A DNA stretch of 64,000 nucleotides from an uncultured Candidatus Pelagibacter sp. (GTDB taxonomy: Bacteria > Pseudomonadota > Alphaproteobacteria > Pelagibacterales > Pelagibacteraceae), in the NCBI RefSeq assembly GCF_943788075.1, contig NZ_CALSOW010000002.1, positions 124,001-188,000 on the forward strand, read 5' to 3'. The notes beneath the pieces were generated by a model. That model was not told where the DNA came from. It did not search any database and was given only the letters and a program-made list of their open reading frames with translations. The stretch's first letter is position 1. Every line of letters starts with the position of its first letter. The translations under genes were made by a program, and so were the position numbers. Below are positions 1 through 64,000 of this stretch, piece by piece.

Positions 1-632
1 GGGACAATATACAAGTCATGGTCAATAAGAGTGTAAGTTTCGATAAAAAACATGGCAAAAATAGCAACTAATAATTTTCCAACTACAGCAGCAGGAACCA
101 AGTTCTTCTTTTTAGCTGATCTTATAGTTACAGCTCCAACTGCTAGACCTAAAGCAGTTATAAGCCCCAATAAATCTCCATAAATATTCCCTAATTGAAG
201 CGAGTCATAGAAAATATAAACAGCAGCAAAAAAAGTAATTCCTATTGCAATCCAGGTTTTACTATCGGGCATTTCTTTTAAAAAAATTGCACCTAAAATT
301 GCTGATAACATAGGTGCCATTGCGATCATGACCAATGTATTTGCAACATTGGTATTTTGAATTGAAACTACAAAGGTGATGTTAGTTATTGAAAAGGTTA
401 ATATATAAATTAGTCCATGGTGACCACTGGTAAACAGCATTTTGAAAAAGTTTGCTTTATAAATAATGAGCATTCCAATTAAGACTACAAAGAATGGAAT
501 AGCACCTCGATAAAAAACTAACCCCCAGGTGTCTACATTAGATAATCTAATAAATAAACTATCTGGGGTTATGAACATTACCGCAACAAAAGCTAACAAA
601 GATCCTTTTTTCTGATCTGATAAATCTTTCAT
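1..632 (-). CDS. EamA/DMT-family transporter, C-terminus cut by window edge
   Basis: Reverse-strand open frame from ATG at 632 (MKDLSDQKKGSLLAFVAVMFITPDSLFIRLSNVDTWGLVFYRGAIPFF...) with repeated hydrophobic segments; no stop before position 1. Confidence 0.8.
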   Translation of the reverse strand, partial: MKDLSDQKKGSLLAFVAVMFITPDSLFIRLSNVDTWGLVFYRGAIPFFVVLIGMLIIYKANFFKMLFTSGHHGLIYILTFSITNITFVVSIQNTNVANTLVMIAMAPMLSAILGAIFLKEMPDSKTWIAIGITFFAAVYIFYDSLQLGNIYGDLLGLITALGLAVGAVTIRSAKKKNLVPAAVVGKLLVAIFAMFFIETYTLIDHDLYIV

Positions 633-1564
633 GCTTTTAATTCTTTCCAAAAAGTTTTTGCAAGATTAATTCCTGATAAATCATACAGTGTCTTTAATCC
701 GGTAGGGGAAGTTACATTAATATCTCCATTTAATTTTTCATCAATAAAATCAATACCAGCAAAAAAAATATTTTCTTTTTTAAGATCTTTGGCAATTAAT
801 TTTGAGATTTTATTTTCTGTATTAGTCAATTTAATATTAATTGGTATTGCTCCTTTACTCATGTTACTTAAAAAAGATCCCTGTTTTGGAACTCTAGATA
901 TTGCTCCACATACTTTACCATTTATTAAAAACACTCTTTTATCTCCTCTGCTTATTTTAGGTAAAAATTTTTGACACATAATATGATCATGTTTTTTTAT
1001 AAATTGATTGATTAATTTTAAATTAAATTTATCTAAAAGTTGAATATCATTTCCGCTATAACTATGAATAGGCTTTAAAATTACTTTTTTATTTGTTTTA
1101 AAAAATTTTTTAATCTCACTAATATTTTGAGTAAAAATAGTACTTGGCATATACTTTTGATATCTAACTGAATATAATTTCTCAGAAACATTTCTAATTG
1201 ATGTGGGGTTATTTAAAATCTTCACTTTATCTTTAATAGTATCTAAAATGTAAGTTGCTGAGATATACTCAAGATTAAACGGAGGATCTTGACGAATTAA
1301 AATAAATTTACATTTTGTAAGCTCAAGTTTTTGTTTTCTTAAAATTTTATAAAATTTTTTATTTTTATAGTTAAATTTAATAAAAAATCCTGAAGCAATT
1401 ACCTTTGAATTAATTACCGATAAGTCTTTAGGGTCATAATAAAATATTTTGTAGTTTTTATTCTGAATTTCTTGAGCAAGAAAAACACTGGTATCTGTTG
1501 TAGGGTTTAATTTTGTGGGGTTATTTCCTTGAACAGCAACAATTTTACTTATCATATAATTCAC
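629..1564 (-). CDS. gshB: Glutathione synthetase (ATP-grasp)
   Basis: MISKIVAVQGNNPTKLNPTTDTSVFLAQE... with LIRQDPPFNLEYISATYILD and GDKRVFLINGKV motifs; adjacent to gshA. Confidence 0.9.
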   Translation of the reverse strand: MNYMISKIVAVQGNNPTKLNPTTDTSVFLAQEIQNKNYKIFYYDPKDLSVINSKVIASGFFIKFNYKNKKFYKILRKQKLELTKCKFILIRQDPPFNLEYISATYILDTIKDKVKILNNPTSIRNVSEKLYSVRYQKYMPSTIFTQNISEIKKFFKTNKKVILKPIHSYSGNDIQLLDKFNLKLINQFIKKHDHIMCQKFLPKISRGDKRVFLINGKVCGAISRVPKQGSFLSNMSKGAIPINIKLTNTENKISKLIAKDLKKENIFFAGIDFIDEKLNGDINVTSPTGLKTLYDLSGINLAKTFWKELKA

Positions 1565-2840
1565 TTAAATCTTCAGTTTTAGAAAATTTACTGATCATAT
1601 CATCTGCGTTAGTTGTTTTGTTATCAATCACTTTTTGTAAGTGATTTAAAAATACAGTTTCGTCTTTTCCATGCTTGTTAAGTATTTCTCTGTTTTCTAG
1701 CCCTTTTTTTGATAAATTTAATAGGGTTGATGACCAATAAAGAAGATCTTTACCCATTAATTGAGTATTAAAACCTTTCTTAGGAGCTTCAAAGTAAGCA
1801 TTAATAATTTTATCTGCATCCCAATCAGAAACTAGTTCATGAACCTCATCTAAATTTCCATACAACATCCCAATATTAAAAGCAGGACCAGCACACAAAC
1901 AATCCCACCCACATGTATCCATAGATCTAAGCTCAATATATTTTTTTAGTCTATTTTCAGTAAAGATTGTACTTAAGTGAGTAGTTAAGTCATTTTCAGT
2001 AGGTAATCGGTTAGATATTTCATCAATTTTACCATCCATAAAATCTTTAAAAGTATATTTTTGACCTGAAATATAAGTATCATCGTTCTGTATGAATAAA
2101 ATTGGGAAATTTATTACAAATTCTGCATATTTTTCAAAATTTAATTCTTCAAAAAATAATTTAGGTAGACCACCTCTGGAAGTATTTTGCCAAACTTTTG
2201 ATCGATAAGATAAATATCCACTATTTTTTTTTTCAACTATCGAAGAGTTTGCAAATAAAGCAATTGAAATTGGAACAATAGAGTTAACTATTTTAAACTT
2301 TTTTATAAAATCTTGCTCAGAATTATAATCAATATTTAACTGCGTCCCACAAGTTCGATACATCATGTCTAGACTTAATTCACCCCCTAAAGGCATATCT
2401 TTAGTCATCAGTTCATATCTTTGTTTAGGATTGTTAGGAATTTCATCTAATTTTGATATTGGATCAAACCCTGCGCTGACTATATTGATATCTAATTTTT
2501 TAGTAACTTGTTTTAACTCAAACAAATAATCCTGTGACTCTGCGCAAGCTTCATGAATGTGATTGAGTTTCTCTCCTGATAATTCTATTTGGTTTCCAGG
2601 CTCTAGAGTAATATTTTTGCCCCCTTTATTTAATCCTATTATATTTTCTTTTTCTAAAATTGGATTCCAGCCAAATTCTAAAAGGGCTGCAAACATATCT
2701 TTTACTTTTGTATAATTAATTCTTTTATTGTCTTGATTATTGAAAAGAAACTTTTCATGTTCAATTCCTATTCTAAAATCTTTTGTGTTTTTTATGCCAG
2801 ATTCAAAATATTCAATTATTTGTTCTTTAGAATTAATCAT
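1545..2840 (-). CDS. gshA: Glutamate-cysteine ligase (GCS2/plant-like family)
   Basis: RIGIEHEKFLF, LEPGNQIELSGE, YRTCGTQLNIDY, RSMDTCGWDCLCAGPAFNIG. Confidence 0.9.
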   Translation of the reverse strand: MINSKEQIIEYFESGIKNTKDFRIGIEHEKFLFNNQDNKRINYTKVKDMFAALLEFGWNPILEKENIIGLNKGGKNITLEPGNQIELSGEKLNHIHEACAESQDYLFELKQVTKKLDINIVSAGFDPISKLDEIPNNPKQRYELMTKDMPLGGELSLDMMYRTCGTQLNIDYNSEQDFIKKFKIVNSIVPISIALFANSSIVEKKNSGYLSYRSKVWQNTSRGGLPKLFFEELNFEKYAEFVINFPILFIQNDDTYISGQKYTFKDFMDGKIDEISNRLPTENDLTTHLSTIFTENRLKKYIELRSMDTCGWDCLCAGPAFNIGMLYGNLDEVHELVSDWDADKIINAYFEAPKKGFNTQLMGKDLLYWSSTLLNLSKKGLENREILNKHGKDETVFLNHLQKVIDNKTTNADDMISKFSKTEDLSELYDK

Positions 2841-2870
2841 AGATGTTTAGATAGTATCTTATTTTAGAAA

Positions 2871-3428
2871 TTAAAGATAATAATATGGGGTTTTAGAAAA
2901 AATTCTTCTAACCATTGGTGAAAACTCATCTAAACTCATACTTTTATAATTTGGATCAAAAGAAGACTGATCATAATTTTCACAAAAGTTAATAGTTGCC
3001 TGATAATGTTCGTGATCTCTAAATTTATCTCTAGCATTTCTGTCTCCTCCTAAATGATGAGCACTGTAATAAGTTTGAAATAACCCATGATGCTGAATAA
3101 TCCAATAAGTTCTTTCAGAAACATAAGGTCTTAGTATTGAAGCTGCATACTGAGAATGGTTCATTGGAGCTAAATCATCCCCGATATCATGTAATAAAGT
3201 GGCTACAACCATTTCTTCATTCTCACCATTTTTATAAGCTCGAGTTGCTGCTTGCAAAGAATGCTCTAGTCTTGTTATTTGATAACCTTCTAGCGTGGTT
3301 GTTTGAGAAGCTAAATATTTTATTATTCTATCAGCAGTCTGTCTTTCAAAACTTTTTTCATATTTTTCTAAGAGTTGGTAATCTTCTTTAGTCCCATTCT
3401 TCATTTCTGTGAAATTTACTTTTTTCAT
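2871..3428 (-). CDS. HD-domain protein (phosphohydrolase or HD-type di-iron oxygenase-like)
   Basis: LEHSLQAATRA...LLHDIGDDLAP...NHSQYAA...IIQHHGLFQ...NFCENYDQSSFDPNY: H...HD...H...H...D metal-ligand pattern. Confidence 0.75.
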   Translation of the reverse strand: MKKVNFTEMKNGTKEDYQLLEKYEKSFERQTADRIIKYLASQTTTLEGYQITRLEHSLQAATRAYKNGENEEMVVATLLHDIGDDLAPMNHSQYAASILRPYVSERTYWIIQHHGLFQTYYSAHHLGGDRNARDKFRDHEHYQATINFCENYDQSSFDPNYKSMSLDEFSPMVRRIFSKTPYYYL

Positions 3429-3430
3429 TA

Positions 3431-4912
3431 CTAATTATTAGAAGCGGTGCTTAATAAAGATAATTGGGTAATTTTATTATCTCCAAGTTCATCAATAGGT
3501 TTTACAGGATAATCACCTGTAAAATAATGATCAGTTAGTTGAGGATAAGTTTCATTTCTATTTTCAAAGCCAATAGCTTTATATAGTCCATTAAGAGATA
3601 AAAATTTTAAGGATTTTGCTCCAATATATTCACAAATTTCATCATTTGATTTATTTGCGGCCAACAATTCTTTTTTTGTTGGTGTATCAACTCCATAAAA
3701 ATCTGGATATCTAATTTCAGGGCATGCAATTTTAACATGAACTTCTTTGGCGCCTGCATCATATAACATTTTAACAATTTTGTGAGAAGTAGTTCCTCTA
3801 ACTAACGAGTCGTCAATTAATATAATCTTTTTATTTTTAATGGTTGTTTGGTTTGCATTTAATTTTAATTTAACTCCTAGACTTCTGATTTTTTGACTAG
3901 GTTCAATAAAAGTTCGACCTACATAATGATTTCTTATCAAGCCATGTTCATAATTCATCTTTAAATGTTGAGCAAACCCAAGAGCTGCAGCGTTACCACT
4001 ATCTGGAACTGGAACAACTATATCTGCATCAACATCATTTTCTTTAGCAAGTTCTGCTCCGATATTTTTTCGATGTTCATAAGCTGTTTTGTTATCAAGT
4101 ATGCTATCTGGTCTTGCAAAATATATATATTCAAAAACACATGGCCTTACTTTTTTTGGAGGAAATGGTTTAATACTTTCTAACTTATCATTTTCAATTA
4201 GAACTATCTCTCCATTTTCAACATCTCTTATAAATTTCGCTCCAATTATATCCAGTGCACATGTTTCTGAGGCAAGAACATAACTATTTCCAAGTTTACC
4301 AATTACAAGCGGTCTAATTCCATAGGGGTCTCTAACACCAATTAGAGAATTTTGTGTCAGCATAACTAAGGCGTAACCACCTTGAATTTGAAATATTGCA
4401 TCAACAACTTTGTCTATTGTTTTAGGTCTTTTAGATTTTGCAATTAATTGAACTATTGTTTCAGTGTCCGATGTTGTGTAGAAAATAGCTCCATCTTCAA
4501 CTAACTTATTTCTTAAAGAAATCGAATTAGTTAAATTTCCGTTATGAGCAACTCCAATACCACCTGCATTAGTATCTGCAAAAAATGGCTGGATATTTCT
4601 TAGAGTGTTTTCACCAGTTGTACTATATCTATTATGCCCAATTGCATAATTTCCTTTAAGTTTTTCAAGCACTTTTTCTTTATTGAAATTATCACCAACT
4701 AAACCAAATCTTTTCTCAGAATAATATTTTTCACCATCAAAAGTAACTATTCCACAACCTTCTTGACCTCGATGTTGAAGTGCATGAAGACCAAGCGCCG
4801 TTAATGCTGAGGCATCTTTTGCATTACTTACACCAAAAACACCACATTCTTCTTTTAATTTTGGATCAAAGTTCTTTAATTTTTTCTTTAGAATCTTGAT
4901 ATGTTTTTTCAT
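3431..4912 (-). CDS. purF: Amidophosphoribosyltransferase
   Basis: EECGVFGV N-terminal nucleophile region, GHNRYSTTG, IILIDDSLVRGTTS PRPP-binding motif. Confidence 0.97.
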   Translation of the reverse strand: MKKHIKILKKKLKNFDPKLKEECGVFGVSNAKDASALTALGLHALQHRGQEGCGIVTFDGEKYYSEKRFGLVGDNFNKEKVLEKLKGNYAIGHNRYSTTGENTLRNIQPFFADTNAGGIGVAHNGNLTNSISLRNKLVEDGAIFYTTSDTETIVQLIAKSKRPKTIDKVVDAIFQIQGGYALVMLTQNSLIGVRDPYGIRPLVIGKLGNSYVLASETCALDIIGAKFIRDVENGEIVLIENDKLESIKPFPPKKVRPCVFEYIYFARPDSILDNKTAYEHRKNIGAELAKENDVDADIVVPVPDSGNAAALGFAQHLKMNYEHGLIRNHYVGRTFIEPSQKIRSLGVKLKLNANQTTIKNKKIILIDDSLVRGTTSHKIVKMLYDAGAKEVHVKIACPEIRYPDFYGVDTPTKKELLAANKSNDEICEYIGAKSLKFLSLNGLYKAIGFENRNETYPQLTDHYFTGDYPVKPIDELGDNKITQLSLLSTASNN

Positions 4913-5411
4913 TAGGAAATTCTTTTATGAGATAATTACTACCTTTTTCAAGGTAAGGAAAGACGTATGATTGCTCTAAATTTATAGGCCATTTATCATA
5001 ATTATAGACAATATGAATTCCAGCAAAGACACAAACACCAACAATATATGCTTTAATAAACCCAAAAAAGAATCCAAACGTTTTGTCAAGCCCACCAATG
5101 CCAGTGTAGCTGATTGCTTTGCTGATTCCTTTATTAATTAGTAGCACTAAAAATATAACTACTACAAAAATAGTGATGTTAAGCCCTATGTCGAGAATGT
5201 ATTCACTATCAATTATATCCTTAAAATAAGGTTTAACTCTAGGAAATAAAATTAAAGTAATCACATAAGCTAAAATCCATTTAGCCATGGAAAGAATACT
5301 TAGTACAAAGCCTTTGCTATAACATTGTATTAAAGATAAAATTGTTACCACAACATATAAAAAATCAATTACTGATATTTCATTAAAAAAGTCTTGAAAT
5401 GTATTTAGCAT
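4866..5411 (-). CDS. cvpA: CvpA family membrane protein
   Basis: Small multi-TM protein immediately upstream of and overlapping purF. Confidence 0.8.
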   Translation of the reverse strand: MLNTFQDFFNEISVIDFLYVVVTILSLIQCYSKGFVLSILSMAKWILAYVITLILFPRVKPYFKDIIDSEYILDIGLNITIFVVVIFLVLLINKGISKAISYTGIGGLDKTFGFFFGFIKAYIVGVCVFAGIHIVYNYDKWPINLEQSYVFPYLEKGSNYLIKEFPNEKTYQDSKEKIKEL

Positions 5412-5416
5412 CTAGA

Positions 5417-7807
5417 TCATTTACCAAAAGGTTTTACAGTTAAGATTAAAGCAGGTAATAAAGTCAAAACAGATATCATTGCAAGCAACATTGCTATACC
5501 TGTAAATACTCCAAAATAAATTGTTGGGATAAACTTTGATAAAACTAAAATTGAAAAACCAAAGACAATAGTGATAGATGTATTTAATATAGCAACTCCA
5601 ACAGTTGAGTGACATTTTTTTAAAGTTTTGTTGTAATCTTTTATCTTACTGAATTCTTCTTTAAATCTGTAAATATAATGAATGCTATTATCTACCGCTA
5701 TTCCAATAGTTATTGCTGCAATAGTGATTGTCATCATATCTAATGGAATACCAAGAAGACCAATAATTCCTAAAATAAAAAATGCTGCAATAAAATTTGG
5801 AACAACACCAATTAAGGATAACTTGATATTTCTAAATAAAATTATAAACATTGAAAGAATTCCAATCATTACTAGCCCTAACGTTAAAATTTGAGATTTA
5901 AACAAGCTTTGTAATAAATTATTAAATAAAATCAAAACACCAGCTAATTTATATTCATTTTCTTTTAATCCTATTTTATTTTTTAAATCAAAATTTATTT
6001 TATTAATTAATTCGTTTCTTCTTAAGTTTTCTTGTGAGTCAATAATTCTTAAACTTACCCTGGCTTCATTATCTTCAATGGATAAATATGGATCAATTAT
6101 TTCGGTTTTGATACTTTCTGGAATTTTAGAATACAAAACTCCCATCTCAAGAGTGCCAAGAGGCTTATTATTATTGAGCTGTGTTGCAACTTCAATAATT
6201 GATGAAAAAGATAGAACTTTGCCCACTTGTGGAAGATTGTCTAAATAATTGTGAACTGAAGCTATTTTATCGATTTTATCTTTAGTAAACCAATATTTTT
6301 CATCATTCTCATCTTCATCATCACCCCAATCTTCAAACTCATCATCCTCTGCTGTTGTTTCTTTATTTTCAGTTACAGGAAACTTTAAGATAACTTCAAG
6401 TGGGGTAGTGCCACCCAATTCTTCATCAATAAGTTTCATTCCCTTATAAATCTCAGTATTTTTATTAAAGTAATTAATGAAGCTATTTTCTACTTCAAGT
6501 TTACTAATTCCAACTACACTTAAAATAACAATAATTCCAGTTACTCCAAAAATTGTAGTTTTGTTATTCAAAGAAAGTAGACCTAAAAAACTTGTGATAC
6601 TAGAGTCTTGTTCTTTTATAAGTTCCATATTTTTTGTTGGAGCAAAATTTAAAAGAGTTGGAAGAAGAGTAAAAGTAATAACAAATGATGTGATTAAGCC
6701 AAAAGTCATCATCCAACCAAAATCTATAATTGGTTTAATTCCACTAAAAATTAAAGATAAAAAAGCAAATACAGTTGTAAAGACTGTATATAAAATAGGC
6801 CAAAACATTTTATTTGTAGTAAGGGATATAATTTCAAAATTATTTTTAGCAGGAAAATCTTTTTTTAATTGAAGAAAACGAGTGCTCATATGAATATTCA
6901 TTGCCATTGTTAATATGAGCATTAATGCAATAAAGTTAGAAGAGATAACTGTTACCTTCCAACCAAGAATTCCAAGCAAACCCATCATAATTACAACTGA
7001 AAATAAGCAACTACTAATTGGAACAATGACCCAAATTAATTTTCTAAAAACAAACCATAAAGTTGCAATAATGAATAAAAGAACCCCTAAACCAAAAACT
7101 ATAATGTCACTTTTAATAAATGTCATCATGTCATCAGCTATCATTGGAATTCCTCCAAGATAGATTTTACCTACATCTCCATAACTTTTGATAACTTGTC
7201 TTATCTCTAATATATTTTCATGATTTTGTTTTTTTATTTTATCTTTGTGAGACTCTATTTCTGATTTTGATAAATTTTCAATATTTTCTAATTTTATATT
7301 CTCTTTAATATTAACAATAATTCCACTCGTATTTCCATTTTCACTAATTACAAAATTTCTAAAAACTGGACTATTTAGAATTTCTTTAAATCCGCGATTT
7401 TTATCAACCCCTTCATCTTTTAAAGTTTTAAAGCTTTCCAATCTTTCTTGTAACGGTGCGTCTGAATTGCTTAAAAGAGGTACATCTAAAAGTGTAATTA
7501 CACTGTGAACCCAATTTAGACTTTGAATTTTGTATTTTAAACTTAAAAGATTGTTAATAGAGTTATCAGTAACCATCCCCTCATTTGGAGTATAGGTTAG
7601 AATTAAAAAATCTTTTGAGCCATATCTCTCTGTTACTTCTTTTAAATAGGCTAAATCAGGGTCACCCTCTATCAATAGTGTTTCTGAAGATGCATCTAAC
7701 CTGAAATCCTTCGAATAATAGCCAAAGCTTAATATCGCAATAACAAGTAAAATAAATACTATTTTAGGGTTTTTCAGAACTCTATTTTGATACAATTGAG
7801 CAAACAT
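5417..7807 (-). CDS. RND/MMPL-superfamily exporter
   Basis: 796 aa, two blocks of TM helices (GIAVDNSIHYIYRFKEEF; MALLLTMAMNIHMSTRFLQ-like), large extracytoplasmic loops. Confidence 0.85.
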   Translation of the reverse strand: MFAQLYQNRVLKNPKIVFILLVIAILSFGYYSKDFRLDASSETLLIEGDPDLAYLKEVTERYGSKDFLILTYTPNEGMVTDNSINNLLSLKYKIQSLNWVHSVITLLDVPLLSNSDAPLQERLESFKTLKDEGVDKNRGFKEILNSPVFRNFVISENGNTSGIIVNIKENIKLENIENLSKSEIESHKDKIKKQNHENILEIRQVIKSYGDVGKIYLGGIPMIADDMMTFIKSDIIVFGLGVLLFIIATLWFVFRKLIWVIVPISSCLFSVVIMMGLLGILGWKVTVISSNFIALMLILTMAMNIHMSTRFLQLKKDFPAKNNFEIISLTTNKMFWPILYTVFTTVFAFLSLIFSGIKPIIDFGWMMTFGLITSFVITFTLLPTLLNFAPTKNMELIKEQDSSITSFLGLLSLNNKTTIFGVTGIIVILSVVGISKLEVENSFINYFNKNTEIYKGMKLIDEELGGTTPLEVILKFPVTENKETTAEDDEFEDWGDDEDENDEKYWFTKDKIDKIASVHNYLDNLPQVGKVLSFSSIIEVATQLNNNKPLGTLEMGVLYSKIPESIKTEIIDPYLSIEDNEARVSLRIIDSQENLRRNELINKINFDLKNKIGLKENEYKLAGVLILFNNLLQSLFKSQILTLGLVMIGILSMFIILFRNIKLSLIGVVPNFIAAFFILGIIGLLGIPLDMMTITIAAITIGIAVDNSIHYIYRFKEEFSKIKDYNKTLKKCHSTVGVAILNTSITIVFGFSILVLSKFIPTIYFGVFTGIAMLLAMISVLTLLPALILTVKPFGK

Positions 7808-7827
7808 CAGCTCTTTTATATTGGAAT

Positions 7828-9246
7828 TTAATTAATTTGAGTATCTTTAAATTTAGTAAATCTCTCTTCAAACTCAAGAGTTACATTACCTATTGGGCCG
7901 TGTCGTTGTTTCCCAATTATAATTTGAGCTAAGTGAGCAACTTCATTCATTTTTGCTTGCCATTCTGCATGTTCAACCGTTGCTTCTCTTGGTTCTTTTC
8001 TTTGTAAATAATATCCTTCTCTATAAACAAACATAACAACATCCGCATCTTGTTCTATCGAACCAGATTCTCTTAAATCAGACAATTGAGGTTTGTGGTC
8101 ATCTCTTTGTTCAACTTGTCTTGAAAGCTGTGATAGAGCTACAACTGGCACTCCAAGTTCTTTAGCAATTGCTTTTAGTCCTTGGGTAATTTGCGAGATC
8201 TCTTGAACTCTACCATCTTTATTAAATGTTGTTCCCCTCATTAATTGAATATAATCAACCACAATCATATCTAGACCAAACAATCTTTTAATTCGTCTAG
8301 CTCTGTTACTCATTGCAGCAATACTAATTGCAGGTGTTTCATCAATATACAATGGAAGTTCAGCTATATTTTTTGAAGTTTCTAAAAATTTGTCAAATTG
8401 TTCGTCTGAAATTCTTCCTCTTCTTATATCGTTTGAGCTTATTCTTGCTTGTTCTGAAATAATTCTCGTAGATAATTGTTCTGAAGACATCTCCAATGAA
8501 AAGAAGGCAATTGATGATTTTTTTCCACTGTCTTGTAATTTTTGTGCAGCATTAAAAGCAATGTTTGTTGCAAGAGATGTTTTACCCATTGAAGGACGTC
8601 CAGCAATAATAATTAAATCTGATTGGTGAAGACCACCAAGTTTATCATCTAAATCTCTAAGTCCTGTTGGAACACCAACAATACCTTCCTCATTTTTATA
8701 TGCAGCAGATGCCATTTCTATGGTTTGTTTCATAGCTTCATCAAATTTAACTAATGAAGAATTAAAAGAACCTTTTTCTGCTAAATCAAAAAGTAGTCTT
8801 TCTGAATTTTCAATAATAGTTTGACCATTAGTATCTAGCTCATTTAATTTTGCACTATCAATAGTTTGCTCTGAAATTTTGATTAATTCGCGTCTAACAA
8901 ACATATCATAGATTATTTTTGAGTATTCAACAGCTTGGCGTACTGATGTGGAAAATTTTGTAATCTTGACTAGGTATTCAGGAACATTTAAATCATCTTT
9001 TTCATCTTCAAAATAATTTTTAAGTGTAATTGGATTTGCAAGCATTCCTTTGTAAACTAAACTTTCAATAGCTTCAAAAATTTTTTGATGCATTGGATCG
9101 TAAAAATTTATACTGGAAATTATTGTGCTAATTTCATCAAATATATCATTACTAACTAGTATGGAACCGATAACAGCTTGTTCTGCTTCAATATTATTAG
9201 GTAATTCTTTAAACTGATCTTTAACGATACTTAGATTGTTTTCCAT
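7828..9246 (-). CDS. dnaB: Replicative DNA helicase
   Basis: IIAGRPSMGKTSLATNIAFNAA Walker A, VVDYIQLM, LRESGSIEQDADVVMFVYR. Confidence 0.97.
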   Translation of the reverse strand: MENNLSIVKDQFKELPNNIEAEQAVIGSILVSNDIFDEISTIISSINFYDPMHQKIFEAIESLVYKGMLANPITLKNYFEDEKDDLNVPEYLVKITKFSTSVRQAVEYSKIIYDMFVRRELIKISEQTIDSAKLNELDTNGQTIIENSERLLFDLAEKGSFNSSLVKFDEAMKQTIEMASAAYKNEEGIVGVPTGLRDLDDKLGGLHQSDLIIIAGRPSMGKTSLATNIAFNAAQKLQDSGKKSSIAFFSLEMSSEQLSTRIISEQARISSNDIRRGRISDEQFDKFLETSKNIAELPLYIDETPAISIAAMSNRARRIKRLFGLDMIVVDYIQLMRGTTFNKDGRVQEISQITQGLKAIAKELGVPVVALSQLSRQVEQRDDHKPQLSDLRESGSIEQDADVVMFVYREGYYLQRKEPREATVEHAEWQAKMNEVAHLAQIIIGKQRHGPIGNVTLEFEERFTKFKDTQIN

Positions 9247-9314
9247 AAATAGTAATTTACAGAATTAATATTTAAATAAAATTAATAATAAAGGCTGGGG
9301 AAAAGAATGTATAA

Positions 9315-9773
9315 TTATTGTATCGTATCAGCTGAAGTAACGTTAACTGTAATTTCAGCGTCAACTTCAGAGTGTAAAGAAATTTTTACTTTAAATTTTC
9401 CAAGAGACTTAATCTCTTCAACTGGCTGTATCATTGAAGGCTTGATACCAATTTTATTTTCTTCTTGAATTAATTTTGCAATTTCAGTTGGTTTAACAGA
9501 ACCATATAATTCGTTGTTTTCAGTGCTTAGTTTTTTAACACCATACTCTTTGCCATTAATTTGTTCTGAAATTTGTGCAGCTTCCTTTTTCTTTTCGCTA
9601 TCTTTTTTTGATAAATCTGATTTTATTTTTTCAACTTCTAAAATATTTTCTTTTGAAGCGTATAGTGCTTTTTTGTTAGCAATTAAAAAATTTCTTGCAT
9701 AACCTCTTTTAACCTCTATCACTTCGCCAATAGAACCAACTCTTTTTACGTTTTCTAGTAAAATTACTTTCAT
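9315..9773 (-). CDS. rplI: 50S ribosomal protein L9
   Basis: MKVILLENVKRVGSIGEVIEVKRGYARNFLI. Confidence 0.97.
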   Translation of the reverse strand: MKVILLENVKRVGSIGEVIEVKRGYARNFLIANKKALYASKENILEVEKIKSDLSKKDSEKKKEAAQISEQINGKEYGVKKLSTENNELYGSVKPTEIAKLIQEENKIGIKPSMIQPVEEIKSLGKFKVKISLHSEVDAEITVNVTSADTIQ

Positions 9774-9774
9774 A

Positions 9775-10047
9775 TTATATTAAAGCTAAATTTCTAGCTC
9801 TTTTAATAGATAGAGATAACTCTCTTTGCTTTTTTTGTGAAACATTTGTAATTCTTGATGGTAAAATTTTTCCATTTTCAGACATATATTTTTTTAAAAG
9901 TCTTACATTCTTATAATCTACTGCAGGAGCACCTTTTCCTGAAAGTGGGCAAGTTTTTTTGAATTTATACTTATTTGGTTGAAAAATACTTAATTTAGCA
10001 AAATTACTTTGTTTACCTTTTTTGTTTCCACTTTGTCTTTTAGGCAT
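9775..10047 (-). CDS. rpsR: 30S ribosomal protein S18
   Basis: [47 protein letters not shown]. Confidence 0.97.
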
Positions 10048-10049
10048 AA

Positions 10050-10403
10050 TTAGTTTTTATAACTTTCTTTTTTTTCATCATCATCTCTCTTAGCAAAGTA
10101 ATTAGCTTCAAGATCAAATTTCTTAACTCTAACTGTTAAGTATCTTAATAATTTTTTATCTATAGCTTCATTTTTTTCTAACTCATCAATTACATTACCT
10201 TTACCTTTTATTTTAAAGTGGATGTAGCTACCTTTTTTATTTTTTTTAATTAAGTAAGATAAGTTTAGTAAACCCCAATTTTCAGTTTTAACAATTTCAC
10301 CTTCATTTTTTTCAACAATTTTAGAATATTTTTCAGTTAATTGCTTAATTTCACTTGGTGAAGTGTCTTGTCTAGCTATGATAGTATGTTCGTATAAATT
10401 CAT
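10050..10403 (-). CDS. rpsF: 30S ribosomal protein S6
   Basis: [19 protein letters not shown]...[23 protein letters not shown]. Confidence 0.95.
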
Positions 10404-10490
10404 TTAAGTTCTTTAATAAAAAGTGAGGATATACTATTATAAATGTTCAATTACAATAGTTAAAAAGGCAAAATTAATAGTTATTTTTAT

Positions 10491-11417
10491 ATGTTTTCAG
10501 TAATTTTTCCAGGTCAAGGTTCACAAATGGTTGGTATGGGAAAAGAATTCTATGACAAGTTTGATCTGGTTAAAAATCTCTTTAAAGAAGCTGATGATAT
10601 ACTAAATTTTTCAATATCTAAGCTTATTTTGGAAGGTCCAAAAGAGGAATTAGACCTAACTGCAAATACTCAGCCAGCAATATTTCTAATTAGCTATTCA
10701 ATTTATAAAGTAATTAATAATGAATTTAATATTGATTTGAGCAAAGCCAAATATTTTGCAGGACACTCATTGGGCGAATATTCTGCTTTATCTTGTGCAG
10801 GTTACTTAAATTTTTCAGATACCTTAAAAATTTTAAGAATAAGAGGTGATGCTATGCAAAACTCAGTTCCTAAAGGCGAGGGTGGCATGGTTGCAGTATT
10901 AGGTTCAACCGTAGAAATAGTTGAAAAAATTTTAAAAAATAATGAAAAAAGTTTAAGTGTTGAAATTGCAAATGATAATTCTGAAGGTCAGATTGTACTA
11001 AGTGGTAAAATAAACGATATAGATAAATTAATTTTAATTTTAAAAGAAAATTCAATTAAAAATATAAAGTTACCAGTAAGTGCGCCTTTTCACTGTAGTT
11101 TAATGAATAAAGCAACAAATATAATGAGTGATGAATTAAATAAAATAAATTTTATAGAAGGTGAGAATAAATTAATTTCAAATGTTACTGCTAATGAAAT
11201 ATCAAATACCAATGAGCTTAAGGATCTATTGGTAAAACAAATTGAAAATAGAGTGAGATGGAGAGAAAGTGTAATTAATATGATTGGTAGTGGTGTAAAT
11301 CATTTTATTGAAATTGGTCCAGGTAAAGTTTTATCAGGTTTGGTTAAAAGAATTAGCAAAGAAGTAAAAATAGATACTATTAACAATCAAACAGATATCG
11401 AGGGTTTACAAATATGA
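10491..11417 (+). CDS. fabD: Malonyl-CoA-ACP transacylase
   Basis: FPGQGSQMVGMG, FAGHSLGEYSAL, PVSAPFHCSLM. Confidence 0.97.
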   Translation: MFSVIFPGQGSQMVGMGKEFYDKFDLVKNLFKEADDILNFSISKLILEGPKEELDLTANTQPAIFLISYSIYKVINNEFNIDLSKAKYFAGHSLGEYSALSCAGYLNFSDTLKILRIRGDAMQNSVPKGEGGMVAVLGSTVEIVEKILKNNEKSLSVEIANDNSEGQIVLSGKINDIDKLILILKENSIKNIKLPVSAPFHCSLMNKATNIMSDELNKINFIEGENKLISNVTANEISNTNELKDLLVKQIENRVRWRESVINMIGSGVNHFIEIGPGKVLSGLVKRISKEVKIDTINNQTDIEGLQI

Positions 11418-12151
11418 GTAGTTTAGAAAATAAAAATATTATTGTAACTGGTGCATCAGGTGGAATAGGCAATGCTATAATTAAAAAACTAAATGAAGCA
11501 GGAGCAAATATTTTAGCCTCAGGGACTAAAATTGAAAAACTAGAAGAATTAAAAAAAAATTTTGAAGGCATCAAAATATTAAAATTTGATATATCTCAAA
11601 GTGATAAAATCGAAGAATTTATTGAAAATGCTACAGGTGAATTAGGTGGAAGTTTAGATGGTTTAATTAATAATGCTGGAATAACCCAAGATAATCTTGC
11701 AATTCGAATGACCTTGGATGAGTGGCAAAAAGTTATAAATGTCAATTTAACCTCAACTTTCTTAATGAGTAAATTTGCAATTAAAAAAATGCTTAAAAAT
11801 AAATCTGGAAAAATTGTCAATATTACATCAGTTGTTGGTCATACTGGTAATTTGGGACAAGCTAATTACACAGCTTCAAAAGCTGGAATAGTTGCTATGT
11901 CAAAAAGTTTGGCAACAGAATACGCAAAGAAAAATATTAATATAAATTGTATTTCGCCAGGATTTATTAAAACAGCAATGACAGATAAAATCGATGATAA
12001 ATTCAAAGAAGTTATTATATCAAAAATACCATCAGCGCGCCTTGGTGAGCCAGATGATATTGCAAATGCTGTATTTTTTTTAAGTTCAGATCTGTCTAAC
12101 TACATAAATGGTGAAACATTGCATGTTAATGGGGGCATGTATATGGCTTGA
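11414..12151 (+). CDS. fabG: 3-oxoacyl-ACP reductase
   Basis: VTGASGGIG, NNAGIT, YTASKAGIVAMSKSLATEYA. Confidence 0.96.
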   Translation: MSSLENKNIIVTGASGGIGNAIIKKLNEAGANILASGTKIEKLEELKKNFEGIKILKFDISQSDKIEEFIENATGELGGSLDGLINNAGITQDNLAIRMTLDEWQKVINVNLTSTFLMSKFAIKKMLKNKSGKIVNITSVVGHTGNLGQANYTASKAGIVAMSKSLATEYAKKNININCISPGFIKTAMTDKIDDKFKEVIISKIPSARLGEPDDIANAVFFLSSDLSNYINGETLHVNGGMYMA

Positions 12152-12200
12152 CAAAATAGCTTTTTAAACTATTAAGAATTTATAACTAAAAAGGATCAAT

Positions 12201-12440
12201 ATGTCAGAAGACGTTTCAAGCAAAGTAAAAAAAATTGTAGCAGATCACTTAGGTATCGACGAAGCAAAAGTAACTGAGGAGTCTAGTTTTATAGATGATC
12301 TAGGTGCTGACAGCTTGGATACTGTTGAATTAGTGATGGCTTTTGAAGAAGAATTTGGATCTGAAATTTCAGATAGTGAAGCTGAGAAAATTTTAACTGT
12401 TGGTGATGCAGTTAAGTTTATCGAAGGAAAAGCGAACTAA
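12201..12440 (+). CDS. acpP: Acyl carrier protein
   Basis: [23 protein letters not shown]. Confidence 0.98.
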
Positions 12441-12448
12441 TAGTTTAA

Positions 12449-13081
12449 ATGCCCTCAGAAAATGATGGCGTAATGATTGTTTTATCCTCTCCTTCTGGGG
12501 CGGGTAAAACCACATTAGTTAAAATGTTATCCGAAATGGATAACTATGAAACCTCTATTTCACACACAACTCGTCAACCAAGACCCAATGAAGTAAATGA
12601 CAAAGACTATTATTTTGTTAATGAAAATGATTTTAATAGGTTAATTAAAAATGAGGAATTTCTTGAATATGCAAAAGTATTTAGTAATTTTTATGGAACA
12701 ACTAGAACACCTGTAATTGACAAATTAAATAAAGGTAAAAATGTTTTATTTGATATCGATTGGCAAGGTGCAGATCAGATTAAAAACAAAAAGTTAGATT
12801 ACAAACTCATAACATTTTTCATTTTGCCTCCAAGTAAAGAAGTCTTATTTGAAAGATTATCAAATAGAGATATGAAAGATAAATTAATTGCTGAAGAAAG
12901 AATGAAGCAATTTGGAAGAGATGTATTGCATTGGATAAATTATGATTATGTTGTGATTAATGATGAATTAAAAAGTTGTTATTCTAAAATTACTAATTTA
13001 ATTAATGCTGAAATTTCTGATGGGTCTAAAGATTATGATTTGGAATATATTCGAAATCATGTAGAAAAATTAACTTCTTAA
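12449..13081 (+). CDS. gmk: Guanylate kinase
   Basis: [34 protein letters not shown]. Confidence 0.97.
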
Positions 13082-13855
13082 TTTTTCATATTCAATTGTT
13101 AATTTATAATAAGTATCAAAATCTAAATTTTGAGGCCTTAAATTTAAATCTAAATTAAATTTATTAAGTAGATCATTATTTCCATTAAATATTTGGTTAA
13201 ATGGTTTTTTTAACATCTTTCTTCTATGACTAAAAAATACTCTGGTAATTTTTTCTAAATTTAACGGATCTTTAATATCAGCAAAGTTTTTTTTAGGAGT
13301 AAAGTGAATTAAAGTGCTTTGTATTTTGGGTCTTGGTGAAAAACTTTCAGGTGCAATATCACAAATTTTATTTATGTTTAGTCTCCAATTCGCTAAAATC
13401 GATAATCTTCCGTAAGCAGATGTATTAAATTGAGCTATAATTCTGTCTGCCACTTCTTTTTGAAACATTAAAATAAGGTCAGAAAACCAATAATTTTTCT
13501 TTAAATTTACAATCCATGTACTTAAAATTTCTGTTGAAATATTGTAGGGCAAATTTCCAAATACCACGATTTTATTTTTTGAAAGTGAGCTTGTATCAAA
13601 TTTAAGAATATCCTCGTTAAAAATTATAACCCTTTCATCAATTATTTCTTTTAAAGATTCTGCTAAAAAATTATCTTTTTCTACAAGATACATTTTGCTT
13701 GGATTATTTTTTAAAATTTCTTTGGTTAAGTTTCCGGTACCAGGTCCAACTTCTAAAATTTCATTATCAGTAATTGAAACAGTGTTAACTATCTTGCTGA
13801 TTATATCACTATCTATTAAAAAATTTTGACCTAAACTTTTTTTTGCTCTAATCAC
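13070..13855 (-). CDS. rsmA: 16S rRNA dimethyladenosine transferase
   Basis: [31 protein letters not shown]. Confidence 0.97.
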
Positions 13856-14818
13856 TTAAAAATCTAAAAATTTTATTGAGTTATGTAAGCTTAAATGATT
13901 AGATTTATTTTTACCAAGCATAGATTCATTAGGGCCATGATCAGGGGAAACCCTAATAAATGGAAGACCTATAGTTATATTTATTGCCTCATATTCAAAT
14001 AGTGTTTTAATAGGAGCAAGTACCTGATCATGATACATTCCAATTATTAGATCAAATTTTTTTCTATTATTTTTTAAAAAAATAGTATCTGCCGCCAAAG
14101 GACCCTGAATATCATATTTAAGTTTTTTCAATTTTTTAATTGTAGGATAAATAATATTTTTATCCTCATTAAAACTATCAATACTCTCACAGTGTGGATT
14201 AAGTCCTGTGACACCAATTTTAATTTTTTTATTAAATTTTATTTTCCAAAATTTATCTACAAGTCGTACTTTTTTAATTAATTCTAATTTGTTAATTCTT
14301 TTAGAAACATATTTAATTGGAAGGTGAGTGGTCAAAGGACAAACAGAGAGCTTTTTATTATAAATTATCATTGCAAAATCTTTAGTGTTAGTTTTTTTTG
14401 CTAAAAATTCTGTAATTCCGTTGAATTTGTTTTTCAAAAAAGTTTTCTTAGAGATTGGTCCGTTAATAAATTTGTTGCTAATATTGTTTTTGATTAATCT
14501 TAAAGCTATTTGAAAGCAAGAAGAAATATATTCATTTGATCTAGGGGTAATCTTTTCAAATGCTTTGGTTTGTTTAAAGTCTACATTTATTAAATTTATT
14601 TTCTTTAAATTATTTTTCTTTTTAATTACATCGTTTTCATTAATAAGATTTAAACTAATTTTTTTTCTTAAAACACTAGCCTGTTTGATAATTAGCTTTT
14701 CTGATGCAATTAAAATAATAGGAGATTTAATTTTTTTTTTTATAACTTTAAAAAAAATTTCAAAAAAAACACTATTAGGTTCTCCAGCAACAATTATTAT
14801 TGGTTTATAATTCATCAA
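13856..14818 (-). CDS. pdxA: 4-hydroxythreonine-4-phosphate dehydrogenase
   Basis: GVTGLNPHCES, GPLAADTIF, MYHDQVLAPIK, VSPDHG. Confidence 0.93.
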   Translation of the reverse strand: MMNYKPIIIVAGEPNSVFFEIFFKVIKKKIKSPIILIASEKLIIKQASVLRKKISLNLINENDVIKKKNNLKKINLINVDFKQTKAFEKITPRSNEYISSCFQIALRLIKNNISNKFINGPISKKTFLKNKFNGITEFLAKKTNTKDFAMIIYNKKLSVCPLTTHLPIKYVSKRINKLELIKKVRLVDKFWKIKFNKKIKIGVTGLNPHCESIDSFNEDKNIIYPTIKKLKKLKYDIQGPLAADTIFLKNNRKKFDLIIGMYHDQVLAPIKTLFEYEAINITIGLPFIRVSPDHGPNESMLGKNKSNHLSLHNSIKFLDF

Positions 14819-15734
14819 TTTGTAAATTTTTTTTAATCTTATTAAAATAAATTTTTGAATATTGATTTAATTGATTATTTTTTTCAAAATTGGTTATTTT
14901 TATTAATTCTTCCTCAACATTAACTTCAATTTGAGTATTTCTAATATCATTAATTTGTAAAATTAAAAAACCACCTGATACATTAATTGGTTTTGTAAAA
15001 TCATTAATCTTTAAATTTTTTATTGCATCTTTTATTTTCCTATTAAGAGAATTTTCATTGATCCAATCTAATTTACCTCCAAAATTTGAAGTTGTAGAAA
15101 CACTGTATTTAAGAGCTGCAAAATCAAAACCACTATTATTTATTACATCGCTGATTTCTGAAAATTTATTGTCTAGGTCATTTAGATTTGAAACCTCAAA
15201 AGAAATCTCAGACAATAAATATGATTTTGAAAATTTATTATCTTTATTTATTTTTGCTTTTAAATTTTTTTCATTGATTTTAACTTTTGAAGAAAACTTA
15301 ATTAAGATTAACTCATTCCAAAGAGCTTCAATTTCTAATTTATTTTTTACATTTTCAATATCAACGTTATTAAGAATTAAATATTCTTTAAAGTCATCTA
15401 AATTTGCCAAACCTATTCTTGAGTAGACATTTTGTAAAATTTTATTCAAGAATTCTTCAGGTAATTGTGGATTTTTAAAAGTTTTTTCAATTTCGATCTT
15501 TTTTATTCTTTCATTCACAATTGATCTTTTTGAAAGTTCAATAACATCTTTTTTATTGGAATTTTTTAAGCTTGGGTTTAATGCAATTAAGTATTTATAT
15601 TCACTATTTACATCTAAACTTGTAATTATTTGATTTTCAATTTTCACTAATATCTTATTTTCTATCCCAAACGAACTAGAGCTATTAATAAAAAAAATAG
15701 TCGTCAAATATATTAGAATTAACTTTTTTAACAT
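14805..15734 (-). CDS. surA: SurA-like periplasmic chaperone / peptidylprolyl isomerase
   Basis: N-terminal signal peptide-like segment, KILVKIENQIITSLDVNSEYKYLI, PpiC-like region FGGKLDWINENSL; between pdxA and lptD. Confidence 0.8.
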   Translation of the reverse strand: MLKKLILIYLTTIFFINSSSSFGIENKILVKIENQIITSLDVNSEYKYLIALNPSLKNSNKKDVIELSKRSIVNERIKKIEIEKTFKNPQLPEEFLNKILQNVYSRIGLANLDDFKEYLILNNVDIENVKNKLEIEALWNELILIKFSSKVKINEKNLKAKINKDNKFSKSYLLSEISFEVSNLNDLDNKFSEISDVINNSGFDFAALKYSVSTTSNFGGKLDWINENSLNRKIKDAIKNLKINDFTKPINVSGGFLILQINDIRNTQIEVNVEEELIKITNFEKNNQLNQYSKIYFNKIKKNLQIDEL

Positions 15735-15742
15735 TTATTTAA

Positions 15743-18406
15743 CTATTTCTTTATTCCAGTTTCATAGGTTGCTAATGGAAATAATGTTATTGAAAAAAAT
15801 AAATCTTGGGTGGGTTTCAGGTCATTATCTTGGTAAAAGCTTTTTTTAAATTTTAAGGCAGCTGTTAAACAATCGTTTCTATACTCATAACTAAGATCAT
15901 AATATTCTGTTAAATTAATTTCTTTATTTCTTCTTGTAGAAAATTTTAAAGAAGTATTATCATTAATCATATATTCTGTATTATTTGAAAGCACATGTGT
16001 TGATCCAATTTCATGTCTTTTTTCAATATAGTTGAAAGATGTAACAAAATTATTAATTGAAAATTCAGTTGAAATTGAGTTTGAATTTATAGTCTTCAAA
16101 TCATTATCCAATGAAAAATCATAAACTAAATCCAAATTATTAAATAATCTATTATTAATAGACCCAAATATGTCTGAATTTTTCTTGTTAATTGTAGAGC
16201 TTATTGGAATATCATTTTCAAATTGATCTCTTACAACAGTTGCTAATTTAACCTCAAAATATTTATCTTTGGCATCTTCAGTCAGATCATTTTCTTGTAG
16301 ATCAAATTTATAATCTAAACCAAATGTAAGAGATCTTCCGGCTTCAAAAACATTTGAGATTCCCAGTCTATTTATATCATACACATTGTTTGCAGTAATA
16401 TTAGCTGCTGTGTCTCTATAGTTGTCCATATTATTTCCTGGATTAATTCTTAAAGAAATTTTTGGTGTAAGAGTTTGTCTATTCATATTAGTTGATTTTA
16501 ATAAAGGGATAGCAGAGTCAATTTTTAAAATACTCATTCCGTCTATTTGTATGTTGGATGAATATATAGAGTCATTTTTTCCTGCTGAATTTAAATTCTT
16601 TAAATATAAGTCAAAGTTATTTTTAAATCCTAATTTTGATATAAAGTCATTTGAATTGTAAATAAGGTCATTAACAACAGTAGTTCTTACATTATTTGTG
16701 TTTGAAAGTTTATTTACTCCTGATGAATAAAAATTTAAATATCCATTAATTGTATTATCAGCAATCATTGAAGTTATATTTTTTGAAAAATCATAATAAG
16801 GTAAAGTGTATTGATACCTATCACTGTGTTTTACTCCTAAGTTTTCATAAACTTCTATACCTGTTGATAAATTTTGATTTTCTTTTTCAAGATAAAGTTT
16901 AACATTCGAGTTCAATGTTGTTTGGCTTTCTGGTAATAACGGTGTGTCGAATAAATTGTTTTCAAAAACTTTTAAATACGTGTCGTTTGTAACTCTTTCA
17001 ATATTGGCTTCAAATCTACTTTCTATAAAATTAGGAATGTTTAATTTACTATTATAATTAAGAAATAAATGATTAATATTTTTAGTTTTACTATTAGTTG
17101 ATGATTTATAATCTCTTAAAAAAGCAAAATCAGCAATGAGTGATGAGTTTTTCTCTTTTTTTCTAAACTCAGTTTGCAAGATATATTTTTCTTTCTCAAA
17201 TTTTGAAAATTTTTCAAATAATGTTGGTTTAAAAGTTAAATCTTTATTAGGCCCAAGAGTTTTAAAATAAGGGATGTTAATTGACGAGCCTAGAGTTTTT
17301 GAATTATTCAATCTAGGTTGTAAAAAACCACTTCTTCTTTTTACAGATGAGTCTGGATGAAAAAATTTTGGAAAATATAAAATAGGAGTATCATATATTT
17401 TTATTACTGCATTTTTATAAATCATATCTTTTTTGATTTTGTCGTGTGTTATTTTTTCGGCTTTTATACTCCAAGGAGGACAATCATCATTAAGTTTACA
17501 GCTAGTGAAAATTGCATTATTTACAATGGTCTTATTTTGATCACTTGATGAGGTTGAGCCATAAATTCTAGGATCATTACTTTGATCTCCAAACACATCT
17601 TTATGGATATTAATCTTAGTTTCTTTTGCTATATAACTTTTATTCTTAAAATTAAAAAAACCTTCTGAAAAAAAATATTTATCTATTTTGCTTCCCTCAA
17701 CTTTTGCCAAAACTTCAATCTCTTTGGCTTTTAATAGTTCTTTGGTTATATCATATGAGAATTTATCTAGTTTATAAATATTTCCATTGTCATCTTCTAT
17801 AGATGTTTTTTTTTCTGAAAATATGTTTTCATTATTTCTAAAATAAGAGATGTCACTTGAATTAAATTTATATTTTTTTTGAATTAAAGCTTTAGTTTCG
17901 CCTTTTGTAAAAATTTTTTCTACATTTACTAAGTAGGATATTTCTTCTGCATAAATTTTTGTATCTTTCTCATAATCATTGATTTCAGCATTCTGTTTTG
18001 CTTTAAAAAAATTACGGCTTTTGTCATATTCTAAATTATCTGCTTTTATATCTTTATTTTCATCAACAACTTTTGAATTTCCAATTGTAAATATTTTTTC
18101 GTCGTTTTTAAAATAAATTATTTTATCAGCAATAATTATAACATTTTTAATATTATCTACATATTTTACATTGCCAGTTATTTCCAAAATATTTTTAAGT
18201 TTATTGTAAAAAAAATTTTCACCTGTAATAGTGCTACCATCATCTGAAATAGCTGTTCCCCCATTGGTGCCATTAATTTTATTTCCATTTTCTAAAATCT
18301 CTATTTCAGTAACGTTTAATGTAAATGCTTCATTTGCATTTGAGGTACTTAAGGAAAAGATAATCCAAATTAGGAAGAGGAATGAATTAAAAAATTTATT
18401 TTTCAT
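15743..18406 (-). CDS. lptD: LPS-assembly protein
   Basis: 887 aa, N-terminal LptA/OstA-like repeats, LYFPKFFHPDSSVKRRSGFLQPRL, C-terminal beta-barrel-like region. Confidence 0.93.
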   Translation of the reverse strand: MKNKFFNSFLFLIWIIFSLSTSNANEAFTLNVTEIEILENGNKINGTNGGTAISDDGSTITGENFFYNKLKNILEITGNVKYVDNIKNVIIIADKIIYFKNDEKIFTIGNSKVVDENKDIKADNLEYDKSRNFFKAKQNAEINDYEKDTKIYAEEISYLVNVEKIFTKGETKALIQKKYKFNSSDISYFRNNENIFSEKKTSIEDDNGNIYKLDKFSYDITKELLKAKEIEVLAKVEGSKIDKYFFSEGFFNFKNKSYIAKETKINIHKDVFGDQSNDPRIYGSTSSSDQNKTIVNNAIFTSCKLNDDCPPWSIKAEKITHDKIKKDMIYKNAVIKIYDTPILYFPKFFHPDSSVKRRSGFLQPRLNNSKTLGSSINIPYFKTLGPNKDLTFKPTLFEKFSKFEKEKYILQTEFRKKEKNSSLIADFAFLRDYKSSTNSKTKNINHLFLNYNSKLNIPNFIESRFEANIERVTNDTYLKVFENNLFDTPLLPESQTTLNSNVKLYLEKENQNLSTGIEVYENLGVKHSDRYQYTLPYYDFSKNITSMIADNTINGYLNFYSSGVNKLSNTNNVRTTVVNDLIYNSNDFISKLGFKNNFDLYLKNLNSAGKNDSIYSSNIQIDGMSILKIDSAIPLLKSTNMNRQTLTPKISLRINPGNNMDNYRDTAANITANNVYDINRLGISNVFEAGRSLTFGLDYKFDLQENDLTEDAKDKYFEVKLATVVRDQFENDIPISSTINKKNSDIFGSINNRLFNNLDLVYDFSLDNDLKTINSNSISTEFSINNFVTSFNYIEKRHEIGSTHVLSNNTEYMINDNTSLKFSTRRNKEINLTEYYDLSYEYRNDCLTAALKFKKSFYQDNDLKPTQDLFFSITLFPLATYETGIKK

Positions 18407-19469
18407 TTATATTTAATAACATTATTAGATTTACTAAACTTAAAAATATAATGGGTGTCCATACCGATACCATTAATGGTAGTTTTTCAGTTGAACCCAT
18501 TACGTTAAAAAAGTTGTTTATATAATAAATTATTACCGAAAATAATAGACCAATAATTATCTTAATGACTTTGCTGTTAGTTTTTTTAGTATTTAGCATG
18601 ATAACTGAAGATAGAACTGTCATTATGACTAAAATTAAAGGATATGTTGCAACTTTATAAATTTGCATATCAACATCTACAGTAGAATAATTTAATGATT
18701 TATAATTTTGTCTTAAATCAATAAGTTTTAGGAGTGAAAGTGATGATAAATTTGAAAACAAACTTTCAATTTTTTTTTGATTAAAATTTGATTTAAATTT
18801 TATCAAATCTTTTTTTTTACTTATATTTTCTTCAAAAATTGTTACATCATAAATTAACCATTCATTATCTCTTATATCTATCTTGTCACTTTTGAGACTT
18901 TTGATTAAATTAAATTCATCATCAAAAGTTGTTATAAAAGTATTAGTTAAAAAATTGTTATCAATTTTAGATGAATTTATAATGCTAGTCTTATTGTCGA
19001 CAACATCTTTCATCCATAATCCATTTTTATTTATGACTGCCAAATAAAGTTTATCATCAGAAAATTGATTCTTAATTTGCAAGTAATAATGCTGTAAATT
19101 GGATGAAAGAGAATAAAATGTAGTTACAGTCAAAATGCCAATAACAAAACTAACAAAACCCAAGATGTAAATTATTTTAATATTTTTTAAGCCTGAATAT
19201 TTAAAGATATTTATTTCATCATTATTAAATAACTTAAGAAAAAAAAATTGAGTTGCTATCAAAAATATAAAAGGAAACATTTCAAAAATAATAGATGGTG
19301 AGCTCATAATAGATAGATAAATTGGATAAAGTGAATGCACTTCTTTATTACTAAAAAACTCAATTTCTTTTAAAATGTTTAGAATAAATACAAGGCACAA
19401 CATTATAAAAAAGACGTTAAGAAACGACTTTATAAACCCATTTATTAAAAATTTTGTATATGTTTTCAT
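18396..19469 (-). CDS. lptG: LPS export permease LptG
   Basis: YjgP/YjgQ-type permease topology, adjacent to lptD and lptF. Confidence 0.85.
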   Translation of the reverse strand: MKTYTKFLINGFIKSFLNVFFIMLCLVFILNILKEIEFFSNKEVHSLYPIYLSIMSSPSIIFEMFPFIFLIATQFFFLKLFNNDEINIFKYSGLKNIKIIYILGFVSFVIGILTVTTFYSLSSNLQHYYLQIKNQFSDDKLYLAVINKNGLWMKDVVDNKTSIINSSKIDNNFLTNTFITTFDDEFNLIKSLKSDKIDIRDNEWLIYDVTIFEENISKKKDLIKFKSNFNQKKIESLFSNLSSLSLLKLIDLRQNYKSLNYSTVDVDMQIYKVATYPLILVIMTVLSSVIMLNTKKTNSKVIKIIIGLLFSVIIYYINNFFNVMGSTEKLPLMVSVWTPIIFLSLVNLIMLLNINEK

Positions 19470-20590
19470 TTTGTAATTCTGGAAAATAATTTTAATTTAT
19501 GAATAAAAATTATGTAAAAAAATAAAGTTAGAAAAATGGGAAGAATTAAAATTAAAATATTTTTGTTTAAATTATTTGAAATATATCCAAGTGAACTCTC
19601 AGATAGTATTATCAGCCCAAGTCCAAGTAAAAAAATAGAATATTTGTATTTATTATATTTAAGATTTTCTTTTGAGGTTAATATAAATAATAGAGAAATT
19701 AATATTAAAACTGGTAAATAAAATGGATTTATCAATCTTTTAAATATTGTTTTATAAATATTTCTAGGATTATTTTTATTGCAATTAATTACATTGTAAT
19801 CTTTTTTTTCAAAAATAGATTTTATACATCTTATCAAAGAAATTGTTGATTGTTCTTGTATCTTTTTGTGAGTAACAAGATGCGAGTCCATATTTCCTAA
19901 TCCAAAATCTGATCTAGAAAAGTCGAAATTTGTAATATTGTTATTATTTTGATTTAAAGTTTGGCCGTCGTAAAGAACAAGAATTTTTTTATTTCCTTTT
20001 AATTCAAAAACTCCTTTTTTAGCAAATGTGATTTGAAATCCTTTTTCATAGTTATTTTTTTTGATATAAATATTTTTAAGTTCCCCATTTTCATTTTTAT
20101 CTTCAGCAAATATAGTAAGTCCTTTGACTGTATCGTTAAACTTTTTTGGTTTAATTAATCCTTCGAAATAATCTACATTGGAACTTCTTAATTCGGATCT
20201 TGCCATTTCTTGAGATTTTGGAACAATGAGTGACATTAGTAGAATTTGTATCAACATAATCAGAATCGAAATCCAGAAAAAAAAATTTACTATGCTTATT
20301 TTGCTAACGCCGTGATTCCAAAAAATGATTAATTCATTGTTTGCCTCGTATTTGATAAATGTATAAGAAAAACTTATAAAAAGCGCAAAAGGGAGAATCC
20401 TACTAATAATTTTTGGGAAATTTAGTAGTGTATAATTGAAATAAACATTATAGTTTCTGCCATCTTCAATCATAATATCTAAAAAATTTACTGCTTGAAA
20501 AACCCAAATAATTAAACTTATGCCCAACAATGCTAAAAAGAAAAAAGTTAAACAGTCTAATAATAATTTTCTAAAAATAATTTTTTTCAT
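19466..20590 (-). CDS. lptF: LPS export permease LptF
   Basis: YjgP/YjgQ-type permease, LIVPKSQEMARSELRSSNVDY. Confidence 0.85.
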   Translation of the reverse strand: MKKIIFRKLLLDCLTFFFLALLGISLIIWVFQAVNFLDIMIEDGRNYNVYFNYTLLNFPKIISRILPFALFISFSYTFIKYEANNELIIFWNHGVSKISIVNFFFWISILIMLIQILLMSLIVPKSQEMARSELRSSNVDYFEGLIKPKKFNDTVKGLTIFAEDKNENGELKNIYIKKNNYEKGFQITFAKKGVFELKGNKKILVLYDGQTLNQNNNNITNFDFSRSDFGLGNMDSHLVTHKKIQEQSTISLIRCIKSIFEKKDYNVINCNKNNPRNIYKTIFKRLINPFYLPVLILISLLFILTSKENLKYNKYKYSIFLLGLGLIILSESSLGYISNNLNKNILILILPIFLTLFFYIIFIHKLKLFSRITK

Positions 20591-20651
20591 TGAAATATGT
20601 AAATTTTGACAATATATAGCATTCTACTCGTTAGGATTGTATTTAAAATTT

Positions 20652-22109
20652 ATGACTGTTCAAATTAATTATAAAAGCGGTAATTCGAAAAAAATTTCGT
20701 CAAATCTTGTCTTATTTGTGGATGAAAAATTCAATATTAGTGGTTTAAAAAAATATATCTCAAATTCTGAATTATCATATATCTCAGACCTATTAAAAAA
20801 TAGTGATTTAAAAAAAAGTTTACTTGTTTTCGAAATTAATTCGAAAAAAACAATATTTTTAGTTTCAATTAAGAAAGACATTAATACTTCTGATATAGAA
20901 AATTTAGGTGCTAAATTTCATGGCTATATAAAATATGATAAGAAAAATAATTATTTTGTAAACTCAGATACCATCAATAGTAAGATTAAAAACTTTGTAG
21001 GATATTTTTTGCATGGAATAAAATTAAAATCTTATGAATTTAATATATATAAATCAAAAAAAGATAAAAAATTTGTCTCTATAAATATAATTGGAAGTAA
21101 AAATAAGATATCTTCACAGGATCAATTAAGATTTAAAGCTTTGGAAGAAGGAACTTTTTTTGCAAGAGATCTTGTTTCTGAGCCAGGTAATATTTTACAT
21201 CCTGATGAATATGCAAAAAGAATTAATTCACTTAAAAAATTTGGATTAAAAATTAGTATATACGATGAAAAAAAACTAAAAAAACTTGGAATGAACGCTT
21301 TGCTTGGAGTTGGACAAGGCAGTATTAGGGGTTCATATCTTGTTACAATGGAATGGAATGGAGCAAAAAATAATTCTAAACCTTTAGCTTTTGTTGGAAA
21401 AGGTGTTTGTTTTGATACGGGTGGTATTTCATTAAAACCTGCAAAATTTATGGAAGATATGACTTATGATATGGCAGGTTCTGCTACAGTAGTTGGTTTG
21501 ATGAAAAACTTAGCTGTTAGAAAAGCAAAGATAAATGCTGTTGGCGTCGTAGGTCTTGTAGAAAATATGCCAGGGGGGAATGCTCAAAGACCTGGCGATA
21601 TTGTTAAATCATATAGTGGTAAAACAATTGAAATATTAAACACTGATGCAGAAGGTAGATTGGTTTTAGCGGATGCTCTTACATTCACAGAAAAAAAATT
21701 TATGCCAAGATTTATGGTTGATTTAGCAACTCTTACAGGTGCAATCATAGTTTCTCTCGGATCTGAATATGCTGGTCTTTTTTCTAATGATGATAAATTA
21801 TCTAATCAATTATTAAATGCTGGAGATAAAGTTGATGAAAAATTATGGAGAATGCCACTACATAAAAACTTTGATAAATTAATAGACTCTAAAAATGCTG
21901 ATATGCAAAATATTAATTATGTTGGTGGTGCTGGATCAACTACAGCTGCACAATTTTTACAAAGATTTGTATTAAACAAAACACCTTGGGCACACCTAGA
22001 TATAGCTGGTATGGCTTTTTCAAAATATGGTGGAGCACTTAATTCAGGTGGTGCAACAGGTTACGGTGTAAGATTATTAAACAAACTAATAGAGGATGAC
22101 TATGAGTAA
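20652..22109 (+). CDS. pepA: Leucyl aminopeptidase (M17)
   Basis: VGKGVCFDTGGISLKPA, NTDAEGRLVLADAL, LATLTGA. Confidence 0.96.
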   Translation: MTVQINYKSGNSKKISSNLVLFVDEKFNISGLKKYISNSELSYISDLLKNSDLKKSLLVFEINSKKTIFLVSIKKDINTSDIENLGAKFHGYIKYDKKNNYFVNSDTINSKIKNFVGYFLHGIKLKSYEFNIYKSKKDKKFVSINIIGSKNKISSQDQLRFKALEEGTFFARDLVSEPGNILHPDEYAKRINSLKKFGLKISIYDEKKLKKLGMNALLGVGQGSIRGSYLVTMEWNGAKNNSKPLAFVGKGVCFDTGGISLKPAKFMEDMTYDMAGSATVVGLMKNLAVRKAKINAVGVVGLVENMPGGNAQRPGDIVKSYSGKTIEILNTDAEGRLVLADALTFTEKKFMPRFMVDLATLTGAIIVSLGSEYAGLFSNDDKLSNQLLNAGDKVDEKLWRMPLHKNFDKLIDSKNADMQNINYVGGAGSTTAAQFLQRFVLNKTPWAHLDIAGMAFSKYGGALNSGGATGYGVRLLNKLIEDDYE

Positions 22110-22512
22110 TACAGAACAAACATTATCAATTGTTAAGCCAGACGCAGTTGAAAGAAATTTAGATAATGAAATAAAGGAAATGTTTAAAAATAAAGGATTT
22201 TCAATTGTAAAAGAAAAAAAAATCCAAATTGAAAAATCAGAGGCAGAAAAATTTTATAAGGTTCATGAGACAAAACCATTTTATAATGATCTTTGTGCTT
22301 ATCTGTCCTCTGGACCAATTGTAGTTATGATTCTTGAAAAAGAAAACGCAGTATTAGGCAATAGAGAATTGATGGGTGCTACCAACCCAAATGATGCAGA
22401 AGAAGGCACTATAAGAAAAAAATATGGAATTTCTATTGATAAAAATTCTGTACATGGATCAGATAGTGTTGAAAACGCAAAAATTGAAATAGACTTTTTC
22501 TTTAAAGATTAA
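22102..22512 (+). CDS. ndk: Nucleoside diphosphate kinase
   Basis: EQTLSIVKPDAVERN, GATNPNDAEEGTIRKKYG, NSVHGSDS. Confidence 0.97.
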   Translation: MSNTEQTLSIVKPDAVERNLDNEIKEMFKNKGFSIVKEKKIQIEKSEAEKFYKVHETKPFYNDLCAYLSSGPIVVMILEKENAVLGNRELMGATNPNDAEEGTIRKKYGISIDKNSVHGSDSVENAKIEIDFFFKD

Positions 22513-23080
22513 GCAGTTTAATAATAGCTTCTGGATAGAGTTTATGCTCTTGGACTAAAATCTTTTTTGCTAAGGTTTCAGGGGTATCTAACTTATTAAT
22601 TCTAACTTTCTTTTGATCAATGATTTTACCAGAATCAAGTTTAGAATTTACAAGGTGAACTGTACATCCTGAATATTTATCTTTATTTTTAATTGCCTTT
22701 ACATGAGTATTTAATCCTTTGTATTTTGGAAGAAGAGAAGGGTGAATATTTAGAATTTTTCCATTAAAATTTTTAATAAATTCTTTTGATAAAATTTTCA
22801 TAAAACCAGCAAGACAAATTAAATTTATATTATCTTTTTTTAATTCGTTGATAACTTTTTTTTCAGATATAGTGCTGTTAAAATTAAATACTTTTTTTTT
22901 AATTTTATTAATCTTGGCATATTTCAAACCTTTTGATTTAGGGTTGTTAGAAATAATCATCCCAATGGTTATTGGTGATTTTTTAAGTTTTGAAAATTTG
23001 ATAAGTGATTTTAAATTACTACCTGTTCCAGATATAAAAATTGCTGTATTTATTTTATTAAATCCAGTTAACAGAGCCAT
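22502..23080 (-). CDS. purN: Phosphoribosylglycinamide formyltransferase
   Basis: ISGTGSNLKSLI, LAGFMKILS, NIHPSLLPKYKGLNTH. Confidence 0.95.
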   Translation of the reverse strand: MALLTGFNKINTAIFISGTGSNLKSLIKFSKLKKSPITIGMIISNNPKSKGLKYAKINKIKKKVFNFNSTISEKKVINELKKDNINLICLAGFMKILSKEFIKNFNGKILNIHPSLLPKYKGLNTHVKAIKNKDKYSGCTVHLVNSKLDSGKIIDQKKVRINKLDTPETLAKKILVQEHKLYPEAIIKLLNL

Positions 23081-24089
23081 TAAGTTTTACTTTTTCTTTA
23101 AAGTTTTTAGAGATTTTTCCTATGACATATGGTTTAAAATTATTTGTAAAATATCTTTTAATTTTATTTAATTTTTTTGGGTTAATAATTAAACAAAAAC
23201 CAACACCGCAATTGAAAGTTTTAAGCATTTCTTTGTCTGATATACCTTTTTTATGAAGCCATTTAAAAATTTTAGATGCTTTTATTTGTTCTAAATTTAT
23301 TTCAGCTGTTAAATTATCTGGAATAACTCTTTTAATATTATCAGCTAAACCACCTCCAGTAATGTTTGCACATCCATTAATTAAATCTTTGTCTATTAAT
23401 TTTAAAACTTCACTTACATAAATTTTAGTTGGTCTAATTAACTCTTTTTTTAAAAAGTTGTTTTTTTTTATATCTATTTTTTTTTGTTTAAGAAGATAGC
23501 GTACTAGAGAATATCCATTTGAATGAAGACCGCTTGAGGGAATAGCTAAAATTAAATCATTATTTTTAATTTTATCTTTCCTTAAAATTTTATTTTTACC
23601 AACAATGCCAACAGCAAAACCTGCAATATCAAATTTACCTTTTTCATACGTGCCAGGCATCTCAGCTGTTTCTCCACCAACTAGTTCACATTTAGATAAC
23701 TCACAACCTTTTAAGATACCTTTAATAATTGATTTTAATTTTTTTAAATCAATTTTATTTATTGATATATAATCCAAAAATAATAGAGGCTTAGCACCCT
23801 GAACAATTAAATCATTCACACTCATTGCAACTAAATCTATTCCAATAGTGTCATACTTATTAAGAGTATTAGCAATTTCCACTTTAGTGCCAACACCATC
23901 GGTGCAAGCAACAATTTTAGGTTGTTTTATTTGATTTGGTATTTCTGATATAGATCCAAAACCTCCAATATTTGAAAACTTTTTTTTGCCTCTTTTTTTT
24001 GATGAAACAGATGAAATGAAATTAACAAATTGATCAGCAGCATTTATGTTAACTCCACTTTTTTTATAGGTTATTGATTTATTATTCAT
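23058..24089 (-). CDS. purM: Phosphoribosylformylglycinamidine cyclo-ligase
   Basis: TDGVGTKVEIA, SVNDLIVQGAKPLLFLDY, VGGETAEMPG. Confidence 0.97.
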   Translation of the reverse strand: MNNKSITYKKSGVNINAADQFVNFISSVSSKKRGKKKFSNIGGFGSISEIPNQIKQPKIVACTDGVGTKVEIANTLNKYDTIGIDLVAMSVNDLIVQGAKPLLFLDYISINKIDLKKLKSIIKGILKGCELSKCELVGGETAEMPGTYEKGKFDIAGFAVGIVGKNKILRKDKIKNNDLILAIPSSGLHSNGYSLVRYLLKQKKIDIKKNNFLKKELIRPTKIYVSEVLKLIDKDLINGCANITGGGLADNIKRVIPDNLTAEINLEQIKASKIFKWLHKKGISDKEMLKTFNCGVGFCLIINPKKLNKIKRYFTNNFKPYVIGKISKNFKEKVKLNGSVNWI

Positions 24090-25178
24090 TAATATGTTTT
24101 ATGAGATTAAATATTAAACTTTTTAATTACAGAAGATTATATATTCATTTTTGCTTTCTTGCTTTGCTAAATATTTTTTTTTCCACAGAAAATATTCAAG
24201 CAAAGACTTTTTCAATCAATGATATAGAGATATCTGCTCCTTTTGAGATTAATTTTGATAAAAACAACATAATTGATGAAGGTTTTCTACAAGCATTTGA
24301 CAGGTTAGTTTTATCCACTGTTCAAACTAAAGACCAAAATAAGCTTAATAAAGTATCTCTTGGTTTGATCAAAGGTATGATTGAAACTTTTTCTATTAAA
24401 GAGGAAAAATTTATTGATGAAGTATATTATTTATCCTTAAATGTATCCTTTAATAAAAAAAAAGTATTAAATTTGATGGAGAGAAAAAATATTTTTCCAT
24501 CACTCCCTGTTAAAAAAAATATTTTTTTTTTACCAATTATCGTAGATAACAATAAAGATGAAATCTCAATTTTTTCAGAAAATTATATCTTTAATAATTG
24601 GAATTCTAACAATCAAAAGTATCATTTATTAAGATATATTTTACCCACTGAAGATCTAGAAGATTTTAATTTAATAAAAAAAAATTCAAAATATTTAGAA
24701 AGTTATAACTTTAATGAAATTATTAAGAAATATAATTTAGATGAATATATTATATCAATCATCTTTAAAGAAAATAATCTAGTTAAAGTTTTAAATAAGA
24801 TAAATTTTAATCAAGAAGAGGATATCAAAAATATCAAGTTTTCAAAATCTTGATATAGATAATAATCAAGAAGCAGATGAATTAGTTAAAAATTTAAAAA
24901 CTATTTATGAAAATTATTGGAAGAGTAAGAATGAAATTAATACATCGGTAAAGATATCTTTAACTATCTCAGTGAATAACAATAATACAGAGATTAAAAA
25001 ATTTGAAGAGATATTAGATAATATGGATATGGTATATGATTTTTATATTTATAAATTAAATAATAAAAATAGTTTTTATAAGATTATATATAATGGGTTG
25101 CCTGACCATTTTCTTAAAGTTATGAAAAATAAAAGATATGAATTTGACATTCAAGATCAGATATGGGTCCTTAAGTGA
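24074..25178 (+). pseudogene. DUF2066-like secreted protein, frameshifted near 24841 (ORFs 24074..24853 and 24972..25178)
   Basis: The second frame is open upstream of 24972 and continues as FQNLDIDNNQEADELVKNLKTIYENYWKSKNEINTSVKISLTIS; frames join by skipping one T in AAG TTT T CAA. Confidence 0.65.
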
Positions 25179-25837
25179 ATGATTTAAATCAACTTATATT
25201 AGATTTTGATTATGATCAAAATTTTAAAGATCAAGATTTTTATGTTTCAAAAAGTAATGAATTTGCCTTCAAACTATTAAATAGCTGGCCAAAGTGGGAA
25301 AAAAATTTTGTAAATTTAATTGGAGAAAGATTTTCAGGTAAAACTCATTTAGTAAATATTTTTTTACATAAGTTTAAAGGAATTAAGATTGAGGCCAATG
25401 AGATAAATAATGAATTTTTAAAAAAGATTAAAGTTTTTGAAAATATAATCATTGAAAATTTTAATGATAAAATTGATGAAAATTTATTATTTACTTTATT
25501 GAATATTGTTGACCAGGATAATAAATATCTAATTTTATCTTCAAAAAAGCCAATTGTTGATTATTCCTTTAAGTTAAACGATTTAAACTCAAGATCTAAA
25601 AATTTTTTATTATGCAATATCGAAAAACCAGAGGATGACCTTATGTTTGCGCTTATATTAAAAAACTTATCAGACCGCCAAATATCTATAGATAAGAAAT
25701 TAGTAGATTATATCATAAAAAGAATTGATAGATCGTATGGCAAAATTTTTGATTTCATATATAAAATCGACAAAATTAGTTTAAAACAAAAAAAACCAAT
25801 CGATTTTAAGATTATAAAAGAAGCCTTAGGAGAATAA
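25175..25837 (+). CDS. hdaA: DnaA-like regulatory inactivator (Hda/HdaA family)
   Basis: Short DnaA-AAA+-like protein: NFVNLIGERFSGKTHLVNIF, LNDLNSRSKNFLLCNIEKPEDDLMFALI; GTG start. Confidence 0.8.
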   Translation: MNDLNQLILDFDYDQNFKDQDFYVSKSNEFAFKLLNSWPKWEKNFVNLIGERFSGKTHLVNIFLHKFKGIKIEANEINNEFLKKIKVFENIIIENFNDKIDENLLFTLLNIVDQDNKYLILSSKKPIVDYSFKLNDLNSRSKNFLLCNIEKPEDDLMFALILKNLSDRQISIDKKLVDYIIKRIDRSYGKIFDFIYKIDKISLKQKKPIDFKIIKEALGE

Positions 25838-27622
25838 TTGAATAAATATAGAACACATAATTGTAATGAACTTAGAAAAGATGATTTAAATAAGGATATC
25901 TCAATATCTGGATGGATTAATAAAAAAAGAGATCATGGCAACCTCTTATTTATTGACCTAAGAGATAATTATGGAATCACACAGTGTATTATTGATAAAG
26001 AGAATAAAAACTTTTTAGATCTTGAAAAAACTCAACTTGAAACAGTTATTAAAGTTAATGGAAAAGTTGTTAATCGTTCTAATGACACGGTTAATAAAGA
26101 TATTGAAACAGGCGAAATTGAAGTTGTTATTAATGAGTTTGAAATATTGGGGACTTGCAAAGAGTTACCAATGCCAGTTTTTAGTGATCAAGAGTATGCT
26201 GAAGAAATAAGATTAAAATATAGATTTCTAGATTTAAGAAGAAAAAAAATTCATGAAAATATAATCTTAAGATCTAAAGTGATTTCTTATATTAGGAATG
26301 AAATGACAAAACTTGATTTTTTAGAATTTCAAACACCAATCTTGACTTCATCAAGCCCAGAAGGAGCAAGAGATTTTTTAGTTCCAAGTAGACTTAACCC
26401 TGGAAAATTTTATGCACTACCACAAGCACCCCAGCAGTTTAAACAATTAATAATGGTTTCTGGTTTTGATAAATATTTTCAAATTGCACCTTGTTTTAGA
26501 GATGAAGATGCTAGGGCCGACAGAAGTCCAGGAGAATTTTATCAACTTGATTTAGAAATGTCATTTGTAGAACAAGAAGATGTTTTTAACGTTGTTGAAA
26601 CTTTAATGGTTAATACTTTTAAAAAATTCTCACATAAAAAACTAATGTACGATAAATTTCCAAAAATTTCATATGCTGATGCAATGTTAAATTATGGAAG
26701 TGACAAACCTGATTTAAGAAACCCATTGCTTATAAATGACATTACAGAAATATTTACAAGAGAAGATGTTTCATTTGAGATTTTTAAAAAACTTGTGAAA
26801 TCTGGTTCAAAAGTTAGATGCATTTCAACTAAAAATACAAAAGATAAACCCAGAAGCTTTTTTGATAATATTGACAAATGGGCTAAAGAACAAGGTGCTT
26901 CAGGTTTAGCATATTTTACTTTTGAAAAAGAGGGTCAACTTTCAGCGAAAGGACCCATTGGAAAGTTTTTTTCTAAAGAAGCCTTAGAAGAAATTATGAA
27001 AAAAACTAACTCAGAGGTTGGAGATAGTATTTTTATGGCATGTGGAAAACAAAATGATTTAGAGAAAATCACTTCACTTGCTAGAGATAAAATAGCTAAA
27101 GATCTTGATTTGATTGATGATGATGTTTTTGCATTTTGTTGGATTGTTGATTATCCAATGTTTGAGAAAGACGAAACTACGAAGAAAATTGAATTTAGTC
27201 ATAATCCATTTTCAATGCCACAAGGAAATTTAACTGAAGAAAATTTTGAAAAACCTTTAGATATATTGGCTTATCAATATGATATTGTTTGCAATGGTAT
27301 TGAACTTTCATCAGGTGCGATAAGAAATCATAAACCAGAACTTATGTATAAACTTTTTTCAATTGCAGGCTATGACAAAAAACAAGTAGATGAAAAATTT
27401 AGTGGAATGATTAATGCATTAAGCTACGGCGCACCACCTCATGGAGGAATTGCCCCTGGTATTGACAGGATAGTAATGTTGCTAGCTAATGAAAAAAATA
27501 TAAGAGAAGTAACTATGTTTCCAATGAATCAGAATGCTCAAGATTTAATGATGAAAGCTCCATCTGATGTAAGCGAAGAACAATTAAAAGAGCTTGGTAT
27601 TAGTATAAAAAATAAAAAATAA
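25838..27622 (+). CDS. aspS: Aspartyl-tRNA synthetase
   Basis: FRDEDARADRSPGEFYQLDLEMSF, GGIAPGIDRIVML; TTG start. Confidence 0.97.
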   Translation: MNKYRTHNCNELRKDDLNKDISISGWINKKRDHGNLLFIDLRDNYGITQCIIDKENKNFLDLEKTQLETVIKVNGKVVNRSNDTVNKDIETGEIEVVINEFEILGTCKELPMPVFSDQEYAEEIRLKYRFLDLRRKKIHENIILRSKVISYIRNEMTKLDFLEFQTPILTSSSPEGARDFLVPSRLNPGKFYALPQAPQQFKQLIMVSGFDKYFQIAPCFRDEDARADRSPGEFYQLDLEMSFVEQEDVFNVVETLMVNTFKKFSHKKLMYDKFPKISYADAMLNYGSDKPDLRNPLLINDITEIFTREDVSFEIFKKLVKSGSKVRCISTKNTKDKPRSFFDNIDKWAKEQGASGLAYFTFEKEGQLSAKGPIGKFFSKEALEEIMKKTNSEVGDSIFMACGKQNDLEKITSLARDKIAKDLDLIDDDVFAFCWIVDYPMFEKDETTKKIEFSHNPFSMPQGNLTEENFEKPLDILAYQYDIVCNGIELSSGAIRNHKPELMYKLFSIAGYDKKQVDEKFSGMINALSYGAPPHGGIAPGIDRIVMLLANEKNIREVTMFPMNQNAQDLMMKAPSDVSEEQLKELGISIKNKK

Positions 27623-27624
27623 AT

Positions 27625-28449
27625 CTATTTTTTTCCCTTTAAATTTATTTTAACATCCGAAAGATCTACTAAATTTTTTTTATAATTATTTCTTACAAAA
27701 CCTTTGCTCGTTATATCTTTTACAATTTTTAATAACTGGTTTTGATCTTCAGATTGACTCTCTTCATTTGTATTAGTCTCATTACCCCCAATAGAAGGTG
27801 TGTGTGCTAAATCCTCTCTGTTTTGATAAGATATCGCTAATTCTCTAAAAATATAATCTAGTATTGAACTTGCACTGAGTATTCTGTCGTTACCATGTAC
27901 TTTTCCAGATGGTTCAAATTTTGTACCAACAAATGCACTAATGAATTCGTCAAGAGGTACACCATATTGAAGTCCCAAAGAGACAGCGATAGCAAAATTA
28001 TTCATAAGTGCTTTCACCAATTCTCCTTCTTTACTAGTATCAATAAAGATTTCACCTATTTTACCATCTTCGTATTCTCCAGTGTGTAAGTAAACTTTAT
28101 GGTCGCCAATAGTAGCTTTTTGAATATAGCCTTTTCTTCTATCAGGCATTCCAAATCTTTTACCACCTTTTTCAGAGGATTTATTGAAATTTGAAATAAT
28201 ATTTTCTTTGTTCACAGAGTTAGGTTGGCTGACCTCAGCTACAACTTCAACTTTTTTACTTTCAATAACTTTATTATTATTTGGATCAAGACTTTTTGTT
28301 TTACGATTATCAAGCTTAACATCTAGAACCTCAAACTTTCCATCGTCTCTTTTTTCAAGATTTTTTAGTTCTGTTTCATTAATATCATCCAAGTAATGAT
28401 TTACTTTAAATGTACATGTGTAGTAAGTCTCAACTAAATATTTTGCCAT
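27625..28449 (-). CDS. Stand-alone TSCPD / C-terminal domain of class II (NrdJ-type) ribonucleotide reductase
   Basis: [102 protein letters not shown]; no catalytic barrel upstream. Confidence 0.8.
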
Positions 28450-28562
28450 TTAACTCCAATTTAAATTTTAATTTGAATATTGAATTAATTAATTTATATA
28501 CAAATTCGTATTTTAGTCTAATTTAAATTATACAATTTTTAATTGAATTGATAAAAAATTTT

Positions 28563-28922
28563 ATGTTGACACTTTTAAAAAAAATTTTCACTTGGTGGAA
28601 TCAAGATACTTTTGGCACTAGATTGAAAACAATTTTTTTTGGAAAATTAGTTGGTAGCGATGAACTTGGTAACAAATATTATGAAAGTAAAAACGGAAAG
28701 AGATGGGTTATTTATGCAAATATTATTGATGCCTCCAAGATACCAGTAGAGTGGTATTCGTGGATGCATTTCACTCCCAATAAAATAGAAAAAACTCACG
28801 AACTTGAAAAATATGATTGGCAAAAACCTCATCAATCAAACTTAACTGGTACAGAAAAAGCTTATTATCCAAATAAAGATAAAGATGGAATCAAAAAGAA
28901 ATATTCTAGCTGGAAACAATAA
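28563..28922 (+). CDS. NDUFA12-like NADH:ubiquinone oxidoreductase accessory subunit
   Basis: LVGSDELGNKYYESKNGKRWVIY, VPVEWYSWMHF-like segment. Confidence 0.9.
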   Translation: MLTLLKKIFTWWNQDTFGTRLKTIFFGKLVGSDELGNKYYESKNGKRWVIYANIIDASKIPVEWYSWMHFTPNKIEKTHELEKYDWQKPHQSNLTGTEKAYYPNKDKDGIKKKYSSWKQ

Positions 28923-29292
28923 ATTTAACTTTTATCTTTTAATTTATTTAATTTATTTTTTTTTAATAAGTCTATCATTTGCAAAAGATGCTGCAGAAGG
29001 TTCTTTTACAGATATAAAAATTTTAGATAAAGTTAGTTCAAAAAATACTTTGCTAAAATTAAAAAATGGAGAGTTAATAAATTTTAAAGATCTCTCTATA
29101 AAGATTTTAAAATGTAAAAATTCAGAATTTGATGATAATCCTGAAATTACAGCTTATATACAAGTAAAAGATATAACTGATGAAAATAATAATGAAGTTT
29201 TTGTATTTAATGGGTGGATGTTTTCGTCAAGCCCATCAATTACTCCATTTGATCATCCGGTATATGATGTTTGGCTTATTAAATGCTATTAG
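28885..29292 (+). CDS. DUF2155-like exported protein
   Basis: Signal-like N-terminus, DKVSSKNTLLKLKNGE...VFNGWMFSSSPSITPFDHPVYDVWLIKC; downstream of NDUFA12 homologue. Confidence 0.8.
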   Translation: MESKRNILAGNNKFNFYLLIYLIYFFLISLSFAKDAAEGSFTDIKILDKVSSKNTLLKLKNGELINFKDLSIKILKCKNSEFDDNPEITAYIQVKDITDENNNEVFVFNGWMFSSSPSITPFDHPVYDVWLIKCY

Positions 29293-30626
29293 ACTATAGT
29301 ATCTTTGTCTAACCAGCTTACGTTAAAATCAGAATTAATAAATTTTTTATGACTTAGAAGCTTTTTATGTAGTGGAATGGTTGTGGTAATTCCTTCTATT
29401 ACGAATTCATCTAGTGATCTGTTCATTCTTTGAATTGCTTCAGTTCTATTTCTACCATGACAAATTAATTTACAAACCATGCTGTCATAATATGGAGTTA
29501 CTTTATATCCTTGAAAAATAGCTCCATCTACTCTAGTTCTAAAACCAGAGGGTTGATGACACATACCTATCGTTCCTGGAGATGGCTGAAAGTTCTTACT
29601 TGCATCTTCTGCATTTATTCTACATTCAATTGCATGACCTCTTGGGTTTATATCGCTTTGTTTTAGTGCTGTTTCTCCAGAAAAAGCGATCCAAATTTGT
29701 TCCTTAATAATATCAATACCTGTTACCATTTCTGTTACAGGATGCTCGACTTGTACCCGTGTATTCATTTCAAGAAAATAAAATTTTCCTTCTTCATAAA
29801 TAAATTCTACAGTTCCAGCTCCCATGTAACCAATTTTTGCAACCATATTGACCGTTTTTTCAAATAAATCTTTTCTTATTTCATCATTAAGAACTGGGCT
29901 TGGTGTTTCTTCAATTAATTTTTGATGTCTTCTTTGAACAGAGCAGTCTCTTTCATGAAGGTGAACAACATTATTTTTACCTGCTAAGATTTGAACTTCT
30001 ATATGTCTTGGATTTTGAAAAAACTTCTCAATATAAACTTCGTCATTACCAAAATATTTTTTTGCTTCTGATTTTGCGGTAGAAAATAAGGTTTCAAACT
30101 CCTCTTCTTTATGAACAATTTTCATACCTTTTCCACCACCACCACCTGATGCTTTAATTAAGACAGGAAATCCAATTTTTTTACATAGCTCTTTAGCTTG
30201 AGCTATATCAGTAACACCACCTTCAGAACCTTCGATTACCGGTAAGCCGTTTTCTTTAGCAATTCTTTTTGCTTGAATTTTATCACCCATCATTTCTATA
30301 TGTTTTGATGATGCGCCAATAAAACTTATTTTATTTTCTTCAAGAATTTTTGCAAAACTTGCATTTTCAGATAAAAATCCATAACCAGGATGTACAGCAT
30401 CAGCATTGGTAAGTTCTATTGCTGACATTAAATTAGGAATATTTAAGTAGCTATTTGCAGGTTGGTGAGACCCTATGCAAACACTTTCATCTGCCATTCT
30501 TACATGCATACTTTCTCTATCAACGTCAGAATGAACAGCTACAGTTGGAATTCCCCATTCCTTACAAGCTCTAATAATTCTAACTGCAATTTCCCCACGG
30601 TTTGCAATTAAGATTTTTTTAAACAT
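29289..30626 (-). CDS. accC: Acetyl-CoA carboxylase biotin carboxylase subunit
   Basis: KILIANRGEIAVRIIRA, KASGGGGGKGM, EMNTRVQVEHPVTEMVTG. Confidence 0.98.
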   Translation of the reverse strand: MFKKILIANRGEIAVRIIRACKEWGIPTVAVHSDVDRESMHVRMADESVCIGSHQPANSYLNIPNLMSAIELTNADAVHPGYGFLSENASFAKILEENKISFIGASSKHIEMMGDKIQAKRIAKENGLPVIEGSEGGVTDIAQAKELCKKIGFPVLIKASGGGGGKGMKIVHKEEEFETLFSTAKSEAKKYFGNDEVYIEKFFQNPRHIEVQILAGKNNVVHLHERDCSVQRRHQKLIEETPSPVLNDEIRKDLFEKTVNMVAKIGYMGAGTVEFIYEEGKFYFLEMNTRVQVEHPVTEMVTGIDIIKEQIWIAFSGETALKQSDINPRGHAIECRINAEDASKNFQPSPGTIGMCHQPSGFRTRVDGAIFQGYKVTPYYDSMVCKLICHGRNRTEAIQRMNRSLDEFVIEGITTTIPLHKKLLSHKKFINSDFNVSWLDKDTIV

Positions 30627-30630
30627 TTAT

Positions 30631-31065
30631 TTACTCTAGGATAATAATAGTTTGACCAAACTCGACAGGGTGACCGTCTTCAACACAAATTTCTTTTACA
30701 ACACCATCTGCTGTTGATGGCACATGATTCATTGTTTTCATAGCTTCAACAATCATAATGGTATCACCTTTTTTAATTTTTTTACCTACTTCAACAAATT
30801 TTTTTGCTCCTGGTTCTGGAGCATGATAAGCTGTGCCAATTATTGGTGAAGTAATTTCAGTCCCAGATTTTATCTTTGGTTTTTCAGTGACATTTTCATT
30901 TCCAGTATGAATATTTGCCGATGTTGTAACTGGCTGATTGCTGATAGACACATTATTTTTAGAAACTTTAATTTTAGTATCTTTTTCAGTAATTTCTATT
31001 TCTGTAAGATTAAACTCTTCTAAATAGTCACTTAATTCCTTAATAATATTTTTATCTATTTTCAT
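30631..31065 (-). CDS. accB: Biotin carboxyl carrier protein
   Basis: IVEAMKTMNHV biotinylation motif. Confidence 0.97.
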   Translation of the reverse strand: MKIDKNIIKELSDYLEEFNLTEIEITEKDTKIKVSKNNVSISNQPVTTSANIHTGNENVTEKPKIKSGTEITSPIIGTAYHAPEPGAKKFVEVGKKIKKGDTIMIVEAMKTMNHVPSTADGVVKEICVEDGHPVEFGQTIIILE

Positions 31066-31501
31066 TTTTTAAAATCTTTTCTATTGAAATTATGGCCAAA
31101 ATATAACCCTCAACTCCTAATCCAAAAATTCCCCCTGTCGCTATATCGCTTATTAGAGATTTATGCCTAAATTCCTCTCTTTTATATATATTCGATATAT
31201 GTAATTCAATTATTGGTTTTTTAAATAAATCGAGAGCGTCTCTGATTGCAACTGATGTGTGAGTAAAACCTGCAGCATTTATTATCATTCCATCATATTT
31301 TTTTCTCGCATCCTGAATTAAATTAACTAGCTCTCCCTCAATATTTGATTGAGTAAACTCTAATTCAATACCAATTTTATTTGACTCTTTTAAACAATTT
31401 TCTTTTAGCTGATTAAAAGTAGTTGAGCCATATTGTGATTGTTCTCTTTCACCTAATAGATTAAGATTTGGACCATTAATAATAATAATTTTATTATTCA
31501 T
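31052..31501 (-). CDS. aroQ: 3-dehydroquinate dehydratase type II
   Basis: INGPNLNLLGERE, INAAGFTHTSVAIRDAL, ELHISNIYKREEFRH. Confidence 0.97.
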   Translation of the reverse strand: MNNKIIIINGPNLNLLGEREQSQYGSTTFNQLKENCLKESNKIGIELEFTQSNIEGELVNLIQDARKKYDGMIINAAGFTHTSVAIRDALDLFKKPIIELHISNIYKREEFRHKSLISDIATGGIFGLGVEGYILAIISIEKILKNENR

Positions 31502-31517
31502 TTAACTCTTATATACG

Positions 31518-31736
31518 ATGAAAAAAATAAAAAAAATAGAAATTAAAGTGAATGGTAAATTTAAGAGTGTTACTGAAAATTATAAGATTTCAAATTTAGT
31601 AAAAGATCTTAAAATTCCTTTAAAAAAAGTAGCAATTGAACTCAATCAAGAGATAATAGATAAAAAAAAAATTAGTAAAATTATTCTAAAAAAAGAAGAT
31701 AAAATCGAGATAGTTCATTTTATTGGAGGAGGTTAA
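31518..31736 (+). CDS. thiS: Sulfur carrier protein ThiS
   Basis: Ubiquitin-like small protein ending ...EIVHFIGGG. Confidence 0.9.
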   Translation: MKKIKKIEIKVNGKFKSVTENYKISNLVKDLKIPLKKVAIELNQEIIDKKKISKIILKKEDKIEIVHFIGGG

Positions 31737-32513
31737 ATGAAAAATGATAAAATAATTATAGCAAGTAAAAAATTTAATTCTCGATTAATCGTGGGTACTG
31801 GTAAATATAGAAATATGGCTGAGTGTGCAAAAGCAATTAAGCTCTCTGGCGCAGAAATTGTGACGGTTGCTGTTAGAAGAGTAAATATAATAGATAAAAA
31901 AAAACCACTTCTTATGGATTATATTGATCCAAAAAAAATTACTTATTTGCCAAATACAGCAGGATGTTTCACCTCAGAAGAAGCATTGAGAACACTTCGA
32001 TTAGCAAGGGAAATTGGAGGGTGGAAATTGGTCAAATTAGAAGTGTTGGGTGATAAACAAAATTTATTTCCTGATATGATTGAAACTTTAAAATCAACTG
32101 AGGTTTTAGCTAAAGAGGGTTTTAAAGTTATGGTTTATTGTAATGACGATCCACTAATGGCAAAACGGTTAGAAAACTCAGGTGCAGATGCAATAATGCC
32201 ACTAGCTGCTCCTATTGGTTCTGGTTTAGGAATTCAAAATAAAACAAATATTCAAATTATTAGAAAACAAACTAAATTACCTTTGATTATTGATGCAGGC
32301 TTAGGTCAAGCATCAGATGCTACAATTGCAATGGAGTTAGGTTGTGATGGCGTTTTAGTTAACACCGCGATTGCTAAAGCAAAAAAACCATTTGATATGG
32401 CTCTTGCATTTAAAAATGCTGTAATTGCGGGCAGACAATCTTTTTTAGCAGGACGTATTAATAAGTATTTGTATGGAAATGCATCCTCACCAAAAACAGG
32501 AATTATTAAATAG
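31737..32513 (+). CDS. thiG: Thiazole synthase
   Basis: [57 protein letters not shown]. Confidence 0.97.
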
Positions 32514-34332
32514 TTTTTGTTTTTTTTACAAACTTCTTTTTAAAGTAAGGTTTCTTTTTAAAAGGTTTTTTATGAAACTTTTTAGCCTCTTTCTTGTCGA
32601 TAATCTTATCTTCTTTAATTTGTATCTCTAAATTCTTTAATTTTTCAAAATGTTCAATTAGCTCAATTGTTTTTTTTGATTTATTTTGAATATCTATAAT
32701 ATACTCTGGGATAATAAGTGTAGGATCGCTAACAATATCTATTGTCATTTTATTTTTTTTTTCAAAATAAGTTAAATCATCAACAAAATTTTCTTTTAAA
32801 AAATCAGAGATTTTTTCACAAACTTTTAGCTCAACAAACTTAGCTTTATGAATAATTGCATTTAACTCAACAGTTTTTAGTAGTTTTTGTGCAAAAGACT
32901 CATCTGTAAGAGTTACTCTCCATTTTATTGCACTTTCTCTTAACCTTTGCCTAGACATTTCTAGAAGTCCAAAATTACTTATTCTTCCAATTTGAATTCT
33001 AGCTCTGTCAGTTCTGCATTTTTCTTTTAGTTTTCTCTCAACCAATCTTCTATTTCCATAACTAAGCATATCAATAAAGTCGATTATAATTAGACCAGAT
33101 AAGTCTCTAATTTTTATTTGTCTTGCAATTTCTTCAGCTGCCTCAATATTAGTATCTAATGCAGTGCTTTCAACATTTTTACCTTTAATTGAGCTACCTG
33201 AGTTTATATCAATTGAAACAAGTGCCTCAGTGGGGTTTATTACTAAATATCCTCCTGACTTTAGTTTTATTTCAGAGTCAAATATTTGGTTTAATTTTTG
33301 CTCAATTTTTTCTTCGATAAATAAAGGAACTTTTCCTCTGTACTTTTTAACTTTCTTAACATTTGATGGCATAATCATTTTCATAAAAGTTTGTGCTTTT
33401 TTATAACCTTCATTACCCTCAACTATTATATTTTGAGTAGTATCATCAAACATGTCTCTTAAAGTTCTTTTTATAATTTCACTTTCTTGATGAATTAATG
33501 ATGGTGCTATTGAATTGATAGCTGTGTCTTTAATTTGACTCCATGTTTTGATAAGAGTTTCTAAATCATTATTAATTTCATTTTTGGTTTTATTGCTTCC
33601 AGCAGTTCTAACAATTAAACCCATTTCTTTGGGGATCTCAATTTCATTCAAAATAGTTCTTATTTTTTTTCTATCAGCTGGATTAAATATTTTACGAGAT
33701 ATACCACCTCCTTTTGGAGTATTGGGCATTAAGACAATATATTTTCCTGCAATTGAAATAAATGTACTAAGTGCTGCACCTTTTTGTCCTCGTTCATCTT
33801 TGATGACTTGTATTAAGATAACTTGATTTGGCTTTATAACTTCCTGTATTTTGTATCTTTTAAATTTAAACTTAATTTCTTTCTTTTTATCTTTCTCTTC
33901 ACTTAGAGTACCTTTTTCTTCAGAGCTATTTTCATTTTCCTCAGATGGATCTTTGTCAATATTAATAGGGTCATCTATTTCAAGTTTTCCTTCAGCAATA
34001 TTTTCATCTTCTTTTGCCTCAACTTCTTTTGAAAGCTCCTCTCTAGCTTTTTCCTCTTCCTCTTTAATTTTATCTAAATCTGCTTTTGGTATTTGATAAT
34101 AATCAGACTGAATATCATTAAAAGATAGAAATCCATGACGCTCTCGCCCAAAATCAATAAATGCTGCTTGAAGAGATGGTTCTATTCTACTTACTCTACC
34201 AAGATATATATTATTTTTAATTAAATTATTTTTTAAACCTTCGTATTCGTAGTCTTCAATATTGTCATCTGATTTAAGAACAACTCTAGTTTCATTGGGA
34301 TGCGATGCATCGATATATAAATTTTTTTCCAT
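32506..34332 (-). CDS. rne: Ribonuclease E/G
   Basis: [50 protein letters not shown]; likely start [18 protein letters not shown] at 34332. Confidence 0.93.
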
Positions 34333-34436
34333 AATAATTTGATTAATTGATTCATTTAATATTTTAAGTGTTAATAAAATTTTGTTTATTTCTAGTGCCT
34401 TATCTTTAACAAATTCCAAGATATAATGGAAATAAA

Positions 34437-36773
34437 ATGAATAAAATTCTTAAAAATACTCTGTTTATATTGTTATCTCTTATATTATTAATGGGTATTT
34501 TGATATTTGGAATTTTATGGTCTTATTCAAACAATATTCCTGATTATAGATTTCTTAAAAGTTATAAGCCACCAGTATCAAGTAAGGTATATTCGGGTAA
34601 TGGAGAACTCGTTGCAGATTTTTCAAAAGAAAAAAGGATATTTGTTCCATTTAACTCAATTCCAAAAAATGTAATTTACTCATTCTTATCTGCAGAAGAT
34701 AAAAATTTCTTTTCTCATCCTGGTGTTGATGCAAAAGGAGTTTTAAGAGCTGTGATAAACAATATTTCAAACATAATTTCATCAAAAAGACTTGAGGGTG
34801 CTTCAACAATCACACAACAAGTGGCTAAGAATTTTTTATTGACTAACGAGGTAAGTCTCAACAGAAAAATAAAAGAAGCTATTTTAGCATTTAGAATCGA
34901 AAGAGCTTTATCTAAACAGAGAATTCTAGAATTATATTTAAATCAAATTTATCTTGGGAGTGGTGCATACGGAGTTGCTTCAGCTAGTTTAGAATATTTT
35001 GATAAATCTATCCAAGATTTAGATTATGGAGAGGCTGCTTTATTGGCGGCCTTACCAAAAGCGCCAAGTAGATATAATCCTTATCGAGATATTAAGTTAG
35101 CTAAATTTAGAAGAGACTTGGTTTTAAAAAATCTATTTGAAAATAAGTATATAGATTTGAAACAATACAGTCATCTTAAAGAAAAAAAAATTATATTAAA
35201 AAAAACAAAAAAAGTTTTTTTAGAGGATGCTCAATATTATATTGAAGATGTTAGAAAAAATGTGATTGATACTTTAACTTATGATAAAGTTTATAAACAA
35301 GGATTTAACATTAATACTCCAATTAATTTAGAGTTTCAAAAGATAGCAACTAACTCACTTAGGAATGGATTATCATCTTATGATAAGAGAAAAGGTTGGC
35401 GAGGTGCTCTTGAGAATAAAAAATACTCAAAAAACTGGCATAAAGATATTAATAAATTTTATTTAGAAAATTCGATTGGTTGGGAATTAGCAATTGTTAA
35501 AAAATTAAATAAATTTTCAGCAAATATTGAAACAGAAAATAAATTAAATGGAAAAATAGAATTTAAAGATATCTCTTGGACAAAAAAAGAGTTTAGTCAA
35601 TTATTGAAAGTAGGCGATATAGTTTATGTAAAAAAAATTAGTGATAAAAAATATAGTTTAAAACAACTACCGAAAGTTAATGGTGGAATTGTTGTTATGG
35701 ATCCCTATACAGGCCGAGTATTGGCTTTAAGTGGTGGCTTCAGTTTTAAAAAAAGTGAATTTAATAGAGCAACCCAAGCATTAAGGCAACCTGGTTCAGC
35801 TTTTAAACCATTCGTTTATGCTTTAGCTCTTGAAAACAATTACACTCCAACATCATTAATTTTAGACGCGCCAATTGTTTTGGATCAAGGAGAAGATCTT
35901 AAAATGTGGAAACCAGAAAATTATGGAAAAAAGTTTTATGGACCATCAACATTGAGAGTAGGATTGGAAAAATCGAGAAATTTGATGACAGTCAGAATAG
36001 CACAAGACTTAGGTCTTAAAAAAATTATAAACTTTTCACAAAGTCTTGGAATATATGATAACCCTGAAGAACTTTTATCTATTTCACTTGGTTCTGCTGA
36101 AACAACACTATTAAAACTAACCTCAGCTTACTCAGTTTTTGTTAATGGAGGCAAATTAGTTGATCCAATTTTAATTGATAGAATTCAAGATAGCCAAGGA
36201 AAAACTATTTTTAATAATGATAAAAGAAAATGTATTAATTGTGATGAAATATCTTATTTAGGTAATGATTATCCAATTATAAAAGATAATTATAAAAAAA
36301 TTTTCTCTTCTCAAACATCATATCAAATGACCTCAATACTTGAAGGAGTTGTTCAAAGAGGAACAGCTAAAAAATTAAAAGATCTTAAATTAAATATTGC
36401 TGGAAAAACTGGTACAACTAATAAAAACACAGACACATGGTTTATTGGATATACATCAAATTATTTAATTGGTGTTTATGTTGGTTTAGATAACCCTTCA
36501 CCGCTTGGAAGATATGAAACAGGCTCAAAAACGGCTTTACCAATATTTAAAGAGTTTATTAAAAACGCAGTTAATAAATCAGACGCAAGGCCATTTAAAG
36601 CAGCAGAGGGAACAGTAATGATGGTAGTTGATCCAAATACTGGCCAAAAAGCAAAATTTAATTCTAAAAATACTATTATCGAAGTTTATAAGAAACAAAA
36701 TGTAGTTGATGGAAAAGTTTTATATTCAAATAATGATAGATTAGATGCTAATAATATATTAAAATTTTATTAA
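34437..36773 (+). CDS. mrcA: Penicillin-binding protein 1A
   Basis: LSAEDKNFFSHPG, GASTITQQVAKNFLL, RQPGSAFKPFVYALAL, GKTGTTN. Confidence 0.96.
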   Translation: MNKILKNTLFILLSLILLMGILIFGILWSYSNNIPDYRFLKSYKPPVSSKVYSGNGELVADFSKEKRIFVPFNSIPKNVIYSFLSAEDKNFFSHPGVDAKGVLRAVINNISNIISSKRLEGASTITQQVAKNFLLTNEVSLNRKIKEAILAFRIERALSKQRILELYLNQIYLGSGAYGVASASLEYFDKSIQDLDYGEAALLAALPKAPSRYNPYRDIKLAKFRRDLVLKNLFENKYIDLKQYSHLKEKKIILKKTKKVFLEDAQYYIEDVRKNVIDTLTYDKVYKQGFNINTPINLEFQKIATNSLRNGLSSYDKRKGWRGALENKKYSKNWHKDINKFYLENSIGWELAIVKKLNKFSANIETENKLNGKIEFKDISWTKKEFSQLLKVGDIVYVKKISDKKYSLKQLPKVNGGIVVMDPYTGRVLALSGGFSFKKSEFNRATQALRQPGSAFKPFVYALALENNYTPTSLILDAPIVLDQGEDLKMWKPENYGKKFYGPSTLRVGLEKSRNLMTVRIAQDLGLKKIINFSQSLGIYDNPEELLSISLGSAETTLLKLTSAYSVFVNGGKLVDPILIDRIQDSQGKTIFNNDKRKCINCDEISYLGNDYPIIKDNYKKIFSSQTSYQMTSILEGVVQRGTAKKLKDLKLNIAGKTGTTNKNTDTWFIGYTSNYLIGVYVGLDNPSPLGRYETGSKTALPIFKEFIKNAVNKSDARPFKAAEGTVMMVVDPNTGQKAKFNSKNTIIEVYKKQNVVDGKVLYSNNDRLDANNILKFY

Positions 36774-37868
36774 TGGACGATAAATATCAAGATTACAAAA
36801 AAGAAATAGAAAAGATTAACTCAAGAGTTAAGGAGTATCTTTGAAAAAAATAATATTCATTCAAAACTTGAAGTATTAAACTCTAAAATGCTAGAAGCAA
36901 ATTTCTGGCAAGATAAAGATAATTCTAAAAAAGTAATTAAAGAAAAGAAATTATTTGAGGATCTATTAAGTACTTACAAGTCATCAATTGAAAAGCTCTC
37001 AGATTTAGATGATTTAAATGAGCTAGCCTTAGAAGAAAAAAATGAGCCCATCCAAAAAGAAGTATTTCTAAATATTAAAGAGCTTAGAGCACTAGTAAAA
37101 AAAAATGAAGTTAAATGTTTTTTATCAAATGAGGCGGACTCTCTTGATTGTTATATAGAAATACACGCTGGCGCAGGTGGAACAGAAAGTCAAGATTGGG
37201 CTGAAATGTTAAGAAGAATGTACTTAAAATGGGCAGATCAAAAAAATTTTAAATCAAACTTGATTAGCGAGCATAAAGGAGATGAGGCTGGATTAAAATC
37301 ATCAACAATTAAAGTTTCGGGTGATTATGTGTTTGGTTGGCTTAAAAAAGAATCTGGGATTCATAGATTGGTTAGAATATCTCCATTTGATTCAGGTGCA
37401 AGACGCCACACAAGCTTTGCAAGTATATGGGTGTATCCGGTAGTTGATGAGAATATTAATATTGAAATTATTGAAAAAGATTTAAGAATTGATACTTATC
37501 GATCTAGTGGAGCAGGTGGCCAACATGTAAATACGACCGATAGTGCTGTAAGAATTACACACTTACCATCTAAAATTGTTGTTCAATGTCAAAATGAGAG
37601 ATCTCAACACAAAAATAAAGAAACATGTATGAACATGTTAAAAGCAAGATTATATGATTATGAAATTAAAAAAAAAGAACAGAAAAATCAAAATACAGAA
37701 AACTCTAAATCTGAAATTGGATGGGGTCACCAAATAAGATCATATGTTTTGCAACCATACAGACTTGTAAAAGACAATAGAACAAATTTTGAAAGCACAA
37801 GCCCAGATAAAATTTTAGATGGAGATTTAGATGAATTTTTAGAACAATCTTTATATCAAATTAAATGA
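36773..37868 (+). CDS. prfB: Peptide chain release factor 2 with programmed +1 frameshift (UGA 36842..36844)
   Basis: ATG GAC GAT ... AAG GAG TAT CTT TGA A, then GAA AAA AAT AAT ATT in +1 frame into MLEANFWQD...; RSSGAGGQHVNTTDSAVRITH. Confidence 0.96.
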
Positions 37869-40288
37869 GTAAAAAAATTTTAAAATATATATCTATAGTT
37901 ATTGGAGCTCTTATTTTACTAACTATTTATGTAAGTACTATTGGTATTGAGACGGAGAAATTTAACAAGCAAATCCAGGATATTGTTAGAAAAAAAAATG
38001 ATAAATTTGATACAAGTTTAAAAAAAATTAAACTTACCTTAGATCCATTAAATTTCAAAATTAACGCAAAAACAATAGATGCTAAGATAACTTTTAAAGG
38101 TAAGCCAATTGAACTTGAATATATCAAAACTCAAATATCACTAAATTCATTAATTAAAAGTCGATTAGTCACCTCACAAATTGAAATATCAACTAAACCA
38201 ATTTTACTTAAAAGTTTTGTATCATTTATAAGATCCATAAATAACAGACCAGAATTATTTTTTTTAGAACAATTTATAAAGAAAGGATATTTAATAGCAG
38301 ATTTAAAATTTAATTTTGATGAGTTTGGTAAACTTAAGAAAGATTATAAAGTTGATGGACTGCTAAAAGAAGGTGAAATTAGTATTTTAAAAAAAAACAA
38401 ATTAGAAAAAATAAATTTTCTTTTTAATATTAAAGATAATAATTTTAATTTTAGAGATATTAGTTTTGATACAAATAATATTAATTTTTTATCTGAGAGA
38501 TTAAATATAAAAAAAGATAAAAATAATTATTTAGTTGAAGGCACTATAAGGAATAAAAATTCCCCTCTAAATAATCAATTACTTCAAGTAATCAAATTAA
38601 GATACTCTCAACTTGATCTAATAAATACAAATTTTGAGTCTAAAAATGATTTTTCATTTCACATTGGTAATAAGTTTAAAGTTAAGAATTTAGCAATAAA
38701 TTCAAGTATCTTAATTGATAGCTCTCAATTTAAAAAAAATGATTTAATAAGTGAGAACCTAATAAAGATTAATGAGTTAATTGACTTAAAAAATCATAGG
38801 ATAAAAGCATCCTATGTTGATAAAAAATTATCTATTGAAGGAAAAGGTCAAATTAAACTTCAAAATAAATTTGAACCTATTAATTACAAGGTAATAAATA
38901 ATGGTTCTGATTTAAACTTAGTATCAAATATAGAATTAAGTGAACTAGACATTAACAATCAGAGTTTGATTAAAGAATATTTACCCAAAACAAAGGATAT
39001 CTTAAATCTAAAAGACCATAAAATTGAATTAAATTATCAAGATAATATTCTGTCACTACAAGGCTTGGGAAAAGTTAAATTAGATAAAAAATTAAATAAA
39101 ATAGAATATTTTTTTTCAATAAAAGATAAAAAATATAATTTTAAAACTGATTTAGAAATTAATGATACGCCAATAAAGATAGATTTTATTAATTATAAAA
39201 AAAATAAAAATTTAAATTCCAAATTAAAAATTAATGGAAATTATAATAAAAAATTTGGGTTTGATTTTAAAAAAATCACTCTTTTATCAAAAAGTAACAA
39301 CATGATAGCTAATGATTTAAAAATAGATAAAAATAACAAATTAGTAAAAGTAGATAAAATTGACTTAGATTATTTTGATAATGATAATATGAAAAACAAA
39401 TTTGTACTTAGTAGAATCAAAAATAATAATTACGAACTAAAAGGATCAATATTAAACGCCGACACCATCATTACAAACTTATTACAAAGTAAAGATGATC
39501 AACAATTAGATATTTTTAAGGAAAATATAAATATAAAACTAAATTTGTCTGATGTTAATCTTGATAATGATACTTCTGTTAGAAATTTAAATGGTAAGCT
39601 TCAAATTATAGATAACAAGATAGATAATGCCAATATATCTGCACAATTTGCAAATAATGAAAATTTAAAATTTACGATAAATACTAAAGGAGGTGAAAAA
39701 ATTACTACTTTATTTTCCTCTAGAGCTAAACCCCTTGTAAAAAGATATAAATTTATACAAGGTTTCAAAGACAATGATGAAGGTTACTTAGATTTTTACT
39801 CTTCCAAAAAAGATGGAGTTTCAAATTCAAAATTAATAATAAATAATTTTAAAGTCAAAGAAATTCCAGTATTAGCAAAGCTGCTTGCCCTTGCTTCTTT
39901 ACAAGGAATTGCAGATTTACTAACTGGGGAGGGTATTAGGTTTACAGATTTTGAAATGAATTTTACAAATAAAGATAAACTTATGACTATTGAAGAATTA
40001 TACGCACTTGGACCAGCTATATCTATTTTAATTGAAGGTTATATCGATGAAAGTGATTTAATTAGTTTAAGGGGCACATTAGTGCCCGCAACTACAATTA
40101 ATAAATCTATTGCTTCAATTCCATTAATTGGAGATTTGCTTATTGGAAAGAAAGCTGGTGAGGGTGTTTTTGGAGTAAGCTTTAAAGTGAAGGGACCACC
40201 AAAAAAACTTGAAACAACTGTAAATCCATTAAAAACATTAACCCCACGATTTATAACTAGGACATTAGAAAAGATAAAAAAAAACTAA
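37865..40288 (+). CDS. AsmA-like / DUF3971-type large envelope protein
   Basis: N-terminal TM anchor, long beta-rich middle, C-terminal LLALASLQGIADLLTGEGIRFTDFEMNF...LRGTLVPATTINKSIASIPLIGDLL. Confidence 0.8.
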   Translation: MSKKILKYISIVIGALILLTIYVSTIGIETEKFNKQIQDIVRKKNDKFDTSLKKIKLTLDPLNFKINAKTIDAKITFKGKPIELEYIKTQISLNSLIKSRLVTSQIEISTKPILLKSFVSFIRSINNRPELFFLEQFIKKGYLIADLKFNFDEFGKLKKDYKVDGLLKEGEISILKKNKLEKINFLFNIKDNNFNFRDISFDTNNINFLSERLNIKKDKNNYLVEGTIRNKNSPLNNQLLQVIKLRYSQLDLINTNFESKNDFSFHIGNKFKVKNLAINSSILIDSSQFKKNDLISENLIKINELIDLKNHRIKASYVDKKLSIEGKGQIKLQNKFEPINYKVINNGSDLNLVSNIELSELDINNQSLIKEYLPKTKDILNLKDHKIELNYQDNILSLQGLGKVKLDKKLNKIEYFFSIKDKKYNFKTDLEINDTPIKIDFINYKKNKNLNSKLKINGNYNKKFGFDFKKITLLSKSNNMIANDLKIDKNNKLVKVDKIDLDYFDNDNMKNKFVLSRIKNNNYELKGSILNADTIITNLLQSKDDQQLDIFKENINIKLNLSDVNLDNDTSVRNLNGKLQIIDNKIDNANISAQFANNENLKFTINTKGGEKITTLFSSRAKPLVKRYKFIQGFKDNDEGYLDFYSSKKDGVSNSKLIINNFKVKEIPVLAKLLALASLQGIADLLTGEGIRFTDFEMNFTNKDKLMTIEELYALGPAISILIEGYIDESDLISLRGTLVPATTINKSIASIPLIGDLLIGKKAGEGVFGVSFKVKGPPKKLETTVNPLKTLTPRFITRTLEKIKKN

Positions 40289-41514
40289 TCTAATTCAATT
40301 TTTATATGTCTTTTTTTTCCAATAGAAAGTTTAAGGTAGTTCTCATTAAAAAATTCATTTTCAATAATTAACTTTTCATCAGATACAACTTTATCGTTAA
40401 TTTTTACTGCGTTACCTTTGATTAATCTTCTTATTTCACTTTTAGATTTTTCTAATTTAGAAAGAATAATTAGATCAATTATATCTAATTTATTATCAAT
40501 ATTTTGAGAATTAACCTTTACAGAAGGTAGGCTTGATCCAAGTGAGTTACCTGAAAATGCTTCTTTAGCAGCTTGTTCTGAATTTTTGGCAGCTTCATTA
40601 CCATGAAGCATTGAGGTTGTTTTATTAGCTAAAAGTATTTTTAAATCATTGATATTATTATTTTCAACTTTCTTAATGTCTTCTATCTCTATATCTGTAA
40701 AATTTTTCAAAAATTTCACAACATCTCTATCATCTGTATTCCTCCAAAATTGCCAATAGTCATAGGCTGATAGAAATTTTTCATCTAACCAAATTGCTCC
40801 ATTTTCAGATTTTCCCATTTTTGCTCCTGTTGCCAGAGTAATTAAAGGTGTTGTAAGACCATAACTTTGTTTATTTGAATATCTTTTAATAAGCTCCACT
40901 CCATTAACAATATTTCCCCATTGATCTGAGCCACCGATTTGTAAAACACAATTTTCTTTTTTGCTTAGTTCTAAAAAATCATAAGCTTGCAGGATCATAT
41001 AGTTAAATTCCATGTAGCTTAAAGATTGTTCTCTATCTAGTCTTAATTTTACACTATCGAAAGTTAACATTCTATTAATTGTAAAATGCTTTCCTATATC
41101 TCGAAGAAAAGAAATATAATTCAAATTTTTAAGCCATGTATAATTATTTACAAATATAGGTTTAGTTTCTGGGTTGTCATTATCTAAAAATTTTTTTAGT
41201 ATATTTTTTATATTCTTAATATTTTTTTCAATTTCTTCTTCGTTTAATATTTTTCTTGTTTTATCTTTTCCAGAAGGGTCGCCAATTCTAGTGGTACCTC
41301 CACCTAATAATACTATAGGTCTGTGACCATTTTTTTGTAATAATCTGAGACACATGATTTGTAATAAGCTACCAACATGTAAACTTTCAGCAGTGCAATC
41401 AAATCCGATGTATGCTTTAATTTTTTCCTTGTCCATTAAACTAGACAATTCTTCTTCATTTGTACATTGGTAGAAGAAACCTCTATCTTTAAATTCTTTT
41501 AAAAATTTATTCAT
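40285..41514 (-). CDS. tyrS: Tyrosyl-tRNA synthetase
   Basis: AYIGFDCTAESLHVGSLLQ, LQIGGSDQWGNIVNGVEL, KMGKSENGAIWLD; start trimmed to MNKFLKEF. Confidence 0.97.
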   Translation of the reverse strand: MNKFLKEFKDRGFFYQCTNEEELSSLMDKEKIKAYIGFDCTAESLHVGSLLQIMCLRLLQKNGHRPIVLLGGGTTRIGDPSGKDKTRKILNEEEIEKNIKNIKNILKKFLDNDNPETKPIFVNNYTWLKNLNYISFLRDIGKHFTINRMLTFDSVKLRLDREQSLSYMEFNYMILQAYDFLELSKKENCVLQIGGSDQWGNIVNGVELIKRYSNKQSYGLTTPLITLATGAKMGKSENGAIWLDEKFLSAYDYWQFWRNTDDRDVVKFLKNFTDIEIEDIKKVENNNINDLKILLANKTTSMLHGNEAAKNSEQAAKEAFSGNSLGSSLPSVKVNSQNIDNKLDIIDLIILSKLEKSKSEIRRLIKGNAVKINDKVVSDEKLIIENEFFNENYLKLSIGKKRHIKIELD

Positions 41515-41561
41515 AAGCTTATAGTTACACAATATACAAATTTTTATTAAAAAGAATATCA

Positions 41562-42710
41562 ATGAAAAATAAATTATATACAGCTATTGGATTAATGAGT
41601 GGAACCTCAATGGATGGGGTAGATGTATCCTTGATCAGATCAGATGGATTTAATGAATTTACCAATATTTTAGATGAATATTTTGAATATAATGAAAGTT
41701 TACACCGGGAATTAATTGAATTAAGAAATTCAATTATAAATATAAATGATTTGAAGCAACACTCTTCCAGGTTAAACAAACTTGAGAGAGAAATTACTGT
41801 ATTTCATAGCAAAATTGTCAGTGATTTGTGCATAAAATATCAAGATGAGATAGATTTTGTTGGTTTTCACGGACAAACAATTTTCCACAACCCTGAACAA
41901 AATATTTCAAAACAATTAGGAGATGGAAAGTTAATGTCCCAATTAGTTAAAAAAAAAGTTATTTATGATTTTAGGCAAGAAGATATAGTAAATAAAGGCC
42001 AAGGCGCTCCATTAACACCTATTTTTCACAACTTATTGTCTAGAAGGGTAAATGAAAAACACCAAATAAATTTTCCTATTTGCTTTCTAAATATTGGGGG
42101 AATTTCTAATATTACTAAAATAATTAAAAAAGATGAAAAATTAGAAGAGAACTTAGAAGCTTTTGATTCAGGTCCTGGTAATTGTATGATTGATGAATGG
42201 GTAAGAAAAAATTCAAAAAATAATTTTGATGAAAGTGGTTCAATTGCAAAATCAGGTAAAATTAATCAATTAATATTAAATCAAGCAATAGATAATTTTA
42301 AAATAGATAGTTTTGATAAATCATTAGATGTTAAAGATTTTGATATTTCATTTGCAAGAGGGTTATCATTAGAAGATGGTTGTGCAACGATTACTAATTT
42401 TACTGCTTACCTTATAGCAAAGGGAATTGAGCATGCTAATGGAAGTAATGTTGAGCCAATAAAATTTTTAGTTTGTGGAGGAGGTAGAAAAAATACTTTT
42501 CTAATCCAAACTATTAAAGATTATTTATTACACAAAAAAAATATAAGTCTAAATTCTATTGATAATTATGATCTAAATGGAGACTATATCGAATCCCAGG
42601 CGTTTGGTTATCTTTCAATCAGATCATTTCTAAAATTACCAATATCATATCCAAAAACTACTGGTTGTGAGCTACCTACTGTAGGAGGTAAGTTGGTTAA
42701 AAATTTTTAG
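41562..42710 (+). CDS. anmK: Anhydro-N-acetylmuramic acid kinase
   Basis: IGLMSGTSMDGVDVSLI, GFHGQTIFHNP, LNIGGISNIT, DSGPGNCMID. Confidence 0.96.
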   Translation: MKNKLYTAIGLMSGTSMDGVDVSLIRSDGFNEFTNILDEYFEYNESLHRELIELRNSIININDLKQHSSRLNKLEREITVFHSKIVSDLCIKYQDEIDFVGFHGQTIFHNPEQNISKQLGDGKLMSQLVKKKVIYDFRQEDIVNKGQGAPLTPIFHNLLSRRVNEKHQINFPICFLNIGGISNITKIIKKDEKLEENLEAFDSGPGNCMIDEWVRKNSKNNFDESGSIAKSGKINQLILNQAIDNFKIDSFDKSLDVKDFDISFARGLSLEDGCATITNFTAYLIAKGIEHANGSNVEPIKFLVCGGGRKNTFLIQTIKDYLLHKKNISLNSIDNYDLNGDYIESQAFGYLSIRSFLKLPISYPKTTGCELPTVGGKLVKNF

Positions 42711-43363
42711 TAAAGAGCAGTTTCTTTTTTTATATATTTATCAAGATTTTTAATCAAAGTTTCTTCAGTTTTTGAAAAAAAATGATTAGCTTCAGGTACA
42801 GATTGAAATTCTACTTTAATACCTTTTTGAGCACTTAATCTTTTGTCTAGTTCGGTAATATATTCTAATGGAACCAGTTCATCTTTTTTTCCATAAATCA
42901 TTAAACCGGATGTAGGGCATGGAGATAAAAAAGAAAAATCATAAACATTTGGCTGAGGAGAAATTGCTATAAATCTATTAATCTCAGGTCTTCTCATTAA
43001 TAATTGCATAGCGATTAAGGATCCAAAAGAAAATCCAGATACCCAGCACTGTGAGTTATCAAAGTTTTCTCTTTCAAGCCAGTCTAATGCAGCTGCCGCA
43101 TCAGCTAGTTCACCTTGACCATTATCAAACTCACCATCACTTTTACCAACCCCTCTAAAATTAACTCTACATACTGAAAAATCGTTATCCATGAATGTAT
43201 GAAAAGTATCGACAACAACTTTATTGTTCATCGTCCCACCATATTGAGGATGTGGTTGTAGTACTAATGCAATTGGGGATGTGTTTTTTTTACTCTTATA
43301 ATATTTAGCCTCAAGCCTTCCAGCAGGACCTGGAATAAATATTTCTAAAATTTTGTTATCCAT
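42707..43363 (-). CDS. Alpha/beta hydrolase
   Basis: LQPHPQYGGTMNNKVV, VNFRGVGKSDGEFDNGQGELADAAAALDWL, GFSFGS nucleophile elbow. Confidence 0.9.
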   Translation of the reverse strand: MDNKILEIFIPGPAGRLEAKYYKSKKNTSPIALVLQPHPQYGGTMNNKVVVDTFHTFMDNDFSVCRVNFRGVGKSDGEFDNGQGELADAAAALDWLERENFDNSQCWVSGFSFGSLIAMQLLMRRPEINRFIAISPQPNVYDFSFLSPCPTSGLMIYGKKDELVPLEYITELDKRLSAQKGIKVEFQSVPEANHFFSKTEETLIKNLDKYIKKETALY

Positions 43364-43446
43364 ATGCGATATTGATTATTATTCTCAAAAAAAAACTACG
43401 TTTATCATAAGTGAGCGACAATATGTTAGTTATTTTATTATAAACT

Positions 43447-43471
43447 ATACTTGACCATTTTAGTCAGGTAT
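43447..43471 (+). promoter_or_regulatory. IscR type-1 binding site overlapping the iscR-suf promoter
   Basis: ATACTTGACCATTTTAGTCAGGTAT resembles the type-1 IscR consensus; overlaps -35 TTGACC (43451..43456) with -10 TATAAA (43473..43478), 16 bp spacer. Confidence 0.75.
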
Positions 43472-43500
43472 GTATAAAAACGCTCAATTTAAAGGGTAAA

Positions 43501-43926
43501 ATGAAACTAACATCAAAAGGTAGATATGCTGTAATGGCATTAGTAGATCTTGCAAGATTTGACAACATTAATCCTGTCTCACTAAGAGATATTTCTTTGC
43601 GTCAAGGTATATCACTCGATTACTTGGAGCAGATTTTTTCTAAATTAAAAAAAAATCAAATTGTACAAAGTATTCGAGGAACACAAGGTGGTTATATTCT
43701 AACTAAAAAGCCAAATGATATAAAACTTACAAATATTTTTCATGCAGTGGATGAAACAGTTAAAACAGTACAATGTAAAAAAGAGTCAAAAAAAGGATGC
43801 AACGGAAAAGCAACTAAATGTGTCACTCACAATCTCTGGGATGAATTAGAAACTCATATCAACAGTTTTTTTGAAAAGAAAAGTTTAGAAGATTTACTAA
43901 AAAATAATAAAGATCAAAGAATTTAA
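43501..43926 (+). CDS. iscR: Rrf2-family iron-sulfur cluster regulator IscR
   Basis: MKLTSKGRYAVMALVDLARF; C-x7-C-x6-C-x2-H cluster (CKKESKKGCNGKATKCVTH). Confidence 0.95.
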   Translation: MKLTSKGRYAVMALVDLARFDNINPVSLRDISLRQGISLDYLEQIFSKLKKNQIVQSIRGTQGGYILTKKPNDIKLTNIFHAVDETVKTVQCKKESKKGCNGKATKCVTHNLWDELETHINSFFEKKSLEDLLKNNKDQRI

Positions 43927-43929
43927 GTT

Positions 43930-45372
43930 ATGGATAACAGACAAAAAGAAATAGATAATTTAAAAGATTATAAATATGGTTTTTCAACTGATATTGAAAA
44001 TACAAGAGCACCAAAAGGTTTAAATGAGGATGTAATTAAATTTATTTCAGATATTAAAAAAGAGCCTCAATGGATGCTTGATTTTAGACTTAAAGCATTT
44101 GAGAGATTTAAACAGCTAAAAGAACCTAATTGGCAAAAACCAAAGTACCCAAAAATTGATTACCAAGATTTATATTATTATTCAGCACCTAAAAGTATGG
44201 ATGATAAACCCAAAAGTTTAGATGAATTAGATCCAAAACTTTTAGAGACTTATAAAAAACTTGGTATACCTCTTCAAGAACAAGCAAGACTAAATGGTAT
44301 TGCTGTTGATGCAGTATTTGACTCTGTGTCAGTTGCAACAACATTTAAAGAAGAATTAACCAAACAAGGAATCATTTTTTGCCCTATTTCTGAAGCCATC
44401 CAAAAACATCCAGACTTAGTTAAAAAATATTTAGGATCAGTCATTCCAACAACAGATCATTTTTTTGCAACTCTTAATTCTGCTGTATTTACTGATGGTT
44501 CATTCGTTTACATTCCTGAAGGGGTAAAATGTCCAATGGAATTGTCTACATACTTTAGAATCAATGCAACAGAAACAGGTCAGTTTGAAAGAACATTAAT
44601 TATTGCTGATAAAGGAAGTTACGTTAGTTATTTAGAGGGATGTACCGCTCCTATGAGAGATGAAAATCAATTACATGCTGCAAATGTTGAATTGATTGCA
44701 CTTGACGATGCTGAAATAAAATATTCAACAGTTCAAAATTGGTATCCTGGTGATAAAGATGGCAAAGGTGGGATTTATAATTTTGTAACTAAGAGAGGTT
44801 TGTGCAAAGGTAAAAATTCTAAAATTTCCTGGACCCAAGTTGAAACTGGTTCTGCAATAACTTGGAAATATCCAAGCTGTATATTAAAAGGAGATAATTC
44901 AGTTGGAGAATTTTATTCTATAGCAATTACAAATAATCATCAAAAAGCTGATACTGGAACCAAAATGATTCATTTGGGAAAAAATACTAAAAGTAAGATA
45001 ATTTCAAAAGGAATTTCAGCAGGATATTCAGATATGATGTACAGAGGGCTTGTAGATATCTCGTCTAAAGCAGAAAATTCACGTAATTTTACTCAATGTG
45101 ATTCATTATTAATGGGAAACAAATGTGGTGCACACACTATTCCTTACATAAAGAATAAAAACCTTAAATCTAATATTGAACATGAGGCCACCACATCAAA
45201 AATAAGTGATGAGCAATTATATTATTGTAATCAAAGAGGATTAAATCAAGAAGAGGCAATTAGTTTAATTGTTAATGGATTTTGCAAAGAAGTTTTACAA
45301 CAACTTCCAATGGAATTTGCTGTAGAGGCCCAAAAATTAGTAAGTATTAGCTTAGAGGGGAGTGTTGGTTAA
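43930..45372 (+). CDS. sufB: Fe-S cluster assembly protein SufB
   Basis: [45 protein letters not shown]. Confidence 0.97.
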
Positions 45373-46107
45373 ATGTTAGCAATTGAAAATTTAAAAGCAA
45401 AAATTGAGGATAAAGAAATATTAAAAGGTTTAAATTTGAATATAAAACCTGGTGAAGTACATGCAATTATGGGACCTAATGGTTCTGGTAAAAGTACATT
45501 ATCAAACATTTTATCTGGAAAAAAAGGATACGAAGTAAAAGGAAGTGTTACTTTTGAAGGCGAAAATTTGCTAGACTTAGAAACTGAAGAAAGAGCACAT
45601 AAAGGAATTTTTTTAGCATTTCAATATCCATTAGAAATTCCTGGGGTTAATACTAACACATTTTTGAAAACATCCATTAATGCAATTAAAAAAGCAAGAG
45701 GTGAGAAAGAACTAGATGCTTTAGAGTTTTTAAAATTAATAAAACAAAAATCAGCTGAATTAAAATTTGACGAAAAGATATTAAGCAGACAACTTAACGT
45801 AGGTTTTTCTGGTGGTGAAAAAAAGAAAAACGAAATCTTACAAATGTCAATTTTAAATCCAAAACTTTCAATATTAGATGAAACAGACTCTGGTTTGGAT
45901 ATAGATGCTCTTAGAATAGTTTCAGAAGGAGTTAATTCATTAAGGAATAAAGATAACTCATTTTTGATAATTACCCATTATCAAAGGTTACTTGATTATA
46001 TAAAACCAGATTTTGTTCACGTGCTAAAAGATGGTCAAATAATAAAATCTGGAAACTTTGAATTAGCTAAAGAATTAGAAAAAGTTGGATATGAGGATTT
46101 TAATTAA
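45373..46107 (+). CDS. sufC: Fe-S assembly ATPase SufC
   Basis: [43 protein letters not shown]. Confidence 0.97.
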
Positions 46108-47346
46108 TGCAAACTGAAATAAAATCAAATTTTGAAGAATTATTAGATGAGGGAGGTTTTTCAAATTCTCAAAAAGAAATTAAAGAAAAAAACTTTAATA
46201 AATTTTTAGAACAAGGTTTTCCAAATAAACGTATTGAAGATTGGAAATTTTCAGATTTAAATCAAATTATTTCAACAAACTTTGAAAATTTAGCTTTTTC
46301 AAAAAAAGATAACTCAATCAAGCATTGATATTAATTTTATTAACGAATTTGATCACAATAAAATAGTTTTTGTTGATGGCAAAATATCAAAAGTTGATTT
46401 TAGTTATGAAAATGAAGATAAAATTTCTTTAGAAAAAGATTTAGAATTGGATAATGAATTAAATGAAAACGTATTACTAAATTTAAATACCGCTTTTCTC
46501 TCAAATTATATTAAAATTACTATAAATAAGGGGTATCAGTTTAAAAAACCACTGATTTTATATAATTATTTGACCCCAGACTTAGAGTCTCATTGTTTTA
46601 ATATGAGATTGGATATCAATCTTGAAGATGATGCTTCAGTGGATGTACTTAATATTTCTAACAAAAATATAAAAAATAATTTTTTAAATTTTAGACAAAA
46701 AATTAGTATTGGTAAAAATTCTGTTCTTAAAAACTATAATTTAGATATTAACCCAACTTCTAATATTAAATATTCATTTAAAGATATAAGCTTAGATAAA
46801 AATAGTCATTTAGAATACTTTATTTACTCCAAAGGTTCAAAATTTGCAAAACATGACATTAATTGTTCTCTTAATAACGATTATGGTTCAGTAGCACTTA
46901 ATGGAATAATTGATTTAGATAATAAAAAACATCATGAGATTAAAACCGTAATAAATCACAATAAAGAAAATTGTAAAAGCTATCAATTAATTAAGAGTGT
47001 ATTAAGTGATAATTCTAAAGGAGTTTATCAAGGTAAGATTTATGTAAACTCTGTAGCTCAAAAAACTGATGGCTATCAACTAAGCAGAGCTTTATTGCTT
47101 AATGAGGATGTTGAATTTAATGCAAAACCAGAATTAGAAATTTATGCTGATGATGTAAAATGCTCACATGGGTCTACATCAGGAAATATTGATGAAAACT
47201 CCATTTTTTATTTAATGTCTAGAGGCTTAAGTCATTCTCAGTCAAAAAAATTATTAACAAATGGATTTTTAAATGAAGTTATTGAAAAAATTACTAACGA
47301 AGATGTTAAATCTTTAATTAAAAAACTTACAGGTATTAAAGAATGA
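46107..47346 (+). pseudogene. sufD: SufD with a single-base frameshift at or after the A7 tract 46301..46307 (ORFs 46107..46328 and 46447..47346)
   Basis: PNKRIEDWKFSDL N-terminal piece; C-terminal piece DDVKCSHGSTSGNIDENSIFYLMSRGLS; removing one A gives ...SKKITQSSIDINFINEFDHNKIVFVDGKISK. Confidence 0.85.
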
Positions 47347-48564
47347 ATATAGACAATATAAAAAAAGAATTTCCAATTTTTGATGAAAAAATACAAAATA
47401 ATGATTTGGTTTATTTGGATAGTGCAAATTCTTCTCAAAAACCAAAAGTTGTAATTGATAGGATTAATGAATTTTATACTAAGCAATTTTCTAATGTAGG
47501 AAGAAGTGTTCATTATCTTGCTGTAGCTGCTACCAATTTATACGAAAACACAAGGACTTCAGTTCAAAGATATATTAATGCAAACGATAAAAATGAAATT
47601 GTATTTACCAAAGGTGCAACTGAAGCTCTTAACTTAGTTGCTAACACATTGGGTCAAAACTATTTACAAGAGGGTGACGAAATTCTTATTACTGAATTAG
47701 AGCATCATTCTAATTATGTTCCATGGCATTTTTTAAGAAAATCAAAAAATATTAAAATAAACTTTGCTGAAATCAATGAATTTGGTGAAATTACTTTAGA
47801 TGAAATTGAAAAAAAGATTACCCCTAAAACAAAAATAATTTCAGTTACACATTTATCAAATGTAACTGGTGCAATTTTACCTATTAAAGAGATAACAGAG
47901 TTGGCACACTCAAAAGATATAATTGTTGTAGTTGATGGTTGTCAGGGGGCACCACATTTAAAACTAGATATGCAAGATCTTGATTGTGATTTTTATGCAA
48001 TTTCTTGTCATAAAATGTATGGTCCAACTGGTTTAGGTGTTTTATATGGTAAAAAAAAATGGTTAGAAGAATTACCCCCATATCAAGGTGGCGGAGGAAT
48101 GATCAACGAGGTTAAAAAAGATCGAATTTCCTATGGTGATTTACCCAATAAATATGAGGCAGGTACTATGGCCACCGCTCAAGTAATAGCATTTGATCAA
48201 TCAATTAAATTTTTAGAAAGTGTTGGAATAGATAACTGTGATGAAACATGAAGCAGAATTAGTTGAGTATGGACAAGAATTATTGCAAAAAAATAATTCT
48301 GTTAAATTAATAGGTAGTCCTAAAAATAAAGGTGGAGTTTTATCTTTTACTATAGAAGGTATTCATCCTCATGATGTAGCAACTATTTTAGACGAAGATG
48401 GAGTTGCAATAAGAGCTGGACATCATTGCTGCCAAATACTTCATGATAAATTAAATATTCCGGCAAGCTCTAGAGCGTCAGTTGGAATTTATAATACTAA
48501 AGATGATCTTGATAAACTTAACAATGCAATAAATAATTGTAAAAAAATATTTGATTTAAAATGA
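47343..48564 (+). pseudogene. sufS: Cysteine desulfurase SufS with a frameshift near 48235..48239 (ORFs 47343..48251 and 48238..48564)
   Basis: SVTHLSNVTGAILPI, SCHKMYGPTGLGVLYG, C-terminal VAIRAGHHCCQ; joins as ...GIDN-VMKHEAELVEYGQELL by dropping one base of AACTGTG. Confidence 0.85.
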
Positions 48565-49025
48565 ACTTAAAAGAATTATACCAAGAAATAATATTAGAGC
48601 ATGGTAAAAATCCAAGAAATCTTGGTAAGACAAATGATTTTAATAAAGATGCTAAAGGACATAACCCTTTGTGTGGTGATAATGTTCATGTTTATTTAAA
48701 ACTTAATGGACAAAAAATTGTTGAAGATATCTCTTTTGAAGGTAGTGGTTGTGCAATTTCAATGGCGTCAGCATCCATCATGACAGATTTAATTAAAGGT
48801 AAAAACGAACATGAAGCAAAAGAAATAGTTGAAGATTTTTTAGGCATGATCAAAGAAAACCCTGAATTAAAATCAGAAAAATTAGAAGAAGATGAAAAAA
48901 CAAAATTAATGTGTTTGTCTGGAGTAAAACAGTACCCAATGAGAGTTAAGTGTGCAACACTATCATGGCATACTTTGGTTTCAGCTTTTGAAGATAAAAT
49001 TGATCAAGTTAATACAGAAAATTAA
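48561..49025 (+). CDS. sufU: SufU/IscU-like Fe-S scaffold
   Basis: NPLCGDNVHVYLKL, GSGCAISMASASIMTDLIKG, RVKCATLSWHTL. Confidence 0.93.
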   Translation: MNLKELYQEIILEHGKNPRNLGKTNDFNKDAKGHNPLCGDNVHVYLKLNGQKIVEDISFEGSGCAISMASASIMTDLIKGKNEHEAKEIVEDFLGMIKENPELKSEKLEEDEKTKLMCLSGVKQYPMRVKCATLSWHTLVSAFEDKIDQVNTEN

Positions 49026-49029
49026 TTAA

Positions 49030-49329
49030 ATGACAAAAAAAGAACAAATAATTGAAGAAATCAGAAAGATTTATGATCCTGAATTACCTGTTAATATCTA
49101 TGAGTTAGGTTTAATTTATGATGTAAAAGTTGAAAATGATAATTTTGCTAAAATTAAAATGACACTAACAACACCTAATTGTCCAGTAGCAGAAAGTTTA
49201 CCTAAAGAAGTTAAAGAAGGTGCTATGCAAGTTGAAGGTATAGATGATGTTGATCTTGAATTAGTTTGGGACCCTCCTTGGAATAAAGATATGATGTCTG
49301 AAGCGGCAAAATTGGAGTTAAATTTATAA
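49030..49329 (+). CDS. sufT: SufT / MIP18 (DUF59) family Fe-S maturation protein
   Basis: IRKIYDPELPVNIYELGLIYDV, TTPNCPVAESLP. Confidence 0.9.
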   Translation: MTKKEQIIEEIRKIYDPELPVNIYELGLIYDVKVENDNFAKIKMTLTTPNCPVAESLPKEVKEGAMQVEGIDDVDLELVWDPPWNKDMMSEAAKLELNL

Positions 49330-49664
49330 TGAGTCCTATAATTAAATTAAGTGATAATGCAGCTTTAAGAATTAAAGAAATCATGTCTAATGCTGAAAAA
49401 GATTCACTGGGTGTAAGAGTGTCAGTTAAAACAGGTGGTTGTGCCGGTATGTCTTATGTGATGGAATATACAAAAGAAATTAACCCTAATGATGAAGTCA
49501 TTGATGACAAAGGTGTAAAAGTATTCGTTGATTCTGCTGCAATAATGTATTTGCTTGGTACAGAGATGGATTATAAAAAAGAAGAACTTTCATCATCTTT
49601 TGTCTTTAATAATCCCAATGAAACTGAGCGTTGTGGGTGTGGTGAATCTTTCAAAATTGAGTAA
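49329..49664 (+). CDS. sufA: A-type Fe-S carrier (SufA/IscA)
   Basis: VSVKTGGCAGMSYVMEY...CGCGESF. Confidence 0.93.
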   Translation: MSPIIKLSDNAALRIKEIMSNAEKDSLGVRVSVKTGGCAGMSYVMEYTKEINPNDEVIDDKGVKVFVDSAAIMYLLGTEMDYKKEELSSSFVFNNPNETERCGCGESFKIE

Positions 49665-49730
49665 TACGTATTATCCTATTATTTGCATATCAGTATTGCA
49701 TATTATGCATATCTAGTATATGAATCTCTT

Positions 49731-49901
49731 ATGAATACATTTGAATTTAAAAATCTTGTTAAAACCCTTAAGAATTCTTTAAAGCAAAGAACTTTTTTTA
49801 AAGATCTTCGTAAAGAAGTAGAAACTGGTGCAAACGGCACACAGGACTACGTTGTTAAAAAAGGTGTTAACAAAGATACAATTGCAACAACTAGACAGTA
49901 A
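49731..49901 (+). CDS. Small uncharacterised protein (56 aa)
   Basis: MNTFEFKNLVKTLKNSLKQRTFFKDLRKEVETGANGTQDYVVKKGVNKDTIATTRQ; open frame between sufA and convergent glnA. Confidence 0.5.
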   Translation: MNTFEFKNLVKTLKNSLKQRTFFKDLRKEVETGANGTQDYVVKKGVNKDTIATTRQ

Positions 49902-49908
49902 TTAATTA

Positions 49909-51315
49909 CTAGCTACTGTAATACATCTCAAACTCAACTGGATGAGGTGCGTGCTCAAATTTATGTATTTCTTCAAACTTAAGTGCAATGTAAGCATCTA
50001 TTTGATCGTCTGTAAATACACCACCTTGAGTTAGAAACTCTCTATCTTTATCTAAACTTTCCATAGCTTCTCTTAGAGAGCCACACACAGTTGGAATAGC
50101 ACTAACTTCTTCCGGTGGTAATTCATATAGGTCTTTGTCAAACGATTCACCTGGATGAATTTTATTTTTAATTCCATCAAGTCCAGCCATCAACATTGCG
50201 GCAAAAGTTAAATAAGGATTCCCAGAGGCATCAGGAAATCTTATTTCACATCTTGCACCATTTTTACTTAGAGTAATTGGTATACGACAAGATGCAGATC
50301 TATTTCTTGCAGAATATGCAAGAAGAACTGGCGCTTCAAAACCAGGAATTAATCTCTTGTAACTATTTGTTGTTGAGTTAGCAAAAGCATTAATTGCTTT
50401 AGCATGTTTTAAAATACCACCAATATAATGTAGAGCTGTCTCTGATAATCCTGCATAAGCATCACCAGAAAATACTGGCGTATCACCTTTCCAAATTGAT
50501 TGGTGAATGTGCATCCCAGAACCATTATCACCTGCAACAGGTTTAGGCATGAAGGTAGCTGTTTTACCAAATGAATGAGTCACCATTTGTACAACATATT
50601 TATATAACTGAACATTATCTGCTTGATCAACCAAAGTTCCAAAATACATACCAAGTTCATGCTGACTAGGCGCTACTTCATGATGGTGTTTTTCAACTTT
50701 AATTCCAACCTCTTTTAAGTTTTTTAAATATTCACCACGCATATCTTGTTCACTATCAACAGGAGGGACTGGAAAGTAACCACCTTTAACTGGAGGTCTA
50801 TGACCCATGTTGCCGTTTTCATAAACTTTACCAGAGTTATATGGACCTTCTTTGCTATCTAAAACAAACCCTGTGTTGTTAGGATTATTGCTAATCCTCA
50901 CATCATCAAAAACAAAAAATTCTGGCTCCGGACCAAAGAAAGCTTTATCTCCAACACCTGATGATTTTAAATACTCTTCAGCTTTTTTTGCAGTACCTCT
51001 TGGATCTCTTTCGTAAGGAGATTTCTTAACAGCATCTAAAATATCACAAAATAGAACTACAGTATTATGAGAAGTAAAAGGATCCATAATCATTCTTGAG
51101 GTATCTGGTTTTAAAATCATGTCAGATTCGTTAATAGCTTTCCAGCCAGCAATGGATGAACCATCAAAAAACACACCTTCATTAAGCATTTCATCGTCAA
51201 CAATAGTTACATCCATTGTTAAATGTTGAAGCTTACCTCTAGGGTCGGTAAATCTTAGATCTACGAATTCTGCTTCTTTTTCTTTTATAAATTTTAAAAC
51301 ATTTGCTGCGCTCAT
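49909..51315 (-). CDS. glnA: Glutamine synthetase type I
   Basis: [40 protein letters not shown]. Confidence 0.98.
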
Positions 51316-51451
51316 TTTGTCTCCTATATAATTTTATGAGTGGTAATTAACAAATTAATCGCGAAAAATATTGCTTATTTAATAAATAACACCTATGCAA
51401 TTTTCACATAAGTATTGTATTTATTCAATATTATTTAATAAGTTTTTCATA

Positions 51452-51934
51452 ATGAACCCATTACTGAACAAAGAGCCAGTTAAAAGAGCTGAAAAAGCAA
51501 TTAAAGCATTTAATTCTAATTTAGAAATTATTTGTTTGGAAAAAACAGCACGTACCGCACAAGATGCTGCTACAGCCTTGGGTTGTAATGTTGGCGCAAT
51601 TGTTAAAAGCTTATTATTTAAAACTGAAGATAATTTCATTCTTTGTTTAGTGTCTGGAGATAAAAGATGCTCCTTAAATAAACTTAAAAATATTTTTAAT
51701 ATTAAAGATGTTTCTATGGCACATCCAAATGAAGTTAAAAAAATTACTGGATATACAATTGGTGGAGTTTCTCCTGTAGGACATTTAAATGAATTAAAAA
51801 TCTATATTGATAATAATTTAGAAAGATTTACAACCATTTTTGCTGCAGCAGGACACCCAAACTGTGTTTTTAAAATAGATTTTAAACAATTAACAATCTT
51901 AACTAACGGTGAAAAAAAAGAGATTACAGAATGA
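51452..51934 (+). CDS. YbaK/EbsC-type aminoacyl-tRNA deacylase
   Basis: AATALGCNVGAIVKSLLFK, SGDKRCSLNKL, GYTIGGVSPVGHL. Confidence 0.9.
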   Translation: MNPLLNKEPVKRAEKAIKAFNSNLEIICLEKTARTAQDAATALGCNVGAIVKSLLFKTEDNFILCLVSGDKRCSLNKLKNIFNIKDVSMAHPNEVKKITGYTIGGVSPVGHLNELKIYIDNNLERFTTIFAAAGHPNCVFKIDFKQLTILTNGEKKEITE

Positions 51935-52817
51935 GACAACCAAAATTAATAGATTATATTTTATTAACAGTTCTAGCTTTGATTTGGGCTTCAGCTTTTT
52001 TTAATATCAAGATAGCTACTTATTCTTTTGGACCTGTAACCATCGCCTTTTTAAGAGTTTTTTTTGGAGCTATTCCAGTTTTGCTTCTTTGCTATTATAA
52101 AAATATAAAAATTGAAGCGTTTTCAAAAGATTGGCATTGGTTTGCGATGATAGGGTTTATTAATTTAGTAGCTCCATTTTTCTTAATAGCATATGGAGTT
52201 AAATCAGTTCAAAGTAATCTAGCAGCAATTTTAATGTCTACTACACCTTTAAGTTCAACAGTATTGGGCATTTTTATACAAAAAATGAAAAGATTTAATT
52301 TAGTAAAAACGATTGGAATTTTAATTGGGTTTTCAGGAATTGTTTTTTTATTTTCTGACAATCTTTTAATTGATGAAAATAATTTTGATCAGCATTATTA
52401 ATATTACTTGGCTCAACTTGTTATGTAATTGGTGGTGTTTTAACTTTAAAGATTAGTAAGAAAAAAAATGAAAATGTAACAGGGTCAATATTGATTTGGG
52501 CAATTATAATTTTAATTCCACTTGTAAGCTTTATAGAGCAACCTTGGCAATCAATTCCAAGAACAGACTCTTTGATTTCAGTCATATACTTGGGAATTGT
52601 TCCAACGGGTGTAGCATGGTTGTTAAGATTTAGAATTTTAAAAAATAATGGTTTAATTTTTCAATCACAAGTTTCTTACTTAATACCAATATTTGGAACT
52701 ATCTTAGGTTATATATTTCTAAAAGAGTTAATAACAATTAAAGTATTAATATCTTTAATCGCAGTTTGTATTGGTATTTATTTTGTAAAAAAAGCTGACA
52801 ATAAAAAAACTATTTAA
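51931..52817 (+). pseudogene. EamA/DMT-family transporter with a frameshift near 52390 (ORFs 51931..52401 and 52491..52817)
   Basis: The second frame is open upstream of 52491 as SALLILLGSTCYVIGGVLTLKISKKKNENVTGS; the two parts form a full 10-TM-type EamA protein. Confidence 0.8.
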
Positions 52818-53715
52818 GTTTTGCCATAGCTTCTATGTGCGAAGGTCTGGTTTCACAGCAACCTCCTAGTATAGTAGCACCATTATCTTTAAATTTTTTT
52901 GCGATTTCACCAATTTTGTCTGGAGTAAGATCGTGTCTTTGGCCTAAGAATTTATTAGGATTTCCACCATCATTTTTAAAATAAGATGATGTGTAGCCAT
53001 CTTTTGGTTTGGTTGTCATAAAGCCATTTAATTTAAATCCAAATGGTACATTTAATTCTCTCATTTCTTGAAGATTTTTTTCATAATTTTCAGGTGATAC
53101 ACAAGAAAGCATTATACCTAGCAATTGATCATTAATAATTCCTTTAATTTCTGAAATTTTTTCTCCACTAGGTAAATTAGTTCCTTCAGATATGTGAATT
53201 CCAATCAAGTATGGTTTTTTAAATTCTTTGATTGCTTCAATTCCACATTTAAATTCTTTAATACTGCTCCACACATCAAAATAAAAAAAATCAACATAAT
53301 CGTTTAATAATTTAGCCTGTTCATTAAAAGTTTTTGTAATTTCATCTTCACTTCTTTCATCTGGTTCATAAGTTAATTCTTGAGGAGGTAATCCGCCAGC
53401 AATTAAAATATTTGGAAATTCTTTTTTAACTTTATTTGCTATTTCACCAGCTTTTATATTTAAATACTCAAATTTATCTTCAATATTATTTTCTCTAAGT
53501 CTTTTTCGTCTTGTAGTAAAAGTAGTAGTAACAATTACTTCAGCTCCCGCTTTTACAAAATCTCTATGAGTATCTTCTAGTAATTGGTGATAATTTTCAT
53601 TTAATATTGCATTAGCACTCCAGAGTGTTCCATTATGTTTCATTCCTCTAGCCAATAGTTCTTGCCCCATACCGCCATCTAATATTCTTGTTTGTTTGAA
53701 AAAATTTAAGTCCAT
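52810..53715 (-). CDS. Homocysteine S-methyltransferase family protein
   Basis: ILDGGMGQELLARGM, TTTFTTRRKRL, C-terminal zinc motif GGCCETRPSHI. Confidence 0.92.
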   Translation of the reverse strand: MDLNFFKQTRILDGGMGQELLARGMKHNGTLWSANAILNENYHQLLEDTHRDFVKAGAEVIVTTTFTTRRKRLRENNIEDKFEYLNIKAGEIANKVKKEFPNILIAGGLPPQELTYEPDERSEDEITKTFNEQAKLLNDYVDFFYFDVWSSIKEFKCGIEAIKEFKKPYLIGIHISEGTNLPSGEKISEIKGIINDQLLGIMLSCVSPENYEKNLQEMRELNVPFGFKLNGFMTTKPKDGYTSSYFKNDGGNPNKFLGQRHDLTPDKIGEIAKKFKDNGATILGGCCETRPSHIEAMAKLK

Positions 53716-53719
53716 TTTA

Positions 53720-53777
53720 TCCTCACTTTTTTAGTGCTTTAGCTTTTTGCTAGGTGCACAATATAGTTCAACTACCT
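53720..53777 (-). promoter_or_regulatory. Probable SAM-V riboswitch (overlaps the ribosome binding region)
   Basis: Reverse strand GGTAGTTGAACTATATTGTGCACCTAGCAAAAAGCTAAAGCACTAAAAAAGTGAGG: AGGT/ACCT stem; loop ACU..UUGUG can pair with CAC-UAAAAAA-GU next to GTGAGGA. Confidence 0.75.
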
Positions 53778-53798
53778 TGCTTATTGATTTTGTGGGAA

Positions 53799-53845
53799 TT
53801 TCCTTTTTAGCAGTTAACGCCCGCAATAGGATCAAATCGGCAAAT
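53799..53845 (-). promoter_or_regulatory. Probable SAM-II riboswitch
   Basis: Reverse strand TTTGCCGATTTGATCCTATTGCGGGCGTTAACTGCTAAAAAGGAAATT matches the SAM-II core elements GAUUU..CC..UAUUGC..GCUAAAAAGG. Confidence 0.8.
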
Positions 53846-53883
53846 AATTTATAAAACTTTAATAAATATTTGTAAACTATTTT

Positions 53884-54465
53884 TTATAAAATAATTTTGG
53901 CATTAAAAGAAAATGATCTACGCTCTCCTTCAATATTAAAAGGATAAGCAGTATGCATTAAATAATTTGGAAAGATTAATAAATCTCTAATTTTTGGCAC
54001 AACATTATAAATACTTTTACTTAGAAATCCTTTTTGACCATTTATGAAATCAATTGTTCCATTTGTTTTAATTTTTTATTTTTAACCATTTTATTATTTG
54101 TCATACCTTTTGGTAATTTTAAATAACCAACACCTGATAAATCTCCTTCATGATAGTGAATAGGGTTATATTCACCTCTTGAATTGACGAACTACCCATA
54201 AATTTAAAATTTTAATTTCTTAATATTTTTAATTTTATCATTGAAAAAATTTATTAATATTTTCTATTAATTCTTTTTCTAAATTTTTCTTAATAAAATT
54301 ATTTGAAATTTTTAATTCATTTTTAATTTGACTAGCTAATTTTGAGCTGTAATCAATTTTTTTTGAATTAGATTTGATATCAAATTCATTATTTAATTTA
54401 TCAGAAAATTTTTTAGAAATTTTAGTTTTTCCAATCGATGGTCCAAAAGGTTTAATGTTTTTCAT
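53884..54465 (-). pseudogene. 2OG-Fe(II) oxygenase-like gene broken by several frameshifts
   Basis: N-terminal ORF 54238..54465; reverse-strand fragments RGEYNPIHYHEGDLSGVGYLKLPKGMTNNKMVKN and IRDLLIFPNYLMHTAYPFNIEGERRSFSFNAKI in different frames. Confidence 0.7.
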
Positions 54466-54503
54466 TTTAAGATTAAATATATTAAAAGTTAATTAAATCA
54501 AGA

Positions 54504-55250
54504 TTATGGTATCAGTCTTATACCCATTCTTATAGCTACAAAAATTACTAACATCGAAGTTATTATGCTAAGTGTTTTGTTAGATAAAATTTTATATTTA
54601 AGTAAATTTCCAATCTGCCCTCCAATAATACACACAAAAATAGAGGCCAATAATTCAAAAATTCATCAAAAACAATATTTTTAGTAAGTTGACCAGCTAC
54701 ACCAAATATCGAGTTGATTAAGATAAATAGTGATGCTGTAGTAGCAATATGTCTTGGATATCCTGCTTTCATTAAGAATAAAATTGGACTTAAAAATATA
54801 CCACCACCAATTCCAACTATTCCTGAAAAAAACCCAATAACAGATCCAATAAATATAGAAACAACTTTTGGAATTGAATTTATCTTAATTTGATCATCAC
54901 TGTATGATTTGCTTTTTAATCAACAAAAGTATTCCAGCAATGAATAAGATAATAAATAAAATTATTTCAAATAATTCCTTTGAAATGGATATTGAGGCTC
55001 CAAAAAATGCAAAAGGTATAGACCCAATCAAGTATGGAACAAGCAAATTAAGATTAAGATTTCCAGATCTTACATAGTTAATTGAATTTCCTGATACTAC
55101 AATAATGTTGCAACATAATGCTAATATTGGAATTATATAAAAAGGAATTTCCCAAATTAGCATTAGAGCTAAATAAGTTGATCCACCTCCAAAGCCAACA
55201 CTAGAATATAATATTGATGTTATGAGAAAAAATATTGATAATATAATCAT
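54504..55250 (-). pseudogene. TauE/SafE-family permease with at least two frameshifts
   Basis: SVGFGGGSTYLALML N-terminal ORF 54897..55250; frame-shifted middle VIGFFSGIVGIGGGIFLSPILFLMKAGYPRHIATT; C-terminal GGQIGNLLKYKILSNKTLS. Confidence 0.8.
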
Positions 55251-55264
55251 ACTTAAAAATTTTT

Positions 55265-55765
55265 ATGAATGTAAATATAGCTTTATTAACTGTAACAGAT
55301 ACCAGAACTTTTGATAATGATAAATCTGGAGCAATTCTTGTAGAAAAAATTAAAGAAGCTAATCATAATTTAATTGATAGAAAAATTTGTAAAGACAATA
55401 AAGAAGATATTGTTTTAATTTTAAAAGAATGGATTAACAATAAAAACATTGATGTAATAATAACTACTGGAGGAACAGGACTTACTGGAAGAGATATTAC
55501 TCCAGAAGCAATAGATGAAATTGCAGATAAACAAATACCTGGTTTTGGTGAAGTTTTTAGAACCATAAGTCTTAAAACAGTAGGTACTTCAGCAATACAG
55601 TCTAGAGCTTGTGCAGTTTTAGCAAATGGTAAATATGTTTTTGCATTACCAGGTTCTTCTGGAGGTGTCACTGATGCATGGGATGGAATTTTAAAACATC
55701 AATTAGATATTAATCACAAACCATGTAATTTTGTTGAATTATTTCCTAGACTTAAAGAAAAATAG
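55265..55765 (+). CDS. moaB: Molybdenum cofactor biosynthesis protein MoaB/MogA family
   Basis: TTGGTGLTGRDITPEAI, FALPGSSGGVTDAWDGIL. Confidence 0.92.
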   Translation: MNVNIALLTVTDTRTFDNDKSGAILVEKIKEANHNLIDRKICKDNKEDIVLILKEWINNKNIDVIITTGGTGLTGRDITPEAIDEIADKQIPGFGEVFRTISLKTVGTSAIQSRACAVLANGKYVFALPGSSGGVTDAWDGILKHQLDINHKPCNFVELFPRLKEK

Positions 55766-56014
55766 TTATTTTTGATATTTTTCTTTCCATTCTGGATAAG
55801 GCATTCCATAAATATGTTCTCTTGCATCAGGATCAGATATAGTCTAATACCTTTTTTTTCAGCTTCCTCTCTATACCATCTAGATAAACAATTTCTGCAA
55901 AAGTTAGCTAAATTCATAAGATCTATATTTTGCACATCTTTTCTTTCATCTAAATGATTTAATCAATCTCTCAAAAGTAGCTGATTGTATTTCTTTTTTT
56001 ATTTTATCATCCAT
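55766..56014 (-). pseudogene. DUF1244-family small protein with two frameshifts
   Basis: MDDKIKKEIQSATFERLIK / HLDERKDVQNIDLMNLANFCRNCLSRWYREEAEKKGI / DAREHIYGMPYPEWKEKYQK in three successive frames. Confidence 0.75.
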
Positions 56015-56590
56015 AATTTACATTCCTTTTTTTAATTTTAATTCTTAAAGCTAACAAAACAAGTATTATTACCAAGTAAACTAATGGTTTAAAAAAAATT
56101 GTTTTAGATAACCAGATATAATGAAGAGATCCAAATATTGCGATTATATAAATTAATCTGTGTAATCTTTTCCAATTATTTTTAAGTAATTTTATCATTT
56201 TTTGTGAAGAAGTTATTGCTAATGGAATTAATAATAACCAAGCTGAAAATCCAATAAAAATATATTTTTTTTTAAAAACATCATCTAAGATAGGTTGCCA
56301 GTTAAATCTATAATCAATACCTATATAAGTAAGTAAATGAAGAGATGCATAAAAAAAAACAAATAATCCTAACATTCTTCGAAAACTAACCCACATAGTT
56401 AAGTTTGTTAATCTTTTAAGAGGAGTCATGCTTAAGGTTAGACAAATAAATATTAAAGTCCATTCACCAGTATAATGAGTAATTTCTTTTACAGGCTCAG
56501 GACCAAGTTTATTGAAATAAATCTTATAAAGAATAAATAAAAATGGAATTGTGCTTAAAAAAAATACGCCAGGTTTAAAATATTTTTCAT
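56007..56590 (-). pseudogene. msrQ: MsrQ/YedZ-like heme membrane subunit with a frameshift just after the start
   Basis: Frame reads KYFKPGVFFLSTIPFLFILYKIYFNKLGPEPVKEITHYTGEWTLIFICLTLSMTPLKRLTNLTMWVSFRRMLGLFVFFYASLHLLTYI...; ATG at 56590 is one base out of frame at a poly-A run. Confidence 0.8.
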
Positions 56591-57499
56591 TAAAAATATT
56601 TTTTTAAATCCATGCCAGTATATAAGTTTGCTACCTCATCTCCATACCCATTAAACATTAAAGTTTTTACTCTAGGAGCAAAAATATCATTTCCTATAAC
56701 TCTTTCTGTAGCTTGAGACCATCTTGGATGATCAACATTTGGATTTACATTTGAATAAAATCCATATTCTCTTGGGGAAGCCCACATCCAAGATGATGTT
56801 GGCATCTTTTCAACAAATTTTATTTTAACAATAGCCTTGGCACTCTTAAAACCATATTTCCATGGAGTAAATATTCTGAGAGGAGCTCCATTTTGATTTG
56901 GAAGTTTTTTACCATATAGACCAGTCACAACTGTAGTTAAAGGATGCATTGCTTCATCAATTCTTAATCCCTCTTTATAAGGCCATTTAAAACTGGATAT
57001 CGTTGACCTTTCATTTGATCAGGATCATAAACACTTTCAAACTCAACAAATTTTGCCTTACTAGTTAGGATTAACTTTTGATAATAATTCACTTAAAGAA
57101 AAACCCATCCATGGGATTACCATTGACCATCCTTCAACACATCTTAATCGGTGAATTCTTTCCTCTGAGACAAATTGTTCAGTGAAATTTCTTCCATTGA
57201 AAGTTTGATTGGTTTTTCAACTTCTCCTTCAATACTTATTGTCCAAGGGTCTGTTTTAAAATTTTGTGAATTTTTATATGGATCACTTTTAGATGTACCA
57301 AACTCGTAATAATTATTGTAGGTAGTAATATCTTTGTAAGCTAGTAAGCTTGTCTTTCTTCGTTAGATCTAGCATTATTGATAAATGGAATTGATGTTAA
57401 AGCGATAGATCCAGCACCTAAACCCATTGATTTGATAAAGCTTCTTCTATTTCTATAAATCTTTTCTGGAGTAATTTCTGAATATTTAATTTTTTTCAT
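56590..57499 (-). pseudogene. msrP: MsrP/YedY-like molybdopterin oxidoreductase, multiply frameshifted
   Basis: Tat-type N-terminus MKKIKYSEITPEKIYRNRRSFIKSMGLGAGSIAL; C-terminal [66 protein letters not shown]. Confidence 0.8.
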
Positions 57500-57938
57500 A
57501 TTGGATTGGATTTCCTTTTAACCAGTCTGTTTCATTATTTTGATAGTGTTCTTTTTTCCAAATAGGGGATCTTTTTTTTATTTCCTCAATAATATATCTA
57601 GATAAAACATAAGCTTCATCACGGTGTTTACAAGCAACAGCAATAATAATACTTATTTCGCCAAGATTTAAGAAACCCTTTGCATGCTCAATAAATACCG
57701 CTTTGTCTTTAATTTTTAACTTTTGATCTGCTTCATTATAAATTTCTTCAAAACTTTTTATCACTAGTGCATCATGGCTATCATAAGTTATTCCAGTTAC
57801 ACTTTTATTATTATTTTGATTTCTTACTGTTCCAGAAAAAAATATTGATGCACCAAAGTCAGAGGATGAAATAAATTTTTCAGCATCAATAATTGAAAGT
57901 TTTTTATCTTTAATATCTACAACTTTTGTATGAAGCAT
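57486..57938 (-). CDS. moaE: Molybdopterin synthase catalytic subunit
   Basis: GASIFFSGTVRNQNNNKSVTGITYDSHDALV, VACKHRDEAYVLSRYIIEEIKKRSPIWKKE. Confidence 0.93.
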   Translation of the reverse strand: MLHTKVVDIKDKKLSIIDAEKFISSSDFGASIFFSGTVRNQNNNKSVTGITYDSHDALVIKSFEEIYNEADQKLKIKDKAVFIEHAKGFLNLGEISIIIAVACKHRDEAYVLSRYIIEEIKKRSPIWKKEHYQNNETDWLKGNPIQYEKN

Positions 57939-58216
57939 TAACCTCCTCCGATTGGCGGAATAATAGCAATTTTTTCATGATTTGTTATTTTATAATTGTC
58001 GCTGATTATATTGTCCTTTGAGCAAAATACTGATGAATTTACAATTTTTATAAAATTTTCATTACCTTTAAAATTTGAATGTAGATAATCTAACATCTTA
58101 TCTCTCACATCTTTAATTGTTGAATTGTTTTCAATATTTATTTCAATAGAATCTTGATTACTAAAATCTCTACTAGCACCAAACAGTTCTATTGTTACCT
58201 TCATTAATTTTAACAA
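57938..58216 (-). CDS. moaD: Molybdopterin synthase sulfur carrier subunit
   Basis: Ubiquitin-like fold length, C-terminal IIPPIGGG. Confidence 0.9.
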   Translation of the reverse strand: MLKLMKVTIELFGASRDFSNQDSIEINIENNSTIKDVRDKMLDYLHSNFKGNENFIKIVNSSVFCSKDNIISDNYKITNHEKIAIIPPIGGG

Positions 58217-58771
58217 TTAAAATATTTCTTTTAAAAATTCTGGAAGTCCCTCAGGATTTTTCCATAGACCACTTTTTCCACCTTCTTTAATCAACAACTT
58301 AACATTATCAATTTTCAAATGTGGATTAACAATTTTACTTAAGTCATAGATAGTTATTAAAGCAGCATTTACTCCCATAATAGCTTCCATTTCTACCCCT
58401 GTTTTTGCATATGCAGATACAATACAAAATACTTCGAGTGAACTATCCTCATCATGCATAATAATTTTAGTAGCTGTATGATCAATTGGCAGGGGATGAC
58501 ATAAAGGTATTAATTCACTAGTTTTTTTAACTCCCAAAACTGCGGATACTTCTGCAAGACTTACTGGGTCTCCTTTTGGCATTTCTTTATTTTTAATTAA
58601 TTTAAAAACATCTTTTCCAACATAAATTTTTCCAGATGCTAATGCTCTTCTAAATGTTTCTTTTTTAGCTGAAACATTCACCATATTAAAAGAGTTCTTA
58701 TTAAAGATTTCTTCTGCCCAATCTTTTAATTCATTATTTTTAATAACCTTTAAATTTTTCATATTAACCAC
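58217..58771 (-). CDS. moaC: Cyclic pyranopterin monophosphate synthase
   Basis: MVNVSAKKETFRRALASG, IPLCHPLPIDHT, KTGVEMEAIMGVNAALITIYD. Confidence 0.95.
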   Translation of the reverse strand: MVNMKNLKVIKNNELKDWAEEIFNKNSFNMVNVSAKKETFRRALASGKIYVGKDVFKLIKNKEMPKGDPVSLAEVSAVLGVKKTSELIPLCHPLPIDHTATKIIMHDEDSSLEVFCIVSAYAKTGVEMEAIMGVNAALITIYDLSKIVNPHLKIDNVKLLIKEGGKSGLWKNPEGLPEFLKEIF

Positions 58772-59756
58772 CGGTTGTTGATAAATTTTTTGTTAACCCA
58801 GTTTCACCAATTTCTAAATAATGAGACTCTTTCTTAAAGTTAAGTTGTTTTAAAATTAAATCTTTTAATTCTTCTATTTGACTATCTTTTTGCATTAAAT
58901 GTCTAATATTAATTCCAGTATTTCCAAAAAGGCATAATCTTAAATCACCTTTTGCAGTAATTCTTAACCTGTTACAACTTTTGCAAAAATCTTTAGAGTA
59001 GGGAGCTATAACACCAAATTTCCCTTTAAACTTTGGATTTAAATAGTTCTTTGATGGCCCTGCATCTTTACCAAATGTTTGAATAACCCAATTATTATTA
59101 TTTAAATAATCAGTAAATTTTTTTGCTGGAACATGATAATTATTGAAATAATCAAGATTATCTCCTGTTTGCATCAATTCAATATATCTAAAATCAATTT
59201 CATTATTTTTTATAAATTCAGCCCAATTATTAAAATCTTTCTCTGTATCATTCACTCCTTTTAACAAAACAGCATTAATTTTAATATTTTTGAAATTTAA
59301 TTTTTGTAAATTTTTAATACCTTTAAGAATTTCTCCTAATCTGTCATGACCTGTAATCTTTTTAAAAGTATCGGCGTTTAAACTATCAATACTAATATTA
59401 ATTCCATCTAAGCCACTATTCTTTATATTATCAGCTATCTTATCTAATCTGTAACCATTAGTAGTTATTACAGTTTTTTTTATTCCTGAATTTTTTTTAA
59501 TAATTTTAACTATTTCAAAAAAATCTTTTCTTACAGTTGGTTCACCACCAGTAAGTCTAATCTTTGACACACCTAATTCAGATAGTGCTTTTGCTAATCT
59601 TCCTATTTCTTCAATATTTAGAAAACTTCTATTGTCACTTTTATCAATTTTGTATCCATCAGGTAAACAATACCCACATTTAAAGTTGCAAACATCGGAA
59701 ATAGAAAGTCGTATGTATGGGAATTTTCTACCGAAACTATCTTTAAGAATACTCAT
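58764..59756 (-). CDS. moaA: GTP 3',8-cyclase
   Basis: LSISDVCNFKCGYC radical SAM motif, RLTGGEPTVRKDF, FCKSCNRLRITAKGDLRLCLF, C-terminal GG. Confidence 0.96.
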   Translation of the reverse strand: MSILKDSFGRKFPYIRLSISDVCNFKCGYCLPDGYKIDKSDNRSFLNIEEIGRLAKALSELGVSKIRLTGGEPTVRKDFFEIVKIIKKNSGIKKTVITTNGYRLDKIADNIKNSGLDGINISIDSLNADTFKKITGHDRLGEILKGIKNLQKLNFKNIKINAVLLKGVNDTEKDFNNWAEFIKNNEIDFRYIELMQTGDNLDYFNNYHVPAKKFTDYLNNNNWVIQTFGKDAGPSKNYLNPKFKGKFGVIAPYSKDFCKSCNRLRITAKGDLRLCLFGNTGINIRHLMQKDSQIEELKDLILKQLNFKKESHYLEIGETGLTKNLSTTGG

Positions 59757-59826
59757 ATGTTATAAGTGTCATTATTGATTAAATAAACGATGAGTCAAAT
59801 TTTAAATGATAATGAAATCAAAGAAT

Positions 59827-60789
59827 TTAACCAGGTGTATAATTTCTTTCAGATTCTGGATCTTTGGTTGAGTAAGGTAATTTTAAAACTTCATTCCAAA
59901 ATTCCTCTGGTATACTTGTTTTAGCCCAAGAAAGGTTTTTTTCAATACTCTGAATACTAGTAACTCCACATAGGGTAGAGGTTATTCTTTTATCTTTCAT
60001 TGAAAACTGTAAAGCAGCTGCACCCATTTCTACATTATACTTTTTACAAACTTTTTCTATTTCTCTAGCAGGTGCAAGTTTTTCTTCTGTAGCATCTTGA
60101 TAAGTTATTTTTTTAAAGTTACTTGGACCTTTTGCTAAAACACCTCCAGCGTAAGGAGCGGCATTAAAAATAGATATATTTTTACTGTGGGCATAACTAT
60201 ACATTTCATCTGCCTCTCTATTTAACAAAGTATATCTGTTATGATTAATTATCACATCAAAGTCCCAATTTTTTAACATAGGAAACATTATGTCTACTTT
60301 TCCCATAGCTAAACCAACAGCTTTTGCTAATCCCTCTTCTTTTATTTTAAATAACTCATCTATTGCACCATCTTTTTTGGTTACGTCATTTATATCTTTT
60401 ACATATTCTGGATCATGAAGAAATAAAACATCAACAGAATCTACATTCAAAGTTTTTAAACTTTCTTCAATAGACTCCCTGGTTCTTTTTTTATCAAGAA
60501 CAAGAGTATCCATATTCCTATCAATTTTAGTTGATAAAACAAAATTCTCTGGCCAGCTACCATTTTCCTTTATTGCTATACCAATTCTTTTCTCACTTTC
60601 TCCCATTGCATAATTTCTTGAAGTATCAAGCATATTTACTGGACCTTGAAAAAATCTTTTTAAAGTTTCTTGAGCTCTTTGTTCTGGTACTTCATAGCCA
60701 TAAGTATCTGGCATACTCCCCAAAGAGGATGTTCCAAAACTCAATTCTGTAACTTCTACACCAGTATCTTTAATTTTATTTTTTTTCAT
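59827..60789 (-). CDS. Aldo/keto reductase (aldose/L-fucose dehydrogenase-like)
   Basis: VTELSFGTSSLGSM, MLDTSRNYAMGESEKRIG, DVLFLHDPEY, ALQFSMKDKRITSTLCG. Confidence 0.88.
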   Translation of the reverse strand: MKKNKIKDTGVEVTELSFGTSSLGSMPDTYGYEVPEQRAQETLKRFFQGPVNMLDTSRNYAMGESEKRIGIAIKENGSWPENFVLSTKIDRNMDTLVLDKKRTRESIEESLKTLNVDSVDVLFLHDPEYVKDINDVTKKDGAIDELFKIKEEGLAKAVGLAMGKVDIMFPMLKNWDFDVIINHNRYTLLNREADEMYSYAHSKNISIFNAAPYAGGVLAKGPSNFKKITYQDATEEKLAPAREIEKVCKKYNVEMGAAALQFSMKDKRITSTLCGVTSIQSIEKNLSWAKTSIPEEFWNEVLKLPYSTKDPESERNYTPG

Positions 60790-60808
60790 AAGTTAATTTA
60801 AATAAGAC

Positions 60809-61663
60809 TTACTCACCTAAAATACTATCATCTAATATTTTAGTGTCATATGCTGAATAAGAATGCCATCCTGCAACTGTTTGATCAAAATCAACAATGC
60901 TTCCCGTCATTATTCCTGACTCTTCTGAACATAAGAAAGCTAGGATCTTAGCAACATCTAAAGGTTTGTTTAATCTTTTAAAAGGAACTTTTGCCTCAGC
61001 TTTTTTTAACCAATCATCATCTGCGTTGTGAAATTTTTTTTGAATTACTGTTTCTGCTGGTGTATCTGTCCAACCTAGATTTACACCATTCACTCTTATT
61101 TGATGACCAGAAACTGAATTTGCAACATTTTTAATCATTACTGCCAATGCTGCTTTAGAAGAACTGTAAGCAGTTAAGAAAGGCATACCACTATATCCAG
61201 CCATTGATAAAATATGAGCGATAGTTCCTTTTTTTTTATCTCTAATCATTATTTTTATAACGTCTTGCATCATAAAAAGAGGAGCTTTTACATTTACATT
61301 AAAATTTTTGTCATAATTTTCTTCTGTCGTACTTAAAACTGTTCCTCTTTCTGTAAAAGCGGCAACATTGATAAAACTATCTACAGTATTAAATTTTTTA
61401 TCAGTCTCAGAAATTATTTTTTTACAGTCTGTAAGCTTCTCTAAATCTGCTTGAATGTATATGCATTCTGCACCCATACTTTCTATTTCAGATTTTACTT
61501 TATTTCCTTTGTCGCTATTTCTTCCACAGATAGTTATTCCTTTAGCACCTCTGCTTGCTAGTAATTTTGCAGTCTCAGCTCCGCTTCCTTGAGTACTTCC
61601 TGTGACAATTATTATTTTATTTTTAAATTGGTTAGATTGTTCGGATATATATTTATTAGACAT
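60809..61663 (-). CDS. Short-chain dehydrogenase/reductase
   Basis: VTGSTQGSGAETAKLLA, AYSSSKAALAVMIKNVA, C-terminal MTGSIVDFDQTVAG. Confidence 0.9.
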   Translation of the reverse strand: MSNKYISEQSNQFKNKIIIVTGSTQGSGAETAKLLASRGAKGITICGRNSDKGNKVKSEIESMGAECIYIQADLEKLTDCKKIISETDKKFNTVDSFINVAAFTERGTVLSTTEENYDKNFNVNVKAPLFMMQDVIKIMIRDKKKGTIAHILSMAGYSGMPFLTAYSSSKAALAVMIKNVANSVSGHQIRVNGVNLGWTDTPAETVIQKKFHNADDDWLKKAEAKVPFKRLNKPLDVAKILAFLCSEESGIMTGSIVDFDQTVAGWHSYSAYDTKILDDSILGE

Positions 61664-61664
61664 A

Positions 61665-62666
61665 CTAGAATTTAATATCTATTACTTTACCACTTTCAAA
61701 CGATTCATATGCTGCGTTAGCTATTATCAAAGCATTTCTACCATCTTCAAATCCTACCAAAGGTTTTGTTTTATCCTCAACGCATTTTACAAACTCATTA
61801 AATTGATCTCTGTAAGCTTGCTCATATCTTTCAATAAAAAAGAAATGTATAGGTTCTTTTTCATTTGTAGATGTATTTGTGTATCTTTCTAAAGAAGTAG
61901 GAGTTTGATTATTAGAGATAACCATTCCTTTACTGCCAAATACTTCAACTCTTTGATCATATCCATAAACTGCTCTTCGTGAGTTATTAATATGAATTAA
62001 AACACCTTTTTTTGATTTTAAAATAAACATTGCAGTATCTAGATCTTTTACTTGTTGTGAATTTTTATCAAATAAAGCATCTCCAAATGCAGATATTTGA
62101 ACCACAGGATCATCACCCAATATAAATCTAGTTAAGTCAAAATCATGAATAGTAGTATCTCTAAAAAAACCTCCAGCAGCTCTTAAATAGTCAATACCTG
62201 GAGGCTCAGGGTCTCTACTTGTAATAACTACCATTTCCAATTCACCAATTTCTTTTTTTACTCTTGCCTGTTGTGCCTTAGCATGACTTGCATCAAATCT
62301 TCTATTAAAGCCAATTTGAATAGGAACGTTTGTTCCTTTAATATTTTCCATGCACTCATTTACTTTATTGATATCTAAATCAATTGGTTTTTCACAAAAA
62401 ATTGCTTTTCCAGCTTTTGCTGCCATTGTAATAAATTGAGTGTGAGTTGGTGTAGCAGAAGCTATAAGAACTGCATCTATATCATCTGCATTAATTGCTT
62501 CTTCTGGTGATGATGCAATTGAACATCCTGTTAATTTTACTACTTCTTCAGCGAATTGAGAATTAACGTCATATATGTATTTTAATTTTGCTTTTGGATG
62601 TGCTGCTATAAATTTAGCATGCATTTTTCCAATCCGTCCTGCTCCCATTAAAGAAAAGTTGATCAT
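61665..62666 (-). CDS. Gfo/Idh/MocA-family (inositol 2-dehydrogenase-like) oxidoreductase
   Basis: MGAGRIGKMHAKFIA, FCEKPIDLDINKV, GFNRRFDASHAKAQ, DTTIHDFDLTRFILGD. Confidence 0.9.
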   Translation of the reverse strand: MINFSLMGAGRIGKMHAKFIAAHPKAKLKYIYDVNSQFAEEVVKLTGCSIASSPEEAINADDIDAVLIASATPTHTQFITMAAKAGKAIFCEKPIDLDINKVNECMENIKGTNVPIQIGFNRRFDASHAKAQQARVKKEIGELEMVVITSRDPEPPGIDYLRAAGGFFRDTTIHDFDLTRFILGDDPVVQISAFGDALFDKNSQQVKDLDTAMFILKSKKGVLIHINNSRRAVYGYDQRVEVFGSKGMVISNNQTPTSLERYTNTSTNEKEPIHFFFIERYEQAYRDQFNEFVKCVEDKTKPLVGFEDGRNALIIANAAYESFESGKVIDIKF

Positions 62667-62805
62667 AAGAATATAGAACAGAATTAAAAAACAAAATCAA
62701 GAAACATTTTTTTAATGATGAATTAAACATCAATTAAAAATATAATTTTCTTGATGCACACAACATCATCATTTAAAAATCCATTAAACTTTTTAATAAA
62801 TTTTT

Positions 62806-63708
62806 ATGTCAGTAAAATTAGGAATAGCACCGATAGCATGGAGTAATGATGATATGCCTGAATTGGGAGGTGATACTTCTTTAGAACAATGTTTGTCTGA
62901 AGCTAGTCAGGCAGGATTTATTGGAATTGAATCTGGTGGTAAATTTCCAAAAAAGTCAGAAGAATTAATACCTAAATTAAAAGAGTTTAAATTAAATTTA
63001 TGCTCAGGTTGGTATGGAGCTAATTTAAGAACAAATAGTGTTAATGAAGAAAAAAATCTAATTCAAGATCAGTTAAAACTTTTTAAAGATTGTAATTCAC
63101 CTTGTATGGTTTTTGCTGAAGTTTCTGGTTCAATTCAAGGAGATCCAAATCGAAAATTATCTACAAGACCTCAAATGGATCTTGAAGAGTCTAAAAAATA
63201 CTATGAAAAAATTTCAGAAATGGGAAAATATCTTGAAGATGAAGGGATGCCACTTGCTTACCATCATCATATGGGCACTGTAATAGAGACTGAAGAAGAT
63301 ACTGTTAGATTGCTTGAAAATACTGATGATAGCGTAAAACTTACATTAGACACTGGTCACATGTTGTTTGCTCAAGGAGACTCTTTAAAAATATTAAATG
63401 ATTTTAGCGAAAGATTAATTCATATGCATTGTAAAGATATTAGAAAAAGTGTTTTAGAAAAATCTTTGAAAGAAGATTTAAGTTTTAGAGGAGCATTTTT
63501 AGAGGGTGCATTTACAGTTCCGGGTGATGGATGTATTGATTACAAGCCTTTGTTTGATGTATTGAAAGAAAAAAATTATTCAGGATGGCTAGTAGTAGAG
63601 GCCGAACAAGATCCTGCAAAAGCAAATCCTTTTGAATATGCAAAGATTGGCTACAAATATTTAACAGAAACTCTTAATAAGAGTAACTTAGAAGTCTTTC
63701 AAAAATAA
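62806..63708 (+). CDS. Inosose dehydratase (IolE)-like sugar isomerase/epimerase
   Basis: LGIAPIAWSNDDMPELGGDTSLEQCLSEASQAGFIGIESG, YHHHMGTVIETEED, LTLDTGHMLFAQGD, HCKDIR. Confidence 0.9.
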   Translation: MSVKLGIAPIAWSNDDMPELGGDTSLEQCLSEASQAGFIGIESGGKFPKKSEELIPKLKEFKLNLCSGWYGANLRTNSVNEEKNLIQDQLKLFKDCNSPCMVFAEVSGSIQGDPNRKLSTRPQMDLEESKKYYEKISEMGKYLEDEGMPLAYHHHMGTVIETEEDTVRLLENTDDSVKLTLDTGHMLFAQGDSLKILNDFSERLIHMHCKDIRKSVLEKSLKEDLSFRGAFLEGAFTVPGDGCIDYKPLFDVLKEKNYSGWLVVEAEQDPAKANPFEYAKIGYKYLTETLNKSNLEVFQK

Positions 63709-63716
63709 TTTTTAAA

Positions 63717-64000
63717 TTATAATTTTACTGTTTTTGATTTTTCTAATTTTCCATCAAAAAAATCAATAATATTTTGTATTGTCTCTTTACCCATTCTTGT
63801 CATGCACTCTTCTGTAAAAGCTGCTGTGTGTGGACTTAGAAAAACTTTATCGTTTTTAAGTAAAGGATTGTTTGACTCTGGTGGTTCAATTTCAAAAACA
63901 TCTAAACCAGCACCAAAAATTAAATCTTCTTTTAAAGCTTTATCTAAATCAATTTCATTAACAATTCCACCTCTAGCAGCATTAATTATAATACAATTTT
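63717..64000 (-). CDS. D-isomer 2-hydroxyacid dehydrogenase (phosphoglycerate-dehydrogenase-like), truncated by window edge
   Basis: Reverse strand INAARGGIVNEIDLDKALKEDLIFGAGLDVFEIEPPESNNPLLKNDKVFLSPHTAAFTEECMTRMGKETIQNI. Confidence 0.9.
   Translation of the reverse strand, partial: NCIIINAARGGIVNEIDLDKALKEDLIFGAGLDVFEIEPPESNNPLLKNDKVFLSPHTAAFTEECMTRMGKETIQNIIDFFDGKLEKSKTVKL

Follow-up and report, generated by a model that had tools for sequence, protein, structure and literature searches.

SAR11 are the most abundant bacteria of the ocean, with streamlined genomes that hold little non-coding DNA, and SAM-V is their reference methionine switch. The window, a stretch of 64,000 nucleotides from an uncultured Candidatus Pelagibacter sp., carries on its minus strand a homocysteine S-methyltransferase gene, in whose leader the initial annotation had recognized two consecutive pseudoknot-like motifs, a distal SAM-II core and a proximal SAM-V-like element. 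Both motifs are present at that place on the minus strand (53850..53718). The 301-aa methyltransferase matched NCBIfam equivalogs below their cut-offs only; the gene (53715..52810) is called mmuM here because the SAR11 homocysteine methyltransferase gene with a published upstream SAM-V is mmuM (PMC2704228).

An mmuM leader with a predicted SAM-V riboswitch at the ribosome-binding site

The gene and the proximal part of its leader comprise the following features.

52810..53715, minus strand: mmuM-type homocysteine S-methyltransferase gene, 301 aa (Pfam PF02574, 179.6 bits; cut-off, 22)
53720..53724, minus strand: Shine-Dalgarno GAGGA, adjoining the SAM-V 3' strand (from the sequence)
53723..53786, minus strand: SAM-V aptamer (Rfam RF01826, 67.0 bits; gathering threshold, 41)
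53777..53774 and 53755..53752, minus strand: SAM-V P1, AGGT/ACCT (RF01826 match and sequence)
53759..53756 and 53737..53734, minus strand: SAM-V P2, GTGC/GCAC (RF01826 match and sequence)

Across the full 64 kb, SAM-V was the one Rfam family to exceed its threshold. The match ends at 53723, the Shine-Dalgarno occupies 53724..53720, and the ATG lies at 53715, which puts the start codon within about 10 nt of the aptamer. The assignment of a proximal SAM-V to the Shine-Dalgarno region of the methyltransferase gene was therefore borne out by both the RF01826 score and the position of the 3' end. Covariance score and position mark the proximal element as a typical SAM-V riboswitch, with predicted SAM binding. 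It resembles the SAM-V of Ca. Pelagibacter ubique metY, mmuM, and bhmT in score, pseudoknot helices, and adjacency to the Shine-Dalgarno, and nothing notable differs.

Several other observations were made at and around the gene. In the mmuM leaders, the SAM-V 3' strand is self-complementary (CACT-AAAAA-AGTG; 53736..53724, minus strand, in the window) and could fold as a hairpin competing with SAM-V P2 beside the Shine-Dalgarno; the metY leaders differ. Upstream of mmuM (53885..54290, minus strand) lie the remains of an oxygenase-like gene (ending ...YPFNIEGERRSFSFNAKIIL), distributed over two reading frames that contain stops, which represent either a pseudogene or a sequencing error. At four other loci (L037, L040, L041, and L045), the end of the corresponding oxygenase-like gene adjoins mmuM directly, and a leader RNA is absent. 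What looks by eye like a DMT/EamA-type transporter is present as two open reading frames of 156 and 108 aa (51931..52817, plus strand), possibly one gene with a frameshift near 52400-52490.

A SAM-II-like element upstream of SAM-V

The distal element lies about 14 nt from SAM-V in the window (53801 to 53786), somewhat closer than the roughly 20 nt first estimated. Its parts are as follows.

53801..53841, minus strand: distal aptamer, predicted short-P1 SAM-II-like H-type pseudoknot (model R1, 73.9 bits)
53839..53841, minus strand: distal P1 5' strand GCC, pairing with GGC at 53821..53819; also part of the proposed helix X (see below)
53829..53838, minus strand: distal L1, GATTTGATCC, ending in the P2a strand TCC (53831..53829), whose partner is GGA at 53803..53801
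53828..53819, minus strand: distal P2 5' strand TATTGC (53828..53823), junction G (53822), and P1 3' strand GGC (53821..53819)
53806..53818, minus strand: distal L3 GTTAAC (6 nt) and P2 3' strand with (T)GCTAAA

Against the Rfam SAM-II model (RF00521, SAM_alpha), the element scored 11.6 bits, below the gathering threshold of 36 (E value, 4.8), and it scored 16 bits against the SAM-V model. The description of a distal SAM-II core was thus right in kind but fails the family model, and with its score below the cut-off the element is classed as SAM-II-like, outside SAM-II membership. With SAM-II (RF00521, metX) it shares the L1 GAUUU, UAUUGC, and GCUAAA core and the P1/P2/P2a topology, but its P1 and L3 are much shorter. 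RF00521 gave no match in the window's whole genome and is unusable for counting distal elements. A covariance model, R1, was built from 42 relatives' copies; searched on the 64 kb, it gave 73.9 bits (E value, 1.9e-14) for the window copy, which lies within the training set, and 12.1 bits for the next best site.

The pairing pattern of the element was followed through 176 distinct leaders, collected by a search pattern in which GATTT, TATTGC, and GCTAAA were preset. P1 pairs in all 176 (GCC/GGC in 171, ACC/GGU in 3, and GCU/GGC in 2), P2a is UCC/GGA in 167 and ACC/GGU in 5, and the junction pair is G-C in 150, A-U in 11, and U-A in 6 and is unpaired in 9. In the alignment of 42 copies, 99.3% of cells were paired, and sliding the partner reduced this to 65% or less. 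Compensatory changes were found in P1 and P2 in this alignment and in P2a among the 176 leaders. Across leaders, P1 measures 3-4 bp, L3 3-8 nt, and P2a 3 bp, and the lengths of L3 and P1 suit a small H-type pseudoknot. In SAM-II, the bases that contact SAM lie in L1 and P2 (PMC11508383). The corresponding pocket segments, placed on the distal element by core alignment and not by structure, are invariant in the 42 aligned copies (U-rich L1, A-U-U of the P2 5' strand, and U-A-A of the P2 3' strand). Judged by its covariation, the distal element is a structured RNA, an H-type pseudoknot with a SAM-II-type core, and SAM is its predicted ligand.

The distribution of the element was examined from the SAM-V side, by inspecting the upstream sequence of every SAM-V locus in 150 related genomes, 40 of which carry SAM-V, at 57 loci in total. 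The distal motif, approximately 45 nt long and located roughly 9-17 nt 5' of the SAM-V match, was found upstream of 41 of the 57 loci, all from SAR11 relatives, and it precedes both metY (O-acetylhomoserine sulfhydrylase) and mmuM. Its form at these 41 loci is [A/G]C[C/T]-GATTT[A/G][A/T]TCC-(n)-TATTGC-R-GG[C/T]-L3-nGCTAAAnnGGA. At twelve further loci, a canonical SAM-II is followed by a T-run hairpin and then SAM-V, ahead of bhmT where the protein is readable. The remaining four belong to a divergent metY group (L123, L129, L130, and L131; weaker SAM-V scores, 42-70 bits) without the distal motif. Among the 45 SAM-V loci without a canonical SAM-II, the core is thus intact in 41 and the element absent from 4; no half-decayed core was seen among them. 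The invariance of GATTT, TATTGC, and GCTAAA was judged on this SAM-V-anchored set, since the pattern behind the 176 leaders fixes these segments. In a separate observation, L002, which lies in the window's own genome (C1:51231-51295), L031, L119, and L120 carry the already published arrangement, a canonical SAM-II followed by a terminator-like hairpin with a T-run and then SAM-V.

The core pattern occurred in 22 of the 150 relatives and its reversed-pattern control in none of the 150. A scan of approximately 85,000 species genomes returned at least 120 matches, and all 80 among the matches listed were from SAR11. Of 397 genomes in the order, R1 matched 129, almost all of them members of the genus to which the window belongs, and its matches elsewhere in the class were weak; a class-wide model search outside SAR11 likewise gave SAM-II-type matches that were all weak. 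The viral contigs searched gave no matches. On this comparative evidence, the distal element is not a chance match and is selected.

A terminator-free linker complementary to the distal 5' strand

The initial annotation had seen no strong terminator hairpin between the two elements, and this held: no terminator-like site was found in 53650..54000. Its suggestion of distal transcriptional control was not supported: in the published SAR11 tandems, SAM-II always stands ahead of an intrinsic terminator (PMC9481103), which is missing here. In the metY and mmuM leaders, the linker measures 23-33 nt to the SAM-V TTGAAC and contains no terminator-type hairpin. Just 5' of SAM-V P1, however, the linker has a sequence complementary to the distal aptamer's 5' strand (UUGCCGAUU...), and we call the predicted pairing helix X. 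In the window it consists of the following segments.

53777..53788, minus strand: linker strand of helix X (RNAduplex, -6.9 kcal/mol; fixed-register complementarity in relatives)
53788..53784 with 53835..53831, minus strand: helix X part 1, ATCAA with TTGAT
53780..53777 with 53843..53840, minus strand: helix X part 2, GCAA with TTGC, the last A overlapping SAM-V P1

Since helix X uses P1 bases, helix X and distal P1 are mutually exclusive, while distal P2 can nest within helix X. The end of helix X lies 0-2 nt from SAM-V P1, with a one-base overlap in the window. At least six of the seven X pairs form in a fixed register in 91% of metY linkers (58 distinct) and 76% of mmuM linkers (25 distinct), compared with 13.5% and 3.0%, respectively, of dinucleotide-shuffled linkers. 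Sliding the X partner lowered pairing from 89.5% to at most 46%. The linker variants UCGGU, UUGGU, and UUAGU all retain X pairing, and in L046 the P1 variant GCU is matched by an A in the linker; covariation in X is nevertheless restricted by the near-invariance of the 5' strand. The leaders are, moreover, related to one another. Helix X dominates the predicted ligand-free ensemble of metY leaders, with 8.9 expected X pairs; shuffled linkers give 6.4, and the expected number for P1 is 0.02.

Other measures of helix X were less marked. In the window, helix X is weaker, in two interrupted parts, and absent from the minimum-energy fold, and 58 of 500 shuffles in the shuffle control reached the observed score, which is not significant. 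Per-leader shuffle tests were modest (median z, about -1), and we regard the fixed-register test as the informative one. Helix X was not among the pairings chosen by RNAalifold for the whole leader, probably because registers differ between mmuM sub-types and because pseudoknots are invisible to this tool.

Reference copies, solitary distal elements, and the predicted transcript start

In genome G155, R1 matches lie at 1005760..1005808 and 732859..732907, and the next proteins are MetY and MmuM. These matches fall inside the intergenic coordinates published for HTCC1062, 1005679-1005890 (metY) and 732778-732938 (mmuM), which identifies G155 as that strain; both intervals are listed as SAM-V only (PMC2704228, Table 1). 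Rfam at E values up to 5 likewise listed SAM-V and no SAM-II at the HTCC1062 metY and mmuM loci, and the published 53-nt metY crystal construct covers the SAM-V part only (PMC6061858).

The distal element is also found ahead of mmuM with no SAM-V (L038, L206, and L241) or with a decayed SAM-V (L156, L194, and L198), and in L194 helix X is intact, with nine contiguous pairs, despite the decayed SAM-V. Its presence in these six mmuM leaders argues that it is kept for its own sake.

A candidate promoter was located directly upstream of the distal element.

53848..53876, minus strand: predicted promoter, -35 TTTACA (53876..53871), 17-nt spacer, -10 TATAAA (53853..53848)

This promoter would start the transcript on the first base of distal P1 or immediately beside it. 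In 32 of 46 mmuM leaders and 75 of 126 metY leaders, the best -10 ends 6 nt upstream of distal P1, and the -10 score exceeds that of shuffled sequence clearly for mmuM (10.4 versus 9.1) and slightly for metY (9.3 versus 9.0). A generic consensus scan passed over the window promoter because it demands a T at position 6. Transcription from this predicted promoter would make the distal aptamer the 5'-terminal part of the mRNA.

Discussion

The kinds of parts in this leader are already known: SAM-V, SAM-II, and their tandem. The bhmT SAM-II/SAM-V tandem goes back to Poiata et al. 2009, as cited in PMC9481103 and PMC11508383. Like the bhmT leaders, the window leader has a SAM-II-type aptamer and then SAM-V before a SAR11 methionine-synthesis gene. 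Unlike them, it has no terminator, its aptamers stand about 14 nt apart in place of a terminator linker, its distal P1 is of the 3-4-bp kind, its distal element scores below the Rfam cut-off, and the genes served are metY and mmuM instead of bhmT. Of the two marks of a bi-mechanism tandem, it therefore has SAM-V at the ribosome-binding site and lacks a terminator after SAM-II. The leader is best read as a variant SAM-II/SAM-V tandem that does without a terminator. Neither Rfam nor the literature examined, a set outside which Poiata et al. 2009 lies, contained this short-P1 form, terminator-free and linker-coupled, ahead of metY and mmuM; a survey of SAR11 strain HIMB5 mentions an unannotated SAM-II whose location is not given (PMC6429828).

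Probable relatives of the distal element, with the same short P1 and core, occur in sister genera before metY (L299) and metX (L308-L313). The L299 metY leader differs from that of the window in having a terminator before SAM-V, and the metX leaders in lacking SAM-V and carrying a start-codon-proximal hairpin. L299 and L307 (genus g19) combine a short-P1 SAM-II-type aptamer (P2a UCA/UGA), a strong intrinsic terminator, and then SAM-V, an arrangement that is likely an evolutionary intermediate; this order suggests loss of the terminator, with the linker assuming its role. As a separate matter, in L308, L312, and L313 the SAM-II leads into a hairpin close to the initiation codon, and the 5' arm of this hairpin (AAATCG...) also has complementarity to the 5' strand of the aptamer, which looks like a translational three-way switch. 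Extending this arrangement to all sister-genera metX leaders was dropped, as by eye these three alone fit.

For the window leader, we lean, by a little, toward two SAM aptamers in series, in which a terminator-free exchange between distal P1 and helix X is coupled to SAM-V. A minimal SAM-II-type pseudoknot would come first, from the predicted 5' end of the mRNA, and a standard SAM-V second, hiding the Shine-Dalgarno when bound. With SAM, the distal P1 5' strand would be held in P1; without SAM, it would pair with the linker as helix X, inside which P2 can persist. At low SAM, helix X would thus form, hold the linker, and disfavor SAM-V folding, leaving the gene on. Capture of SAM by the distal aptamer during transcription would free the linker, so that SAM-V could fold, bind SAM, and block translation, turning the gene off. 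Distal SAM binding would have to precede synthesis of the linker, because helix X should win over P1 at equilibrium; for the same reason, a distal aptamer that fails to bind during transcription could have no activity. An output on SAM-V is the most economical, since SAM-V P1 starts 0-2 nt after helix X or overlaps it by one base. We infer the direction of this coupling; with helix X and SAM-V P1 overlapping by at most 1-2 nt, it could be weak or opposite in sign, and helix X could instead stack on SAM-V P1 and stabilize SAM-V.

Alternatively, the distal aptamer may act on the mRNA level and not via SAM-V, the exchange of P1 for helix X altering decay, early elongation, or Rho access. A start at distal P1 would suit 5'-end protection, and the six leaders that retain the distal element despite the loss or decay of SAM-V fit such a role. 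Under sulfur limitation, HTCC1062 mmuM and metY mRNAs rise 6.08-fold and 7.14-fold and MetY protein 2.24-fold (PMC5069961), and the mRNA rises are not directly accounted for by a SAM-V that acts on translation alone. Poorly translated mRNAs also decay faster, however, so SAM-V alone could lower mRNA; the start at distal P1 is itself a prediction, and the fixed 0-2-nt spacing between helix X and SAM-V P1 suggests a link to SAM-V. We regard an action apart from SAM-V as a minority prospect, though one of some weight. That the element is instead a relic of an ancestral SAM-II, no longer binding SAM and leaving the work to SAM-V, would agree with the sub-threshold Rfam score, the P1 cut to 3-4 bp, and the likely descent from a terminator-linked SAM-II as in L299. 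This is improbable, given that the core is either intact (41 of 45) or gone (4 of 45), with no half-decayed core seen, and that the element outlives SAM-V in six leaders.

Two further readings appear very improbable. A transcription-terminating SAM-II, as in the bhmT leaders, would have the same core, and both the bhmT leaders of the same genomes and the L299 metY leader show the order of SAM-II-type aptamer, T-run hairpin, and SAM-V; yet 53650..54000 holds no terminator-like site, and the metY and mmuM linkers, just 23-33 nt long, lack a hairpin. Similarly, very high sequence conservation and a promoter-proximal position would be expected of a DNA or protein-binding site, such as that of a regulator near the promoter, but P1, P2a, and the junction pair show compensatory changes, and these, together with the match to the SAM-II core and a predicted location downstream of the start site, make a site of this kind a scarcely credible substitute for an aptamer.

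Returning to the coupled tandem, its extension to the group is more tentative and falls somewhat short of an even bet: most SAR11 metY and mmuM SAM-V elements, including those of HTCC1062, may form the second half of a device with two sensors and no terminator, where a 5' minimal SAM-II would gate SAM-V or mRNA stability via the mutually exclusive linker helix. If the coupled reading is true, the leader would be a same-ligand tandem with a logic undescribed for SAM riboswitches in the literature examined. R1 provides a model of the short-P1 form, which is absent from Rfam. If an unrecognized SAM-II-like aptamer lies upstream of nearly all metY and mmuM copies, studies to date would have addressed an incomplete working unit, and the distal element may explain why metY and mmuM mRNA rises, beyond protein, under sulfur shortage. 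The leader offers a compact test case for how, in a streamlined genome, two aptamers for the same ligand may be coupled with no terminator between them.
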